Positions 1-42,850 of a DNA stretch of 42,850 nucleotides are shown one piece after another. Under the pieces are notes generated by a model. That model worked only from the letters and a program-made list of their open reading frames with translations. It had not been told where the DNA came from and ran no database searches. The DNA comes from a virus, in IMG/VR virus record IMGVR_UViG_3300036444_000013, positions 1 to 42,850 of that record. The stretch is one strand, 5' to 3'. Each line of letters begins with the position of its first letter. The first letter of the stretch is position 1. The position numbers and the translations under genes are program-made.

Positions 1-1368
1 ATGGGGCGGAAAGCCGATCCGAAGGATCGCGACCGGTACTTGCAGGATCGCGAAGGGAACTGGAGCTACAAGCGCCGAGTTCCGGCCAAGGTGGGCGACC
101 TCGACGAACGCGGCCCGGTCATCCGGATATCGCTCGATACCGATGACATCGCCATCGCCAGAACGAAGCGAGACGTTTACGAGGAAGCCGACAACGCCTT
201 GTGGGCCAGCCTCATACAGGAAGGCGAAACCTCACAGGCGAAGGCGCGCTACACCGCCACGGTGAAGCGCGCCGAAGCGCTCGGCTATGCGTATCGGGCG
301 GCGCCGGAACTGGCTTCTACCGCCAAGCTGGAAGACGTACTGGAGCGCATCGAGGGGCACATAAGCGGGCAAACGCCCCTGCCCGTCGCGCGCGCTGTGC
401 TGGGCGGTGAAACGATGCCGCCCGTCAAGGTCTCGGAAGCCTTCAAGACCTACAAGGTTGACATTGCCGCCGATGAAAACGTGCAGAAGTCCATCGGCCA
501 GAAGAAGAAGTGGGCAAACGTCAAACAGCGCGCCGTCGACCGGTTCATTGCGCTGAACGGCGACATGAACATGCTCGATATCGGGCGAGAGCATGCCACG
601 AAAATGTATGACTTCTGGCGACCGCAGATCGCGCCGGAGAAAGGCCAGCCGACGCGCACGGCATCGTCCGGCAATCGCGAACTTGGCAACATGCGCGTGC
701 TGTACCGCGACTATTTCAACCACGCCGGCCTGAAGGACAGGCCGAACCCGTTTGACGGGCTAGGCTTCCGGGAAAAGAACCGCAAGAAACGTAGCCGCCC
801 GCCCTTCCCCATCGAGTGGATTCGCGACGTGCTTCTGCAGCCTGGTCCGCTCGCCAAGCTGAACGACGAAGCGCGCGGCGTCGTGCTGGCGATGGTCGAG
901 ACCGGCGCGCGGCCCAGCGAGCTTTGCAACCTCACCGCCAGCCGCATCGTCCTCAAGCACAAGGTGCCGCACCTGGTCATTGAGACGCGCGACGATCCGG
1001 AAGATCCGCGCGAGGTGAAGGCCGAGTCGTCGGAACGCATCATTCCGCTGGTCGGCGTTGCGCTCGATGTCTTCCGGAAGCATCCGGAAGGCTTCCCGCG
1101 TTACCGCGACAAGGAAAGCGCCATGTCGGCGGCCATCAACAAGTTTATGAAGGAAAACAACCTACGCCCGTCGCCGCGGCACGTGCTGTATTCGCTGCGG
1201 CATTCGTTCGAAGATCGCATGAAGAATGCCAAGCTGGACAGTGAACTGCGGCGAGCCCTGATGGGCCACACGATCGACAGGCCGAATTATGGCGAAGGCG
1301 GTTCCCTGGAATGGCGGCGCAACCAGCTTAGGCGGATCGTGCTGAAGTACGATCCTGCAATCGTCTAG
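1..1368 (+). CDS. int: Tyrosine recombinase / phage integrase
   Basis: 455-aa site-specific recombinase expected to integrate and excise the prophage by attP/attB recombination. The C-terminal catalytic domain is recognisable: Arg304 in GARPSELCNL, the box Y397-S-L-R400-H401, His423 in LMGHT and the nucleophile Tyr430 in RPNYGEG. The first position of the HxxR box is Tyr, a common variant. The N-terminal ~130 residues are the variable arm-binding region and residues ~135-240 look like a core-binding SAM-like domain. The ATG is the first base of the window, so its ribosome site and any neighbouring att site are out of view. Its 3' end overlaps the convergent small gene by 41 bases. Confidence 0.95.
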   Translation: MGRKADPKDRDRYLQDREGNWSYKRRVPAKVGDLDERGPVIRISLDTDDIAIARTKRDVYEEADNALWASLIQEGETSQAKARYTATVKRAEALGYAYRAAPELASTAKLEDVLERIEGHISGQTPLPVARAVLGGETMPPVKVSEAFKTYKVDIAADENVQKSIGQKKKWANVKQRAVDRFIALNGDMNMLDIGREHATKMYDFWRPQIAPEKGQPTRTASSGNRELGNMRVLYRDYFNHAGLKDRPNPFDGLGFREKNRKKRSRPPFPIEWIRDVLLQPGPLAKLNDEARGVVLAMVETGARPSELCNLTASRIVLKHKVPHLVIETRDDPEDPREVKAESSERIIPLVGVALDVFRKHPEGFPRYRDKESAMSAAINKFMKENNLRPSPRHVLYSLRHSFEDRMKNAKLDSELRRALMGHTIDRPNYGEGGSLEWRRNQLRRIVLKYDPAIV

Positions 1369-1555
1369 CGCGCTCGAACACCGCCAGCTTGGTGTCTTCA
1401 AGTTGACGGTAAGCGGCAAGCTCGCGTTCAAGCCGCTGATAGATCGGCAGATAGATTTCGGCTTCCTTGGTGCCGAGATTGACAAGGCACTCGGCAAGCA
1501 GGTCCATGGCATCTTCGATGCGTTGGGCAGTGATGGGCTTGCCGCTCTTGCTCAT
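1328..1555 (-). CDS. Small hypothetical protein, end of leftward operon
   Basis: 75-aa, mostly helical protein beginning MSKSGKPITAQRIEDAMDLL and rich in charged residues; no family recognised. The ATG was chosen because it overlaps the stop of the upstream gene as ATGA (1552-1555), indicating translational coupling. It is the last gene of the leftward early operon and runs into the 3' end of the convergent integrase gene. Antisense overlap with int could affect integrase expression, but that is inference. Confidence 0.7.
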   Translation of the reverse strand: MSKSGKPITAQRIEDAMDLLAECLVNLGTKEAEIYLPIYQRLERELAAYRQLEDTKLAVFERARRLQDRTSARSA

Positions 1556-2244
1556 GCGGCGGCGTCGATGTTTCGGCGCTCGACGGTGAACGAGATGGCC
1601 ACGACCCAAGGATCGGTGTCCCATTCAAAGCCGCGATCGGCGTTTAGGTGATCCCAAAGGTCGGCATACCACTCGCGCGCATTGCACCAATGCTCGCCGC
1701 CGACGTGCATAGCTGCTTTATTCTCGAAAACTCGCCCCGAAGCTTTGTCTTTGAAACATCCCTCGGCGACCGCATCGCTTTCGCTGATATCCTGCAAGCG
1801 CTGCACGCGCACCTCTGTGACAGTCAATGTGAGACGCGATGCCCATCGAGGCATGTGCATTGCCTGCCGGAACTTCCCCGCGTCGAACGCCAGCGGCCCC
1901 CTGATATGGTCGGTATTGGGTGTTGCTTCGTAATAGATCGAGTATGTGTGCGGAAGAATATCGCAAGGGGCTTGGCGGTCGGCAGTGTTCCATGTGCGCC
2001 AAGCCTCCCGAACATAGAGGCGGTCACCAGCTTCAAAGCGGATATCGGGCACAATTTGGCCTCTGACCTCGCCCGTATCGGCCTGAAGCCGCCAGACACC
2101 ATCGTCACTCTCGACCGCTTCCCATTGCGGTTCATGCGCGGAGAGTGCCGAGCCCTGCAACACCCGCCGCGTCTGCGTCTTGGTGCCGGCGAGCAGCGCG
2201 CGCACCATCGGAGCGGAGAAGAGGATAGGACGATCCACCATCAC
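1552..2244 (-). CDS. ASCH/PUA-like domain phage protein
   Basis: 230-aa protein with the signature of a widespread prophage family: RPILFSAPMVRALLAGTKTQ near the N-terminus followed by TRR, then GDRLYVREAW around residues 73-83 and a later VTEVRVQRLQDIS stretch. These match the G-x-K-T-x-T-R and GD-x-L-W-V-R-E elements of ASCH/PUA-like RNA- or modified-base-binding folds; some databases label relatives 'morphogenetic protein' without functional proof. The start overlaps the stop of the PcfJ-like gene (2241-2244, ATGA). The fold is a motif-level call, and substrate and role are unknown. Confidence 0.75.
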   Translation of the reverse strand: MMVDRPILFSAPMVRALLAGTKTQTRRVLQGSALSAHEPQWEAVESDDGVWRLQADTGEVRGQIVPDIRFEAGDRLYVREAWRTWNTADRQAPCDILPHTYSIYYEATPNTDHIRGPLAFDAGKFRQAMHMPRWASRLTLTVTEVRVQRLQDISESDAVAEGCFKDKASGRVFENKAAMHVGGEHWCNAREWYADLWDHLNADRGFEWDTDPWVVAISFTVERRNIDAAA

Positions 2245-3230
2245 GCCGCCTCCTTCGCCATCTGGCCGAAGGCAACGGCGGCGGACAGCACCGACACGTC
2301 GACGACATCGCGGTTACGTGGCCCCTTGATCGACACAATCGACCAGTCCGGCGCGTACTCGACTGCCGCAACGGCTGCGCCTTCCTTGCGAACACTGGCG
2401 ATGCTCAATTCGTGGTGAAATGCCGAATCGAAATAATTTCGCTGCGGCCTGATCGTGAGGAAGAGGGGCCGGTCGCTGCCGCGCACGCAGTTGTTCATTT
2501 CTATGCCAAGCTGATCGAATTCGTCACGCCGTGTAAGCAGCCTGACGTCAATGCCGCTGTGCGTAAAAGGCTTGGTCAGCGCAGGCGCATACACGATGTG
2601 GTCAGCAACCATGCGCAAAGTTTCCGGGCGGCGCGGCATGACCGCTTCGGTGCCAAGGTCGAGGCCAATCATCACCTCGTCTTCGAACCGGAAGGGACGT
2701 GTTCCCGCGATGACCCGTTCGATCAATGACACCATGGGGAGGTTCCGTTCCGCCAGCTTTGCCGCGCGGTGCTTCACTTCCTCGACAGGCGTTGAGACTT
2801 TCAGCCCCTTGCACTGTGCAAGGTAGCGCAGAATACGAGCGGAATCGTTGCTGTCGATCGACAGCGCGTGGCGGGCAAACCATGCCAGTGCGGAAGCCGG
2901 CAGCGCGTAAGGCCGGGCGGCAAGCAAACGTGCAGACCAGTCGTCAACAGCCTCCGGATCGGCTGGAAAAGCCTGAGTGAACACAGACGCCGGCAGGAGC
3001 CGGGAAGCTAGAAGAAGCTCCCTTGTCGCAGCCGCCGCTGTGACCTTGCGGGCATGCCACGGAACTTTGAACGCCTCGCACTGGTCGCGCAGGCGCATAC
3101 GGCTGTCGCGCGCGTGCTGCAGGAAGCGCAGGTGGATCGGGTTTGCCTTGATGGCATAGCGAGCGATCGGGATACGGTCGACCAGATAGGCGACCTCGGG
3201 CAAGCGCAGCATCAAATCGCGGTTCGACAT
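2241..3230 (-). CDS. PcfJ-like domain protein
   Basis: 329-aa protein. The C-terminal third contains LGIEMNNCVRGSDR, then a segment with SIASVRKEGAAVAAVEY and IKGPRNRDV. This resembles the PcfJ family pattern (MxNCV, an S-I-R strand, an E-containing strand, then QxxGxxN). PcfJ-like proteins occur on conjugative plasmids and phages and have no settled biochemical role. The ATG at 3230 was chosen over longer upstream reading because it has a strong GAGGGGG-type ribosome site 6-8 bases upstream and overlaps the previous stop as ATGA. Part of the leftward early operon. Confidence 0.65.
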   Translation of the reverse strand: MSNRDLMLRLPEVAYLVDRIPIARYAIKANPIHLRFLQHARDSRMRLRDQCEAFKVPWHARKVTAAAATRELLLASRLLPASVFTQAFPADPEAVDDWSARLLAARPYALPASALAWFARHALSIDSNDSARILRYLAQCKGLKVSTPVEEVKHRAAKLAERNLPMVSLIERVIAGTRPFRFEDEVMIGLDLGTEAVMPRRPETLRMVADHIVYAPALTKPFTHSGIDVRLLTRRDEFDQLGIEMNNCVRGSDRPLFLTIRPQRNYFDSAFHHELSIASVRKEGAAVAAVEYAPDWSIVSIKGPRNRDVVDVSVLSAAVAFGQMAKEAA

Positions 3231-3403
3231 CAGTACCCCCTCGCCGGGTTGTCGCAGTATCCGCCGCGATCGTAGTGCTGATGGAACCGCCACCAGCCGG
3301 AACGGCTGGCGTCGACGACAGGCATAAGCTTGCCGTTGTACCATTCCAGTTCGCCGGGAATTTCCTTCGGTTCGGTGTCAGTGTTGCGCGGTGTCTCAGA
3401 CAT
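3230..3403 (-). CDS. Small hypothetical protein (57 aa)
   Basis: 57-aa acidic then aromatic protein beginning MSETPRNTDTEPKEIPGELE and ending in a tryptophan/tyrosine-rich tail (SGWWRFHQHYDRGGY). No family recognised. Its stop overlaps the ATG of the PcfJ-like gene, and its start lies 8 bases inside the end of the upstream gene, so it sits in a tightly coupled operon. The coupling is the main support for it being real. Confidence 0.6.
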   Translation of the reverse strand: MSETPRNTDTEPKEIPGELEWYNGKLMPVVDASRSGWWRFHQHYDRGGYCDNPARGY

Positions 3404-3782
3404 GGCCCGATGCCTCCGCTTTCGCGATGGCCGCAACGATGATGTCGCGGTCGTTGCGGGCCTGTCTGGTGCGCATCGTGTTTTCCACGGTGGTTGGATT
3501 AAAGCTGGCAAGCCGCTCAACATGCGGCAGAGCAGCTTTCAATGCGGACACCATTTCGGCGATCTGATCACCGTCTCGAAGGGCGGCAGGAGAAAGCCAC
3601 TTCTCGCCGTAGACGTGAACGACACGGGTGCCGTCCTGCTGCACGACGACGCCGCGCTTGCCTTCGCGGGTGACATAGTGGCCGATGATGTCGCCGGCAA
3701 AGCCGTCATGGGCAATTTCGACATGCTGGGAGCCCCGCGCAATCGCGGCTTCGACGCGCGGGTCTTGGTCGTGGCTGGACAT
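3396..3782 (-). CDS. Hypothetical phage protein (128 aa)
   Basis: 128-aa soluble protein starting MSSHDQDPRVEAAIARG. The middle is beta-rich (VTREGKRGVVVQQDGTRVVH) and the C-terminal half is helical. No family recognised. The start at 3782 is preferred over an in-frame ATG 21 bases upstream because GGGAGGG lies 6 bases before it. Member of the leftward early operon. Confidence 0.65.
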   Translation of the reverse strand: MSSHDQDPRVEAAIARGSQHVEIAHDGFAGDIIGHYVTREGKRGVVVQQDGTRVVHVYGEKWLSPAALRDGDQIAEMVSALKAALPHVERLASFNPTTVENTMRTRQARNDRDIIVAAIAKAEASGHV

Positions 3783-3809
3783 ATTGTCCCTCCCCATTTC
3801 CACGGATGA

Positions 3810-4010
3810 TCAGGAAAGAGCCCGCGCCGCGACGTGGGCGAGGATGCCCATCGCGATCAGCAGGCAGGCGATGACGATGCCGGCCAGCCAGAAGATGGCC
3901 GGGCCGGACAGGGGCTGGAAGGCGGACGGCTGGCAGTCGCCGTCGCACTGGCATTCCGGGTACAGGTCACACCTGACCGATGCCATGTCGTGGTCGTGGC
4001 GGTGCTGCAT
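3810..4010 (-). CDS. Small cysteine-rich single-pass membrane protein
   Basis: 66-aa protein with a His/Cys-rich N-terminal part (C-x5-C-x-C-x3-C within residues ~17-30) and one hydrophobic segment of about 20 residues (IFWLAGIVIACLLIAMGILA) near the C-terminus. The ATG at 4010 is preferred over a GTG 18 bases upstream because it overlaps the stop of the preceding tiny gene as TGATG. Function unknown. A membrane role such as superinfection exclusion is possible from the context only. Confidence 0.55.
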   Translation of the reverse strand: MQHRHDHDMASVRCDLYPECQCDGDCQPSAFQPLSGPAIFWLAGIVIACLLIAMGILAHVAARALS

Positions 4011-4093
4011 CACACCGCCCCGAACCACATCAGCAGGGCGGCGACGAACGAAGCCATCGCCAGCGCTGCCGAGAGGTCTTTGAACGTGGCCAT
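4010..4093 (-). CDS. Tiny membrane peptide (27 aa)
   Basis: 27-codon ORF reading M-A-T-F-K-D-L-S followed by a continuous hydrophobic stretch ending FGAV. It fits precisely between its neighbours: ATG 6 bases after the stop of the upstream gene, and its TGA overlaps the next ATG. There is no strong ribosome site, so it would depend on reinitiation. Its spacing and hydrophobicity support it, but it is too short for certainty. Confidence 0.4.
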   Translation of the reverse strand: MATFKDLSAALAMASFVAALLMWFGAV

Positions 4094-4099
4094 TGCCAG

Positions 4100-4330
4100 T
4101 CAGGCCGCCACGGCGCGGACGTTGAGCGAGCGCGCCAGGTTGGCGGCTTCAGTGCCGTGGCGCGTCACCTGGTCGGACGTGAAGTCGCCATAGATGGCGA
4201 GGCTATCAGCCGTGACGGTGTGTCCGGCCGCGCGCATGTCGGCCATCGCTGCGGCCATGCGTTCGATAGTGGATTTGCTGGAAGGGACAAGCGCCTTGTT
4301 GGAGGCGGGGCGCTTCTGGGTGGTGATCAT
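4100..4330 (-). CDS. Hypothetical protein, first gene of leftward operon
   Basis: 76-aa helical protein beginning MITTQKRPASNKALVPSSKS. The segment STIERMAAAMADMRAAGHTV followed by DSLAIYGDFTSDQVTRHG could form a helix-turn-helix-like bundle; no family recognised. The ATG at 4330 has GGAG about 10 bases upstream; in-frame alternatives at 4345 (ATG) and 4366 (TTG) lack a ribosome site. It lies directly downstream of the leftward promoter and operators at 4367-4417, so it should be the first delayed-early gene controlled by the repressor. Confidence 0.65.
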   Translation of the reverse strand: MITTQKRPASNKALVPSSKSTIERMAAAMADMRAAGHTVTADSLAIYGDFTSDQVTRHGTEAANLARSLNVRAVAA

Positions 4331-4366
4331 GTGCGTTTGCTCCATCGCGTGATTGCGATGGCGCAA

Positions 4367-4395
4367 AATGTGAATTACTCACACTTCTGTGTCAA
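4367..4395 (-). promoter_or_regulatory. Leftward early promoter (PL-like)
   Basis: On the minus strand a perfect -35 TTGACA (4395-4390) is followed after 17 bases by CACATT (4372-4367) as a weak -10. The operator at 4369-4383 covers the -10 and part of the spacer, so repressor binding would block polymerase. The geometry copies that of the rightward promoter near 5142-5170. Prediction from sequence only. Confidence 0.6.
4369..4383. promoter_or_regulatory. Repressor operator, left site 1
   Basis: Perfect 15-bp inverted repeat TGTGA-ATTAC-TCACA. The same TGTGA-N5-TCACA pattern recurs at 4403-4417 and 5154-5168, with a one-mismatch copy at 5107-5121, only around the repressor gene as far as I could see. 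It is therefore inferred to be the repressor operator. It overlaps the -10 of the leftward promoter. Confidence 0.75.
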
Positions 4396-4402
4396 TCTAA
4401 AA

Positions 4403-4417
4403 TGTGAAAAAGTCACA
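4403..4417. promoter_or_regulatory. Repressor operator, left site 2
   Basis: Perfect TGTGA-AAAAG-TCACA inverted repeat immediately next to the repressor stop codon (4418-4420) and just upstream of the leftward -35. Centre-to-centre distance to left site 1 is 34 bp, about three helical turns, which would suit cooperative binding of dimers on one face. Confidence 0.75.
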
Positions 4418-5104
4418 CTATGCTGTTTTCAAGCGAAGATTGCCTTGCAGCCCACCCTGGCGTTTCACCTTTTTCAAAGCCAGCGGCGGAATGACCGCGA
4501 AAATCTCACCAACCCAAGCAAGGTGAACATTCTCGATAGCGGCAGCGTTCCATGAAATGAGGTTCACTGAACCGTTCTGCCCCCGCATGATCGTCTTTAT
4601 GAAGCGCCGGCCATCTTCAGTTCTCACCGCAGCCTCCTCGCCGAAAAAGTGCTCAAGAGGCCGCTGCTGCTCGCGATAGACAACAATGACTGATCCGTCC
4701 TTGAACACCGGAAGCATAGAATCCCCCCGAACACCGAACGCGACCATTTCATCCGGCAAGTCAAAAGGCACGTCTATTTGCTCCAGCCCTTCTTCCGGTA
4801 CTTGTTCAAAATCCGGCTCCACTTGCGCACCCGCCCCCACGTACCCAACTAACTTTACCTTACGCTTGTCGAACGGCGATGGCCCCTCACCTTCTCCCGA
4901 TAGCAACCAGCCTTCGCTAACCTTGTAGGCTCGCGCATAGTCTGAAGCCGCACGGGTGATGGCAGATTGGCCGCGCTCATGCTGTGAATAAGTGCTGTAA
5001 TTGAAGCCAAAGCGTTCGGCTGCGTCCTTGGCGGTTCTGTATCCGCGCAAAGCCCTTACCCGCCGAAGCCGCTCTGCCTGTTCGTCAATTCTGGTAATGT
5101 CCAT
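4418..5104 (-). CDS. CI-like repressor, HTH plus S24/LexA-like peptidase
   Basis: 228-aa lysogeny repressor. Residues ~10-65 form an XRE-type HTH (RLRRVRALRGYRTAKDAAER, then YSQHERGQ). Residues ~83-215 are an S24/LexA-like domain with a predicted cleavage site Ala91-Gly92 (VGYVGAGAQV), nucleophile Ser129 (GDSMLPVF) and general base Lys170 (RRFIKTI). Such repressors normally self-cleave on RecA filaments, so the prophage should be SOS inducible. It is divergent from the Cro-like gene and flanked on both sides by TGTGA-N5-TCACA operators. The ATG has no clear ribosome site, as for lambda cI from its maintenance promoter. Confidence 0.93.
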   Translation of the reverse strand: MDITRIDEQAERLRRVRALRGYRTAKDAAERFGFNYSTYSQHERGQSAITRAASDYARAYKVSEGWLLSGEGEGPSPFDKRKVKLVGYVGAGAQVEPDFEQVPEEGLEQIDVPFDLPDEMVAFGVRGDSMLPVFKDGSVIVVYREQQRPLEHFFGEEAAVRTEDGRRFIKTIMRGQNGSVNLISWNAAAIENVHLAWVGEIFAVIPPLALKKVKRQGGLQGNLRLKTA

Positions 5105-5106
5105 GG

Positions 5107-5121
5107 CGTGAGTTTTTCACA
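5107..5121. promoter_or_regulatory. Repressor operator, right site proximal to repressor
   Basis: CGTGA-GTTTT-TCACA, one mismatch from the consensus, starting 3 bases upstream of the repressor ATG. Occupation should block repressor transcription or initiation, which suggests autoregulation. An isolated half-site TGTGA at 5129-5133 lies between this and the distal operator. Confidence 0.6.
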
Positions 5122-5141
5122 TTTTTAGTGTGAGTTTCTGC

Positions 5142-5170
5142 TTGACAGTTCGATGTGACTTTCTCACACT
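5142..5170 (+). promoter_or_regulatory. Rightward early promoter (PR-like)
   Basis: CTTGACA (-35, TTGACA at 5142-5147), 17-base spacer, then CACACT (5165-5170) as a weak -10. CTTGAC is the preferred -35 of rhizobial housekeeping promoters. The predicted start of transcription falls at about 5177, the A of the Cro-like ATG. The operator at 5154-5168 covers spacer and -10. Confidence 0.6.
5154..5168. promoter_or_regulatory. Repressor operator, right site distal
   Basis: Perfect TGTGA-CTTTC-TCACA inverted repeat overlapping the -10 of the rightward promoter, mirroring left site 1 at the leftward promoter. Inferred binding site for the repressor and/or the Cro-like protein. Confidence 0.75.
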
Positions 5171-5176
5171 TAGGGG

Positions 5177-5386
5177 ATGGTCAACGATCTCATCAACGTT
5201 GCCTCAATTCGCGAGGCTCTCGGGTGGACGCAGCAGCAAGTAGCTGACTTCTGCGATACCGATCGCTCGACCGTGTCGAAATGGGAGAAGGACGCCCCCA
5301 CAAAAGGGCCCGCCCTCGTATTGTTGCGGCAGCTCAAAACTCTGGCGGATTCCTCCGGGCAAGAGCCCACCGAGGAGGCTGCATGA
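5177..5386 (+). CDS. Cro-like HTH regulator
   Basis: 69-aa protein that is essentially one helix-turn-helix: SIREALGWTQQQVADFCDTD followed by RSTVSKWEKD, the recognition helix pattern of XRE/Cro proteins. It is divergent from the repressor and is the first gene of the rightward transcript. The ATG lies only one base after AGGGG and about where transcription should start, so the message may be leaderless. The stop overlaps an ATG (5383) whose downstream frame looks non-coding. Confidence 0.85.
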   Translation: MVNDLINVASIREALGWTQQQVADFCDTDRSTVSKWEKDAPTKGPALVLLRQLKTLADSSGQEPTEEAA

Positions 5387-5414
5387 AGTCCTCGGTTCAT
5401 CAAAGGATCCTTGC

Positions 5415-5570
5415 ATGGACACTGCAAAGTACCTGCGCTTTCAAACGCGCGTCGTTGGCAATGAGGAAAAGCAGCTTGTTTCCCCTGGCGCTGCTTTCCG
5501 TTGGCGCAAGCAACGGGACGCTGCCCGCCGTCGACTTGAACGCAGGATCGACCGTCACAAACTCACGTGA
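5415..5570 (+). CDS. Small basic hypothetical protein (51 aa)
   Basis: 51-aa arginine-rich protein beginning MDTAKYLRFQTRVVGNEEKQ and ending in RRLERRIDRHKLT. AAGGA lies about 8 bases before the ATG. It follows the Cro-like gene by 28 bases. No family recognised; the basic composition suggests nucleic-acid binding but nothing more can be said. A longer overlapping frame from 5383 was not chosen because its composition is not protein-like. Confidence 0.55.
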   Translation: MDTAKYLRFQTRVVGNEEKQLVSPGAAFRWRKQRDAARRRLERRIDRHKLT

Positions 5571-5577
5571 AAGGGGA

Positions 5578-5922
5578 TCACCAGCCCTTCTCGGGAAAAA
5601 TTTGTTCGGCTTTTGGAATTGGCGCGGGCTGGAGCATGCGAATCCGGGCACCATTTTCCAGTTCGTCGATCCGCATTTCCATGAGAACTTCGGTTTCGGC
5701 GACAAAATCCCAAACGCCCGCCGCGTAATCTCTCCGTTTGTCGTTCGGATTGTTTCTTGCCGCTTTGTCGGTTCCTGTGCGCAGCGTTGCCGCCTGATGG
5801 GCAATGTGATGCATCGCCCGTTCCGGCAATATCTCGGCAATGGAGAGCAATATCGCACGCATTGCGTCGACCTCGCCGCAAAGGCGAGCGATGGTGCGTT
5901 CGTATTCTTCCTTTTCCGCCAT
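5578..5922 (-). CDS. Hypothetical coiled-coil protein
   Basis: 114-aa protein starting MAEKEEYERTIARLCGEVDA, with helical, coiled-coil-like N- and C-terminal parts. AAAGGGA lies about 9 bases before the ATG, which supports this start over in-frame codons further upstream. It is the only minus-strand gene in the early right region, convergent with the 51-aa gene and divergent from the gene at 6033. Function unknown; the position recalls lysogeny-expressed accessory genes. Confidence 0.65.
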   Translation of the reverse strand: MAEKEEYERTIARLCGEVDAMRAILLSIAEILPERAMHHIAHQAATLRTGTDKAARNNPNDKRRDYAAGVWDFVAETEVLMEMRIDELENGARIRMLQPAPIPKAEQIFPEKGW

Positions 5923-5939
5923 GGTCGCGAATCCCTTTT

Positions 5940-5953
5940 GTTGTCTGGACAAC
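5940..5953. repeat. Inverted repeat between divergent genes
   Basis: GTTGTC-TG-GACAAC, a 14-bp dyad in the 110-bp divergent spacer between the genes at 5922 (minus) and 6033 (plus). CTTT/AAAGG stretches outside the core extend the symmetry imperfectly. It could be an operator for a second regulator; no copy was noticed elsewhere. Confidence 0.4.
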
Positions 5954-6032
5954 GCGAAAGGAGCATCGCGACCGGCGGAACACAAGCGGGGCGGCGCTCC
6001 AGCCGCTCCGCTTCGTTGCATGTGGAGGCCGC

Positions 6033-6476
6033 ATGAAATCCGGCCTGTTCAATCGTGCCCTTGCCGATCGTGGCGCCCGGATTTCCGGCGTGCCCGCGGC
6101 GCATCAGACCGTTGGACCTGATGCGCCGCCCCTTTCGCCGGTAGTCCCCCTCCTGACTGGCGAAAAGACCGTGCTGCCTTCCCTCCTCCCGGGCAGCACG
6201 GTCGCTCTTTCCGGGCCTGCCCTTATCATGGTGCGCGCGGTCGCCGCCTACGAGCGCTGCGACAATGCCGCCGCCGTCACCATGGCGCTGGCCGACTACT
6301 GCAACAAGATCGGTGCCGGACCGCTGGCGCGTGCCGCGCTCGATGCCGCACAGGCCGCGCCGAAAAGGGCCGCCCCGGTGGCTATCCCGTTCGTCGACGA
6401 CGACGGCGAAGACATTGCCGACGTGCCGGCCTTCGACCGCGTTGGCGAGAACCGATTCCGGAGCGGCGGACCATGA
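6033..6476 (+). CDS. Hypothetical early phage protein (147 aa)
   Basis: 147-aa protein beginning MKSGLFNRALADRGARISGV. The N-terminal half is proline/leucine-rich, the middle has an Ala-rich helical stretch (AAVTMALADYCNKIGAGPLA), and an acidic patch VDDDGED follows. GGAGG at 6024-6028 fixes the start. No family recognised. First plus-strand gene after the divergent spacer. Confidence 0.6.
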   Translation: MKSGLFNRALADRGARISGVPAAHQTVGPDAPPLSPVVPLLTGEKTVLPSLLPGSTVALSGPALIMVRAVAAYERCDNAAAVTMALADYCNKIGAGPLARAALDAAQAAPKRAAPVAIPFVDDDGEDIADVPAFDRVGENRFRSGGP

Positions 6477-6543
6477 GCGCATCTGTTTGCGGACCTCCAT
6501 AAGGTAACGCCCGCACCCTGCCACCCCGACCCCAGCCGATCAC

Positions 6544-6568
6544 GAAAATCTTTCGCGGAAAGATTTTC
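6544..6568. repeat. Perfect 11-bp hairpin before CII-like gene
   Basis: GAAAATCTTTC (6544-6554) and its exact reverse complement GAAAGATTTTC (6558-6568) surround a 3-base loop GCG. It sits in the 126-base gap between the 147-aa gene and the CII-like gene. There is no U-tract, so it is not a classic terminator. Operator, processing site or mobile palindromic unit are the options. Confidence 0.75.
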
Positions 6569-6602
6569 TTGACCGGCGAAGCTTTGTCCACGGATGCCCG
6601 CC

Positions 6603-7049
6603 ATGAAGCTGCCGCGACTGACCAGCGACGACGAACGCAACGACCTCAAAGCAGTCACGCGCCAGGCGCTGCAGATCGCCCGCCCGACCAAATTCGCGCT
6701 GGTGACGCGCGCCGACGCCCCGACGCTGTCGAACTACGGAAGCCCCGACCATCCGCTGTTCATGCCTATCGACGTTGCGGTTGAACTGTGCCGCGATGTC
6801 GGCACGCCGGTCATCATCGAAGAGATGGCACGGCTGTGCGGCTTCAAGCTGGTGCCGCTGGAACCGGACGAAGGCGGCACCATCACGCTCGACGACGTGT
6901 CGCGCACGCTGAAGGAAACCAGCGAGGCGGTGACCTCGCTTGCCGACTTCGCGCAGGGCAAGCCCGGTGCAGCACGCGCCGCCATCCGTGAAATCGACGA
7001 AGGTCTGGCCGCCCTCAACCGCGTGCGCCGCAAGGTGGTGGCGGCATGA
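6603..7049 (+). CDS. CII-like phage regulatory protein (CP76 family)
   Basis: 148-aa protein resembling the phage regulatory protein CII/CP76 family. An HTH-like segment (VTRADAPTLSNYGSPDHPLF) is followed by a hydrophobic helix (PIDVAVELCRDVGTPVIIEE) and a C-terminal coiled-coil-like part. By family analogy it would influence the lysis-lysogeny choice or early transcription. ATG 6603 is preferred; an in-frame ATG 9 bases upstream (6594) is equally possible because neither has a good ribosome site. The downstream gene overlaps its stop as ATGA. Confidence 0.65.
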   Translation: MKLPRLTSDDERNDLKAVTRQALQIARPTKFALVTRADAPTLSNYGSPDHPLFMPIDVAVELCRDVGTPVIIEEMARLCGFKLVPLEPDEGGTITLDDVSRTLKETSEAVTSLADFAQGKPGAARAAIREIDEGLAALNRVRRKVVAA

Positions 7050-7657
7050 GCCAGCGCGAGTTCGTCAACCGCAAGGTCCGGCACGGCGACAAGGTCATCC
7101 CGTCGATGTTCATCGAATGCAAGTGCGGCACCGGCATGCACTTCAAGCAGACCGGCGCGACCCGCAAACCGCCGGAAGCCGCCGAACAGTATTTCCGCCG
7201 CAACGGCTGGACGATCGGCGCAAGGCCGAACGGCGACCGCTGCCCCGTCTGCACCCTTCGCACCCCGAAAGCCGAAACCATGGAAAAGCCCGCCGCCACG
7301 CCTGCGGTCGCCGAACCGACGCGCGAGGAACGCCGCATCGTCTTCCTGAAGATCGACGAACACTACGAGTCCGAAAAGGTCGGCTATCGCGCGCCCTGGA
7401 CGGATGCCGCGATCGCCCGCGACCTGAACGTGCCGCGGGATTGGGTGGCCAAGGTGCGCGACGAACATTTCGGGCCGGGCGGCTCGAATGCCGACTTCGA
7501 CGCCTTCCTGGAACAGGTCGCGCCGATTCTCGCTGACTTGAAGAACCTCGCCCGCTCCACCGCCGCGCAACTGGAAGAAGCGCGCAAGATCGGTGAGCGG
7601 GTCGACGACATCGAGCGCCTTGCCAAGCGCATCGAACGCGAAATCGGGCGCGCGTGA
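7046..7657 (+). CDS. Zinc-ribbon/HTH-like hypothetical protein
   Basis: 203-aa protein. The first ~75 residues contain a C-x-C (IECKCGTGM) and a C-x2-C (DRCPVCTLR) pair that could hold zinc. Residues ~125-145 (TDAAIARDLNVPRDWVAKVR) look like a helix-turn-helix, and the C-terminus is a long helix. This suggests DNA or RNA binding in early gene control or replication; no named family recognised. Coupled by ATGA to the CII-like gene. Confidence 0.65.
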   Translation: MSQREFVNRKVRHGDKVIPSMFIECKCGTGMHFKQTGATRKPPEAAEQYFRRNGWTIGARPNGDRCPVCTLRTPKAETMEKPAATPAVAEPTREERRIVFLKIDEHYESEKVGYRAPWTDAAIARDLNVPRDWVAKVRDEHFGPGGSNADFDAFLEQVAPILADLKNLARSTAAQLEEARKIGERVDDIERLAKRIEREIGRA

Positions 7658-7700
7658 TGACCGATACCGCCCGCCATCCCAACCCCGAGAGGACACCCCT

Positions 7701-8066
7701 ATGAGCCGCGTCTTGCGGAGCTTCCGCGAAATGATCGGCCTGCTGTCGCGTGGCGATTTCGACCGCCACTGCAACACCCTGCTGACCGAAGCAATCCACG
7801 CCGTCGAGAACTGCCCTGCCGACAAGTGCAAGGCGGAAATCACGGTCAAGATCACGCTCGATTACGAGCTGGGCCGCATCGACATTAAGGCCGACGCCAA
7901 GTCGAAGCTGCCCGACACCACCAAGTTTATGAAGACGCCGTTCTGGGCGGTCGACGGCCAGCTTTCGGTCGAACACCCCAGCCAGATCGACATGTTCCCC
8001 GCCCGCTCGCGCAGCCGCGAAGCGGATGGCGACGAAGACGACGAACGCGAGGCCGCAAACGGCTGA
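7701..8066 (+). CDS. Hypothetical early protein (121 aa)
   Basis: 121-aa protein starting MSRVLRSFREMIGLLSRGDF. A beta-rich core (KAEITVKITLDYELGRIDIK) precedes an acidic, disordered tail rich in Asp/Glu. GAGAGGA lies just upstream of the ATG. It immediately precedes the DUF2303 gene and the two may act together; function is not known. Confidence 0.65.
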   Translation: MSRVLRSFREMIGLLSRGDFDRHCNTLLTEAIHAVENCPADKCKAEITVKITLDYELGRIDIKADAKSKLPDTTKFMKTPFWAVDGQLSVEHPSQIDMFPARSRSREADGDEDDEREAANG

Positions 8067-8108
8067 TCCGGACCGTCTCAAATCCCTCCGCAACCAAAGG
8101 ACTGAACC

Positions 8109-9032
8109 ATGGCCAATACCAATCACACGCCGGTCGACGCGCACGCGATCGACCTTGTCAGCAAGCTCGCAGTCGAAAGCACGTTGCCGACGCTGTCCAC
8201 CATTTCCATTTCCGGGCTTGGCGACGGCCTGCCGTCTTCCGTTCCCGCCGCTTTCGACCGCAAGGAACAGGTGTTCCGTTCGGTCAAAGGCGTCATCGAG
8301 GAGTATCGCACTGCCCCTGCCCGCCGCAGGGGCGCGGCGACCGTCGACACGCTGAGCAGCTTCATCGACCTGACCAATCGCCACAAGGACGAACACTCGG
8401 CCTTGTTCGGCAAGACGTCCTGGCCGGACCCGAAGCTGACCGCCGTTCTGAACTACGACGCGAATGGCGTTGCGGCCCGGTACCGCGACCATCGCATCGT
8501 CTACGCCTTCCCGCTGACTGAGGAATTCAAAGCCTGGGTGAGTTTCAACAACAAGGGAATGGAGCAGGAAATCTTCGCGGCATTCCTGGAGGAGCATGCG
8601 GCAGAACTGTCGTCGCCGACCGATGGCGAACGTTCCGAGTATGAACGCCTGTTCAAGGAAAAAATGGCCACGCCTTCGGAGGTTGTGGCGCTGTCCCGAC
8701 ACCTCGAAGTGCATGTGAAAGCCAGGGCAAAACAGGGCATCCGCCTGCAGACCGGCGAACGCACCGTCGAGTTCGCGGAAGAACATGTGAACGCAAAAGG
8801 CGACCCGGTGGTGGTGCCGGGCATCTTCATGGTGTCGGTGCCGGCCTTCGTCGACGGCGATGCTGTTCGTATTCCTGCCCGCCTGCGCTACCGCGTGCAG
8901 GGCGACAAGGTGATGTGGCTGTACCAGCTTTATCGCTGGGAAACGTACCTGCGCGAGCAGGTCGGTCATGACCTGAAGAAAGCAGCGACCGACACCGAAC
9001 TGCCCGCCTTCGAAGGCTCGCCGGAGGCGTGA
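8109..9032 (+). CDS. DUF2303 family phage protein
   Basis: 307-aa protein matching the DUF2303 pattern common in early regions of proteobacterial phages: N-terminal ISISGLGDGLP, a central TLSSFIDLTNRHKDEHSALF segment, and a C-terminal WLYQLYRWETYLREQV. No biochemical role is established for the family; its constant place beside methyltransferase and recombination-type genes suggests DNA metabolism or protection. Clear CAAAGGA ribosome site. Its stop overlaps the next ATG. Confidence 0.8.
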   Translation: MANTNHTPVDAHAIDLVSKLAVESTLPTLSTISISGLGDGLPSSVPAAFDRKEQVFRSVKGVIEEYRTAPARRRGAATVDTLSSFIDLTNRHKDEHSALFGKTSWPDPKLTAVLNYDANGVAARYRDHRIVYAFPLTEEFKAWVSFNNKGMEQEIFAAFLEEHAAELSSPTDGERSEYERLFKEKMATPSEVVALSRHLEVHVKARAKQGIRLQTGERTVEFAEEHVNAKGDPVVVPGIFMVSVPAFVDGDAVRIPARLRYRVQGDKVMWLYQLYRWETYLREQVGHDLKKAATDTELPAFEGSPEA

Positions 9033-9712
9033 TGTCTGCTCCTTCGGCTCGCGGTCTGTTTCGCGCCACCGGCAAAAAAGCCAAGCCGGTGGCGGTACGC
9101 GTCTCCAGCGATCTTGGTGGTTCCTACGAATTCACCGAGACGAAGGATCGCGAGCCGAATGACTTCTATCCGACGCCGGTCGAGCCGACGCGGGCGTTCC
9201 TTTCAGTCGAACTGGAACGGCTGCGCGAATTTTCCGGCGTTTGGGAACCTGCCTGCGGTGATGGTGCCATGCTGCACGAATTCACCGCGGCGGGTTTGAC
9301 CGCTTTCGGATCTGATTTGATCCAGCGTGGCGCGGCGGCTGAAGTCCGCAGCTTCTACGATTATCGCGAGCCCGCCTTTCCGGCGATCGCGACCAATCCG
9401 CCATTCGCCGAGTGCAACACCGATCCGGGCTGGATTCGGCACGCGCTCGGCACGCTCGGCGTCGAATACATGGCGCTGCTGCTGCCGATGAACTGGACCG
9501 GCGCGCAGGGTCGCGCCGCGCTGTGGGCGGAGTTTCCGCCGGCCCGCGTCTACGTGATGCGCTGGCGCATCGACTTCACCGGTCAGGGCGCGCCGCCGAT
9601 GCTCAATGGCTGGTTCGTGTGGGACCGCGCGTGGCGCGGCGAAACCGTGCTGCGCATGCTCGACCGCAAGGATGTCCGGCAGGGCGAGCTTTTCAGCGAG
9701 GCGGCAGAATGA
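9032..9712 (+). CDS. Phage DNA adenine/N4-type methyltransferase
   Basis: 226-aa SAM-dependent DNA methyltransferase. The entry segment DFYPTPVEPTRAFL, an SAM-binding VWEPACGDGAML (motif I) and the catalytic NPPF (motif IV, in IATNPPFAEC) identify an amino-methyltransferase (N6-adenine or N4-cytosine). GGAGG 4 bases before ATG 9032 fixes the start; an upstream GTG is less likely. Probably protects phage DNA from host restriction or alters regulatory sites. No cognate endonuclease is adjacent, so it is an orphan enzyme. Confidence 0.85.
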   Translation: MSAPSARGLFRATGKKAKPVAVRVSSDLGGSYEFTETKDREPNDFYPTPVEPTRAFLSVELERLREFSGVWEPACGDGAMLHEFTAAGLTAFGSDLIQRGAAAEVRSFYDYREPAFPAIATNPPFAECNTDPGWIRHALGTLGVEYMALLLPMNWTGAQGRAALWAEFPPARVYVMRWRIDFTGQGAPPMLNGWFVWDRAWRGETVLRMLDRKDVRQGELFSEAAE

Positions 9713-10068
9713 CCGCCTACGATCCCGCCACCGATTCCGCCAGGAGCTATGAAGCCGCCATCGCCGCCAAGCGTGCGCGCGGCGACACGACGTGGAAAAA
9801 GCCGCTGCCGGAATACTCGCCGGCCATGCTGCGGCTGCATCTGATTGCCCGCGCCAAGCTGGCGCGCGACCTGCGCCGGCAGACCGAAAAGCAGTATGTG
9901 CGAGAGGCGGCACGGCTGTCCGGCGTCAAGGTGCATGTGGTGCGGCTCGCCCTGGAAGGACGACTGCGCAAGGCCGAACCGCGCGTGCGGCTGTGGGCGG
10001 CGCTCGGGCACTTCCCCGGCCTGATCGGCATCGTTCTGACCGACGACGGAGGCCAGCACCATGGCTGA
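9709..10068 (+). CDS. Hypothetical HTH-like protein
   Basis: 119-aa basic protein starting MTAYDPATDSARSYEAAIAA. The segment VREAARLSGVKVHVVRLALE resembles a helix-turn-helix, and PRVRLWAALGHFPGLIGIVL follows. No named family. Coupled by ATGA to the methyltransferase and overlapping the next gene by 8 bases, so it belongs to one early operon. Confidence 0.6.
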   Translation: MTAYDPATDSARSYEAAIAAKRARGDTTWKKPLPEYSPAMLRLHLIARAKLARDLRRQTEKQYVREAARLSGVKVHVVRLALEGRLRKAEPRVRLWAALGHFPGLIGIVLTDDGGQHHG

Positions 10069-10357
10069 AGTCGATCGCCAAGCCTTTGCCCAAGCCTTCC
10101 GCGACCGGCTTGCCGAGATTGGCTATTCGCTGCGGCGCGCCGAAGCGCAATGGCCCGAGACCGACCTTGCGATGCTGTCCCGTGCTTCGAACGGCATCAC
10201 CATTTCCGCCGGCAATTACCTGCTGCTTTGCCAGATGGCCGGGCTTGACCCCTACGCCTATCTGGACCGCACGCCGCGCCGCCGCGTGACGATGAAAAGC
10301 ATTTTAAATCAAGCCGTTACACCACCCGTCAAACGTGAAACAGGGGCGAGCGAATGA
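10061..10357 (+). CDS. Small HTH-like phage protein
   Basis: 98-aa protein. Its layout (FRDRLAEIGYSLRRAEAQWP, then LAMLSRASNGITISAGNYLL) recalls XRE-like folds with a LCQMAGLDPYAYL end. Possibly a second Cro-like regulator or replication accessory. It overlaps both neighbours (8 bases upstream, ATGA downstream). Confidence 0.55.
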   Translation: MAEVDRQAFAQAFRDRLAEIGYSLRRAEAQWPETDLAMLSRASNGITISAGNYLLLCQMAGLDPYAYLDRTPRRRVTMKSILNQAVTPPVKRETGASE

Positions 10358-10656
10358 GCTACCCGAGCGATGTCCTGGACCCGTGGGTCCTCAAAATGCG
10401 GGAGGCGGAAGACGATGCCGCCCGCGCCGAAGTGCTGTTGTCGGCCCCGGTGCTGACCCTTCTGCGCTGGAAGCCGATCTTCCGCGAAAGCTGCCGCCGC
10501 GCTGCCTTCGACGAAGGCGTGACCTATCTCGACACGCTGTCGGACACTCTGAACAGCCCGCGCCATCGCGGCAACCTCGCCGGCACCATGCCCATGGCCG
10601 GGGCGACCTCGCATCTGCTGGGTGTCCTTCACCGCGCGGGAGGCAACCATGGCTGA
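10354..10656 (+). CDS. Hypothetical phage protein (100 aa)
   Basis: 100-aa helical protein beginning MSYPSDVLDPWVLKMREAED. No motif recognised. Its start overlaps the upstream stop (ATGA) and its end overlaps the DnaA-like gene by 8 bases, so it is translated as part of the replication operon. Confidence 0.55.
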   Translation: MSYPSDVLDPWVLKMREAEDDAARAEVLLSAPVLTLLRWKPIFRESCRRAAFDEGVTYLDTLSDTLNSPRHRGNLAGTMPMAGATSHLLGVLHRAGGNHG

Positions 10657-11218
10657 ACCGGGAATGCGCAAGCTCGACCAGGGCCTGCCGCGCATCGACA
10701 TGTATTCGCCTGAATTCCGGGCGCGGCAGGCGTTGCGCCGGCAGCAGGCAACCATCGTGCCCGATACGAAGGCGACCCGCGCGGAATTGGCCAAGGATGC
10801 GCTTTCCCTGCTCGATGACGCGCGAGAAAAGGCGGACGTCATCGTTGCGGAAGCTCGTGAGGAGGCGGCGCGCATTCTCGCCGAAGCCGCCGAACAGGTC
10901 GCCACCATATTTGCGGATGCCCGCACCACCGCTGACCTGATCGTCGACCGGCTCGACGCTTCGCAAAAACCGCGCGTGACCGTGCGCGAAATCATTCGCG
11001 AGATGGCGGACCGCTTCGACGTCCGCCCGGAAGACATCACCGGGGCATGCCGCACCCGCATTGTCGTCAAGGCCCGCTGGGCGGCGATGGTTGCCGCACA
11101 CCACGCCCGGCCGGACCTCTCCACTATCGCCCTTGGTCGCGAGTTCGACCGCGACCACACCGCCGTCATCTACGCGCTGCGCAAGTCCGGCGTGCGGCCT
11201 ATGCGGGAGAAGGTCTAA
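10649..11218 (+). CDS. Coiled-coil protein with DnaA domain IV-like C-terminus
   Basis: 189-aa protein. Residues ~50-102 form a long alanine/glutamate coiled coil. Residues ~110-180 read VREIIREMADRFDVRPEDIT, then RTRIVVKARWAAMVAAHHAR, then ALGREFDRDHTAVIYALRK, matching DnaA domain IV including its RDHT-type DnaA-box recognition signature (residues ~163-177). The AAA+ ATPase domains of DnaA are absent. It could bind DnaA boxes in phage or host origin DNA, to recruit or to compete with the host initiator. The start at 10649 gives a short overlap with the upstream gene. Confidence 0.75.
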   Translation: MAEPGMRKLDQGLPRIDMYSPEFRARQALRRQQATIVPDTKATRAELAKDALSLLDDAREKADVIVAEAREEAARILAEAAEQVATIFADARTTADLIVDRLDASQKPRVTVREIIREMADRFDVRPEDITGACRTRIVVKARWAAMVAAHHARPDLSTIALGREFDRDHTAVIYALRKSGVRPMREKV

Positions 11219-13206
11219 TGCTGCTCGACTTCGATCATGGGGCCGCACAGGCCGATTATCCGCCGCTGATCTGCGACAGCTTCGCCGGTGGCGGTGGAGC
11301 CTCGACCGGCATCGAAATGGCGCTGGGGCGCTCGCCAGACATCGCCATCAACCACAACCCCGCAGCGCTGGCGCTGCATGCGGCGAACCATCCCGACACA
11401 CTGCACCTGTCGGAAAACGTGTGGAAGGTCGATCCGCTCGACTATGTCGCCGGGCGTCATGTCGGGCTGGCGTGGTTCTCGCCCGACTGCAAGCACTTCT
11501 CCAAGGCCAAGGGCGGCAAGCCGGTCGAACGCAACATCCGCGACCTGGCGTGGGTGGTGGTGATGTGGGCTGAACGCGTGCGCCCCGACGTGATCATGCT
11601 GGAGAACGTCGAGGAATTCCGCGATTGGGGGCCGCTGCGCGAGGAGACGCGCGACGGCAAGATCGTGCTGCTGCCCGATCCGGAACACAGGGGCCGCACC
11701 TTCCGCGAGTGGACGGGAAAGTTGAAGCGGCTGGGCTACAAGCTGGAACACCGCGAACTGCGCGCCTGCGACTATGGCGCGCCGACGATCCGCAAACGGC
11801 TGTTCCTGATCGCCCGATGCGACGGTCAGCCGATTGTCTGGCCGGCCCGCACGCATGGCGACCCGAACCGCGAGGATGACCGCAAGCTGATCGAAGCCGG
11901 AAAGCTGCTGCCCTATCGCACGGCGGCGGAAATCATCGACTGGTCGCTGCCCTGCCCTTCGCTGTTCGACACCAAGCAACAGATTTGGGAAAAATTCGGC
12001 CTTCGCGCCATCCGCCCGACTGCAGACGCCACGCAAAGCCGGGTGGCGCATGGCATCGGACGCTATGTGTTGCGTGCTGCTGCCGATGGCAAGCGGCCAT
12101 TTCTGGTCAGCGTGGCGCATGGCTACAGCGGCGGGCGGCGCGAATATTCGCTTGATGAAACATTCGGAGTGGTGACTGCGGGCGGCATCGCCCATGCGCT
12201 TGTCTCACCTACCCTTGTGCAGTCCGGGTATGGCGAACGGGACGGGCAAGCGCCGCGCTCGCTTAACATCGGAGCTCCACTCGGAACAGCCGTGGCGGGT
12301 GGCGTAAAGCACGCTGTCGTTGCTCCGCACCTTGCTGCTTACTACGGCAGAGGTAGCGGGTCGGTCGATCGGTCTGCTTCTGCTGAAAAACCGGTCAACA
12401 CCATTGTCACTGAGAACCGCCATGCCCTGATCGTCCCGACTTTGATCGGATGTGGCGGACGCGCTGGCCAGAGCAGGCCGCGCGGCGTTGATGAGCCGAC
12501 CGCGACGGGGACCGCGAAGGCTGATGTGTGTGTCGCAGCGGCCTTCCTGGCGCAGCACAATAACGACGACAGACGTGCCGGAGGCGTCAATCCAGGCAGG
12601 CCGGCGACTGTGCCTGTCTCCACACTTACAGCCAGCCCGCAGCAGGGCGTCGTCGCTGCGCATCTGATGAGCCTGAAGGGAAGCGAGCGCCGCGATAGGC
12701 CGGCAAACGCTCCTCATGCGGCTGTCCTGGCCGGTGGCGGACACTCGGCTATCGTTGCCCCGTTCATCGCCAAATATTACGGCGTCGAGCAGGAAAGCGG
12801 ATACGACGAACCAACGCATACGGCCACCGACAAGGCCCGGTTCGGACACGTCGAAACCGAATTTGCCTTCCCGCCCTTCACCGAAGAACAGGCCGACCGC
12901 GCCCGCGAAGTGGCGGCGTTCCTGCGCGCGCATGGCGAATGGGACGGTCGCGAGTTCGTGACGCTCGAAATCGACGGCGTCACCTTGGTGATGGTCGATA
13001 TCGGCATGCGGATGCTGAAGGCGCGCGAACTGTTCAACGCGCAAGGCTTCCCGCCGGACTACATCATCGACCTGGAGTTCAACGGCAAGCCGCTGCCGCA
13101 GTCCGATCAGATTTCGTGCTGCGGCAACAGCGTGTCGCCACCGATGGCCGCCGCCTTGGTCGCGGCCAACTGCTCGCACCTGTCTCGGTACGAGGTGGCG
13201 GCATGA
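11218..13206 (+). CDS. DNA cytosine-C5 methyltransferase
   Basis: 662-aa enzyme. Motif I is DSFAGGGGASTG (residues 20-31), motif IV is SPDC with the expected nucleophile Cys91, motif VI is ENV (129-131), motif VIII is RKRLFLIA (~192-199), and CCGNSVSPPMAAAL near the end is motif X. Motif IV lacks the usual Pro-Pro-Cys. Residues ~300-525, where a target-recognition region would lie, contain several diverged repeats of about 45 residues. ATG 11218 overlaps the previous stop (TAATG). Probable role: self-protection against restriction. Confidence 0.88.
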   Translation: MLLDFDHGAAQADYPPLICDSFAGGGGASTGIEMALGRSPDIAINHNPAALALHAANHPDTLHLSENVWKVDPLDYVAGRHVGLAWFSPDCKHFSKAKGGKPVERNIRDLAWVVVMWAERVRPDVIMLENVEEFRDWGPLREETRDGKIVLLPDPEHRGRTFREWTGKLKRLGYKLEHRELRACDYGAPTIRKRLFLIARCDGQPIVWPARTHGDPNREDDRKLIEAGKLLPYRTAAEIIDWSLPCPSLFDTKQQIWEKFGLRAIRPTADATQSRVAHGIGRYVLRAAADGKRPFLVSVAHGYSGGRREYSLDETFGVVTAGGIAHALVSPTLVQSGYGERDGQAPRSLNIGAPLGTAVAGGVKHAVVAPHLAAYYGRGSGSVDRSASAEKPVNTIVTENRHALIVPTLIGCGGRAGQSRPRGVDEPTATGTAKADVCVAAAFLAQHNNDDRRAGGVNPGRPATVPVSTLTASPQQGVVAAHLMSLKGSERRDRPANAPHAAVLAGGGHSAIVAPFIAKYYGVEQESGYDEPTHTATDKARFGHVETEFAFPPFTEEQADRAREVAAFLRAHGEWDGREFVTLEIDGVTLVMVDIGMRMLKARELFNAQGFPPDYIIDLEFNGKPLPQSDQISCCGNSVSPPMAAALVAANCSHLSRYEVAA

Positions 13207-13349
13207 TCCGGCTTTTGCTCACCATGGCCGTCAATTTCGGCTGCACAATCCTCTATCTCTGGCTTGGCTATGACCTGCACGTTCCGACGTTCCTGTTCGC
13301 GTTGGGGATCGTGCAATTGGCCAGCGCCATTCGAAAGGGTTCGGCATGA
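13203..13349 (+). CDS. Small membrane protein (48 aa)
   Basis: 48-aa protein with one or two hydrophobic segments (LLLTMAVNFGCTILYLWLGY and VPTFLFALGIVQLA) and a basic C-terminus. Coupled by ATGA to both the methyltransferase and the next gene. Function unknown. Confidence 0.5.
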   Translation: MIRLLLTMAVNFGCTILYLWLGYDLHVPTFLFALGIVQLASAIRKGSA

Positions 13350-13876
13350 ACGCGGCCACCCTTTCCCCGGATGCCAAGCACCTGCTTTCCATTCGCCGCA
13401 GCGTCGAGCAGATCGCGCCGGGCGACTGGACGCCGGTTCATGGCGAGCATGGCGCGTTCATCGAGGCGCGTGCCGATTTCGGCGAAATCGTCGTGCTGGC
13501 ACGCTTCGACCCGGAAGCCAGCGTCGACGAAATCGCCTTCGCAGCCGGCGCGCCGGATACTGTGCGGTTCCTGCTGCGGCTGCTCGACACGGCATTCACC
13601 GAAATCCGCAGGCTGAAAGGGCTCGACCAGACCAGCCAGCCGCCGCGCAAGGACTATGCCGCCGAATGCTCGATGAAATGCGCGGAACCGGGATTTCTCC
13701 GCTTCCTGGCGGACCGGCACGGACTTGAAGCGCCGCTGACCAAGGATCGCGCAGCACAGAAGGTGCGCGGCCTGCTCGGCGTCGGAACTCGCAAAGAACT
13801 GAACGAAGGCGGACGCGCCGAAGCGGCCTGGAAGGCCCTGCGCGCCGAATTCGACGCCTGGAGGAAGAAGCCATGA
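13346..13876 (+). CDS. Hypothetical early protein (176 aa)
   Basis: 176-aa protein. The N-terminal part is of mixed strand/helix (IAPGDWTPVHGEHGAFIEAR, then GEIVVLARF). The C-terminal part (RKDYAAECSMKCAEPGFLRF, then LTKDRAAQKVRGLLGV) resembles segments found in phage proteins next to replication genes. No named family. Coupled by ATGA to the initiator gene, which places it in DNA replication or its control. Confidence 0.6.
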   Translation: MNAATLSPDAKHLLSIRRSVEQIAPGDWTPVHGEHGAFIEARADFGEIVVLARFDPEASVDEIAFAAGAPDTVRFLLRLLDTAFTEIRRLKGLDQTSQPPRKDYAAECSMKCAEPGFLRFLADRHGLEAPLTKDRAAQKVRGLLGVGTRKELNEGGRAEAAWKALRAEFDAWRKKP

Positions 13877-15009
13877 ACGGCCCGCGTCTTTCCATCATTC
13901 CGGCGCGCGCCGCCACCGATCCGGCCTTGAAGCCGCGCGACCTGCAGGTGCTGTGCGTGCTGGGCCGCCATACCGACGAACTTGGCTGGTGCCGTAAGAG
14001 CCAGGTCAAGATGTCCGATGAAATGGGCTGCGCGCGCGCCACCGTCTATGAGGCGATCGAACGGCTGGTCAAGGCCGGCTATCTGGAACGCTACGTGCAG
14101 GAAGAACAGAACGGGCGCGACAGTCCGCATGTCTATCGCGTCATCCTCGACCCGAAACACCCCGACCCGTCGAGCGTTCGCGATGCCGATTTCGACGGCG
14201 TGGACCCTGCCGCTATGTCGGCACCCCCTGCCGGTATACCGGCACCCCCTGCCGGTCCTAGACCGGCACCCCCTGCCGGTTCTGGACCGGCACCTAAGAA
14301 CGACAGTTCTAGAACGTTTATTCAGAACGATATCGAGAAAGAACGCGAGCGCGAGGAAAACCAGAAAGCGGTCAAGGTCTGGCTGAAGAAGACGCATCCG
14401 TCCTGGCCAAGCTTTGTCAGCGACAGCGAGCCGAAGGCGCTTGCCGCGGCGCTGGCGCTGACCGATGAGGAGCGCACGCAGGCCGCCGACCGCATGGCCG
14501 ACTATCTGGCCAGCGCCAAGGTCGGCGGACGGACCGTCATCTGCACGTTCGCCGTCTACCTGTCGGAAAAGCGCTGGCAGAAGCTGCCGGAGAAGGTGAG
14601 CCGTCCGGCACAGACAGACGGCTACGGTCCCGCGTTCGGGCCGGTGTGGGCGGCTTGGCGCATGCTGCGCCTGCTCAACGGTCCGGAAATTGCCGACGCA
14701 ACGACGCCGGAAAGCCGGTGGCCAACCGTGGCGGCAGTGCATGTCAGGGCACGGCGCGGTCAGGGTCATGACTTCGGTGAGCGCTTCCATGCTCTGAAAC
14801 CGCTCATGGTCGCGGTGCCTGTCGGGTCCGACATGTGGCAGCGCTGGCAGGCCGAACACCTCGTGCAGGGCTGGCCATGGCTTCCCGATCCGGGTTCGCA
14901 GCCTGTCGTCTACTTCCCGGCCGGCGGGCCGGAAGGGTTGGAAGCGTTCAAGGCCGATGTGGCGCGAGGAAGTCAGGATGATGCGAATGGACGTGAAGCG
15001 GCTGCATGA
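13873..15009 (+). CDS. Winged-helix replication initiator-like protein carrying internal iterons
   Basis: 378-aa protein. Residues ~15-90 form a winged helix (LQVLCVLGRHTDELGWCRKS, then MGCARATVYEAIERLVKAGY), as in phage O-like and RepA-like initiators. Residues ~115-140 are a Pro-Ala-rich linker with APPAG repeats, encoded by palindromic DNA iterons. The C-terminal ~210 residues are helical and may contact a helicase loader. Iterons inside an initiator gene followed by AT-richer DNA copy the lambda O/ori layout. Initiator function is inferred from the HTH and this layout. Its end overlaps the NusG-like gene by 32 bases. Confidence 0.7.
   Translation: MNGPRLSIIPARAATDPALKPRDLQVLCVLGRHTDELGWCRKSQVKMSDEMGCARATVYEAIERLVKAGYLERYVQEEQNGRDSPHVYRVILDPKHPDPSSVRDADFDGVDPAAMSAPPAGIPAPPAGPRPAPPAGSGPAPKNDSSRTFIQNDIEKEREREENQKAVKVWLKKTHPSWPSFVSDSEPKALAAALALTDEERTQAADRMADYLASAKVGGRTVICTFAVYLSEKRWQKLPEKVSRPAQTDGYGPAFGPVWAAWRMLRLLNGPEIADATTPESRWPTVAAVHVRARRGQGHDFGERFHALKPLMVAVPVGSDMWQRWQAEHLVQGWPWLPDPGSQPVVYFPAGGPEGLEAFKADVARGSQDDANGREAAA
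14217..14295. repeat. Palindromic iterons, probable replication origin
   Basis: Two perfect copies of ACCGGCACCCCCTGCCGGT (14238-14256 and 14262-14280), itself an inverted repeat with 7-bp arms and a CCCCC centre. A near-perfect copy lies at 14217-14235 and a left half at 14286-14295. Spacing is 21, 24 and 24 bases, about two helical turns. The following ~45 bases (14296-14340) are AT-richer than the neighbourhood, as expected for an unwinding element. Origin function is inferred by analogy with lambda. Confidence 0.7.
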
Positions 15010-15667
15010 GGCGGAACGGACTTGGATTGCGCCCGACACGGGCGAAATCATCAACATCGACCGCGCCTGGCAGGCCAGCGACAGGCGAATCGCCATCTCG
15101 CAAAGGCAGCGTGCTTTGCTCGCTGCGGCTGGTCAGGACGGCCCGGAAGCGCGCTGGTATGTGCTTTCGGTCGGTCAGGGCGCTGATAATTGCGTGAATA
15201 ACCTGTTGGCGGATGCGAAAATCGAACACTGGATGGCGCAGCAAACCATCGTTGTTCGTCGTCGTGGCCGGTACGGAATGGAGCGTCCGAAGGACAAAAC
15301 AGTGCCCTTCCTGCCGGGCTATATCTTCGTGAAAGTGGTGTGGTGCATGCCCTGCTGGGAGGCTCTTTCGGGGCTGAAAGGCGTGCTGGGTATCGTTGGC
15401 GGCGTCGAGCGTCCGCCCTATGTCGATGACGCTAAGGTGTTGAAAATGCGTGCAGACATCGAGAATGACCCTGAAGCGGTGAAGGCGATGTTGCGCGCAA
15501 TCAATCCGGGCGACAGGGTGAGCGTGGACGATGGTCCGTTTTCGTCCTTCCCCGGTGTCGTCGACACGGTCAACGAGAACACCGGCAGGGCCAAGGTCGA
15601 GGTGCTTATCTTCGGTCGCGTTGTGTCCGTAGACTTGGCCATTGCGCACATCAGCAAAACGTTCTAG
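14978..15667 (+). CDS. NusG-like transcription antitermination protein
   Basis: 229-aa protein. Residues ~60-160 have NGN-domain features: a WYVLSVGQG strand, LPGYIFVKVV (the LFPGYIF-type motif) and GVLGIVGGVERP. Residues ~178-229 form a KOW-type domain with GDRVSVDDGPFSSFPGVV and VLIFGRVVSVDL. That is the NusG/RfaH layout. Lying between the replication module and the packaging genes, it probably lets polymerase read through into the late operon, replacing a lambda Q-type protein. ATG 14978 has AGGA 7 bases upstream; ATG at 14981 or 14987 is possible. Confidence 0.8.
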   Translation: MMRMDVKRLHEAERTWIAPDTGEIINIDRAWQASDRRIAISQRQRALLAAAGQDGPEARWYVLSVGQGADNCVNNLLADAKIEHWMAQQTIVVRRRGRYGMERPKDKTVPFLPGYIFVKVVWCMPCWEALSGLKGVLGIVGGVERPPYVDDAKVLKMRADIENDPEAVKAMLRAINPGDRVSVDDGPFSSFPGVVDTVNENTGRAKVEVLIFGRVVSVDLAIAHISKTF

Positions 15668-15673
15668 CCGTTT

Positions 15674-15685
15674 CGTCCTAGGACG
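15674..15685. repeat. 12-bp perfect palindrome after NusG-like gene
   Basis: CGTCCTAGGACG, 6 bases after the NusG-like stop codon, in a 131-base gap before the HNH gene. It could be a regulatory or loading site for late transcription. The rest of the gap shows no clear promoter or terminator. Confidence 0.4.
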
Positions 15686-15798
15686 AGCCCGACAGAGTCG
15701 CACTCCTCATCGCGAGGCAGGAAGCGCCATCGGCCCCAGGTGAAGCGCAGGCAAGAGCCGGTCAGCTTCACCGCAACGGCGAAGCATTCACGAACATC

Positions 15799-16143
15799 AT
15801 GGCAAACAAGCCCCGGTCATTCCGGCCTGCCCACATGGCAGCGCCGGACGATGCGCGTCGAGAGTACGACCGCCAGCGCGACAAGCGCGCATGGCGTGGC
15901 TGGTACAAGACCGTAGCATGGCAGCAGAAGCGAGAGGAGCAGCTTGCGGCTGAACCTCTCTGTGCTTTCTGCCGGAAGGCTGGTCGCCTGACACCTGCCA
16001 CCGTGGCCGACCATGTGCATCGGCACTACGGCGACTATGAGAAGTTCTGGAACGGTCCGCTGCAATCGCTCTGCGATCAACGGCCATGGCGTTGTCACTC
16101 CAGCACCAAGCAACGGCAGGAAAAGGGTGGGCTGTCTCGATGA
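15799..16143 (+). CDS. HNH endonuclease
   Basis: 114-aa phage HNH nuclease. Zinc-type pair Cys55-x2-Cys58 and Cys92/Cys99, DHVHRH (residues 71-76) with the catalytic His region, FWNGPLQSLC, and CHSSTKQ with His100. In HK97-like phages such a nuclease next to terminase assists cos cleavage. The spacing between LC and CH is longer (six residues) than in typical family members, which may or may not be tolerated. It precedes the candidate cos region. Confidence 0.85.
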   Translation: MANKPRSFRPAHMAAPDDARREYDRQRDKRAWRGWYKTVAWQQKREEQLAAEPLCAFCRKAGRLTPATVADHVHRHYGDYEKFWNGPLQSLCDQRPWRCHSSTKQRQEKGGLSR

Positions 16144-16475
16144 GAGGTTCTGGCGTCACGACAGCCATGGTCGAGTCGATCCCTGCCAGCGGTGCGGTCG
16201 TCATCGTCCATTCGGTAGCTATGCGTAGGTATGTGGAGCAGATGATTTTCGACCTGCGCGGTGACCAGGTCGCCAAGCTCTGCAGGGTACACAGCATAAG
16301 CAGCTACAGTGACCTTGCCCGTTTGCAAGGTGTTCGCATGCCGATTCGTATCGATCATGCTGCCTACCTTCACATGGACGCGCGCGTCATTGCCTACCTT
16401 GAGCAACTGGAACGGACCGTCGAACTCATGTTCGGCGCAGGTGCAGGCAAACCGATCGGTATTGCCAAGCTCTGA
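16140..16475 (+). CDS. Hypothetical protein before terminase
   Basis: 111-aa protein starting MRGSGVTTAMVESIPASGAV. A beta strand VVIVHSVAMRRYVEQMIFDL and a later ARLQGVRMPIRIDHAAYLHM recall Rossmann-like or P-loop-derived folds without a complete Walker A. No named family. Overlaps the HNH stop as ATGA, so it belongs to the packaging operon. Confidence 0.55.
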   Translation: MRGSGVTTAMVESIPASGAVVIVHSVAMRRYVEQMIFDLRGDQVAKLCRVHSISSYSDLARLQGVRMPIRIDHAAYLHMDARVIAYLEQLERTVELMFGAGAGKPIGIAKL

Positions 16476-16480
16476 CCCTC

Positions 16481-16580
16481 ATGAGGGGGCGGGTCAAAAG
16501 TCTAGGGCGCCGGGGGCCTAGACCGCTCGGGGTCGAAGCGTGTGTCGCCGCGAAATTGGCCAGATTATTTTTTTTCCCCT
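16481..16580. other. Candidate cos (cohesive end) region
   Basis: The 141-base gap between the 111-aa gene and TerS holds a G-rich stretch (ATGAGGGGGCGGGTC), then arms TCTAGG (16501-16506) and CCTAGA (16517-16522) surrounding a 10-base GC-only core. A T8 tract lies at 16567-16575. Position beside HNH and P27-type TerS genes and dyad symmetry around a GC core are what a cosN/cosB of HK97-like phages would show. Exact nick positions cannot be read. Confidence 0.5.
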
Positions 16581-16616
16581 CGGGCATCGCGCCCCTAACC
16601 TCGATTGGAGCAGACG

Positions 16617-17234
16617 GTGGCGCGTGGTCGGAAGCCGGACACGGCAGAACAGCAGGCGGCGAAAGGCGCGCCGGGCAAGCGGATGCCTAAGGCGACCGTC
16701 AACGCCGTTCGCAGCAACAGCCGTGCAGAGCCGATCGTTATCGGCAACGTCCGCCCGCCGAAGTGGCTGAGGAAAAGCAGGAAGGCGACCGAAGTCTGGA
16801 ACGACCTCGCGCCGCGGCTCTCCAAGCTCAACCTGCTTAGCGAACTCGATGCCATCCCCCTCGGGCGCTATTGCCGGTATGTCGTCGAGTGGATCGCAGC
16901 CGACCTTGCGGTGCAGAAGGAAGGCACCTGGTTCGCCGCGGTCGGCACCAATGGCGAGCCTACCAAGAAGCGGCATCCGGCTTGGCAGGCATGCCAGGAC
17001 ATCGAGAAGATGCTGCGCGAGACCGAAGCCAGCTTCGGCATGCGGCCCGATGCTCGTTACAAGATCTTGCGCGATCAGGCCGCGTCGCACGGATTGCTGC
17101 CGCTGTTCGATCGCAACGACGATGAGGAGAAGCCGGCGGAACCTGCTGCGGCCAATCCGGCACCAAGCCCAGAAGCTGATGCGCTCGGTATCCTCGCCAA
17201 CTTCGATTCCGTGCCGCCAAGTCGTGCGAACTGA
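16617..17234 (+). CDS. Terminase small subunit, P27 family
   Basis: 205-aa TerS-like protein. It starts at GTG (16617), chosen because GGAG lies 6 bases upstream and the resulting MARGRKP beginning is typical of the family; a TTG at 16605 would extend it by four residues. Features include PPKWLRKSRKATEVWNDLAP, LGRYCRYVVEW and a QDIEKMLRETEASFGMRPDA segment, as in P27-type TerS. It should recognise the phage packaging site and hand DNA to the large subunit encoded 2 bases downstream. Confidence 0.88.
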   Translation: MARGRKPDTAEQQAAKGAPGKRMPKATVNAVRSNSRAEPIVIGNVRPPKWLRKSRKATEVWNDLAPRLSKLNLLSELDAIPLGRYCRYVVEWIAADLAVQKEGTWFAAVGTNGEPTKKRHPAWQACQDIEKMLRETEASFGMRPDARYKILRDQAASHGLLPLFDRNDDEEKPAEPAAANPAPSPEADALGILANFDSVPPSRAN

Positions 17235-17236
17235 TC

Positions 17237-19033
17237 ATGACCATTGCCGACACGTCGGCGGCGGCCGTCGTAGCCTCTGCCGGCCATCTCTTGTGGCCGG
17301 AGCCGGAGTGGATCGCGGAAGCGGTCGCGCGCGGCTGGGAGTGGGCTAGGACGCAATGGCGTCGGGCCGCGTGTCAACCTGGTGCGTGGTTCGATGCCAA
17401 GAAGGCGGATGCCGCGGTGGCGTTGTTCCCGCGCATCTTCCGGCTGACGGAAGACCGGTTCGCCGGCAAGCCGTTCAAACTTAGCCTGTGGCAGGAAATC
17501 ATCGTCCGGATGCTGATCGGCTGGAAAGTGCCGGTCGAAATCAAGGACGATGAACAGTCGGCCCCTCGCATCGAGCAGGTCCGGCTGTTCCGCCGCCTGC
17601 TGTTGTGGGTGCCTCGCAAGAACGGCAAGTCGGAATTCCTTGCGGCGCTGGCGCTGCTGTTTTTCGTCCTCGATGGCGTTGTGGGCGGACAGGGCTTCGC
17701 CTTCGCCCGAGACGAAAAACAGGCCCGCATCGTCTTCGACAAGATGAAAGCCATGATCGCGATGTCGCCGGCCATGGCGGACAAGGCGCAGGGCTTCAAG
17801 AAGTCGATCTGGATACCGAAAATCCGGTCGGTGTTCGAACTCCTCACCGGCAAGCCGGAAGGCAAGCACGGTCGCTCCCCGACCGTCATCGTCGGGGATG
17901 AAATGCACGAATGGGAAAGTGCTGAATTGGCTTCGACACTTCGCCAGGGCACGGGCGCTCGCCTGGAGCCGATCGAGCTTTACGCATCGACCGCCGGCCT
18001 GAAGTCCAACCCGACCGGTTGGGCGCTGTGGGAGGAGTCGGTTTCGATCCTCGACGGTCGCATCGACGATCCGACCAGCCTTGTCGTCATCTTCGCGGCC
18101 GAACAGGAAGCGGACTGGCAGGACGAAGCCAACTGGCCGCTCGCCAATCCGTCGCTGGGCATTTCGCCAACGATGGCGTTCCTGCGGCGCGAGGCGGCAC
18201 TTGCCGTCGACAATCCGCGCGCGGAATCACATTTCCGCTGCTACCACCTCAACCAGTGGATCGACGCAGTCGTTCGCTGGCTGAACATGAAGAAATGGGA
18301 TGCTTGCACCGACGACAAGCAGGCGTGGCATGCCTACGCGACCGGCGACGACGGGCATTTCCAGCAGCGCATGCAGGAAGTCGGCTTGGCCGGGCGGCAG
18401 TGCTTCGGCGCGTTCGACATTTCGTCGACAGACGACATCACCGCCTTGATGTGGGTGTTCCCGCCGGACGGTACCGAAAAGAAGTGGAGGACTGCCTGCC
18501 GCTTCTGGGTGCCGGAAGACAACATCGAAAAGCGCGTCAAGCAGGACCGGGTTTCATACGACAAATGGCAGAAGGCCGGTGCCCTGATCCCGACACCCGG
18601 CGACTATGTCGATCAGGACTATGTCAAGCGCGCCATCATCCAGGGGCTTGATACGTTCGAAGTTGCCGCCATCGGCTACGACCCGTGGAACGCCACCAAG
18701 CTCTACACCGACCTGGTCAAGGAAGGTGTCTCGGAAGAAATCTTCCTCAAGATGCGGCAGGGACACCAGACGCTTGGCGAGCCGACCAAGTTTCTGGAGC
18801 ACCTGGTCACGTCGGGGAAATTCGACCACGGCGGCCATCCCGTTCTGCGCTGGATGGCTGGCAACACGTCGGTGCGGTTCGACGAAAATCTGAACTTCAT
18901 GCCGACGAAGAAGCGCAGCGCCGAAAAGATCGACGGCATCGTTGCCGCGGTCATGGCCTGCGGTCTGGCCATCGCCACGACCGACAGGGACGATCTTAGC
19001 GACTTCCTCAAGAACCCGGTGACAGCACAATGA
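17237..19033 (+). CDS. terL: Terminase large subunit
   Basis: 598-aa packaging motor and nuclease. ATPase: Walker A variant PRKNGKS (residues 126-132) and Walker B VIVGDE (217-222). RNase H-like nuclease domain: GAFDISSTDD with Asp393, IGYDPWN with Asp482, and KIDGIVAAVMA with Asp566 as likely metal ligands. Length and motifs fit HK97-type TerL. It follows TerS by 2 bases and overlaps the portal gene by 4 bases. Confidence 0.95.
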   Translation: MTIADTSAAAVVASAGHLLWPEPEWIAEAVARGWEWARTQWRRAACQPGAWFDAKKADAAVALFPRIFRLTEDRFAGKPFKLSLWQEIIVRMLIGWKVPVEIKDDEQSAPRIEQVRLFRRLLLWVPRKNGKSEFLAALALLFFVLDGVVGGQGFAFARDEKQARIVFDKMKAMIAMSPAMADKAQGFKKSIWIPKIRSVFELLTGKPEGKHGRSPTVIVGDEMHEWESAELASTLRQGTGARLEPIELYASTAGLKSNPTGWALWEESVSILDGRIDDPTSLVVIFAAEQEADWQDEANWPLANPSLGISPTMAFLRREAALAVDNPRAESHFRCYHLNQWIDAVVRWLNMKKWDACTDDKQAWHAYATGDDGHFQQRMQEVGLAGRQCFGAFDISSTDDITALMWVFPPDGTEKKWRTACRFWVPEDNIEKRVKQDRVSYDKWQKAGALIPTPGDYVDQDYVKRAIIQGLDTFEVAAIGYDPWNATKLYTDLVKEGVSEEIFLKMRQGHQTLGEPTKFLEHLVTSGKFDHGGHPVLRWMAGNTSVRFDENLNFMPTKKRSAEKIDGIVAAVMACGLAIATTDRDDLSDFLKNPVTAQ

Positions 19034-20268
19034 AGTTCTGGCCGAAGTGGGCTGGCCGTATCTTTTCGGTCTCGGACAAAGACCTGCCGGCGGCGATTGG
19101 CGTGCAGGATAATTGGGCCGACGAAGCCGTTTCGGTCGAAGGCTCGATGAACCTGTCTGCCTTTTGGGCTGGTGTCCGCATCACTGCCGAAACGGTCGGC
19201 AGCTTGTCCTTTGAGATGATGGAACGCGACAGGTCCGGTCGGAAGGTTCGCGTCCCTGACCACGACCTGCAGTCGCTTTTCAGCGCCAGCCCCAATGCCG
19301 ACCAGACCGCTGTCGAGTTTTGGGAAGGCCGCATGCTTGGCCTTTGCACGTCGGGTAACGGCTTCGCGGAAAAGGTCGAGAGCGCCAACGGCAAGCGCCT
19401 GATCGCGCTCAACTCGATGCCTGCCGATACGCAGGGCAAACGCAATGCGAACGGCGATATCGAATACACATTCTACGATCGCGGGAAGCAGGAACGCCTG
19501 CCGGAAGAAAAGGTTTTTCATATCCGTGGGTTCGGTGACGGCATCATGGGGCTTTCACCGGTCGAGTACGCCCGGCAGACGCTTAGCCTGACCATCGCTA
19601 CCGAAAAATTCGCGTCACAATCCTATTCGCGCGGCCTTCGGTCGAAGGGCTTCTTCGTCATGCCGGCGGGCAAGACGCTGAACAAGGAACAGCGTGACGA
19701 TGCCCGCAAGACGCTGGTCGAGGCGAACAGCGGCAAGAACGCTCCATGGGCCGGCGTCCTGGAAGGCGGGGTGGAATTCAAGTCGGTATCCCTTTCGATG
19801 CGGGATGCCGAAATGATCATGAACCGTCGGTTCAACGTCGAGGAAGTGTGCCGCTGGATCGGCGTTCCACCCATCATCATCGGTCATGCCGCCGAAGGGC
19901 AGACGATGTGGGGCACAGGCGTGTCAGCCGTGATGCAAGCCTGGTACACGCTGCGCCTGCGCACTTACCTGAAGCGCATCGAACAGGCCATTTCGAAACG
20001 CATCTTCAGCCCTGAAGACCGCGCCCGGTTTTCGGTGAAGATCAATTACGAAGATCTTCTGCGCGGCGACACGGTCGCCCGTTCCGCCTTCTACACCGCT
20101 CTCCTGAATGCCGGTGTGATGACCATCAACGAGGTCCGCGCGCTTGAAGGACTGCCGCCCGTCGCGGGCGGTGACGTGCCGCGTATGCAGATGCAGAACG
20201 TGCCGATTTCCGGTGCGCCCGGCCAAATCGGACACAACGGCGGCCCAGCCATAGGAGCAAACGAATGA
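19030..20268 (+). CDS. Portal protein, HK97 family
   Basis: 412-aa dodecameric head vertex protein through which DNA is packaged. Recognisable family elements are SAFWAGVRITAETVGSLSFE, PNADQTAVEFWEGRMLGLCT, GFGDGIMGLSPVEYARQTLS and CRWIGVPPIIIGHAAEG. ATGA overlap with terL and with the protease gene, giving a terL-portal-protease-capsid cluster in HK97 order. Confidence 0.95.
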   Translation: MKFWPKWAGRIFSVSDKDLPAAIGVQDNWADEAVSVEGSMNLSAFWAGVRITAETVGSLSFEMMERDRSGRKVRVPDHDLQSLFSASPNADQTAVEFWEGRMLGLCTSGNGFAEKVESANGKRLIALNSMPADTQGKRNANGDIEYTFYDRGKQERLPEEKVFHIRGFGDGIMGLSPVEYARQTLSLTIATEKFASQSYSRGLRSKGFFVMPAGKTLNKEQRDDARKTLVEANSGKNAPWAGVLEGGVEFKSVSLSMRDAEMIMNRRFNVEEVCRWIGVPPIIIGHAAEGQTMWGTGVSAVMQAWYTLRLRTYLKRIEQAISKRIFSPEDRARFSVKINYEDLLRGDTVARSAFYTALLNAGVMTINEVRALEGLPPVAGGDVPRMQMQNVPISGAPGQIGHNGGPAIGANE

Positions 20269-20951
20269 AGGCCCGCAATTTCGCGTTCGACGCGCTGAAG
20301 ACCTGTGATTTCGCGCTCGATACCAAGTCGATTTCGGATCAAGGCGAATTCGAGGGTTATGCCTCGACGTTCGGCAATGTCGATGAAGGCGGCGACCTGG
20401 TCGAACCGGGCGCATTCATCGAAAGCGTCGTCAAGGCCAAGAAGGATGGACGCAACATCCCCATGCTGTGGCAGCACGATCGCGACGAACCTATCGGCGT
20501 CTGGAAGGACATCGCGGAAGACAGCAAGGGGCTGTACGTCAAGGGGCAACTGATCCTTGAAGGCGACCCGGTTGCGCAGCGCGCTTATGGCAAGCTCAAG
20601 GCCAAGGCGCTTGGCGGCCTGTCGATCGGCTACCGGCTTCTGCCCGGTGCGGTGGAGCCCGACGAAAAGCGGCCCGGCGTCACGCGCCTCAAAAAGGTCG
20701 ACCTGCGCGAAATCTCGCTGGTGACGATGCCGATGAATATCGAGGCGCGTATCACCAGCGTCAAATCCTTGCTCGACGACGGCAAGTTGCCGACCGTCCG
20801 CGAATTCGAGGAGTTCCTGCGGGATGCAGGCGGCTTCTCCAAGAGCCTTGCGGCAGCGATTGCCGGCAAGGCTGCGCCTCACCTTCGGGGGGAGCCCGAA
20901 GCCACGGCGAAGACCGCACGGCGCTTTCTTGAAGCGCTGCGCGCGAACTGA
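20265..20951 (+). CDS. Prohead protease, HK97/S78 family
   Basis: 228-aa serine protease that matures the procapsid. The family signature is EFEGYASTFGNVDEGGD, the catalytic His71 in MLWQHDRDEPIG and Ser120 in LGGLSIGYRL. Residues after ~160 are a helical tail likely involved in assembly and removed by self-cleavage. Start overlaps the portal stop. Confidence 0.95.
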   Translation: MKARNFAFDALKTCDFALDTKSISDQGEFEGYASTFGNVDEGGDLVEPGAFIESVVKAKKDGRNIPMLWQHDRDEPIGVWKDIAEDSKGLYVKGQLILEGDPVAQRAYGKLKAKALGGLSIGYRLLPGAVEPDEKRPGVTRLKKVDLREISLVTMPMNIEARITSVKSLLDDGKLPTVREFEEFLRDAGGFSKSLAAAIAGKAAPHLRGEPEATAKTARRFLEALRAN

Positions 20952-20983
20952 CCTCCCCCGAAACCAATCCAAGGAATCCAGTT

Positions 20984-22291
20984 ATGAACACCCATTACCG
21001 CATCATGGCGGGTGGCGTTGCTCGCCTTGCCGCCAGCGTCGTCGGTCCCCGCATCTTCTTCGACCGCGTGAGCGAGGGCCACGACGCGCCGACCGTCGAG
21101 CAGCTTGCCGGCCAGGTCAGGGACGAATTCCAGAAGGCTATCGACAAGGTCAAGGAAATCGCCGTTGAAGCCCTGGGCAAAGCACAGTCCGGCGAGGAGC
21201 TTTCCAAGAAGCTGAAAGATGAGGCCGACGAACGCCTGATCAAGATGAATGGCCTGATGACCCAGGTGGGCGAACTGGAACAGAAGGCGGCCCGCCGCGG
21301 CGGCGGCAGTGACGAAGCCCCGAAAAGCATCGGCCAGCAGTTTGTCGAAAGCGAGCGCTACAAGCAGTTTTCGTCCGACGACTTCCCGCGTACCGGAAAG
21401 GCCGATCTCCGCATCAAGGCCAACATCACGTCGGCAACGACTGTGGCGCCGGGTTCGGCTGGTTCCGCAATCCAGCCATATCGCGACCCTGAGTTCGTTG
21501 AGTTGCCGCAGCGCCGGCTGACCATGCGGGGACTGATCACCCCCGGCAACACCAACAGTTCGGCCATCGAATACGTGCGGGAATCCGGCTTCACCAACAA
21601 CGCCGCCCCTGTCGCGGAAGGGGCGAAGAAGCCGCAGTCGGACATCAGCTACCAGCTCGTGAACACGTCGACGAAGGTCATCGCGCATTTCATGAAGGCG
21701 AGCCGGCAGATTCTGTCCGACGTGCCGCGCCTGCGTTCCGATATCGACGGGCACTTGCTCTACGGCCTGGGCCTTGTCGAGGAAGCGCAGATTTTGAACG
21801 GCGATGGCACCGGACAAAACCTGCTTGGCATCGTGCCGCAGGCCACCGCATTCGCGATCCCGGCAGGTCTCACCCGCCCGGCGAACATGACTTCGATCGA
21901 CGTGCTGCGTATCGCTATGCTGCAGGTTGCGCTCGCCGAATATCCGGCGACCGGACACGTTCTCAACCCGATCGATTGGGCGTCGATCGAACTGACCAAG
22001 GATACGACCGGCAGCTACATCATCGGCAATCCGCAGGGGACGCTCGCGCCGACCCTTTGGGCACTGCCCGTCGTTTCCACGCAGGCTATGACGGCTGGAA
22101 AGTTCCTCACCGGCGCTTTCAAGCTCGGCGCTTCGCTCTACGACCAGTGGGAAAGCCGCATCGAGGTCGGTTACGAAAACGACGACTTCACCAAGAACAT
22201 GGTGACCATCCTCGGCGAGGAGCGTCTTGCGCTCGCTGTGAAGCGTCCGCAGTCCTTCGTCTACGGCAACACCGCGCCGCCCGCTCCCTGA
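20984..22291 (+). CDS. Major capsid protein, HK97 fold
   Basis: 435-aa capsid subunit. The first ~110 residues include a charged coiled coil (QVRDEFQKAIDKVKEIAVEA onward), equivalent to the HK97 delta domain that acts as scaffold and is cut off by the protease encoded upstream. The remainder has capsid-fold hallmarks: a serine/proline-rich E-loop region, VPRLRSDIDGHLLYGLGLVE, EAQILNGDGTGQNLLGI and a C-terminal NMVTILGEERLALAVKRPQS. Good CAAGGAA ribosome site. Confidence 0.95.
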   Translation: MNTHYRIMAGGVARLAASVVGPRIFFDRVSEGHDAPTVEQLAGQVRDEFQKAIDKVKEIAVEALGKAQSGEELSKKLKDEADERLIKMNGLMTQVGELEQKAARRGGGSDEAPKSIGQQFVESERYKQFSSDDFPRTGKADLRIKANITSATTVAPGSAGSAIQPYRDPEFVELPQRRLTMRGLITPGNTNSSAIEYVRESGFTNNAAPVAEGAKKPQSDISYQLVNTSTKVIAHFMKASRQILSDVPRLRSDIDGHLLYGLGLVEEAQILNGDGTGQNLLGIVPQATAFAIPAGLTRPANMTSIDVLRIAMLQVALAEYPATGHVLNPIDWASIELTKDTTGSYIIGNPQGTLAPTLWALPVVSTQAMTAGKFLTGAFKLGASLYDQWESRIEVGYENDDFTKNMVTILGEERLALAVKRPQSFVYGNTAPPAP

Positions 22292-22311
22292 TCCTGAACA
22301 ATAACATCGGC

Positions 22312-22332
22312 AGGCGGCCTAACGGGCCGCTT
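22312..22332 (+). terminator. Hairpin after capsid gene
   Basis: GCGGCC (22314-22319), loop TAACG, GGCCGC (22325-22330), extended by an A-T and a G-T pair. No U-run follows, so it may act as an attenuator or 3' stabiliser of the abundant capsid message rather than a full terminator. Confidence 0.4.
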
Positions 22333-22363
22333 GCTTCACCCTTGGCAAACAGGAGCAATTCTC

Positions 22364-22666
<303 letters not shown>

Positions 22667-22672
22667 AGCGCC

Positions 22673-23296
22673 ATGCGCGTTCGCGTTGTCAGGGCGGCAG
22701 AGCCGATTGTGACGCCCGATGCGATACCCGGTTCACATCAACCGGGTGACGCTTCGGTCGCCGCTCTCATCGCCGCCGTAACCGAAACCATCGAAGGCCC
22801 TGAAGGCTGGCTGGGCCGCTGCCTTGGTCCGCAGACCCTGGAGGCAACGATGCGCCAGGTCTGTTCCCGCGAAATCGATCTGCTGTTCCCGCCCATCATC
22901 CCGAACACAGTTTCCATCAAGTACCTTGATGACAATGGCACGGAACAGACAGTGCCGGCCGGAAACTATCGCATGATCGGGAACACTATTCTTTTCAACG
23001 ACAGCTATTCGTTCCCGTCCGTGCTGTGCGCGCCCGACGCGATCCGCATCCGCTACGAAGCGGGCTATAACGGCGCAGGCGACGGCAAGACCGGTGCCGT
23101 GCCGGAACGTGCCCGGCAGGCCATCATCCTGTCCGTGCAGGAACTGCTGCGTGTCGGCAGGGATGACCACGAATTGCGGTCCGAGACCGTCGAGGGCATC
23201 GGCTCGGAAACCTATGTCGACAGCGACAAGATCGCTGCTGTCGTCGAGAAGACCTGCGACCGCCTGCTGTCCACCCTGCGGTGCTACATTCCATGA
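22673..23296 (+). CDS. Head-tail connector, phiE125 gp8/gp6-like
   Basis: 207-aa adaptor expected to bind under the portal. It has the typical N-terminal helical bundle (VAALIAAVTETIEGPEGWLG), PIIPNTVSIKYLDDNGTEQ and a C-terminal helix after VPERARQAIILSVQELLRVG, as in the phiE125 gp8 family. Located between capsid and tail genes in the expected order. Confidence 0.88.
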   Translation: MRVRVVRAAEPIVTPDAIPGSHQPGDASVAALIAAVTETIEGPEGWLGRCLGPQTLEATMRQVCSREIDLLFPPIIPNTVSIKYLDDNGTEQTVPAGNYRMIGNTILFNDSYSFPSVLCAPDAIRIRYEAGYNGAGDGKTGAVPERARQAIILSVQELLRVGRDDHELRSETVEGIGSETYVDSDKIAAVVEKTCDRLLSTLRCYIP

Positions 23297-23616
23297 CCCC
23301 CGCCGAAGCAATCGCCATGCTCGACCGGCAGCTCGCCAGGCATGGGCAGGATGTGAAGCTGCGCAAGACGAACGCGACGGACGGGCAGGTCACGGCCCGC
23401 GCGTTTGTGCGGGGCTACGGGGCCAAGGAACTGGTCGGCCTGATCAAGCTTGGCGACAAGCAGGTGACGGTTTCGCCGTCCAGCCTTGGCGTGTTCGGCG
23501 AGCCGCAGGCCAATCAGTTCGTCTTCGTCGACGGCAGGAACCGGACCATCCAGGGCGACCCCGAGTTGATCTGCGTCAACGGCGTGCTGGTGCGCGTCAA
23601 CATGACGGTGCGCTGA
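23293..23616 (+). CDS. Head closure / neck-like protein
   Basis: 107-aa beta-rich protein (VKLRKTNATDGQVTARAFVR and KQVTVSPSSLGVFG). Size and position between the gp6-like connector and the next neck protein match a head-closure role. ATG 23293 overlaps the upstream stop as ATGA; an in-frame GTG at 23281 is less likely. Function rests mainly on synteny. Confidence 0.6.
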   Translation: MTPAEAIAMLDRQLARHGQDVKLRKTNATDGQVTARAFVRGYGAKELVGLIKLGDKQVTVSPSSLGVFGEPQANQFVFVDGRNRTIQGDPELICVNGVLVRVNMTVR

Positions 23617-24320
23617 TGGCCCGCACGGTTCCGGTCGCCGAAGCTTTTCGCGTCGCCGCGCAGAAGACGATCGAGGCGACGCACAAGTTGCTGGTCGAGA
23701 CAGCGAAGCAGAAACACGCCGAAATCATGAATCGCGATCCGCGCCCGGCCAGCTTCACCCGCTATGTCGACGGGCGCGAGGGCGCGGCGGAAGAATCGGT
23801 GCGAGCCGGCGGCGTCATCGTCTACCGATACCCCCGCCTCGAGGCGGTTGCGCAATTCGCCATGGAAACGCTGTTCGACCTGTCGCCGGTCCTGTCCGGC
23901 GACTATCGCAACAGCCACACGCTGTTCCTGAACGGCTCGCCCGTCGCCAACCTCGACGGCCTGCGCCCGGGTGATGAAATCAGCATCGCCAACCCGCTGC
24001 CCTATGCCCGTAAGATCGAAGTCGGCGCGATGGCCATGCGCGTTCCCGGCAGCGATCTTGTTTATCAGCAGGCGCGCCGCAAGGTGATGTCGCGGTGGGG
24101 CAATGTCGCCAAGGTCGATTTCACCTATCGCGCCATCATCGGCGGCGACCAGATCAACCAGGCGGCTGCGGCGTCCAGCGGGCAACCCTGGTGGCTTGGT
24201 GGTGCCGCGGCGCGACCGGCCACCGGAGCGACCGAAACCCGCATTGCCAGGGCATTCGGCGCGACTGCCCACAATCGCGCCAACCTGCGCTTTCCCTGCC
24301 TGATCATCCGCGAGAGGTAA
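23616..24320 (+). CDS. Neck/tail-completion phage protein
   Basis: 234-aa protein starting MARTVPVAEAFRVAAQKTIE. Contains GDYRNSHTLFLNGSPVANLD and EISIANPLPYARKIEVGAMA, resembling the 'grid' of tail-completion (HK97 gp10-like) proteins in which a YRNS and a NPLPYA motif recur. Start overlaps the previous stop (TGATG). Role inferred from motifs plus order. Confidence 0.65.
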   Translation: MARTVPVAEAFRVAAQKTIEATHKLLVETAKQKHAEIMNRDPRPASFTRYVDGREGAAEESVRAGGVIVYRYPRLEAVAQFAMETLFDLSPVLSGDYRNSHTLFLNGSPVANLDGLRPGDEISIANPLPYARKIEVGAMAMRVPGSDLVYQQARRKVMSRWGNVAKVDFTYRAIIGGDQINQAAAASSGQPWWLGGAAARPATGATETRIARAFGATAHNRANLRFPCLIIRER

Positions 24321-24321
24321 C

Positions 24322-24786
24322 ATGCCCGATTTCGCAGGTGCCAAGGCAGCGATGCGCGCCCGGCTGACCGACAACTGGCACGCCGCGCCGATCGTGTTCG
24401 GCAATCGGGCAAAGCCGCTGGGCTGGACGGCTCCATGGCCGCCTGCCGATGCCGATGGCATCCTGCAACCATGGGTGCAACTCGAAATCATCAACACCAG
24501 CGCCGTAGTCGTGGCCGGTGGCACGCCCGGCAACCGGGTCTGGAATTATGACGGCGATATCCTTGCACATGTCTTCGTTCCCGCCGGCAGCGGTGAAGAC
24601 ATCGCCACGCAATATGCGGTCGCGATCGGTGAGATTTTCCGGGCGGCGGAATTCTACAACGCCGTAGACGGTTTTTGTGTTCGTACCCTTGCCCCGTTTG
24701 TCGACGGCGGCGGCTCGGGCGATGACGACGGCAGTTGGTTCCGCGTCTCGATGTCGGTCGGCTACACATACTGGCACCGCGGCTAG
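24322..24786 (+). CDS. Tail terminator-like protein
   Basis: 154-aa protein beginning MPDFAGAKAAMRARLTDNWH. The pattern of an N-terminal helix, WVQLEIINTSAVVV strand, a GDILAHVFVPAGSGEDIATQ segment and a final beta strand VSMSVGYTYWHR fits tail-terminator/DUF4128-like proteins that cap the tail tube. It immediately precedes the tail tube gene, as expected. Confidence 0.65.
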   Translation: MPDFAGAKAAMRARLTDNWHAAPIVFGNRAKPLGWTAPWPPADADGILQPWVQLEIINTSAVVVAGGTPGNRVWNYDGDILAHVFVPAGSGEDIATQYAVAIGEIFRAAEFYNAVDGFCVRTLAPFVDGGGSGDDDGSWFRVSMSVGYTYWHRG

Positions 24787-24821
24787 GCCGCTTTCTCCCC
24801 ACAATCGAAAAGGACTTTGCC

Positions 24822-26051
24822 ATGGCTTACGGCGAGCAGTGGAACGCCTATACCGCGTTCAAGGCACAGGCAGGCAAGGGCGCGCAGGCAACCGGTGCCG
24901 GCGCGCTCGTGCTGCCCGAATCCGGCGGTCAGGGTGGCCGCATGACCAAGGCCGCGATCGAAAGCGGGTTGGTGCGGCAGGACGGCATGCAGCGCCGCGG
25001 CCGCCACGGTTCGCAGAAGACCAGCGGCGCTTACAATGGCGAACTGATCGTCGGCGCGACCGATCCGATCTTCGAAGCCATCATGCGCGGCAACTGGTCT
25101 CCGGCAGACCTCTCCATCACCGAAGCCGACATGACCAGCATCACCACCACCGAACACACCATCGTGGCGGCGGCGGGCGACTGGATCGCAAAGGGCCTGC
25201 GCGTCGGCGATGTCATCCGCCTGGTCGACCAGGACCTGGCCAATGCCGATCTGAACATCCGCATTTCCGGCCTGTCCGCCACCACCATCACCACGCCCGA
25301 CACGCTGGTGCCGAATGCGGTCGCGGATACCGACTTCGCGGTTGTCCGCAAGGGCCGCAAACTCATCAACCCCGGCCCCGGCCAGTTGCTTCGCCGCTAT
25401 TTCACGGTCGAGGAACATGAATATGACCTCGACGCCTCGGAACTGTTCACCGACTGTATGTTCTCTCGCCTGCGCATCGCCATGGCGGCGGATGGCAATG
25501 TGACGACCGAATTGGGCTGGACCGGCACCGGTCAGTTCGAAACCAAGCTGGGTGCGCAAGCCCCCTTCTTCCCTGCGCCGGCCGATCCTGTCGGCGTACC
25601 CATGGCGGCGCTGGAAGCCTCGCTGCGGGTCGGCACGCAAGACCTGATCGACCTCACATCGTTTGATGTGACGATCGATCTGCAGGCTTCGACGCCGAGC
25701 GTCACCGGCCCCAGCAAATACGCGCCCGATGTGTTCCTGGGCACCATGGCGGTTTCGATGAACCTGACCGTGCTGCGCAAGGATCTTCTGGCGGTGGCCG
25801 ATTTCATCAACGAACAGCCGCTGTCCCTGCACTTCCTCGCCGGCACCAATCCGGAGACTGGCCCAGCTGACTTCTTCAGCCTTGCCGTGCCCAATTTCAC
25901 CTATGGCGCGGTCGACAAGAGCGCCGTGGCCAAGGCAGGCGGGGCGCGCACCGAAACGCGGACCGTGCCGACTGCGCTGGTCGGTATCGACGAACGCGGC
26001 GGTGCTTATGACCGCACCATGATCAAAATTCAGGTCAGCAACGCCGCCTGA
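24822..26051 (+). CDS. Major tail tube protein
   Basis: 409-aa structural protein. Strand-rich throughout, with SGLVRQDGMQRRGRHGSQKT, GELIVGATDPIFEAIMRGNW and an Ig-like or tube-type C-terminal part (VPMAALEASLRVGTQDLIDL, then FDVTIDLQASTPSVTGPSKY). These match tail tube proteins of alphaproteobacterial siphoviruses. AAAAGGA precedes ATG 24822. A double hairpin follows the gene, in line with high expression. Confidence 0.85.
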   Translation: MAYGEQWNAYTAFKAQAGKGAQATGAGALVLPESGGQGGRMTKAAIESGLVRQDGMQRRGRHGSQKTSGAYNGELIVGATDPIFEAIMRGNWSPADLSITEADMTSITTTEHTIVAAAGDWIAKGLRVGDVIRLVDQDLANADLNIRISGLSATTITTPDTLVPNAVADTDFAVVRKGRKLINPGPGQLLRRYFTVEEHEYDLDASELFTDCMFSRLRIAMAADGNVTTELGWTGTGQFETKLGAQAPFFPAPADPVGVPMAALEASLRVGTQDLIDLTSFDVTIDLQASTPSVTGPSKYAPDVFLGTMAVSMNLTVLRKDLLAVADFINEQPLSLHFLAGTNPETGPADFFSLAVPNFTYGAVDKSAVAKAGGARTETRTVPTALVGIDERGGAYDRTMIKIQVSNAA

Positions 26052-26073
26052 TTTTCCTGTCCGACCGACATCG

Positions 26074-26115
26074 GTTTCAGCGCTGAAACGGCGGCAGGTT
26101 GTCGGACCTGCCGCC
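26074..26115 (+). terminator. Double hairpin between tail tube and chaperone genes
   Basis: First a 16-bp perfect palindrome GTTTCAGCGCTGAAAC (26074-26089). Immediately after it comes a 10-bp stem GGCGGCAGGT (26090-26099) / ACCTGCCGCC (26106-26115) with a 6-base loop. No U-tract follows, so it is best seen as an attenuator or RNA-processing/stability element that sets tail tube over chaperone expression. Confidence 0.55.
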
Positions 26116-26140
26116 GCCCCTTCCGACAAAGGATACGAAC

Positions 26141-26593
26141 ATGGCCAAGGCCGACGAACAGATTGCCGAATTCTCGTTGGATGATTTCAACAGTGCTGAC
26201 ACCGCCGACATGACGGTCACGGTCAATGGCAAGCCAACCACATGGAAATGGACTTTCGCCGGTCCGGGCCATGACAACACGGTCGAGCAGAACAACCGCA
26301 ACGCCCGCGAGCGTTTGCAGGCGGACCGGATGAAGGAACAGGCCATCGTCAATGGAAAGAAGTGGAAAGCGCCGGATGAAACGGTCGAGGATGTCCGAAA
26401 GCGCAACATTGCGAACATCGTTGAACGACTGATTGGCTGGACGCCCGTCAAGATCGACGGCGAACTTTACCCCTTCTCGGCTGACAACGCGGCCAAACTG
26501 CTCATCGATCCACGCAAACAAGACCTCTATATCCAGGCGTTGGAATTTCTTAGCAGTGAACAGGCTTTTTCGAAGGGCTCCGCGAAGCCCTGA
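26141..26593 (+). CDS. Tail assembly chaperone (G-like)
   Basis: 150-aa protein starting MAKADEQIAEFSLDDFNSAD. It lies between tail tube and tape measure genes, the constant place of tail assembly chaperones, and is followed by an overlapping -1 frame, as for lambda G/GT. Contains KPTTWKWTFAGPGHDNTVEQ and ends SSEQAFSKGSAKP when no frameshift occurs. CAAAGGA fixes ATG 26141. Confidence 0.82.
   Translation: MAKADEQIAEFSLDDFNSADTADMTVTVNGKPTTWKWTFAGPGHDNTVEQNNRNARERLQADRMKEQAIVNGKKWKAPDETVEDVRKRNIANIVERLIGWTPVKIDGELYPFSADNAAKLLIDPRKQDLYIQALEFLSSEQAFSKGSAKP
26563..26591 (+). promoter_or_regulatory. Programmed -1 frameshift site
   Basis: Zero-frame codons GCT-TTT-TCG give a T5 run in which tRNA-Phe can slip from TTT (26567-26569) to TTT (26566-26568). 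Two bases after the run a stem AGGGCT (26574-26579) / AGCCCT (26586-26591) with a 6-base loop could stimulate it. Both -1 stops at 26551-26559 and the zero-frame TGA at 26591-26593 confine the slip to this interval. Confidence 0.65.
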
Positions 26594-26934
26594 TCGAATT
26601 CGCGAAACGAGAATTCCCGCTGGCCAAGGCCGATGAAAAAGGCATCACCCAACGGGCAATGCTACAAAGCCTCCTAAAACGGACCCGCGATGCAGAGAAG
26701 CGGGCCGCCATCGAGGCGGAATTGACTATTCCGCCTCTGCCGCTCTCCGTCCGGTACCTGTGGTCGACCTTCCATCGCATTTCGAACCGGCGTCCATCGG
26801 GCTATGGTCTTAGCCTTATCCCCTGGAGCGAAATAGCGGCGTTTCAGCAAGTGACGCGTTTCAAGCTGTCAGGCTGGGAACTCGAAATCATCGAAGCTCT
26901 CGATATGGAACTGGTGGCGGCACACGCGGCCTAG
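26569..26934 (+). CDS. T part of tail assembly chaperone, made by -1 frameshift
   Basis: Open -1 frame relative to the G-like gene, from just after a stop at 26557-26559 to 26934. After a slip at GCTTTTTCG it adds 121 residues (FEGLREALIEFAKREFPLAK, then PLPLSVRYLWSTFHRISNRR and a final WELEIIEALDMELV), typical of siphovirus T domains. The fusion would be about 264 aa. No proper start codon exists before ATG 26659, which would delete conserved sequence, so translation by frameshift is the best reading. Its TAG overlaps the stop of the convergent minus gene. Confidence 0.75.
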   Translation, partial: FEGLREALIEFAKREFPLAKADEKGITQRAMLQSLLKRTRDAEKRAAIEAELTIPPLPLSVRYLWSTFHRISNRRPSGYGLSLIPWSEIAAFQQVTRFKLSGWELEIIEALDMELVAAHAA

Positions 26935-27185
26935 CGCTTGCCGTTCAAAGTCCGTTCAAGCAGATCGTTCTGCTTTTCGGTTAGAACTTCGATGGTGCGC
27001 AGATGGTCGGTGATAGCGCCAAAACAATAGAGCGCTGCGCCCGACAGGATCGAACCGAAGCCGGCCCATAGCCAGAATACGCTTGCCTGACCTTGCAGAT
27101 TGAGGCCGGTGAAGACGCCGTAGGCCACGGCAACTAGTCCAGCCATCACGGCCAGCATACCAAAAATCCGAACGATCCCCGCCAT
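26931..27185 (-). CDS. Antisense two-helix membrane protein in tail module
   Basis: 84-aa protein with two hydrophobic helices (RIFGMLAVMAGLVAVAYGVF and VFWLWAGFGSILSGAALYCF) and a charged C-terminal helix (TIEVLTEKQNDLLERTLNGK). Ribosome site GGAGGATGAA directly before the ATG is excellent. It is the reverse of all neighbours and wedged between the chaperone and tape measure genes, so it needs its own promoter. It may be a lysogeny-expressed 'moron' acting at the membrane. No family recognised. Confidence 0.7.
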   Translation of the reverse strand: MAGIVRIFGMLAVMAGLVAVAYGVFTGLNLQGQASVFWLWAGFGSILSGAALYCFGAITDHLRTIEVLTEKQNDLLERTLNGKR

Positions 27186-27195
27186 TTCATCCTCC

Positions 27196-27218
27196 GGCCT
27201 CGCCTCCCTGGCGAGGCC
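27196..27218. repeat. 9-bp hairpin before tape measure gene
   Basis: GGCCTCGCC (27196-27204), loop TCCCT, GGCGAGGCC (27210-27218). It lies in the 50-base spacer shared by the divergent antisense gene and the tape measure gene. No U-tract in either direction. Could limit transcription into tape measure or affect translation initiation. Confidence 0.5.
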
Positions 27219-27235
27219 GCCAATCTGGTGGAACT

Positions 27236-29515
27236 ATGCCCGCAGAGCAAGTCGTTACTGAAATCCAGATCACGTCGGCTCAGACGGAAGCTGCGCTGGC
27301 ACGCATCGAGCAAGCTTATGCGCATGTAGGCGACCGGGCCGCAGCGGCGGAAGCTCGCGCGCAAGCCGCACTCGACAAAACTGTGCAGTCGTTGACTCGA
27401 GTGCCGCAGTCCATCGACCGCGTGCAGGCAGCGTATGACAAGGTCAGAGGCAGTATCGACCCTGTTGTCAACGCACAGATTCGCGCGGAACAGGAAATGA
27501 CCCGGTCGCTGTCGGCCATTAATCGCGCTGTGTTGTTGGGTGTTACCACCGAACAGCAAGCTGCGCGCGAAATCGCTGGGTTGCGCAGCAAGCAGGTCGC
27601 TGAAATCAACCGCGTTCGTGATGCGCAGGAAAAGCTGAACGACAGCGCGCGGGCGGCCAACGACAACAATCCAGCGTTCCGCCGGCAGAATCTTGGCTAT
27701 CAAGCGTTTGATATCGGTCAGGGACTTGCTGCGGGCACGCCGCTAGCTGTGATCCTTGCACAGCAGGGACCGCAAATTGCCCAGCTTTACGCGATGCAGG
27801 GCGGGTTGAACGCGCTATGGCAGGATGCCGTCTCAATACTAGGGGCGCTCGCGCGTGCTGCTGCACCATGGATTGCGGCTGCCGCTCTCATCTATGGCGC
27901 GTATCGGCTTATCAAGTCCAGTTCTGCCGAAGCCGCCCTGGCGATCGACGACACGACGGCCGCACTTGCAAAGCAGGCGGCACCGATCGGTTCGGTCAAG
28001 TCGATGGTGTCCGACCTCTACAGCATCCAGAAGGATTACACGAACGCGATTTCCGCGACGGCGCGCACGCAGACAGCGGCGACAGCAACGATCATCGCCA
28101 ACAGCGAAAAGGAATTCAACGCCAAGAAAAGCTTGCTCGAGCTCGAATTGAAACGTCAACAGGCGGCCATCGCGGCACAGCAGGCAGAAATTGCCATCGC
28201 CGGCTTGCAGATGAAACGCGAAGTTGGCCAGCAGGTATTCACCCGAATGGATACCGAGCGGACCGGGTTTTCCGATCCACGTATTGGACGTTTCGTCAAT
28301 CTCCCCGACGACATCACTGGCCTGGAAAAGACCCGTGAAGTGTTGGAGAAAAGCCCCGCAAACGAGACGATCAAAGAGCTTCGCGCGAATCTCTCTCTCA
28401 CGGAAGTCGGCGTTAAGGCGCTTCAGGATGCGCTGAAAACCACCTTCGACTCCACGACCGTCAAGCCTGAGAAGATGAGTGCAGGCGCTGCGCGCGCCTA
28501 TCGCGACCTGATGAAGAATGCCGACGATCGACTTGCGCAGATGCAGGTCGAGATAGACTCGGTCGGCAAGGTCGGCATCGAGGCCGACAAACTCGCATTC
28601 AGACAGCGGCTGCTTTCCGATGCGACCGACCATGGTCGGAAGATCGGTGAGGAACAGCGAAAGGAGATTGAAAAGCGCGTTCAGAAATTCGAGGAGTTGG
28701 CCACAAAGCTTGCAACCGTCAGGCTGCAGCAGGATTTGCTGTTCGAACGGCAGCAGGCGTTTCGCAATCCGATTGACCAGCGCATCGCGTCGGAGCTTCA
28801 GCAGCGCGGTCTGCCGATCGACTTCAACAGCGAAGCCGCCGCGGCGATCCGCTACAACGAACAGCTTTACATTGCCCGCGACCTGACTTTCGATTTCGCG
28901 TCGACGCTGGCGCAGGATTTGCGCAACGGCGTGAAGCCGATCGAAGCGCTGACCAATGCGTTCGGTAGGCTGGGCGACAAGCTGCTTGATATGGCGCTGA
29001 ACAACGCCATCAACAGCCTGTTCGCCAATCTGGCCGGCGGCGGCAGCGGCGGTTCGGGCAGCGGCGGCGGTGGCTGGCTGGGCTCGCTGTTCTCCTGGCT
29101 GGGCTTCGCCAATGGCGGCGCGTTCGGTGCGTCCGGACTGACCGCCTTCGCCAATGGCGGCGCGTTCACCAACTCCATCGTCTCCAGTCCGACCCTGTTC
29201 AAATTCGCCAACGGCACCGGCCTGATGGGCGAAGCCGGCCCAGAAGCCATCATGCCGCTGCGCCGTACCAGTTCCGGGGCGCTCGGCGTGATGGCGGCGA
29301 ACCAGAACGGCGGCACCGTCGTGCAGATCATCGACCAGCGCAGCGGCGGCGCACCTGTCTCGACCGAAGAAGGGTTGGGGCCGAATGGCGAACGCCAGGT
29401 GCGCGTGATCATTCGCGATGCGCTGGAGCGTTACGATGGTGAATTGCCGATGAAGATCGAAGGCAAAGTCGATGCCATGCAGCAAAATCCACGCCGCCGT
29501 GGCGGCGGATGGTGA
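27236..29515 (+). CDS. Tail tape measure protein
   Basis: 759-aa protein that sets tail length and helps DNA entry. Long helical N-terminal half rich in Ala/Gln/Glu, a hydrophobic segment around residue 215 (PWIAAAALIYGAYRLIKSSS), more coiled coil, then the lambda-H-like C-terminus: NGVKPIEALTNAFGRLGDKL, a Gly/Ser-rich linker, repeated FANGGAF units and MGEAGPEAIMPLRR. GGTGGAACT precedes the ATG. Both neighbours at its ends are minus-strand genes. Confidence 0.93.
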   Translation: MPAEQVVTEIQITSAQTEAALARIEQAYAHVGDRAAAAEARAQAALDKTVQSLTRVPQSIDRVQAAYDKVRGSIDPVVNAQIRAEQEMTRSLSAINRAVLLGVTTEQQAAREIAGLRSKQVAEINRVRDAQEKLNDSARAANDNNPAFRRQNLGYQAFDIGQGLAAGTPLAVILAQQGPQIAQLYAMQGGLNALWQDAVSILGALARAAAPWIAAAALIYGAYRLIKSSSAEAALAIDDTTAALAKQAAPIGSVKSMVSDLYSIQKDYTNAISATARTQTAATATIIANSEKEFNAKKSLLELELKRQQAAIAAQQAEIAIAGLQMKREVGQQVFTRMDTERTGFSDPRIGRFVNLPDDITGLEKTREVLEKSPANETIKELRANLSLTEVGVKALQDALKTTFDSTTVKPEKMSAGAARAYRDLMKNADDRLAQMQVEIDSVGKVGIEADKLAFRQRLLSDATDHGRKIGEEQRKEIEKRVQKFEELATKLATVRLQQDLLFERQQAFRNPIDQRIASELQQRGLPIDFNSEAAAAIRYNEQLYIARDLTFDFASTLAQDLRNGVKPIEALTNAFGRLGDKLLDMALNNAINSLFANLAGGGSGGSGSGGGGWLGSLFSWLGFANGGAFGASGLTAFANGGAFTNSIVSSPTLFKFANGTGLMGEAGPEAIMPLRRTSSGALGVMAANQNGGTVVQIIDQRSGGAPVSTEEGLGPNGERQVRVIIRDALERYDGELPMKIEGKVDAMQQNPRRRGGGW

Positions 29516-29518
29516 TGA

Positions 29519-29854
29519 CTACACTCGCGGTTTCGACCAGGGATTGTCACGATCTTGCTGGCGACCCTCTTCCAGGGTCTTAAGAAGTGTCTCGCCGGTT
29601 TCGCGCGCTGCTCGCGCAATGAAAGCCGCAATGCCTTCTAGGATCAGTTTTTCCGCTTCCGAAATAGTGAGGTCTTTCCCTCCGGTTGCCACCCCGACAC
29701 CGAGATTGATTTCCGGGCCATCATCATTTCCAGCGATGCTCGAAAATCTCAGGGACACGTCGGCGCCGACGCAATCCTTGCCATCGTCTCTTACAAACGA
29801 GGCAAGACCTCCCAGGGTAACCCGCGTCAATTTGCGATCAGAATAATCCTGCAT
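29519..29854 (-). CDS. Antisense hypothetical protein in tail module
   Basis: 111-aa soluble protein beginning MQDYSDRKLTRVTLGGLASF with a beta-rich first half (CVGADVSLRFSSIAG) and a helical second half (ISEAEKLILEGIAAFIARAA). GGGAAGGGG lies about 6 bases before the ATG. It sits between tape measure and distal tail genes in reverse orientation, so like the 84-aa antisense gene it is a likely independent accessory unit. No family recognised. Confidence 0.65.
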   Translation of the reverse strand: MQDYSDRKLTRVTLGGLASFVRDDGKDCVGADVSLRFSSIAGNDDGPEINLGVGVATGGKDLTISEAEKLILEGIAAFIARAARETGETLLKTLEEGRQQDRDNPWSKPRV

Positions 29855-29913
29855 TTCAAACCCCTTCCCAATTTCAAACCCGGCGCAACTTAGCGGAACC
29901 CTTTGAGGAGTCC

Positions 29914-30570
29914 ATGACCTTCGCCTATCCCCTGCCCCTCGCCACGCTGGCCGACCGCCTGCCGATCCAGTCGGCGGTGTTCACTGACCATCGCAACGAC
30001 GAACTGTCGGGCTCGGCGGATGCCCGCGTCTGGCAGGCCGAAATGGCCGATCCGCTGTGGACGGCGGAAGTCGTGATCGACACCGTCTATCACCGGGAGG
30101 CGTCGCAGATTGCGGCGACCATCCGCAAGCTGTTTGGGGCGCAGGAAACCTTCTGGCTGTACGATCCTGTGAAGCAGTATCCGGAAGCCGATCCGACCGG
30201 GGCTATTCTCGGCGCGTCACTCGTCAAGGTGAACACGCTTGGCGTCGACAACAAGTCGCTGCGTTTCAGCGGCCTGCCTGCGGGCTACGCGCTGACCTTG
30301 GGCGACAAGTTCCAGATCAATTATGTCGGTGGTCGCAGCTATTTCGGGGAAGTCTCCGAAACCGTCGCCGCTGCGGGCAGCGGCATCACGCCGGCTTTCG
30401 AGGTGTTCCCGCATCTGCCGTCCGGCCTTGCCGTCAACGACACCGTGACCCTGATCCGCCCGGCCTGCAAAATGTTCATCATGCCGAAAAGCTTTCGGCA
30501 GGGAACGCAGGACGGCATGTTTCACCGCGGCATCGGTTTCACCGCCATGCAACGAAAGCGCCCGTCGTGA
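29914..30570 (+). CDS. Distal tail-like protein
   Basis: 218-aa protein (YPLPLATLADRLPIQSAVFT, then HREASQIAATIRKLFGAQET) located directly after the tape measure gene, where gene transfer agents have gp12 and siphoviruses have the distal tail protein. Beta-rich with a C-terminal CKMFIMPKSFRQGTQDGMF. Distal tail role inferred from position and fold-like pattern. GAGGAG precedes the ATG. Confidence 0.65.
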   Translation: MTFAYPLPLATLADRLPIQSAVFTDHRNDELSGSADARVWQAEMADPLWTAEVVIDTVYHREASQIAATIRKLFGAQETFWLYDPVKQYPEADPTGAILGASLVKVNTLGVDNKSLRFSGLPAGYALTLGDKFQINYVGGRSYFGEVSETVAAAGSGITPAFEVFPHLPSGLAVNDTVTLIRPACKMFIMPKSFRQGTQDGMFHRGIGFTAMQRKRPS

Positions 30571-31187
30571 AGAACATCCGCGCCGGCAACCAGGTCGCCT
30601 TCGCCACGGCCCGCGACAAAGGCATCGTGCCTCGTCGGTTCGTGTGGATCACGGCACCGCGTTTCGACAATGGCGTTTACGAAGATTTCGGCCTGTGGAC
30701 CGGCGACGACGATGCGATTTTCTCTGTCGTCGACGGCACCACCGGCCTGCCGGTCGCGCGTCCCTATTATGGCGGCGTCAATCTGGAAGTCGGGGAGATT
30801 TCGGAAGACTCGAACCTGACCATCGAACCGGTCGATGTCGAGTTTTCGCAGGTCGCGCCGATCTGTCAGGAAATCGCGCGCGGCCACAATCTGCGGCTGG
30901 CCAGGATCGAAATCCACGACGGCACGCTGGACCCCGCCACCCGCCTGCCGACCGATGCCGCAGAACTGGTGATGGTCGGCATCATCGACGGCGCGCCGAT
31001 CGAAACGCCGGCAGCGGGCAGCGACGGGTCGATCAAGTTGAGCGTCGTTTCCGAAGCGCTGCTGATGCTGACCCGCAAGAATCCGCGCAGGCGATCCTAT
31101 GAGGGGCAGAAGCGCCGGCAGGGCGATGAATTCGGGCTCTATTCGAATGTCGTCGAAAGCTGGAAATTCGCTTGGGGCCAGAAATGA
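30567..31187 (+). CDS. Tail tip/hub protein, DUF2163-like
   Basis: 206-aa protein starting at GTG 30567, which overlaps the previous stop as GTGA. Elements such as RFVWITAPRFDNGVYEDFGL, NLTIEPVDVEFSQVAPICQE and a final RQGDEFGLYSNVVESWKF recall DUF2163-type tail proteins (GTA gp13). The gene order here (distal tail, this gene, NlpC-type, J-like) parallels GTA gp12-gp15, which supports a baseplate hub role. Confidence 0.6.
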   Translation: MKNIRAGNQVAFATARDKGIVPRRFVWITAPRFDNGVYEDFGLWTGDDDAIFSVVDGTTGLPVARPYYGGVNLEVGEISEDSNLTIEPVDVEFSQVAPICQEIARGHNLRLARIEIHDGTLDPATRLPTDAAELVMVGIIDGAPIETPAAGSDGSIKLSVVSEALLMLTRKNPRRRSYEGQKRRQGDEFGLYSNVVESWKFAWGQK

Positions 31188-31205
31188 TTGGGGGGCCAGA
31201 AATGA
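31174..31205 (+). repeat. Direct repeat duplicating a start region
   Basis: GGGGCCAGAAATGA occurs at 31174-31187 and again at 31192-31205. Each copy contains an ATG in the same frame, 18 bases apart; the first also overlaps the previous stop as ATGA. It looks like a local duplication of a translation start, giving two possible N-termini for the DUF6950-like protein. Confidence 0.85.
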
Positions 31206-31630
31206 CCGACCTGGTGCGCCTGCCCGACTGGCGCTTGCGCTTCGACGCGGCGATTGACGAAATCCGCTATGTGCCGTTCGCCTGGGAAGACCAGCACGAT
31301 TGCGCACTCGGCCTGCCCGGCAGGCTGGTCTGTGCGATGACCGGTGAAGATCTGACCACGCGCTACCGCGGCAAGTACAAGTCGGCGCGCGGCGCGCTCG
31401 GCATCGTGCGCCGCGCCGGCTTCGACAATCTGGCCGACATGGTCGGTTCGATCCTTCCGGAAATCCATCCGTCACAGGCCACCATTGGCGACCTCGCTGC
31501 CTATGAGATGGATTCCGCCTTCGGTTATGCGCTCGGCGTCGTCAACGGCGAACGCGTTTTCGTGCTGCGGCCGGAAGGCATCGGCACCATGGACCTGCTC
31601 GACGCCAAGCGCGCTTTCAAAGTCGGATAA
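31202..31630 (+). CDS. DUF6950-like (NlpC/P60-related) tail protein
   Basis: 142-aa protein starting MTDLVRLPDWRLRFDAAIDE with FAWEDQHDCALGLPGRLVCA, a Cys/Asp arrangement like NlpC/P60-derived DUF6950 proteins found at this place in tail operons. It corresponds in order to GTA gp14, a cell-wall peptidase. A second in-frame ATG 18 bases upstream (31184) carries an identical 14-base surround; 31202 is chosen for the stronger GGGGGG ribosome-site-like run. Confidence 0.7.
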   Translation: MTDLVRLPDWRLRFDAAIDEIRYVPFAWEDQHDCALGLPGRLVCAMTGEDLTTRYRGKYKSARGALGIVRRAGFDNLADMVGSILPEIHPSQATIGDLAAYEMDSAFGYALGVVNGERVFVLRPEGIGTMDLLDAKRAFKVG

Positions 31631-31633
31631 ATC

Positions 31634-34321
31634 ATGCTGCGCATTTTCCCTGCCGCGCTGGCGTTGCTGCTGGCGGCGACGACGCTTGGCCATGCCGAGC
31701 CGATCACGATCGCGCTGTTCGGTGCGGCCTTCGCCTCGACCTTTGCCGGCGGCCTGGTCACGCTCGGCATCATCTTCGCCGCCAATTACGGTTTCGGCCT
31801 GCTGCAGCGTGCGCTGTCGAAGAAGAACAAGAACGACACCGCGCAAGGCGTCCAGCTTCAGGTTTCCGTTGGCGACAACACGCCGCTGGCGTTTCCCGTC
31901 GGCCCATCCGCCGATGCCGGCACGCGCAAATATGCCGGTAGCTGGGGGCAGGAAGGCAAGACGCCGAACGCCTATGTCAGCGACGTGCGCCAGATCGCCG
32001 ACATTCCACTGCCCGGCGCGCCGGGCCTTTGGGTGGACGGCAAGAAAGTGACGGTGCTGTGGAGCGAAGCCCCGGCCCCGCAAGGCTATCCCGTGCAGGA
32101 ATACCGCAAGGATGGCGTCGACTATCTGTGGGTGCGCTACAATGACGGCACGCAGACCACGTCCGACCCCTTCCTGTACGCCAAATTCAGCGGCTCCGAA
32201 CATCCGTGGAAATCGACGATGATCGGGCGCGGTTGTCCGTTCGTGGTGCTGACCGCGCGCTACAACACCGACCTGTTCAAGAACGGCGACATCCAGTACC
32301 TGGTCGAACCTCCACTTGCGCGCTGGTATGACCTGCGCAGGGATTCCACTGCCGGCGGCGTCGGTCCGCAGCGCTGGAACGACTGGACCACGTGGGAGCC
32401 GTCCGCCAACCCTGCGGTCATCATCTACAACATCATTCGCGGCGTCTATTACGGCGACGAATGGGTGTATGGCGGTCAGAACCTGCCAGCCTTCCGTCTG
32501 CCGGCGTCGAACTGGATGGCTGCGGCTAACGAATGCGACCGGCCCCGCGCGCTGGCCAATGGCGGCAGCGAACCGCAATTCCGCTGCGGCTATTTCATCG
32601 ACGGCGACAAGGAACCGCTCGCCGTCATCGAGGAATTGCAGAAGGCGTGCAGCGGGCGCGTTTCGGAATCGGGCGGCATCTTCCGGATGCTGGTCGGCGC
32701 GCCGGGGTCCGCCGTCTATTCCTTCACCGACGCCGACATCATCGTCACCGAAGGGCAAAGCCTGCTGCCCTTCACCAAGCTCGACCAGACGTTCAACGCC
32801 ATCGAGGCGACCTATCCGGAGCCCGCCGAACAGTGGTCGACGAAGGACGCGCCGGCCCGCTATTCGTCGGTGCTGGAAGCGCAGGACGGCGGACGCCGCC
32901 TGCCGACGCCGATCAACTTCGCCGCCGTGCCCTTCGCCGTGCAGGTGCAGCAGTTGATGACGACGATGATCGAAGACGAACGCCGCTTCCGCGTTCATGC
33001 CTTCTCGCTGCCGCCGGACGCCTATCCGCTGCAAAGCAATGATGTCGTCACCTGGACTTCGGCCCGCAATGGCTACGTCAACAAGAAATTCATCATCACC
33101 AAAAAGGCCGGGCGGCGTACCTATAACCAGGCCGTCATCCTGAAGGAGCTTGAGCCGGGCGATTACGGCTGGTCGAGCGACAAGGAACTGCCGGTCATTA
33201 CCGGCCCGGTCGGCCCGCTGCCGGTGCCGCCGCAATTGATGACCGGCTGGCAGGTGTTTCCCGACACCATCTTTGATGAGAACGGCAACGCGCGCCGTCC
33301 GACCATCCTTGTCAAATTCGATGGCGATCTGGACGATGTCGCGACCGTTCGCATTCAGGTGCGGTTGGCGACCAGCGACGATGTCGTGTTCGACGGGCTG
33401 GTGCCTTATGGGAAGCCGAATGCGGACGGCTCGCCCAAGGCCGTCAAGTTGAGCGGCACGTTCCTGCCCAACACCAACTATGAAGTGCGGGGCATCTTCG
33501 AGCCCTTCAGCGCCCGCGAAACCGATTGGTCGGCATGGCTTCCGGTCAAGACGCTGAACATCCGGCTTGGCGACAACGACGTTTACCTGCCGGGCATGGT
33601 CGAGGAAATCAACCGCAACGTCGGCAACATGCTACCGCCGCTGCAGGAAGACATCCGCACCATCATCGAGCGGGAAAACAAGTCCGCGCAGCAGGCGCTT
33701 GAGCAGGATGCCGGCCAGTTCCGCAACAAGCAGTCGCAGATAACGCAGATCAAGGCTGCCTATGATACCGTCACGGCGGAATACAAATCCGTGGTGCTGG
33801 CGGCGACCGGGCCGGGCTCTGCCATCGTCCAGCGGCTTGATACCTACGACGCCAAGATAGCCGACAAGGCGAGCGTTTCCGCTCTCGTCTCGATCGGGCT
33901 TGTCGCAACCGATGTGAACGGCGTCATTACCGGTACGGGAACCATCATCCAGGGGGTGCAGGCATCGGTCGCCGGCATGTCCGCGCAAGGGCAGTTCCGA
34001 ACCTATGTAACCGCAACCGAGACGGGCGCAGAAGCGACAGTTGGTCTTGCGGCGTCTGCCACCGCCAACGGCGCGACGCGGTCAGCGGCGATCCTGCTGT
34101 CTTCGCGATCGGACGGCAAGACCATGGCCGGGCTGGTGGCTGACCTGATCTATTTCACCGATGGTTCGGGCAATAAACAATTCCCGTTTGTCTTCTCCGG
34201 TGGCGTCATGCGTGCGAATTTCGCGAACATCGGCACCATCACCGCTGGCTACATCCAGTCGCCTGATGGCCTCCATGTCTACAATGTCGCCGCCGGCACG
34301 CAGGAGTGGTGGCGGCTGTGA
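31634..34321 (+). CDS. Tail tip / host specificity protein (J-like)
   Basis: 895-aa tail tip protein. The N-terminus has a hydrophobic signal-like stretch (FPAALALLLAATTLGHA) and a second apolar segment typical of this family, then KYAGSWGQEGKTPNAYVSDV, NAIEATYPEPAEQWSTKDAP and later fibronectin-like strands. A helical coil appears around residues ~650-700 (IREENKSAQQALEQ-type region) and a beta-rich tail ends the protein. It should form the central tip and contact the host receptor. Confidence 0.85.
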   Translation: MLRIFPAALALLLAATTLGHAEPITIALFGAAFASTFAGGLVTLGIIFAANYGFGLLQRALSKKNKNDTAQGVQLQVSVGDNTPLAFPVGPSADAGTRKYAGSWGQEGKTPNAYVSDVRQIADIPLPGAPGLWVDGKKVTVLWSEAPAPQGYPVQEYRKDGVDYLWVRYNDGTQTTSDPFLYAKFSGSEHPWKSTMIGRGCPFVVLTARYNTDLFKNGDIQYLVEPPLARWYDLRRDSTAGGVGPQRWNDWTTWEPSANPAVIIYNIIRGVYYGDEWVYGGQNLPAFRLPASNWMAAANECDRPRALANGGSEPQFRCGYFIDGDKEPLAVIEELQKACSGRVSESGGIFRMLVGAPGSAVYSFTDADIIVTEGQSLLPFTKLDQTFNAIEATYPEPAEQWSTKDAPARYSSVLEAQDGGRRLPTPINFAAVPFAVQVQQLMTTMIEDERRFRVHAFSLPPDAYPLQSNDVVTWTSARNGYVNKKFIITKKAGRRTYNQAVILKELEPGDYGWSSDKELPVITGPVGPLPVPPQLMTGWQVFPDTIFDENGNARRPTILVKFDGDLDDVATVRIQVRLATSDDVVFDGLVPYGKPNADGSPKAVKLSGTFLPNTNYEVRGIFEPFSARETDWSAWLPVKTLNIRLGDNDVYLPGMVEEINRNVGNMLPPLQEDIRTIIERENKSAQQALEQDAGQFRNKQSQITQIKAAYDTVTAEYKSVVLAATGPGSAIVQRLDTYDAKIADKASVSALVSIGLVATDVNGVITGTGTIIQGVQASVAGMSAQGQFRTYVTATETGAEATVGLAASATANGATRSAAILLSSRSDGKTMAGLVADLIYFTDGSGNKQFPFVFSGGVMRANFANIGTITAGYIQSPDGLHVYNVAAGTQEWWRL

Positions 34322-34746
34322 CCATTTCGGCAGCATTCTGGGATTGGGTCGGTGATCGCTGGCGCGGCAGATGGGTGCTTCCCGGCTACAACGCCCGCGA
34401 CACCAACGTGCCACGGAACAAGGTCGTTCTGGACACCGATGACATCGGCACGCTGTCCAAGCTGGCGAATGGACAGGCTACCCTTAGCTATGGCGGAAGC
34501 CTGGATACAGGGGCGGTTACGATCGGGACATGGCCCGATCCCGGATTTGTGCCGCTCTGCACGTTTCACTTTTCGATTGCTGGCGGTGAGTGGGACAACG
34601 TCTACACCATGCAGAACACGGGCAGCGCCAGCGGCAATTACTACATCAAGGTCAGCCGCACCGGCATTGTCGCATCGCTCAAGCTCATCAACAGCACGTC
34701 TCCGGTGACAATCGCCTGGACGGCATTCCGCCTGCCGGTGATGTGA
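34318..34746 (+). CDS. Tail fibre-associated hypothetical protein
   Basis: 142-aa beta-rich protein beginning (as Met) TISAAFWDWVGDRWRGRWVL. The GTG at 34318 overlaps the J-like stop (GTGA); GTG at 34306 or 34309 is also possible given AGGAG at 34302-34306. C-terminal SASGNYYIKVSRTGIVASLK resembles small receptor-binding or fibre-tip domains. No family recognised. Confidence 0.55.
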   Translation: MTISAAFWDWVGDRWRGRWVLPGYNARDTNVPRNKVVLDTDDIGTLSKLANGQATLSYGGSLDTGAVTIGTWPDPGFVPLCTFHFSIAGGEWDNVYTMQNTGSASGNYYIKVSRTGIVASLKLINSTSPVTIAWTAFRLPVM

Positions 34747-35207
34747 TGTTCAGGCAAGCATTCCGTGGCTGGGATGGCGGAATTTTCAAATTCCGGATCA
34801 CCCGGCCGGACAGGACAGTCGACGCGCGGTATGCCTCCATCGACGACTGTGTCTTTCATGAGCAGATGCTGTTCACCCAGCCCTATTGGCTCGGTTTCGT
34901 TCCGTGTCCATTCGCTGGCGTGGTGAGCAAGGACCTGCTCGACCAGACGGCAACGGTCAGCATCCCGAATGCCGGTGTATCAGACCCCGAATATGTGATG
35001 TTTCCGCGCAATGTCAGTGGCCGCAACTGTTTCCCTCGTCCCGCATCGGTCGGGTCCGGCAACAGCCAGGACGGCTATGTCAGCGAAGCATGGGCCATTC
35101 GCATGGTCAGCATCACGGCGACCAGCCTGACACTACGTTTCACCAAGCCGGCATTGAGCCTGCAGAGTCCGCTCGGCTGCTCTGTCGTCCTCATGAAGAG
35201 GGGTTAG
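34746..35207 (+). CDS. Tail fibre-associated hypothetical protein
   Basis: 153-aa protein beginning MFRQAFRGWDGGIFKFRITR, beta-rich, with PDRTVDARYASIDDCVFHEQ and VSEAWAIRMVSITATSLTLR. TGATG overlap with the preceding gene. Grouped with the neighbouring small genes as a tail-tip or fibre module; function not known. Confidence 0.55.
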   Translation: MFRQAFRGWDGGIFKFRITRPDRTVDARYASIDDCVFHEQMLFTQPYWLGFVPCPFAGVVSKDLLDQTATVSIPNAGVSDPEYVMFPRNVSGRNCFPRPASVGSGNSQDGYVSEAWAIRMVSITATSLTLRFTKPALSLQSPLGCSVVLMKRG

Positions 35208-35210
35208 AGC

Positions 35211-35654
35211 ATGGCGACCCTTGAGGCCCGGATTTCGAACGCCGGCATCGAGATCGCCAAGCCCGGCTTCGACGTCCGTACCGCGTCACTCGCAAACATG
35301 GCGTTTTCGCCTAACCTCGTTGCGATGCGGGTGGCACTGGAAGGCACGATAACCGCTGTCCCGCACAGCGAAGGCGCTCCCTACACGGCGTATTACAAAG
35401 CGACCAAGGTGTTCCCGACTCCGTTCCCCGACCCGCCCTATGCCCTCGTTGCCGGGATTGGTAGTGACGGCACCAGTTATCAAGCGCCGTTCGTGATCAA
35501 CACGGCGGGTGGCGGCTTTCTTGAAGTCACGCCGCACTTTGAACTCAACACCTATGCCGATCGCATCGACCTTTATGTGATGCAGTGGTCTGCCGGCGGC
35601 GTGCTGCTGCCGACTACGTGGAAGTACTGGATTTTCCAGAACACACTTTACTGA
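35211..35654 (+). CDS. Tail fibre-associated hypothetical protein
   Basis: 147-aa beta-rich protein starting MATLEARISNAGIEIAKPGF, with DVRTASLANMAFSPNLVAMR and a PTTWKYWIFQNTLY C-terminus. Similar N-terminal beginnings occur in small phage tip proteins. Follows the previous gene by 3 bases. Function unknown. Confidence 0.55.
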   Translation: MATLEARISNAGIEIAKPGFDVRTASLANMAFSPNLVAMRVALEGTITAVPHSEGAPYTAYYKATKVFPTPFPDPPYALVAGIGSDGTSYQAPFVINTAGGGFLEVTPHFELNTYADRIDLYVMQWSAGGVLLPTTWKYWIFQNTLY

Positions 35655-35671
35655 ACCGACAGGAAATCATC

Positions 35672-35953
35672 ATGACCCAGCCAGATCAGGCGGGGCAGGA
35701 AACTGCCGCGCCGCTCAACGCGCCTGCGCAATTCAACGTAAACCCGATCGCGGCGCTGACAGAAGCGAACGTGCTGGTTGGCTGGTTCCAGAGCCGCAAT
35801 CTGCTGCTGGCTCATGACCTGGTGAACCTGCAGGCCGAGAACGCCAACTATCGCCAGCAGATCAGTGACCTGGTCGCGACCGTCACCCGGCTAGAAGAGC
35901 AGATCGCAGCCCTGCCGCCGGTCTTCGGTCTGCTTCGGACTGGGGAGGAATAG
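35672..35953 (+). CDS. Coiled-coil hypothetical protein
   Basis: 93-aa protein. A disordered N-terminus (QETAAPLNAPAQFNVNPIAA) precedes a helix with heptads (VNLQAENANYRQQISDLVAT and VTRLEEQIAAL), likely an oligomer. CAGGAAA lies before the ATG. Directly upstream of the fibre gene by 2 bases, so it may assist fibre trimer assembly or attachment. Confidence 0.6.
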   Translation: MTQPDQAGQETAAPLNAPAQFNVNPIAALTEANVLVGWFQSRNLLLAHDLVNLQAENANYRQQISDLVATVTRLEEQIAALPPVFGLLRTGEE

Positions 35954-35955
35954 CC

Positions 35956-37320
35956 ATGGCCATTCCCTACTACATCATTGGCACGGCCACGCTGACCGTC
36001 GGTTCAACCATCATGACCGGCCAGGGTACGCTTTGGCAGGGTTGGGTGAAGCCCGGCGACGCGGTCATTGCGCAGGAAGGCACCTACAATGTGGTGGTGT
36101 CTGTGGACAGCAACACGCAGATCACGCTGCTGCGCCCCTTCCGCGGCGTCGCACAGGCGGGACAGCCCTACATCATCATGCGAACGCCGGATGACGTGTT
36201 CACACAGACGCTCACCCGGCAGCTTCTTCAGACTGTCAGCGATTCCACCTTGGCGGCCCTGGCCGGTATTCCGCCTGCTCCCAACAAGCTGCCGTATCTC
36301 GACGGCAGCGGGGCAGCGGCAACAGTGGACTTCAAGGCGTGGGCACGGTCCTTCCTGGGCCTGACAACCGCCGCGGACAAGCTTGCCTATTTCGTGGATG
36401 CGACAACAACCGCGCTGATCGATTTCAAATCATGGGTTCGATCGTTGTTCGGGCTTACCGTGGCCGCGAACAAGATGGTGTATTTCACCGACGCGAACAC
36501 TGCCGCGCTCACCGATATTTCGGCGAAAGGCCGCGAACTGGTTGGCGGGTCAGATGCCGCCGCTATGCGTGTCACCCTGGCGCTAGGGTCGATGGCGGCG
36601 CAGGATGTCGCCAATGTCATCGTTCCCGGGCCGCAGACGATCACGCGGGCCGGCAGCGGCGTTGTCACCAAATTCAACACCAATGCGGCATCGAAAGCGT
36701 CGTGGATTTCATGGGGCAATGCCAACGGCGATCGTGGCTATATCGGCAACGGAGCCGACAGCGATCGGGTGGAAATCGTCAACTATGCCTCAAATGCTGG
36801 CGATATCGCTTTCTACCTTCAGGGTGCTTACCGCGCATTCCTCGGCGCACAGGAGTTTGCGCCCGCCACCGACACTGGCCTCAATCTGGGTACGAGCGCC
36901 AGACGGTTCTTCACTGTCTATGCTGCGCAGGGAACTATCAACACCTCTGATGGACGGGAAAAGCTGCTCCGTGCTTTTACGGCGCAAGAAATTTCGGCGG
37001 CGAAGGCCCTGTCTGCCGAGATAACGATGTACAACTGGCGGCGTGATCTCAGTGAGGCAGGCACACCGGCTCCGCTCTATTGCGGTCTCACGGTTCAGCG
37101 TGTGATCCAAGTTTTCGCAGATCATGGACTTGACCCGAAAGCCTACGGTTTCATCCGTCATGACACCTGGGGCGCCGAGCCTGCGTTGTTCAATAAAGAA
37201 GGCGAGGAGGTTCGCCCAGCCATTCCGGCCGGCGACCGCTATGGCCTGATGTATGACAGCATCGCGATGTTCATCGCGCGTGGTTTCGAGGAGCGCCTGG
37301 CTGCGCTTGAGGCGGTTTAG
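35956..37320 (+). CDS. Tail fibre with C-terminal S74 intramolecular chaperone
   Basis: 454-aa fibre. N-terminal ~100 residues are a beta-rich attachment region (GTATLTVGSTIMTGQGTLWQ). Residues ~110-190 contain three diverged repeats of the pattern ANK-Y/F-D-TAALxDF-xW-RSLLGLT. Residues ~325-454 are an S74 chaperone domain: Ser331-Asp332 and Lys336 in NTSDGREKLLRAF, then GLTVQRVIQVFADHGLDPKA and a C-terminal helix. Such domains trimerise the fibre and cleave themselves off. It should determine host binding. Confidence 0.85.
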   Translation: MAIPYYIIGTATLTVGSTIMTGQGTLWQGWVKPGDAVIAQEGTYNVVVSVDSNTQITLLRPFRGVAQAGQPYIIMRTPDDVFTQTLTRQLLQTVSDSTLAALAGIPPAPNKLPYLDGSGAAATVDFKAWARSFLGLTTAADKLAYFVDATTTALIDFKSWVRSLFGLTVAANKMVYFTDANTAALTDISAKGRELVGGSDAAAMRVTLALGSMAAQDVANVIVPGPQTITRAGSGVVTKFNTNAASKASWISWGNANGDRGYIGNGADSDRVEIVNYASNAGDIAFYLQGAYRAFLGAQEFAPATDTGLNLGTSARRFFTVYAAQGTINTSDGREKLLRAFTAQEISAAKALSAEITMYNWRRDLSEAGTPAPLYCGLTVQRVIQVFADHGLDPKAYGFIRHDTWGAEPALFNKEGEEVRPAIPAGDRYGLMYDSIAMFIARGFEERLAALEAV

Positions 37321-37397
37321 CCAATAGCCACAAGGAAGCCGAAGACCATCAGCAGCGGCGAAATCTGAAGTAGCAATTCCATCATGGCCGGTCTCAT
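37317..37397 (-). CDS. Possible tiny antisense membrane peptide (26 aa)
   Basis: Minus-strand ORF reading MRPAMMELLLQISPLLMVFG then FLVAIG, a single hydrophobic segment, with its stop overlapping the fibre stop codon. It lies in the 153-base gap between fibre and holin genes, where nothing else is seen. No clear ribosome site. Could be a chance ORF; reported because of its composition. Confidence 0.25.
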   Translation of the reverse strand: MRPAMMELLLQISPLLMVFGFLVAIG

Positions 37398-37473
37398 TCG
37401 CCCCGCGATAGAGCCCAAGCCGCCCCGCCTCTTCATCCTCCCAAACGGTTAATCCTCCCTGAAAGGACCCTTC

Positions 37474-37701
37474 ATGCGTCTCGTCACCAATTGGCGGGCG
37501 GTGCTGCGCTATGCGTGGACCGTCCGCCTCGCCCTACTGGCCGCGATCCTCAACGGGTTGGCCATCACGGTTTCCATCATCACGGGTGCGCTGCCTGTGC
37601 CACCGCTCTGGCTGGCCGCGCTGAACGGTCTGCTTGCCGTCGCCCTGTCGGTCGTTCGCATCATCGAGCAGGCCAACCTGAAGGATACCGGCGATGAGTA
37701 G
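37474..37701 (+). CDS. Holin-like membrane protein
   Basis: 75-aa protein with two hydrophobic helices (ALLAAILNGLAITVSIITGA and LWLAALNGLLAVALSVVRII) and charged ends, the form of a small class II holin. Immediately upstream of, and overlapping by 8 bases, the endolysin gene. GAAAGGA precedes the ATG. Holin call is by size, topology and context. Confidence 0.7.
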   Translation: MRLVTNWRAVLRYAWTVRLALLAAILNGLAITVSIITGALPVPPLWLAALNGLLAVALSVVRIIEQANLKDTGDE

Positions 37702-38197
37702 GCGGGCGAAAGCAGCTCTCGCGTCCGGCCTTGGACTGGTCGCGCTGACGGCGACCTATCTGGCGCAGCCATGGGAAGGCAAATCCAATGTCGCCTATTG
37801 GGATCGGCTCGGGCGCGTCTGGACGATCTGCTACGGCGAGACGAAGGGCGTAAAGCCGAACATGCGCATGAGCGATCAGCAATGCACGGCTGCGCTCTAC
37901 CGGCGCATGGAAACCGACTATCACCAGCCGCTGACCAAGTGCATCAAGGGCTTCGACGGCAAGCCATTGAGTTGGCAGGCCGCTGCGCTCGACCTGTCGT
38001 GGAACGTCGGCGTCGAAGCGGTGTGCAGGTCGACGGCGGCCAAGCGGGCGCGTGCCGGCGACCATATCGGATCCTGCTATGCGATGACCTGGTTCAACAA
38101 GGCCGGCGGCGAAGTCGTCGACGGGCTGGACCGCCGCCGCAAGTTCGGTGACGCAAGCCGGATTGGCGAACTCGAACTGTGTCTGGCGGGGCTGTGA
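37694..38197 (+). CDS. Endolysin, GH24 lysozyme, SAR type
   Basis: 167-aa muramidase cutting the glycan backbone. N-terminal basic residues and a weakly hydrophobic helix (LASGLGLVALTATYLA) form a signal-anchor-release segment. Catalytic triad by T4-type spacing: Glu28 (PWEGK), Asp37 (AYWDRLG) and Thr44 (VWTICYGET). Five-plus cysteines may control activation by disulphide rearrangement. Followed by the spanin genes. Confidence 0.9.
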   Translation: MSRRAKAALASGLGLVALTATYLAQPWEGKSNVAYWDRLGRVWTICYGETKGVKPNMRMSDQQCTAALYRRMETDYHQPLTKCIKGFDGKPLSWQAAALDLSWNVGVEAVCRSTAAKRARAGDHIGSCYAMTWFNKAGGEVVDGLDRRRKFGDASRIGELELCLAGL

Positions 38198-38565
38198 TGG
38201 TCGCGCAGGCAAAGCTCTATCTCGCGATCGCCAGCGCCATTGCCGTCGCCATCACCGTTGCAGTCGGCTTCTACTGGCGCTCCGAAGCCATCGAGGCGCG
38301 TGCCGGCGAACGCGCGGCCAAGGCCGACCTTGCGACGGCGATCGCAACCAATCAGGCGAAAGACGAAACCATTGGCCGGCTGCGCGCCACCGTGGCCGCC
38401 AATGACCGGATCGTCGCGGCGATGGCCGACCAACTCACGGCCATCAATGCCGCCGTCATCGACACCAACCAACAGATCGGAGCCCTGAAAGATGGAAACG
38501 AGGAAGTACGTGCGTTCCTGGCTGGCCGCGTGCCTCCTGACCTTGAGCGCCTGCTCAACAAGTAG
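38197..38565 (+). CDS. Rz-like inner-membrane spanin
   Basis: 122-aa protein with one N-terminal transmembrane helix (LYLAIASAIAVAITVAVGFY) and a long periplasmic coiled coil (GERAAKADLATAIATNQAKD onward). The Rz1-like lipoprotein gene overlaps its end in another frame, the hallmark of Rz/Rz1 pairs. TGATG overlap with the endolysin gene. Confidence 0.8.
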   Translation: MVAQAKLYLAIASAIAVAITVAVGFYWRSEAIEARAGERAAKADLATAIATNQAKDETIGRLRATVAANDRIVAAMADQLTAINAAVIDTNQQIGALKDGNEEVRAFLAGRVPPDLERLLNK

Positions 38566-38764
38566 CCCGATCGTCGTCCCCGCGCCCGAAGTGGTGCGCG
38601 AGACAGTGCCGGCAACGCTGGTGCGGCCCTGCCCGGCCAAACAGCGCGGCCCGCTGAAGGCGACTGCCGATATCGTCAACCGCCTGACCTATACCGAAGG
38701 CGCGCTGGCCACATGCGCCGCGCAAGTCGATGGCGTGCGCGCCTGGAATGAGGGGCAGAAATGA
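38492..38764 (+). CDS. Rz1-like outer-membrane lipoprotein spanin
   Basis: 90-aa protein with a signal peptide and lipobox LSAC (Cys21) followed by a proline-rich segment (PIVVPAPEVVRETVPATLVR). It starts inside the Rz-like gene in a different frame and extends past it, as in other overlapping Rz/Rz1 pairs. The two should bridge the membranes and fuse the outer membrane at lysis. Confidence 0.82.
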   Translation: METRKYVRSWLAACLLTLSACSTSSPIVVPAPEVVRETVPATLVRPCPAKQRGPLKATADIVNRLTYTEGALATCAAQVDGVRAWNEGQK

Positions 38765-39141
38765 CAACGCGGCTCGACGATATTTCTGAGGCTATTGGAG
38801 GGCTTCGGGCCGATATGAAAGCCTTGTACCGGCTCTTTGAAACGTCGGAGCGCCGCGCGTTGGATCATCGCAAGGGCGTCCATCGGCGTATGGATGACCT
38901 GGTCGGTGAGGTTTCGGACGTAAAGGAGACGGTCGCCGCGGCGACCGGCAGCATCGACACGCTGAAAGCCGAAGTGACCAAGATCAAGGATGTAACTGAC
39001 GATGTCGAGCGCATGCGCCAGCGTGCCATCGGCGCCGGCACTCTTGGCAAATGGCTGTGGCGCGCCGGCTATGTCATCATGGGTGCCGCCGGCGGCTTTG
39101 CTGGTGCGATTGCCTTTCTGACCGGCCGGCCGCCGCCGTAG
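38761..39141 (+). CDS. DUF1515-like coiled-coil membrane protein
   Basis: 126-aa protein: coiled coil (RLDDISEAIGGLRADMKALY, SIDTLKAEVTKIKDVTDDVE), then a C-terminal membrane helix (LWRAGYVIMGAAGGFAGAIA). The pattern of ETSERRALDHRKGVHRRMDD matches the DUF1515 family of rhizobial phages and prophages. Last gene of the late operon, ATGA-coupled to Rz1; possibly a holin or antiholin partner. Confidence 0.65.
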   Translation: MTTRLDDISEAIGGLRADMKALYRLFETSERRALDHRKGVHRRMDDLVGEVSDVKETVAAATGSIDTLKAEVTKIKDVTDDVERMRQRAIGAGTLGKWLWRAGYVIMGAAGGFAGAIAFLTGRPPP

Positions 39142-39165
39142 CTGGTGACAGTCTTTCCAGGGATA

Positions 39166-39195
39166 AAGCCCGTCCAGTTCGCTGGGCGGGCTTTT
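39166..39195. terminator. Rho-independent, probably bidirectional terminator
   Basis: Stem AAGCCCGTCCAG (39166-39177) / CTGGGCGGGCTT (39182-39193) with a TTCG loop and one G-T pair. TTTT follows on the plus strand and TTTA on the minus strand. It ends the late plus operon and could also end the minus operon that stops at 39261. Confidence 0.85.
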
Positions 39196-39260
39196 GCATT
39201 TCCGGCGCACGGACTAGACCGCCGCTCATGAACGCGACAGCCTCATATGATGATAGGGAT

Positions 39261-39791
39261 TTACGCACCCGCTTCGACGTTATTGTCGTTGTCTTGCCGG
39301 AAGGGGGCATCAGCCCACGCATGAATTCCTCGACGCCTGAAAGCGTCGGCTAACTTTGCTCTGGCTGTTTCGCGCAAATTCCCCTGCAGGTGTTTCTTAT
39401 CTGTAGGCTGAGAATACCCCAGGTGGGCGTGAGCCGGATAATGCGCCAATCCGTCATCAGCTACGCAGAAAGCCCCTTCCCCTCCTCCATCCACAAGCAT
39501 GATTGAGCGGATTTCCTGACAAGTCGCCCAGTAGACGCCAAGGTCTTGTCTTGTGGGATCTTTGGCTACCAGCGGCGCGACGATCGCTTCGTGGGCTTCG
39601 TCCGAGCTGCAGTGATCGGACCTGCAAATGCTGAGTGTTCCAGCTTTAAGCTGAGATTTGCTGAATCGAGCCACACTGTTCTCGAAAGTGAGCGGATCGA
39701 TTAGGGCAAAAACGATCCGCTCGTCGTCCCCAACGACGCTTGGGGAATGCTCACTCTGCTGCTCCAGTTCGCATTGGCATTCGCTTCGCAT
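39261..39791 (-). CDS. Unknown protein C of accessory cassette
   Basis: 176-aa protein starting MRSECQCELEQQSEHSPSVV. A beta-rich core (DERIVFALIDPLTFENSVAR) is followed by cysteine-bearing segments (LSICRSDHCSSDEAHEAIVA), a WATCQEIRSIMLVDGGGEGA stretch and a DDGLAHYPAHAHLGY turn. No family recognised. ATGA overlap with gene B upstream. Together A, B and C are lower in GC than the phage body and probably recently acquired. An accessory role (defence or exclusion) is possible but unproven. Confidence 0.6.
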   Translation of the reverse strand: MRSECQCELEQQSEHSPSVVGDDERIVFALIDPLTFENSVARFSKSQLKAGTLSICRSDHCSSDEAHEAIVAPLVAKDPTRQDLGVYWATCQEIRSIMLVDGGGEGAFCVADDGLAHYPAHAHLGYSQPTDKKHLQGNLRETARAKLADAFRRRGIHAWADAPFRQDNDNNVEAGA

Positions 39792-40390
39792 CAAAAGCTT
39801 CTGAGATAGCTCGCCAAGTCACTGGGGAATGAATTCACCTCGGCCTCAAACTCACCGGGAACAAACTGCTTACCTTTGAGCATGGTGTAACCAATGCTGC
39901 CATCGTCCTCGAAGCTAAGGACAGCATGCATTTCTTCGCCGATCCATTCGAACCCAATCTCACCGTCCCCAAGCCAGACTGTTGGCAAAGGGACGCCTTC
40001 GGGCATTGCTGCTAGAGCACCAATAGCATTCGTCTTCGCAGCTTCATTCTCATATCTCTTGATAAGGCGAATGAGCGGAGCCTGTTCCGAATTCAGGCCA
40101 CCCCACTTGGCTACTTGCCGACGGCGGAGGATACCAAACGAACGGTGTAACGCTTTTAGCTCCGCAATTGTTGGGCCGTGCCACACACTAGGAGCCAAAA
40201 CCTGGCTGGAGTCGAAATACACAGAGCGAACAACGCCAATTGTGTCGCGAATGCTAACATTCTCGGACACATGCTCGTGCGCTGCTTGGTTGCCTGCAAT
40301 GCGGAATGAATCATAGCTGACAGGTGGAAATTCCTCGTTGAGAAATTTCCCTGCCGCATTGGCGTTCGCGAATTCTTGAAGCATGGTCAT
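39791..40390 (-). CDS. Unknown protein B of accessory cassette
   Basis: 199-aa protein beginning MTMLQEFANANAAGKFLNEE. The middle is helical (LRRRQVAKWGGLNSEQAPLI, then KRYENEAAKTNAIGALAAMP) and the C-terminal part is beta-rich with LGDGEIGFEWIGEEMHAVLS and a final YTMLKGKQFVPGEF. No family recognised. ATGA-coupled to A and to C; lower GC than the phage body. Confidence 0.65.
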   Translation of the reverse strand: MTMLQEFANANAAGKFLNEEFPPVSYDSFRIAGNQAAHEHVSENVSIRDTIGVVRSVYFDSSQVLAPSVWHGPTIAELKALHRSFGILRRRQVAKWGGLNSEQAPLIRLIKRYENEAAKTNAIGALAAMPEGVPLPTVWLGDGEIGFEWIGEEMHAVLSFEDDGSIGYTMLKGKQFVPGEFEAEVNSFPSDLASYLRSF

Positions 40391-41097
40391 CTGAATATAG
40401 TAGCCCCAGCCTCGCTAACCAACTCTGAAAGAAGCTGCTTGGCCTGATCCCCCGACATTGGCTGCGCTACATTATTTAAGTCAAGGTGAATAAAGCAAGA
40501 GGGGAAATCGATCACGCTTGGCGTTGCTGTCGTTCCGTCCACCTGGACGCTGACAAATTGACCAATGGCAGTGCCACACCGAAAGATTCTATTGACCGTT
40601 ACGTCGTTCGATAGTTTGACTCGGCGATTAACTGTAAATGAAAGGTCCAGCGCATCATCAGGCGCTATGTTAGCGCCTATTTTCGTCTCTTCGCGGAAGA
40701 CGGAAACAGCGTCGGGCTGAGAGTCAACCGGATTCTGTAAAACCGAGACGAGCGCCACTCGATTGATCTGGCTGTCGGAGAGATAATCAATGAGTTTGTG
40801 GGCAGCTTCCATCAGACGGGCAAGCGCCTGATTTCGATCTGCGATCAAGGGCGGGCTGAAATTCTCCCCTCCGTCGCCGCGGACGGCGCATTCAATCCGA
40901 CCTGGGCTTACAGTCACTGAGGTATGGATCCCCTCAATGACGGCGAATGCATGCCCGCCGGGAGGGGCGCCAGGCGGGGCTTTCATCATTTGATCAGGGC
41001 TGTCTCCAAAGAGCGCAGACCATACCCTGAAAACGTCCGCCGAATTAAATGTTGGGCAGAAGACAACGGATGAAATCGACTCCAATTCCCATTTCAT
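40387..41097 (-). CDS. Unknown protein A of accessory cassette
   Basis: 236-aa protein beginning MKWELESISSVVFCPTFNSA. It contains PPGGHAFAVIEGIHTSVTVS, a helical LARLMEAAHKLIDYLSDSQI, and a C-terminal FIHLDLNNVAQPMSGDQAKQ then LLSELVSEAGATIF. A distant likeness to TIGR04255-type proteins is possible from that C-terminal pattern, but weak. ATG 41097 has GGGGA about 9 bases upstream; a TTG at 41106 is an alternative. Coupled to gene B. Confidence 0.65.
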   Translation of the reverse strand: MKWELESISSVVFCPTFNSADVFRVWSALFGDSPDQMMKAPPGAPPGGHAFAVIEGIHTSVTVSPGRIECAVRGDGGENFSPPLIADRNQALARLMEAAHKLIDYLSDSQINRVALVSVLQNPVDSQPDAVSVFREETKIGANIAPDDALDLSFTVNRRVKLSNDVTVNRIFRCGTAIGQFVSVQVDGTTATPSVIDFPSCFIHLDLNNVAQPMSGDQAKQLLSELVSEAGATIFR

Positions 41098-41186
41098 CCG
41101 TGCCAATCCCCACCAAAACCTTAGCGATTTTCACCCGTCTTAGAGAATGTAGGGTGGACAGGCAAGTTAGTCCATAAAAGCATTGG

Positions 41187-41384
41187 CTACTGGTAGATAT
41201 GGTTCTCGCAGCGACTGATCGTTCTGTCGCCTAATGCCTCAAGCCGTTGCTGCATCTCCCCGTTGAGGACGATCATTTCTTTCAGCGCCTTCATCACATC
41301 GCCCTTGTGATAGGCGACGAAATTGTTAGCGACACGCTGCAACTCGGCTTCCTGCCTAGCATCGAGGCGAACAATTCGATCCAT
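41187..41384 (-). CDS. Small hypothetical protein (65 aa)
   Basis: 65-aa helical protein starting MDRIVRLDARQEAELQRVAN with a central KGDVMKALKEMIVLNGEMQQ helix. Excellent ribosome site AGGAGGT before the ATG. Follows the SRAP gene by 9 bases in the same operon. No family recognised. Confidence 0.65.
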   Translation of the reverse strand: MDRIVRLDARQEAELQRVANNFVAYHKGDVMKALKEMIVLNGEMQQRLEALGDRTISRCENHIYQ

Positions 41385-41393
41385 GGTGACCTC

Positions 41394-42125
41394 CTATTGA
41401 ACAGTCACTCCGTTTGGCGGGATATCGACAAGCGCTGTCATGTTGTCGGGCAAGGGACGCTGGAGCGCTTTTGCTTCTTCCCATGGCGCTGTAAGCCACG
41501 TTGCGGTCTCTTCACGCGTAGTTAGGATCACCGGCATCGCCTTGAAGTGGATCGGCTTCACCACTGCATTCGGGTCGGTGGTGAGGAAGGAATAGAGATC
41601 GATCGTCACCGGTCCCTCGGTCTTCTTGCGAATGCTGGTCCACTGCGGAACCCATAATCCGGCAAAGAAGGCGAGCGGCCGCTCCTCGGTGACCGAGAAC
41701 CACTGGTTCCGCTTGTTGGGTTTGTCCCACTCCGCAAACGACGTCATCGGCACCACACAGCGATATCGAACATCGTACCATTGCGCCCAGTGCTTGCTGT
41801 CCAGGGTTCGAACATTCGTTGTGCCGGCGTCAGGCTCGACTGCCAGAAGTTCATTGAACTCCTCCTTCGAAATCTTCCGGCCCTTTTCTTCAAGCTTTTT
41901 CACTCGTGCTTTTGTGGCCTGCAGGATGGCGTATGGGGATGACGGCAGCCCCCAGCGCACCTTGACCAGTTCCCTTTGTCCATCGAGCCCGTTGCGGACG
42001 ATCGGGCCGTGGCGATCGGGGCCGATCATCATGCTCGGCATCCAGTTGCCAGACAGGTCGCGCAACGCCCGCGTCCAATCAAGAACTGCCTGCTGTGTGG
42101 TGGTCAAATTATATAGATTGCACAT
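41394..42125 (-). CDS. SRAP domain protein (YedK/HMCES-like)
   Basis: 243-aa SOS-associated peptidase-type protein that shields abasic sites in single-stranded DNA by a covalent thiazolidine link from Cys2. The active site is visible: Cys2 (MCNLYN), Asn104 (TNVRTLDS), Glu132 (SFAEW) and His193 (IHFKAMPVIL), all matching SRAP spacing. The usual NARAE motif is NVRTL here. It is the second gene of an operon headed by a LexA box, consistent with DNA-damage induction. Confidence 0.9.
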   Translation of the reverse strand: MCNLYNLTTTQQAVLDWTRALRDLSGNWMPSMMIGPDRHGPIVRNGLDGQRELVKVRWGLPSSPYAILQATKARVKKLEEKGRKISKEEFNELLAVEPDAGTTNVRTLDSKHWAQWYDVRYRCVVPMTSFAEWDKPNKRNQWFSVTEERPLAFFAGLWVPQWTSIRKKTEGPVTIDLYSFLTTDPNAVVKPIHFKAMPVILTTREETATWLTAPWEEAKALQRPLPDNMTALVDIPPNGVTVQ

Positions 42126-42133
42126 GGTTGCCC

Positions 42134-42421
42134 TTATTGCGCAGTGGTCGGCACGTTCCCGGCGACCGAAAAGCGCACCTTAATGCCAATCTCAATCTGC
42201 TCATTGATGTTTTCAAGGAGCGCCAAGGCTTCTTCTTCGTTCGGCGTGTTGACGCAGATGAAATAGTGCATGAGTTCGCACGCAGCCAGCTTCTGGCCAA
42301 GGACCGAAACCTTGTTGAAGTGCCAGAGTATCTTGTCCAAGACCGCATAGACCTGGTCTCTTTCCTGCAACAGTTCGGCATGCAGGGCGGCGTCTTCTTC
42401 AGGGGTAAGGCGGGGCATCAT
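42134..42421 (-). CDS. Hypothetical protein, first gene of LexA-box operon
   Basis: 95-aa helical protein (LTPEEDAALHAELLQERDQV, then HYFICVNTPNEEEALALLEN). AAAGGAGG precedes three consecutive in-frame ATGs (42424, 42421, 42418); the middle one gives the best spacing. It is 8 bases from the SRAP gene and its start is about 31 bases from a LexA box, so it should be DNA-damage inducible. No family recognised. Confidence 0.65.
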   Translation of the reverse strand: MMPRLTPEEDAALHAELLQERDQVYAVLDKILWHFNKVSVLGQKLAACELMHYFICVNTPNEEEALALLENINEQIEIGIKVRFSVAGNVPTTAQ

Positions 42422-42451
42422 CATTGCCTCCTTTAGTCGGAAAGCGCCAGT

Positions 42452-42466
42452 GAACAAAAAAAGAAC
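42452..42466. promoter_or_regulatory. LexA (SOS) box
   Basis: GAAC-AAAAAAA-GAAC on the plus strand, GTTC-N7-GTTC on the minus strand: the exact alphaproteobacterial LexA consensus. It lies about 31 bases before the start of the operon containing SRAP and about 58 bases before the divergent gene. LexA repression with SOS induction of the SRAP operon is the likely meaning. Confidence 0.8.
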
Positions 42467-42523
42467 AAACGAGTCAAGCTCGCCCCTTGACGGCGTAGGA
42501 TTTTAGTCCTTTTTCATAGGGTC

Positions 42524-42850
42524 ATGCCCGAACCATATTGGCCGAAACGCAAGTCCGCATACACGCTTTCGCATGCCCGAAAGCATTACGAGATTGCGCG
42601 CATCTGGTGCCGGTATTGCAAGACCGAACGGCACTTCTGGCTCGATGACCTCAAGCAACTGTTTGGTGACATCGAATGCGACGATGTCGTGTATCAACCC
42701 GGTTGGGCTTGCGAGCACTGCCGCAAGGATGGAACGCTGGCGTTCGAACTTGTCCAGCCATCGGCGGCGGAGCGCCAGACGATGGTCATCCGCCGTATCG
42801 GCAAAATCCGATATGTGCGGAAGGTGGAATGGCGGGATGAACAGTCATGA
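42524..42850 (+). CDS. Zinc-ribbon-like hypothetical protein
   Basis: 108-aa protein with two C-x2-C pairs (CRYCKTERHFWLDDL and CEHCRKDGTLAFEL), a probable zinc ribbon, and a basic C-terminus (IRRIGKIRYVRKVEWRDE). AGGGT precedes the ATG. Divergent from the LexA-box operon. Whether it is phage cargo or host flank cannot be decided. It ends exactly at the window edge. Confidence 0.6.
   Translation: MPEPYWPKRKSAYTLSHARKHYEIARIWCRYCKTERHFWLDDLKQLFGDIECDDVVYQPGWACEHCRKDGTLAFELVQPSAAERQTMVIRRIGKIRYVRKVEWRDEQS

Follow-up and report, generated by a model that had tools for sequence, protein, structure and literature searches.

The replication initiator gene and its surroundings

The DNA considered here, called the window throughout, comprises a single IMG/VR virus record, 42,850 bases long. 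Its gene order is lambda-like: an integrase, a CI-type repressor and a CII-like activator are followed by a replication module with methyltransferases, then by the initiator, a NusG-like gene and an HNH nuclease, after which come the terminase and portal genes (picked by eye from the list of open reading frames). The initiator gene (13873–15009, + strand) encodes 378 amino acids, nearly all of which (residues 8–368) are covered by a match to phrog_270, 'replication initiation protein' (E 4e-40); a Pfam scan matches its N terminus to HTH_36 (E 3e-6). These matches bear out a first-pass annotation, which had placed a set of repeats inside a winged-helix initiator gene. The N-terminal winged-helix domain (13873–14160, +) was modelled with AlphaFold (pLDDT 85, pTM 0.78), and in this model the recognition helix comprises residues 55–68. 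The C-terminal domain (14368–15006, +) is common to genes with different N domains; searches by sequence, and by fold against a structure library, returned no match to it.

The NusG-like gene (14957–15667, +; PF02357, E 3e-12; phrog_6386, E 8e-40) begins before the initiator gene ends, and in most annotated relatives it likewise lies directly downstream of the initiator, usually overlapping it. Its product may serve the late operon as a phage-specific antiterminator. Among those genes of the replication module that were scanned, none could be recognised as encoding a helicase or a helicase loader. The module does contain a small protein (10622–11218, +) with a C-terminal DNA-binding domain like domain IV of DnaA (Bac_DnaA_C, E 9e-14) and no AAA+ part, a possible decoy or helper of host DnaA. 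Two methyltransferase-type genes lie upstream of the initiator (11047–13206 and 9029–9712, both +), a C5 cytosine methylase and a phrog_799 DNA methyltransferase; a cytosine methylase is found near the initiator in most annotated relatives as well.

A dyad array between the two domains

The region linking the two domains carries four spaced dyads between 14208 and 14292, all described on the + strand. Dyad 1 (14208–14223; TGCCGCT-AT-GTCGGCA, TGCCGCTatGTCGGCA) is degenerate, and dyads 2 (14229–14244; TGCCGGT-AT-ACCGGCA), 3 (14250–14268; TGCCGGT-CCTAG-ACCGGCA) and 4 (14274–14292; TGCCGGT-TCTGG-ACCGGCA) follow it. Written as half-sites, the array reads TGCCGCTatGTCGGCA-C5-TGCCGGTatACCGGCA-C5-TGCCGGTcctagACCGGCA-C5-TGCCGGTtctggACCGGCA, with dyad starts at 14208, 14229, 14250 and 14274 and centres 21, 22.5 and 24 bp apart. 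The first-pass annotation had described the same DNA as three palindromic 19-bp iterons spaced 21–24 bases. The 19-bp repeats are present where it had put them (GTCGGCACCCCCTGCCGGT at 14217–14235, ACCGGCACCCCCTGCCGGT at 14238–14256 and 14262–14280) and their spacing is indeed 21 and 24; all three are real, but the count fell short, as the more degenerate dyad at 14208 makes a fourth. A relaxed form of the 19-mer, CCGGCAN5TGCCGG with at most one mismatch, has six occurrences in the window, where shuffles predict 0.41, and three of the six are in the array. No strict dyad was found elsewhere in the 42,850 bases.

The register of the repeat is where the earlier description does not hold. It had centred the 19-mers on the C tracts, but covariation favours dyads centred on the AT, CCTAG and TCTGG spacers. 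Among relatives with the TGCCG half-site, position 7 across the 2- or 5-bp spacer gives TA 172, CG 31, TG 62 and CA 29 times, and Watson-Crick odds ratios across the spacer-centred dyad are about 3.0 at position 7 and 2.5 at position 6. Across the C tract the outer position gives AT 93, GC 5, GT 78 and AC 37, so that Watson-Crick pairing in the C-tract-centred register is anti-correlated (odds ratio about 0.16 from these pair counts), and this register was rejected. Because the varying positions covary across the spacer and not across the C tract, the likelier repeat unit, judged from these alignments, is TGCCGGT-n2/n5-ACCGGCA with C5 tracts between dyads, and the spacer-centred dyad is the likelier binding unit. 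Nearly half of the dyads have the 2-nt spacer. Within the TGCCG class the TGCCG core is invariant, a pattern that a protein site would show and an RNA stem would not.

An AT-rich segment, AACG boxes and a purine tract

Directly after the last dyad lies an AT-rich stretch (14293–14339, +), which contains the gene's least stable 45 bp and is likely a DNA unwinding element. The AT-richer DNA noted earlier after the iterons is thus confirmed, with an AT content of 64% versus 35% in the gene; the 45-mer of lowest stability in the window's initiator gene begins at about 14295. The same holds more widely: in 99 genes the 45-bp segment following the last dyad has 54% AT versus 38% for the gene, and in 62 of them it is there that the gene's least stable 45-mer begins. 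Within this stretch are three AACG boxes (all +): box 1 at 14299–14302 (AGAACGAC), box 2 at 14313–14316 (AGAACGTT), 14 bp from box 1 and in a different codon phase, and box 3 at 14326–14329 (AGAACGAT), 13 bp from box 2. Most relatives have three such boxes 13–15 bp apart in codon phases 0/2/1, 0/2/0 or 0/1/1, and AACG occurs 244 times against 132 expected. Because the codon phases vary, the boxes are kept as DNA and not as peptide.

A purine-rich tract (14335–14357, +) completes the site; it is degenerate in the window (GAGAAAGAACGCGAG) and reads GAGAGAGAG in relatives, where a GAGAGAG tract comes after the AACG boxes. In the 99 genes GAGAGA occurs 153 times versus 11 in synonymous shuffles, and in the tract AGA makes up 32% of arginine codons versus 2.5% elsewhere. 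The site as first outlined, iterons plus AT-richer DNA, was correct in those parts but too small, the actual site extending over the AACG boxes and the GA tract.

Several other features were sought in and around this region. The CtrA box is TTAA-N7-TTAA. CtrA boxes were considered as an account of the TTAACG boxes and were rejected on their spacing of 13–15 bp and on the AGAACG of the window. CcrM sites (GANTC) are not enriched in the array (75 versus 71 expected). Over the whole gene, GANTC stands at about half of what synonymous shuffles predict (186 versus 385 in 99 class-A initiator genes), a depletion that is absent from the origin segment of the same genes (75 versus 71). A promoter and terminator scan yielded nothing of note, with no promoter-like site near the repeats. 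GC skew, put forward earlier as a check on the origin, does turn positive near 14 kb, but weakly.

Conservation as DNA among relatives

The exact 19-mer is present in 42 viral contigs; apart from L011, a chance match, each of them has the array and a gene for a relative of the initiator. A search by 19-mer is biased towards DNA; relatives were refetched by protein patterns, for the N domain and the C domain separately. Scans with a single protein had at first given only one relative each, and alignments were used instead. Inverted repeats were counted when perfect, with an arm of 7 or more and a loop of 8 or less, in a set of 101 distinct genes that encode the N domain; these overlap partly with the loci of the 19-mer search and many are related, so that the counts are not independent events. 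Linkers hold 2.64 palindromes each versus 0.32 in synonymous-codon shuffles, an excess of about 8-fold, and the density of inverted repeats is 8.5 per kb in linkers versus 0.86 elsewhere in the gene. The comparison of homologues proposed in the first-pass annotation, asking whether palindromes are conserved beyond codon needs, therefore came out in favour of the origin, and an APPAG linker without palindromes was not found among the homologues. A few genes (L087, L120, L132 and L207) have weak dyads without a perfect 7-bp arm.

The iterons do encode the APPAG linker here, as had been proposed, but the peptide appears to be a by-product. Some C5 tracts in L036/L040 and L218 read G5 in the coding strand, which turns PP into GG and leaves the dyads intact; APPAG is replaced by AGGAG in L036 and L218, and other classes carry other peptides. 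The phases of the AACG boxes vary and the C tracts flip to G, which argues that the linker is conserved as DNA and not as peptide. Outside viral contigs, the pattern was found in 5 of 397 Hyphomicrobiales genomes, in all five inside this initiator gene, and the reversed control gave 0 matches. A plasmid collection gave only two matches, both partial and to the N domain.

Coupling of the recognition helix to the half-site

At base 5 of the half-site, 84 genes have G, 14 have C and 3 have A, and a single N-domain column, residue 60 of the window's initiator, splits these three groups completely, although about 90 columns were tested and one perfect column is accordingly less striking than it would be alone. 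Residue 60, which sits in the modelled recognition helix, is R with TGCCC (14 of 14 genes, which form one clade that carries much of the signal, relatives not being independent) and N, N and G with TGCCA (3 of 3); in the 84 TGCCG genes it falls outside these groups and is mostly A, D, E or S. The TGCCA half-site is found in two separate lineages, L111/L130 lying among TGCCC relatives (about 80% identity) and L122 among TGCCG relatives (82% identity). The alignments thus make a strong case, short of proof, that residue 60 and base 5 are coupled.

Exchange of the N-terminal half together with its repeats

Genes with a related C domain and unrelated-looking N domains have their own repeats at the same place, for example GTGTCACCGGTGACAC, CCGTCGACGG, TGTCCAGAATCTGGACA or TGGTGGA-type sites. 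In these other classes the iterons are followed by short AT-rich repeats (for example GTAAGGGAACCA GTAAGAGAACCA GTAATTGAGAGAG) and then by GAGAGAG, and their linkers, fetched by the C-domain protein pattern, hold 1.29 palindromes versus 0.16 in synonymous shuffles. Three different N domains occur in four genes whose C-domain residues are 95–98% shared: L146 and L159 belong to class B, L147 to class F and L148 to class C. In the DNA of these otherwise near-identical prophages, two stretches of about 90–94% identity, one ending at the start codon and the other running on from TGAGAGAG, enclose a segment in which they do not match; in the L146/L147 pair the left-hand match stops one gene earlier. 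The breakpoints of this block of ~440 bp are the start codon and TGAGAGAG, and L167/L173 have the same right-hand joint in another background. Since identity flanks the unmatched ~440 bp, N domain, iterons and unwinding repeats were exchanged whole, and from such alignments we infer that the three form one exchangeable specificity cassette.

It is possible, though we hold it to be somewhat less probable than the contrary, that alphaproteobacterial temperate phages keep a pool of origin cassettes of ~440 bp, at least six in number and interchangeable, with fixed joints at the start codon and GAGAGAG and a common C-terminal helicase-recruiting domain, and that swapping is selected, for example because it lets a phage evade resident prophages, satellites or origin-targeting defences that interfere with its replication.

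A candidate replication origin and other readings of the locus

Anatomy, conservation as DNA, coupling to the N domain and exchange as a unit are established at the level of sequence. Taken together they argue that the array, the AT-rich segment and the tract are a phage replication origin inside its own initiator gene, a reading to which we give a probability of about 0.88. The four dyads, spaced at about two helical turns, would be occupied by dimers of the N-terminal winged-helix domain, with wrapping or bending of the DNA; melting would follow in the AT-rich AACG repeats next to them, with the initiator holding one strand. The C-terminal domain may bring in the host helicase or its loader, and this recruitment would start theta replication.

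The dyads could instead be operators, controlling transcription of their own operon or copy number, or a partition-like site, with replication starting elsewhere. A MarR-like winged helix can be a regulator, and a protein sitting on intragenic dyads could block transcription. However, the AT-rich segment with its 12–14-bp repeats and the purine tract are kept in nearly every N-domain class, and a repressor site has no need of them; the lack of a promoter-like site near the repeats, and of any other strict dyad in the window, also makes an operator role with replication starting elsewhere improbable. The palindromes might also act in mRNA, as hairpins for translation control or antitermination. 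The NusG-like gene comes next, RNA of the + strand gives a strong fold (z -6.8), and G-U-type combinations are frequent at dyad positions 6–7, but any palindrome array folds well, and an Rfam search gave no match. That the TGCCG core is invariant and does not covary, that so many dyads have a spacer of only 2 nt, that A-C mismatches are also present, and that half-site base 5 shifts in step with a recognition-helix residue together leave an RNA role very unlikely. Least probable of all is that the repeats have no function as DNA and were kept for the APPAG peptide or arose by slippage. All class-A genes do read the array in the same frame, but the excess of palindromes over synonymous shuffles already contradicts this explanation, as do the change of PP to GG where a tract flips strand, the different palindromes encoding unrelated peptides in other classes, and the shifting codon phase of the AACG boxes.

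Relation to known origins

The putative origin follows the plan of lambda ori inside gene O, as the first-pass annotation had recognised; gene O has four 18-bp iterons spaced 20, 24 and 23 bp. In lambda and other lambdoid phages the initiator consists of an N-terminal DNA-binding part and a C-terminal partner-binding part (PMC6022878, PMC7466680). Four dyads of ~18 bp, spaced 20–24 bp, lie mid-gene between the N and C domains and are directly followed by an easily melted AT-rich stretch, as here, and the lambda-type association of iteron sequence with the N domain, the C domain being exchangeable, is also seen here. This site departs from lambda ori as follows: its iterons have another sequence, its dyads contain 2- or 5-bp spacers and are linked through C or G tracts, and downstream of them lie three AACG ~14-mers and a GA tract; the C-terminal domain is without known relative, and the initiator gene is followed by a NusG-like gene and not by a P-type helicase loader gene. 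The O-like phrog_391 matches residues 17–166 only, and weakly (E 9e-9), phrog_270 being the best match and covering the whole protein. Because the C domain is unmatched and the NusG-like gene comes next, the initiator was not filed as a member of the lambda O group.

By TM-score, the best fold matches of the N domain include 4pt7 ('Structure of initiator') and 4pql (TM 0.62–0.63), both of which we take to be the N domain of a RepA_N initiator. The likeness of the winged helix to this fold is loose (E 7e-3), and a Pfam scan of the initiator contained no RepA_N domain. In RepA_N plasmids (pSK41, pPR9) the origin likewise lies centrally within rep, and in pPR9 a block of ~500 bp comprising the N domain and the origin has been naturally replaced, the C-terminal part remaining >97% identical (PMC5703833). 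The present system differs in belonging to a phage and not a plasmid, in its Gram-negative hosts and in its repeats. The Pfam scan likewise contained no Rep_3-type domain. The iteron plasmids RK2 and F have direct repeats instead of dyads, located outside rep. Their iterons, as here, adjoin an AT-rich region with repeats, in which 13-mers or 8-mers are held single-stranded by the initiator (PMC4081077).

An origin inside an initiator gene and the exchange of a specificity half are thus already known kinds of arrangement. As far as the open literature shows, what is new is the putative origin of this phage family, its anatomy of dyads, AACG boxes and GA tract, the coupling of residue to base, and the breadth of the cassette pool. 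A description of this origin was not found among the openly accessible papers searched; one of them records a 'putative replication initiation protein' as a prediction only and mentions no origin (PMC5537653). A precise, testable candidate origin can now be assigned to a large and widespread alphaproteobacterial prophage family annotated only under that name, and its natural series of protein/iteron pairs, differing in one residue and one base, makes an initiator recognition code directly testable. The clean cassette swaps mark origin specificity as a recombining module and suggest selection on replication compatibility; in lambda, ectopic copies of the origin arrest the phage (PMC4488673). 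The phages with this apparent origin are phages of soil bacteria, and relatives have swapped the whole cassette of protein and start site. In one relative (L048; PP395642, 'Nostoc phage Nsp-JY10') the initiator and array are almost the same as in L046 and akin to those of alphaproteobacterial prophages; its stated cyanobacterial host may be wrong, a companion bacterium being a possible host.
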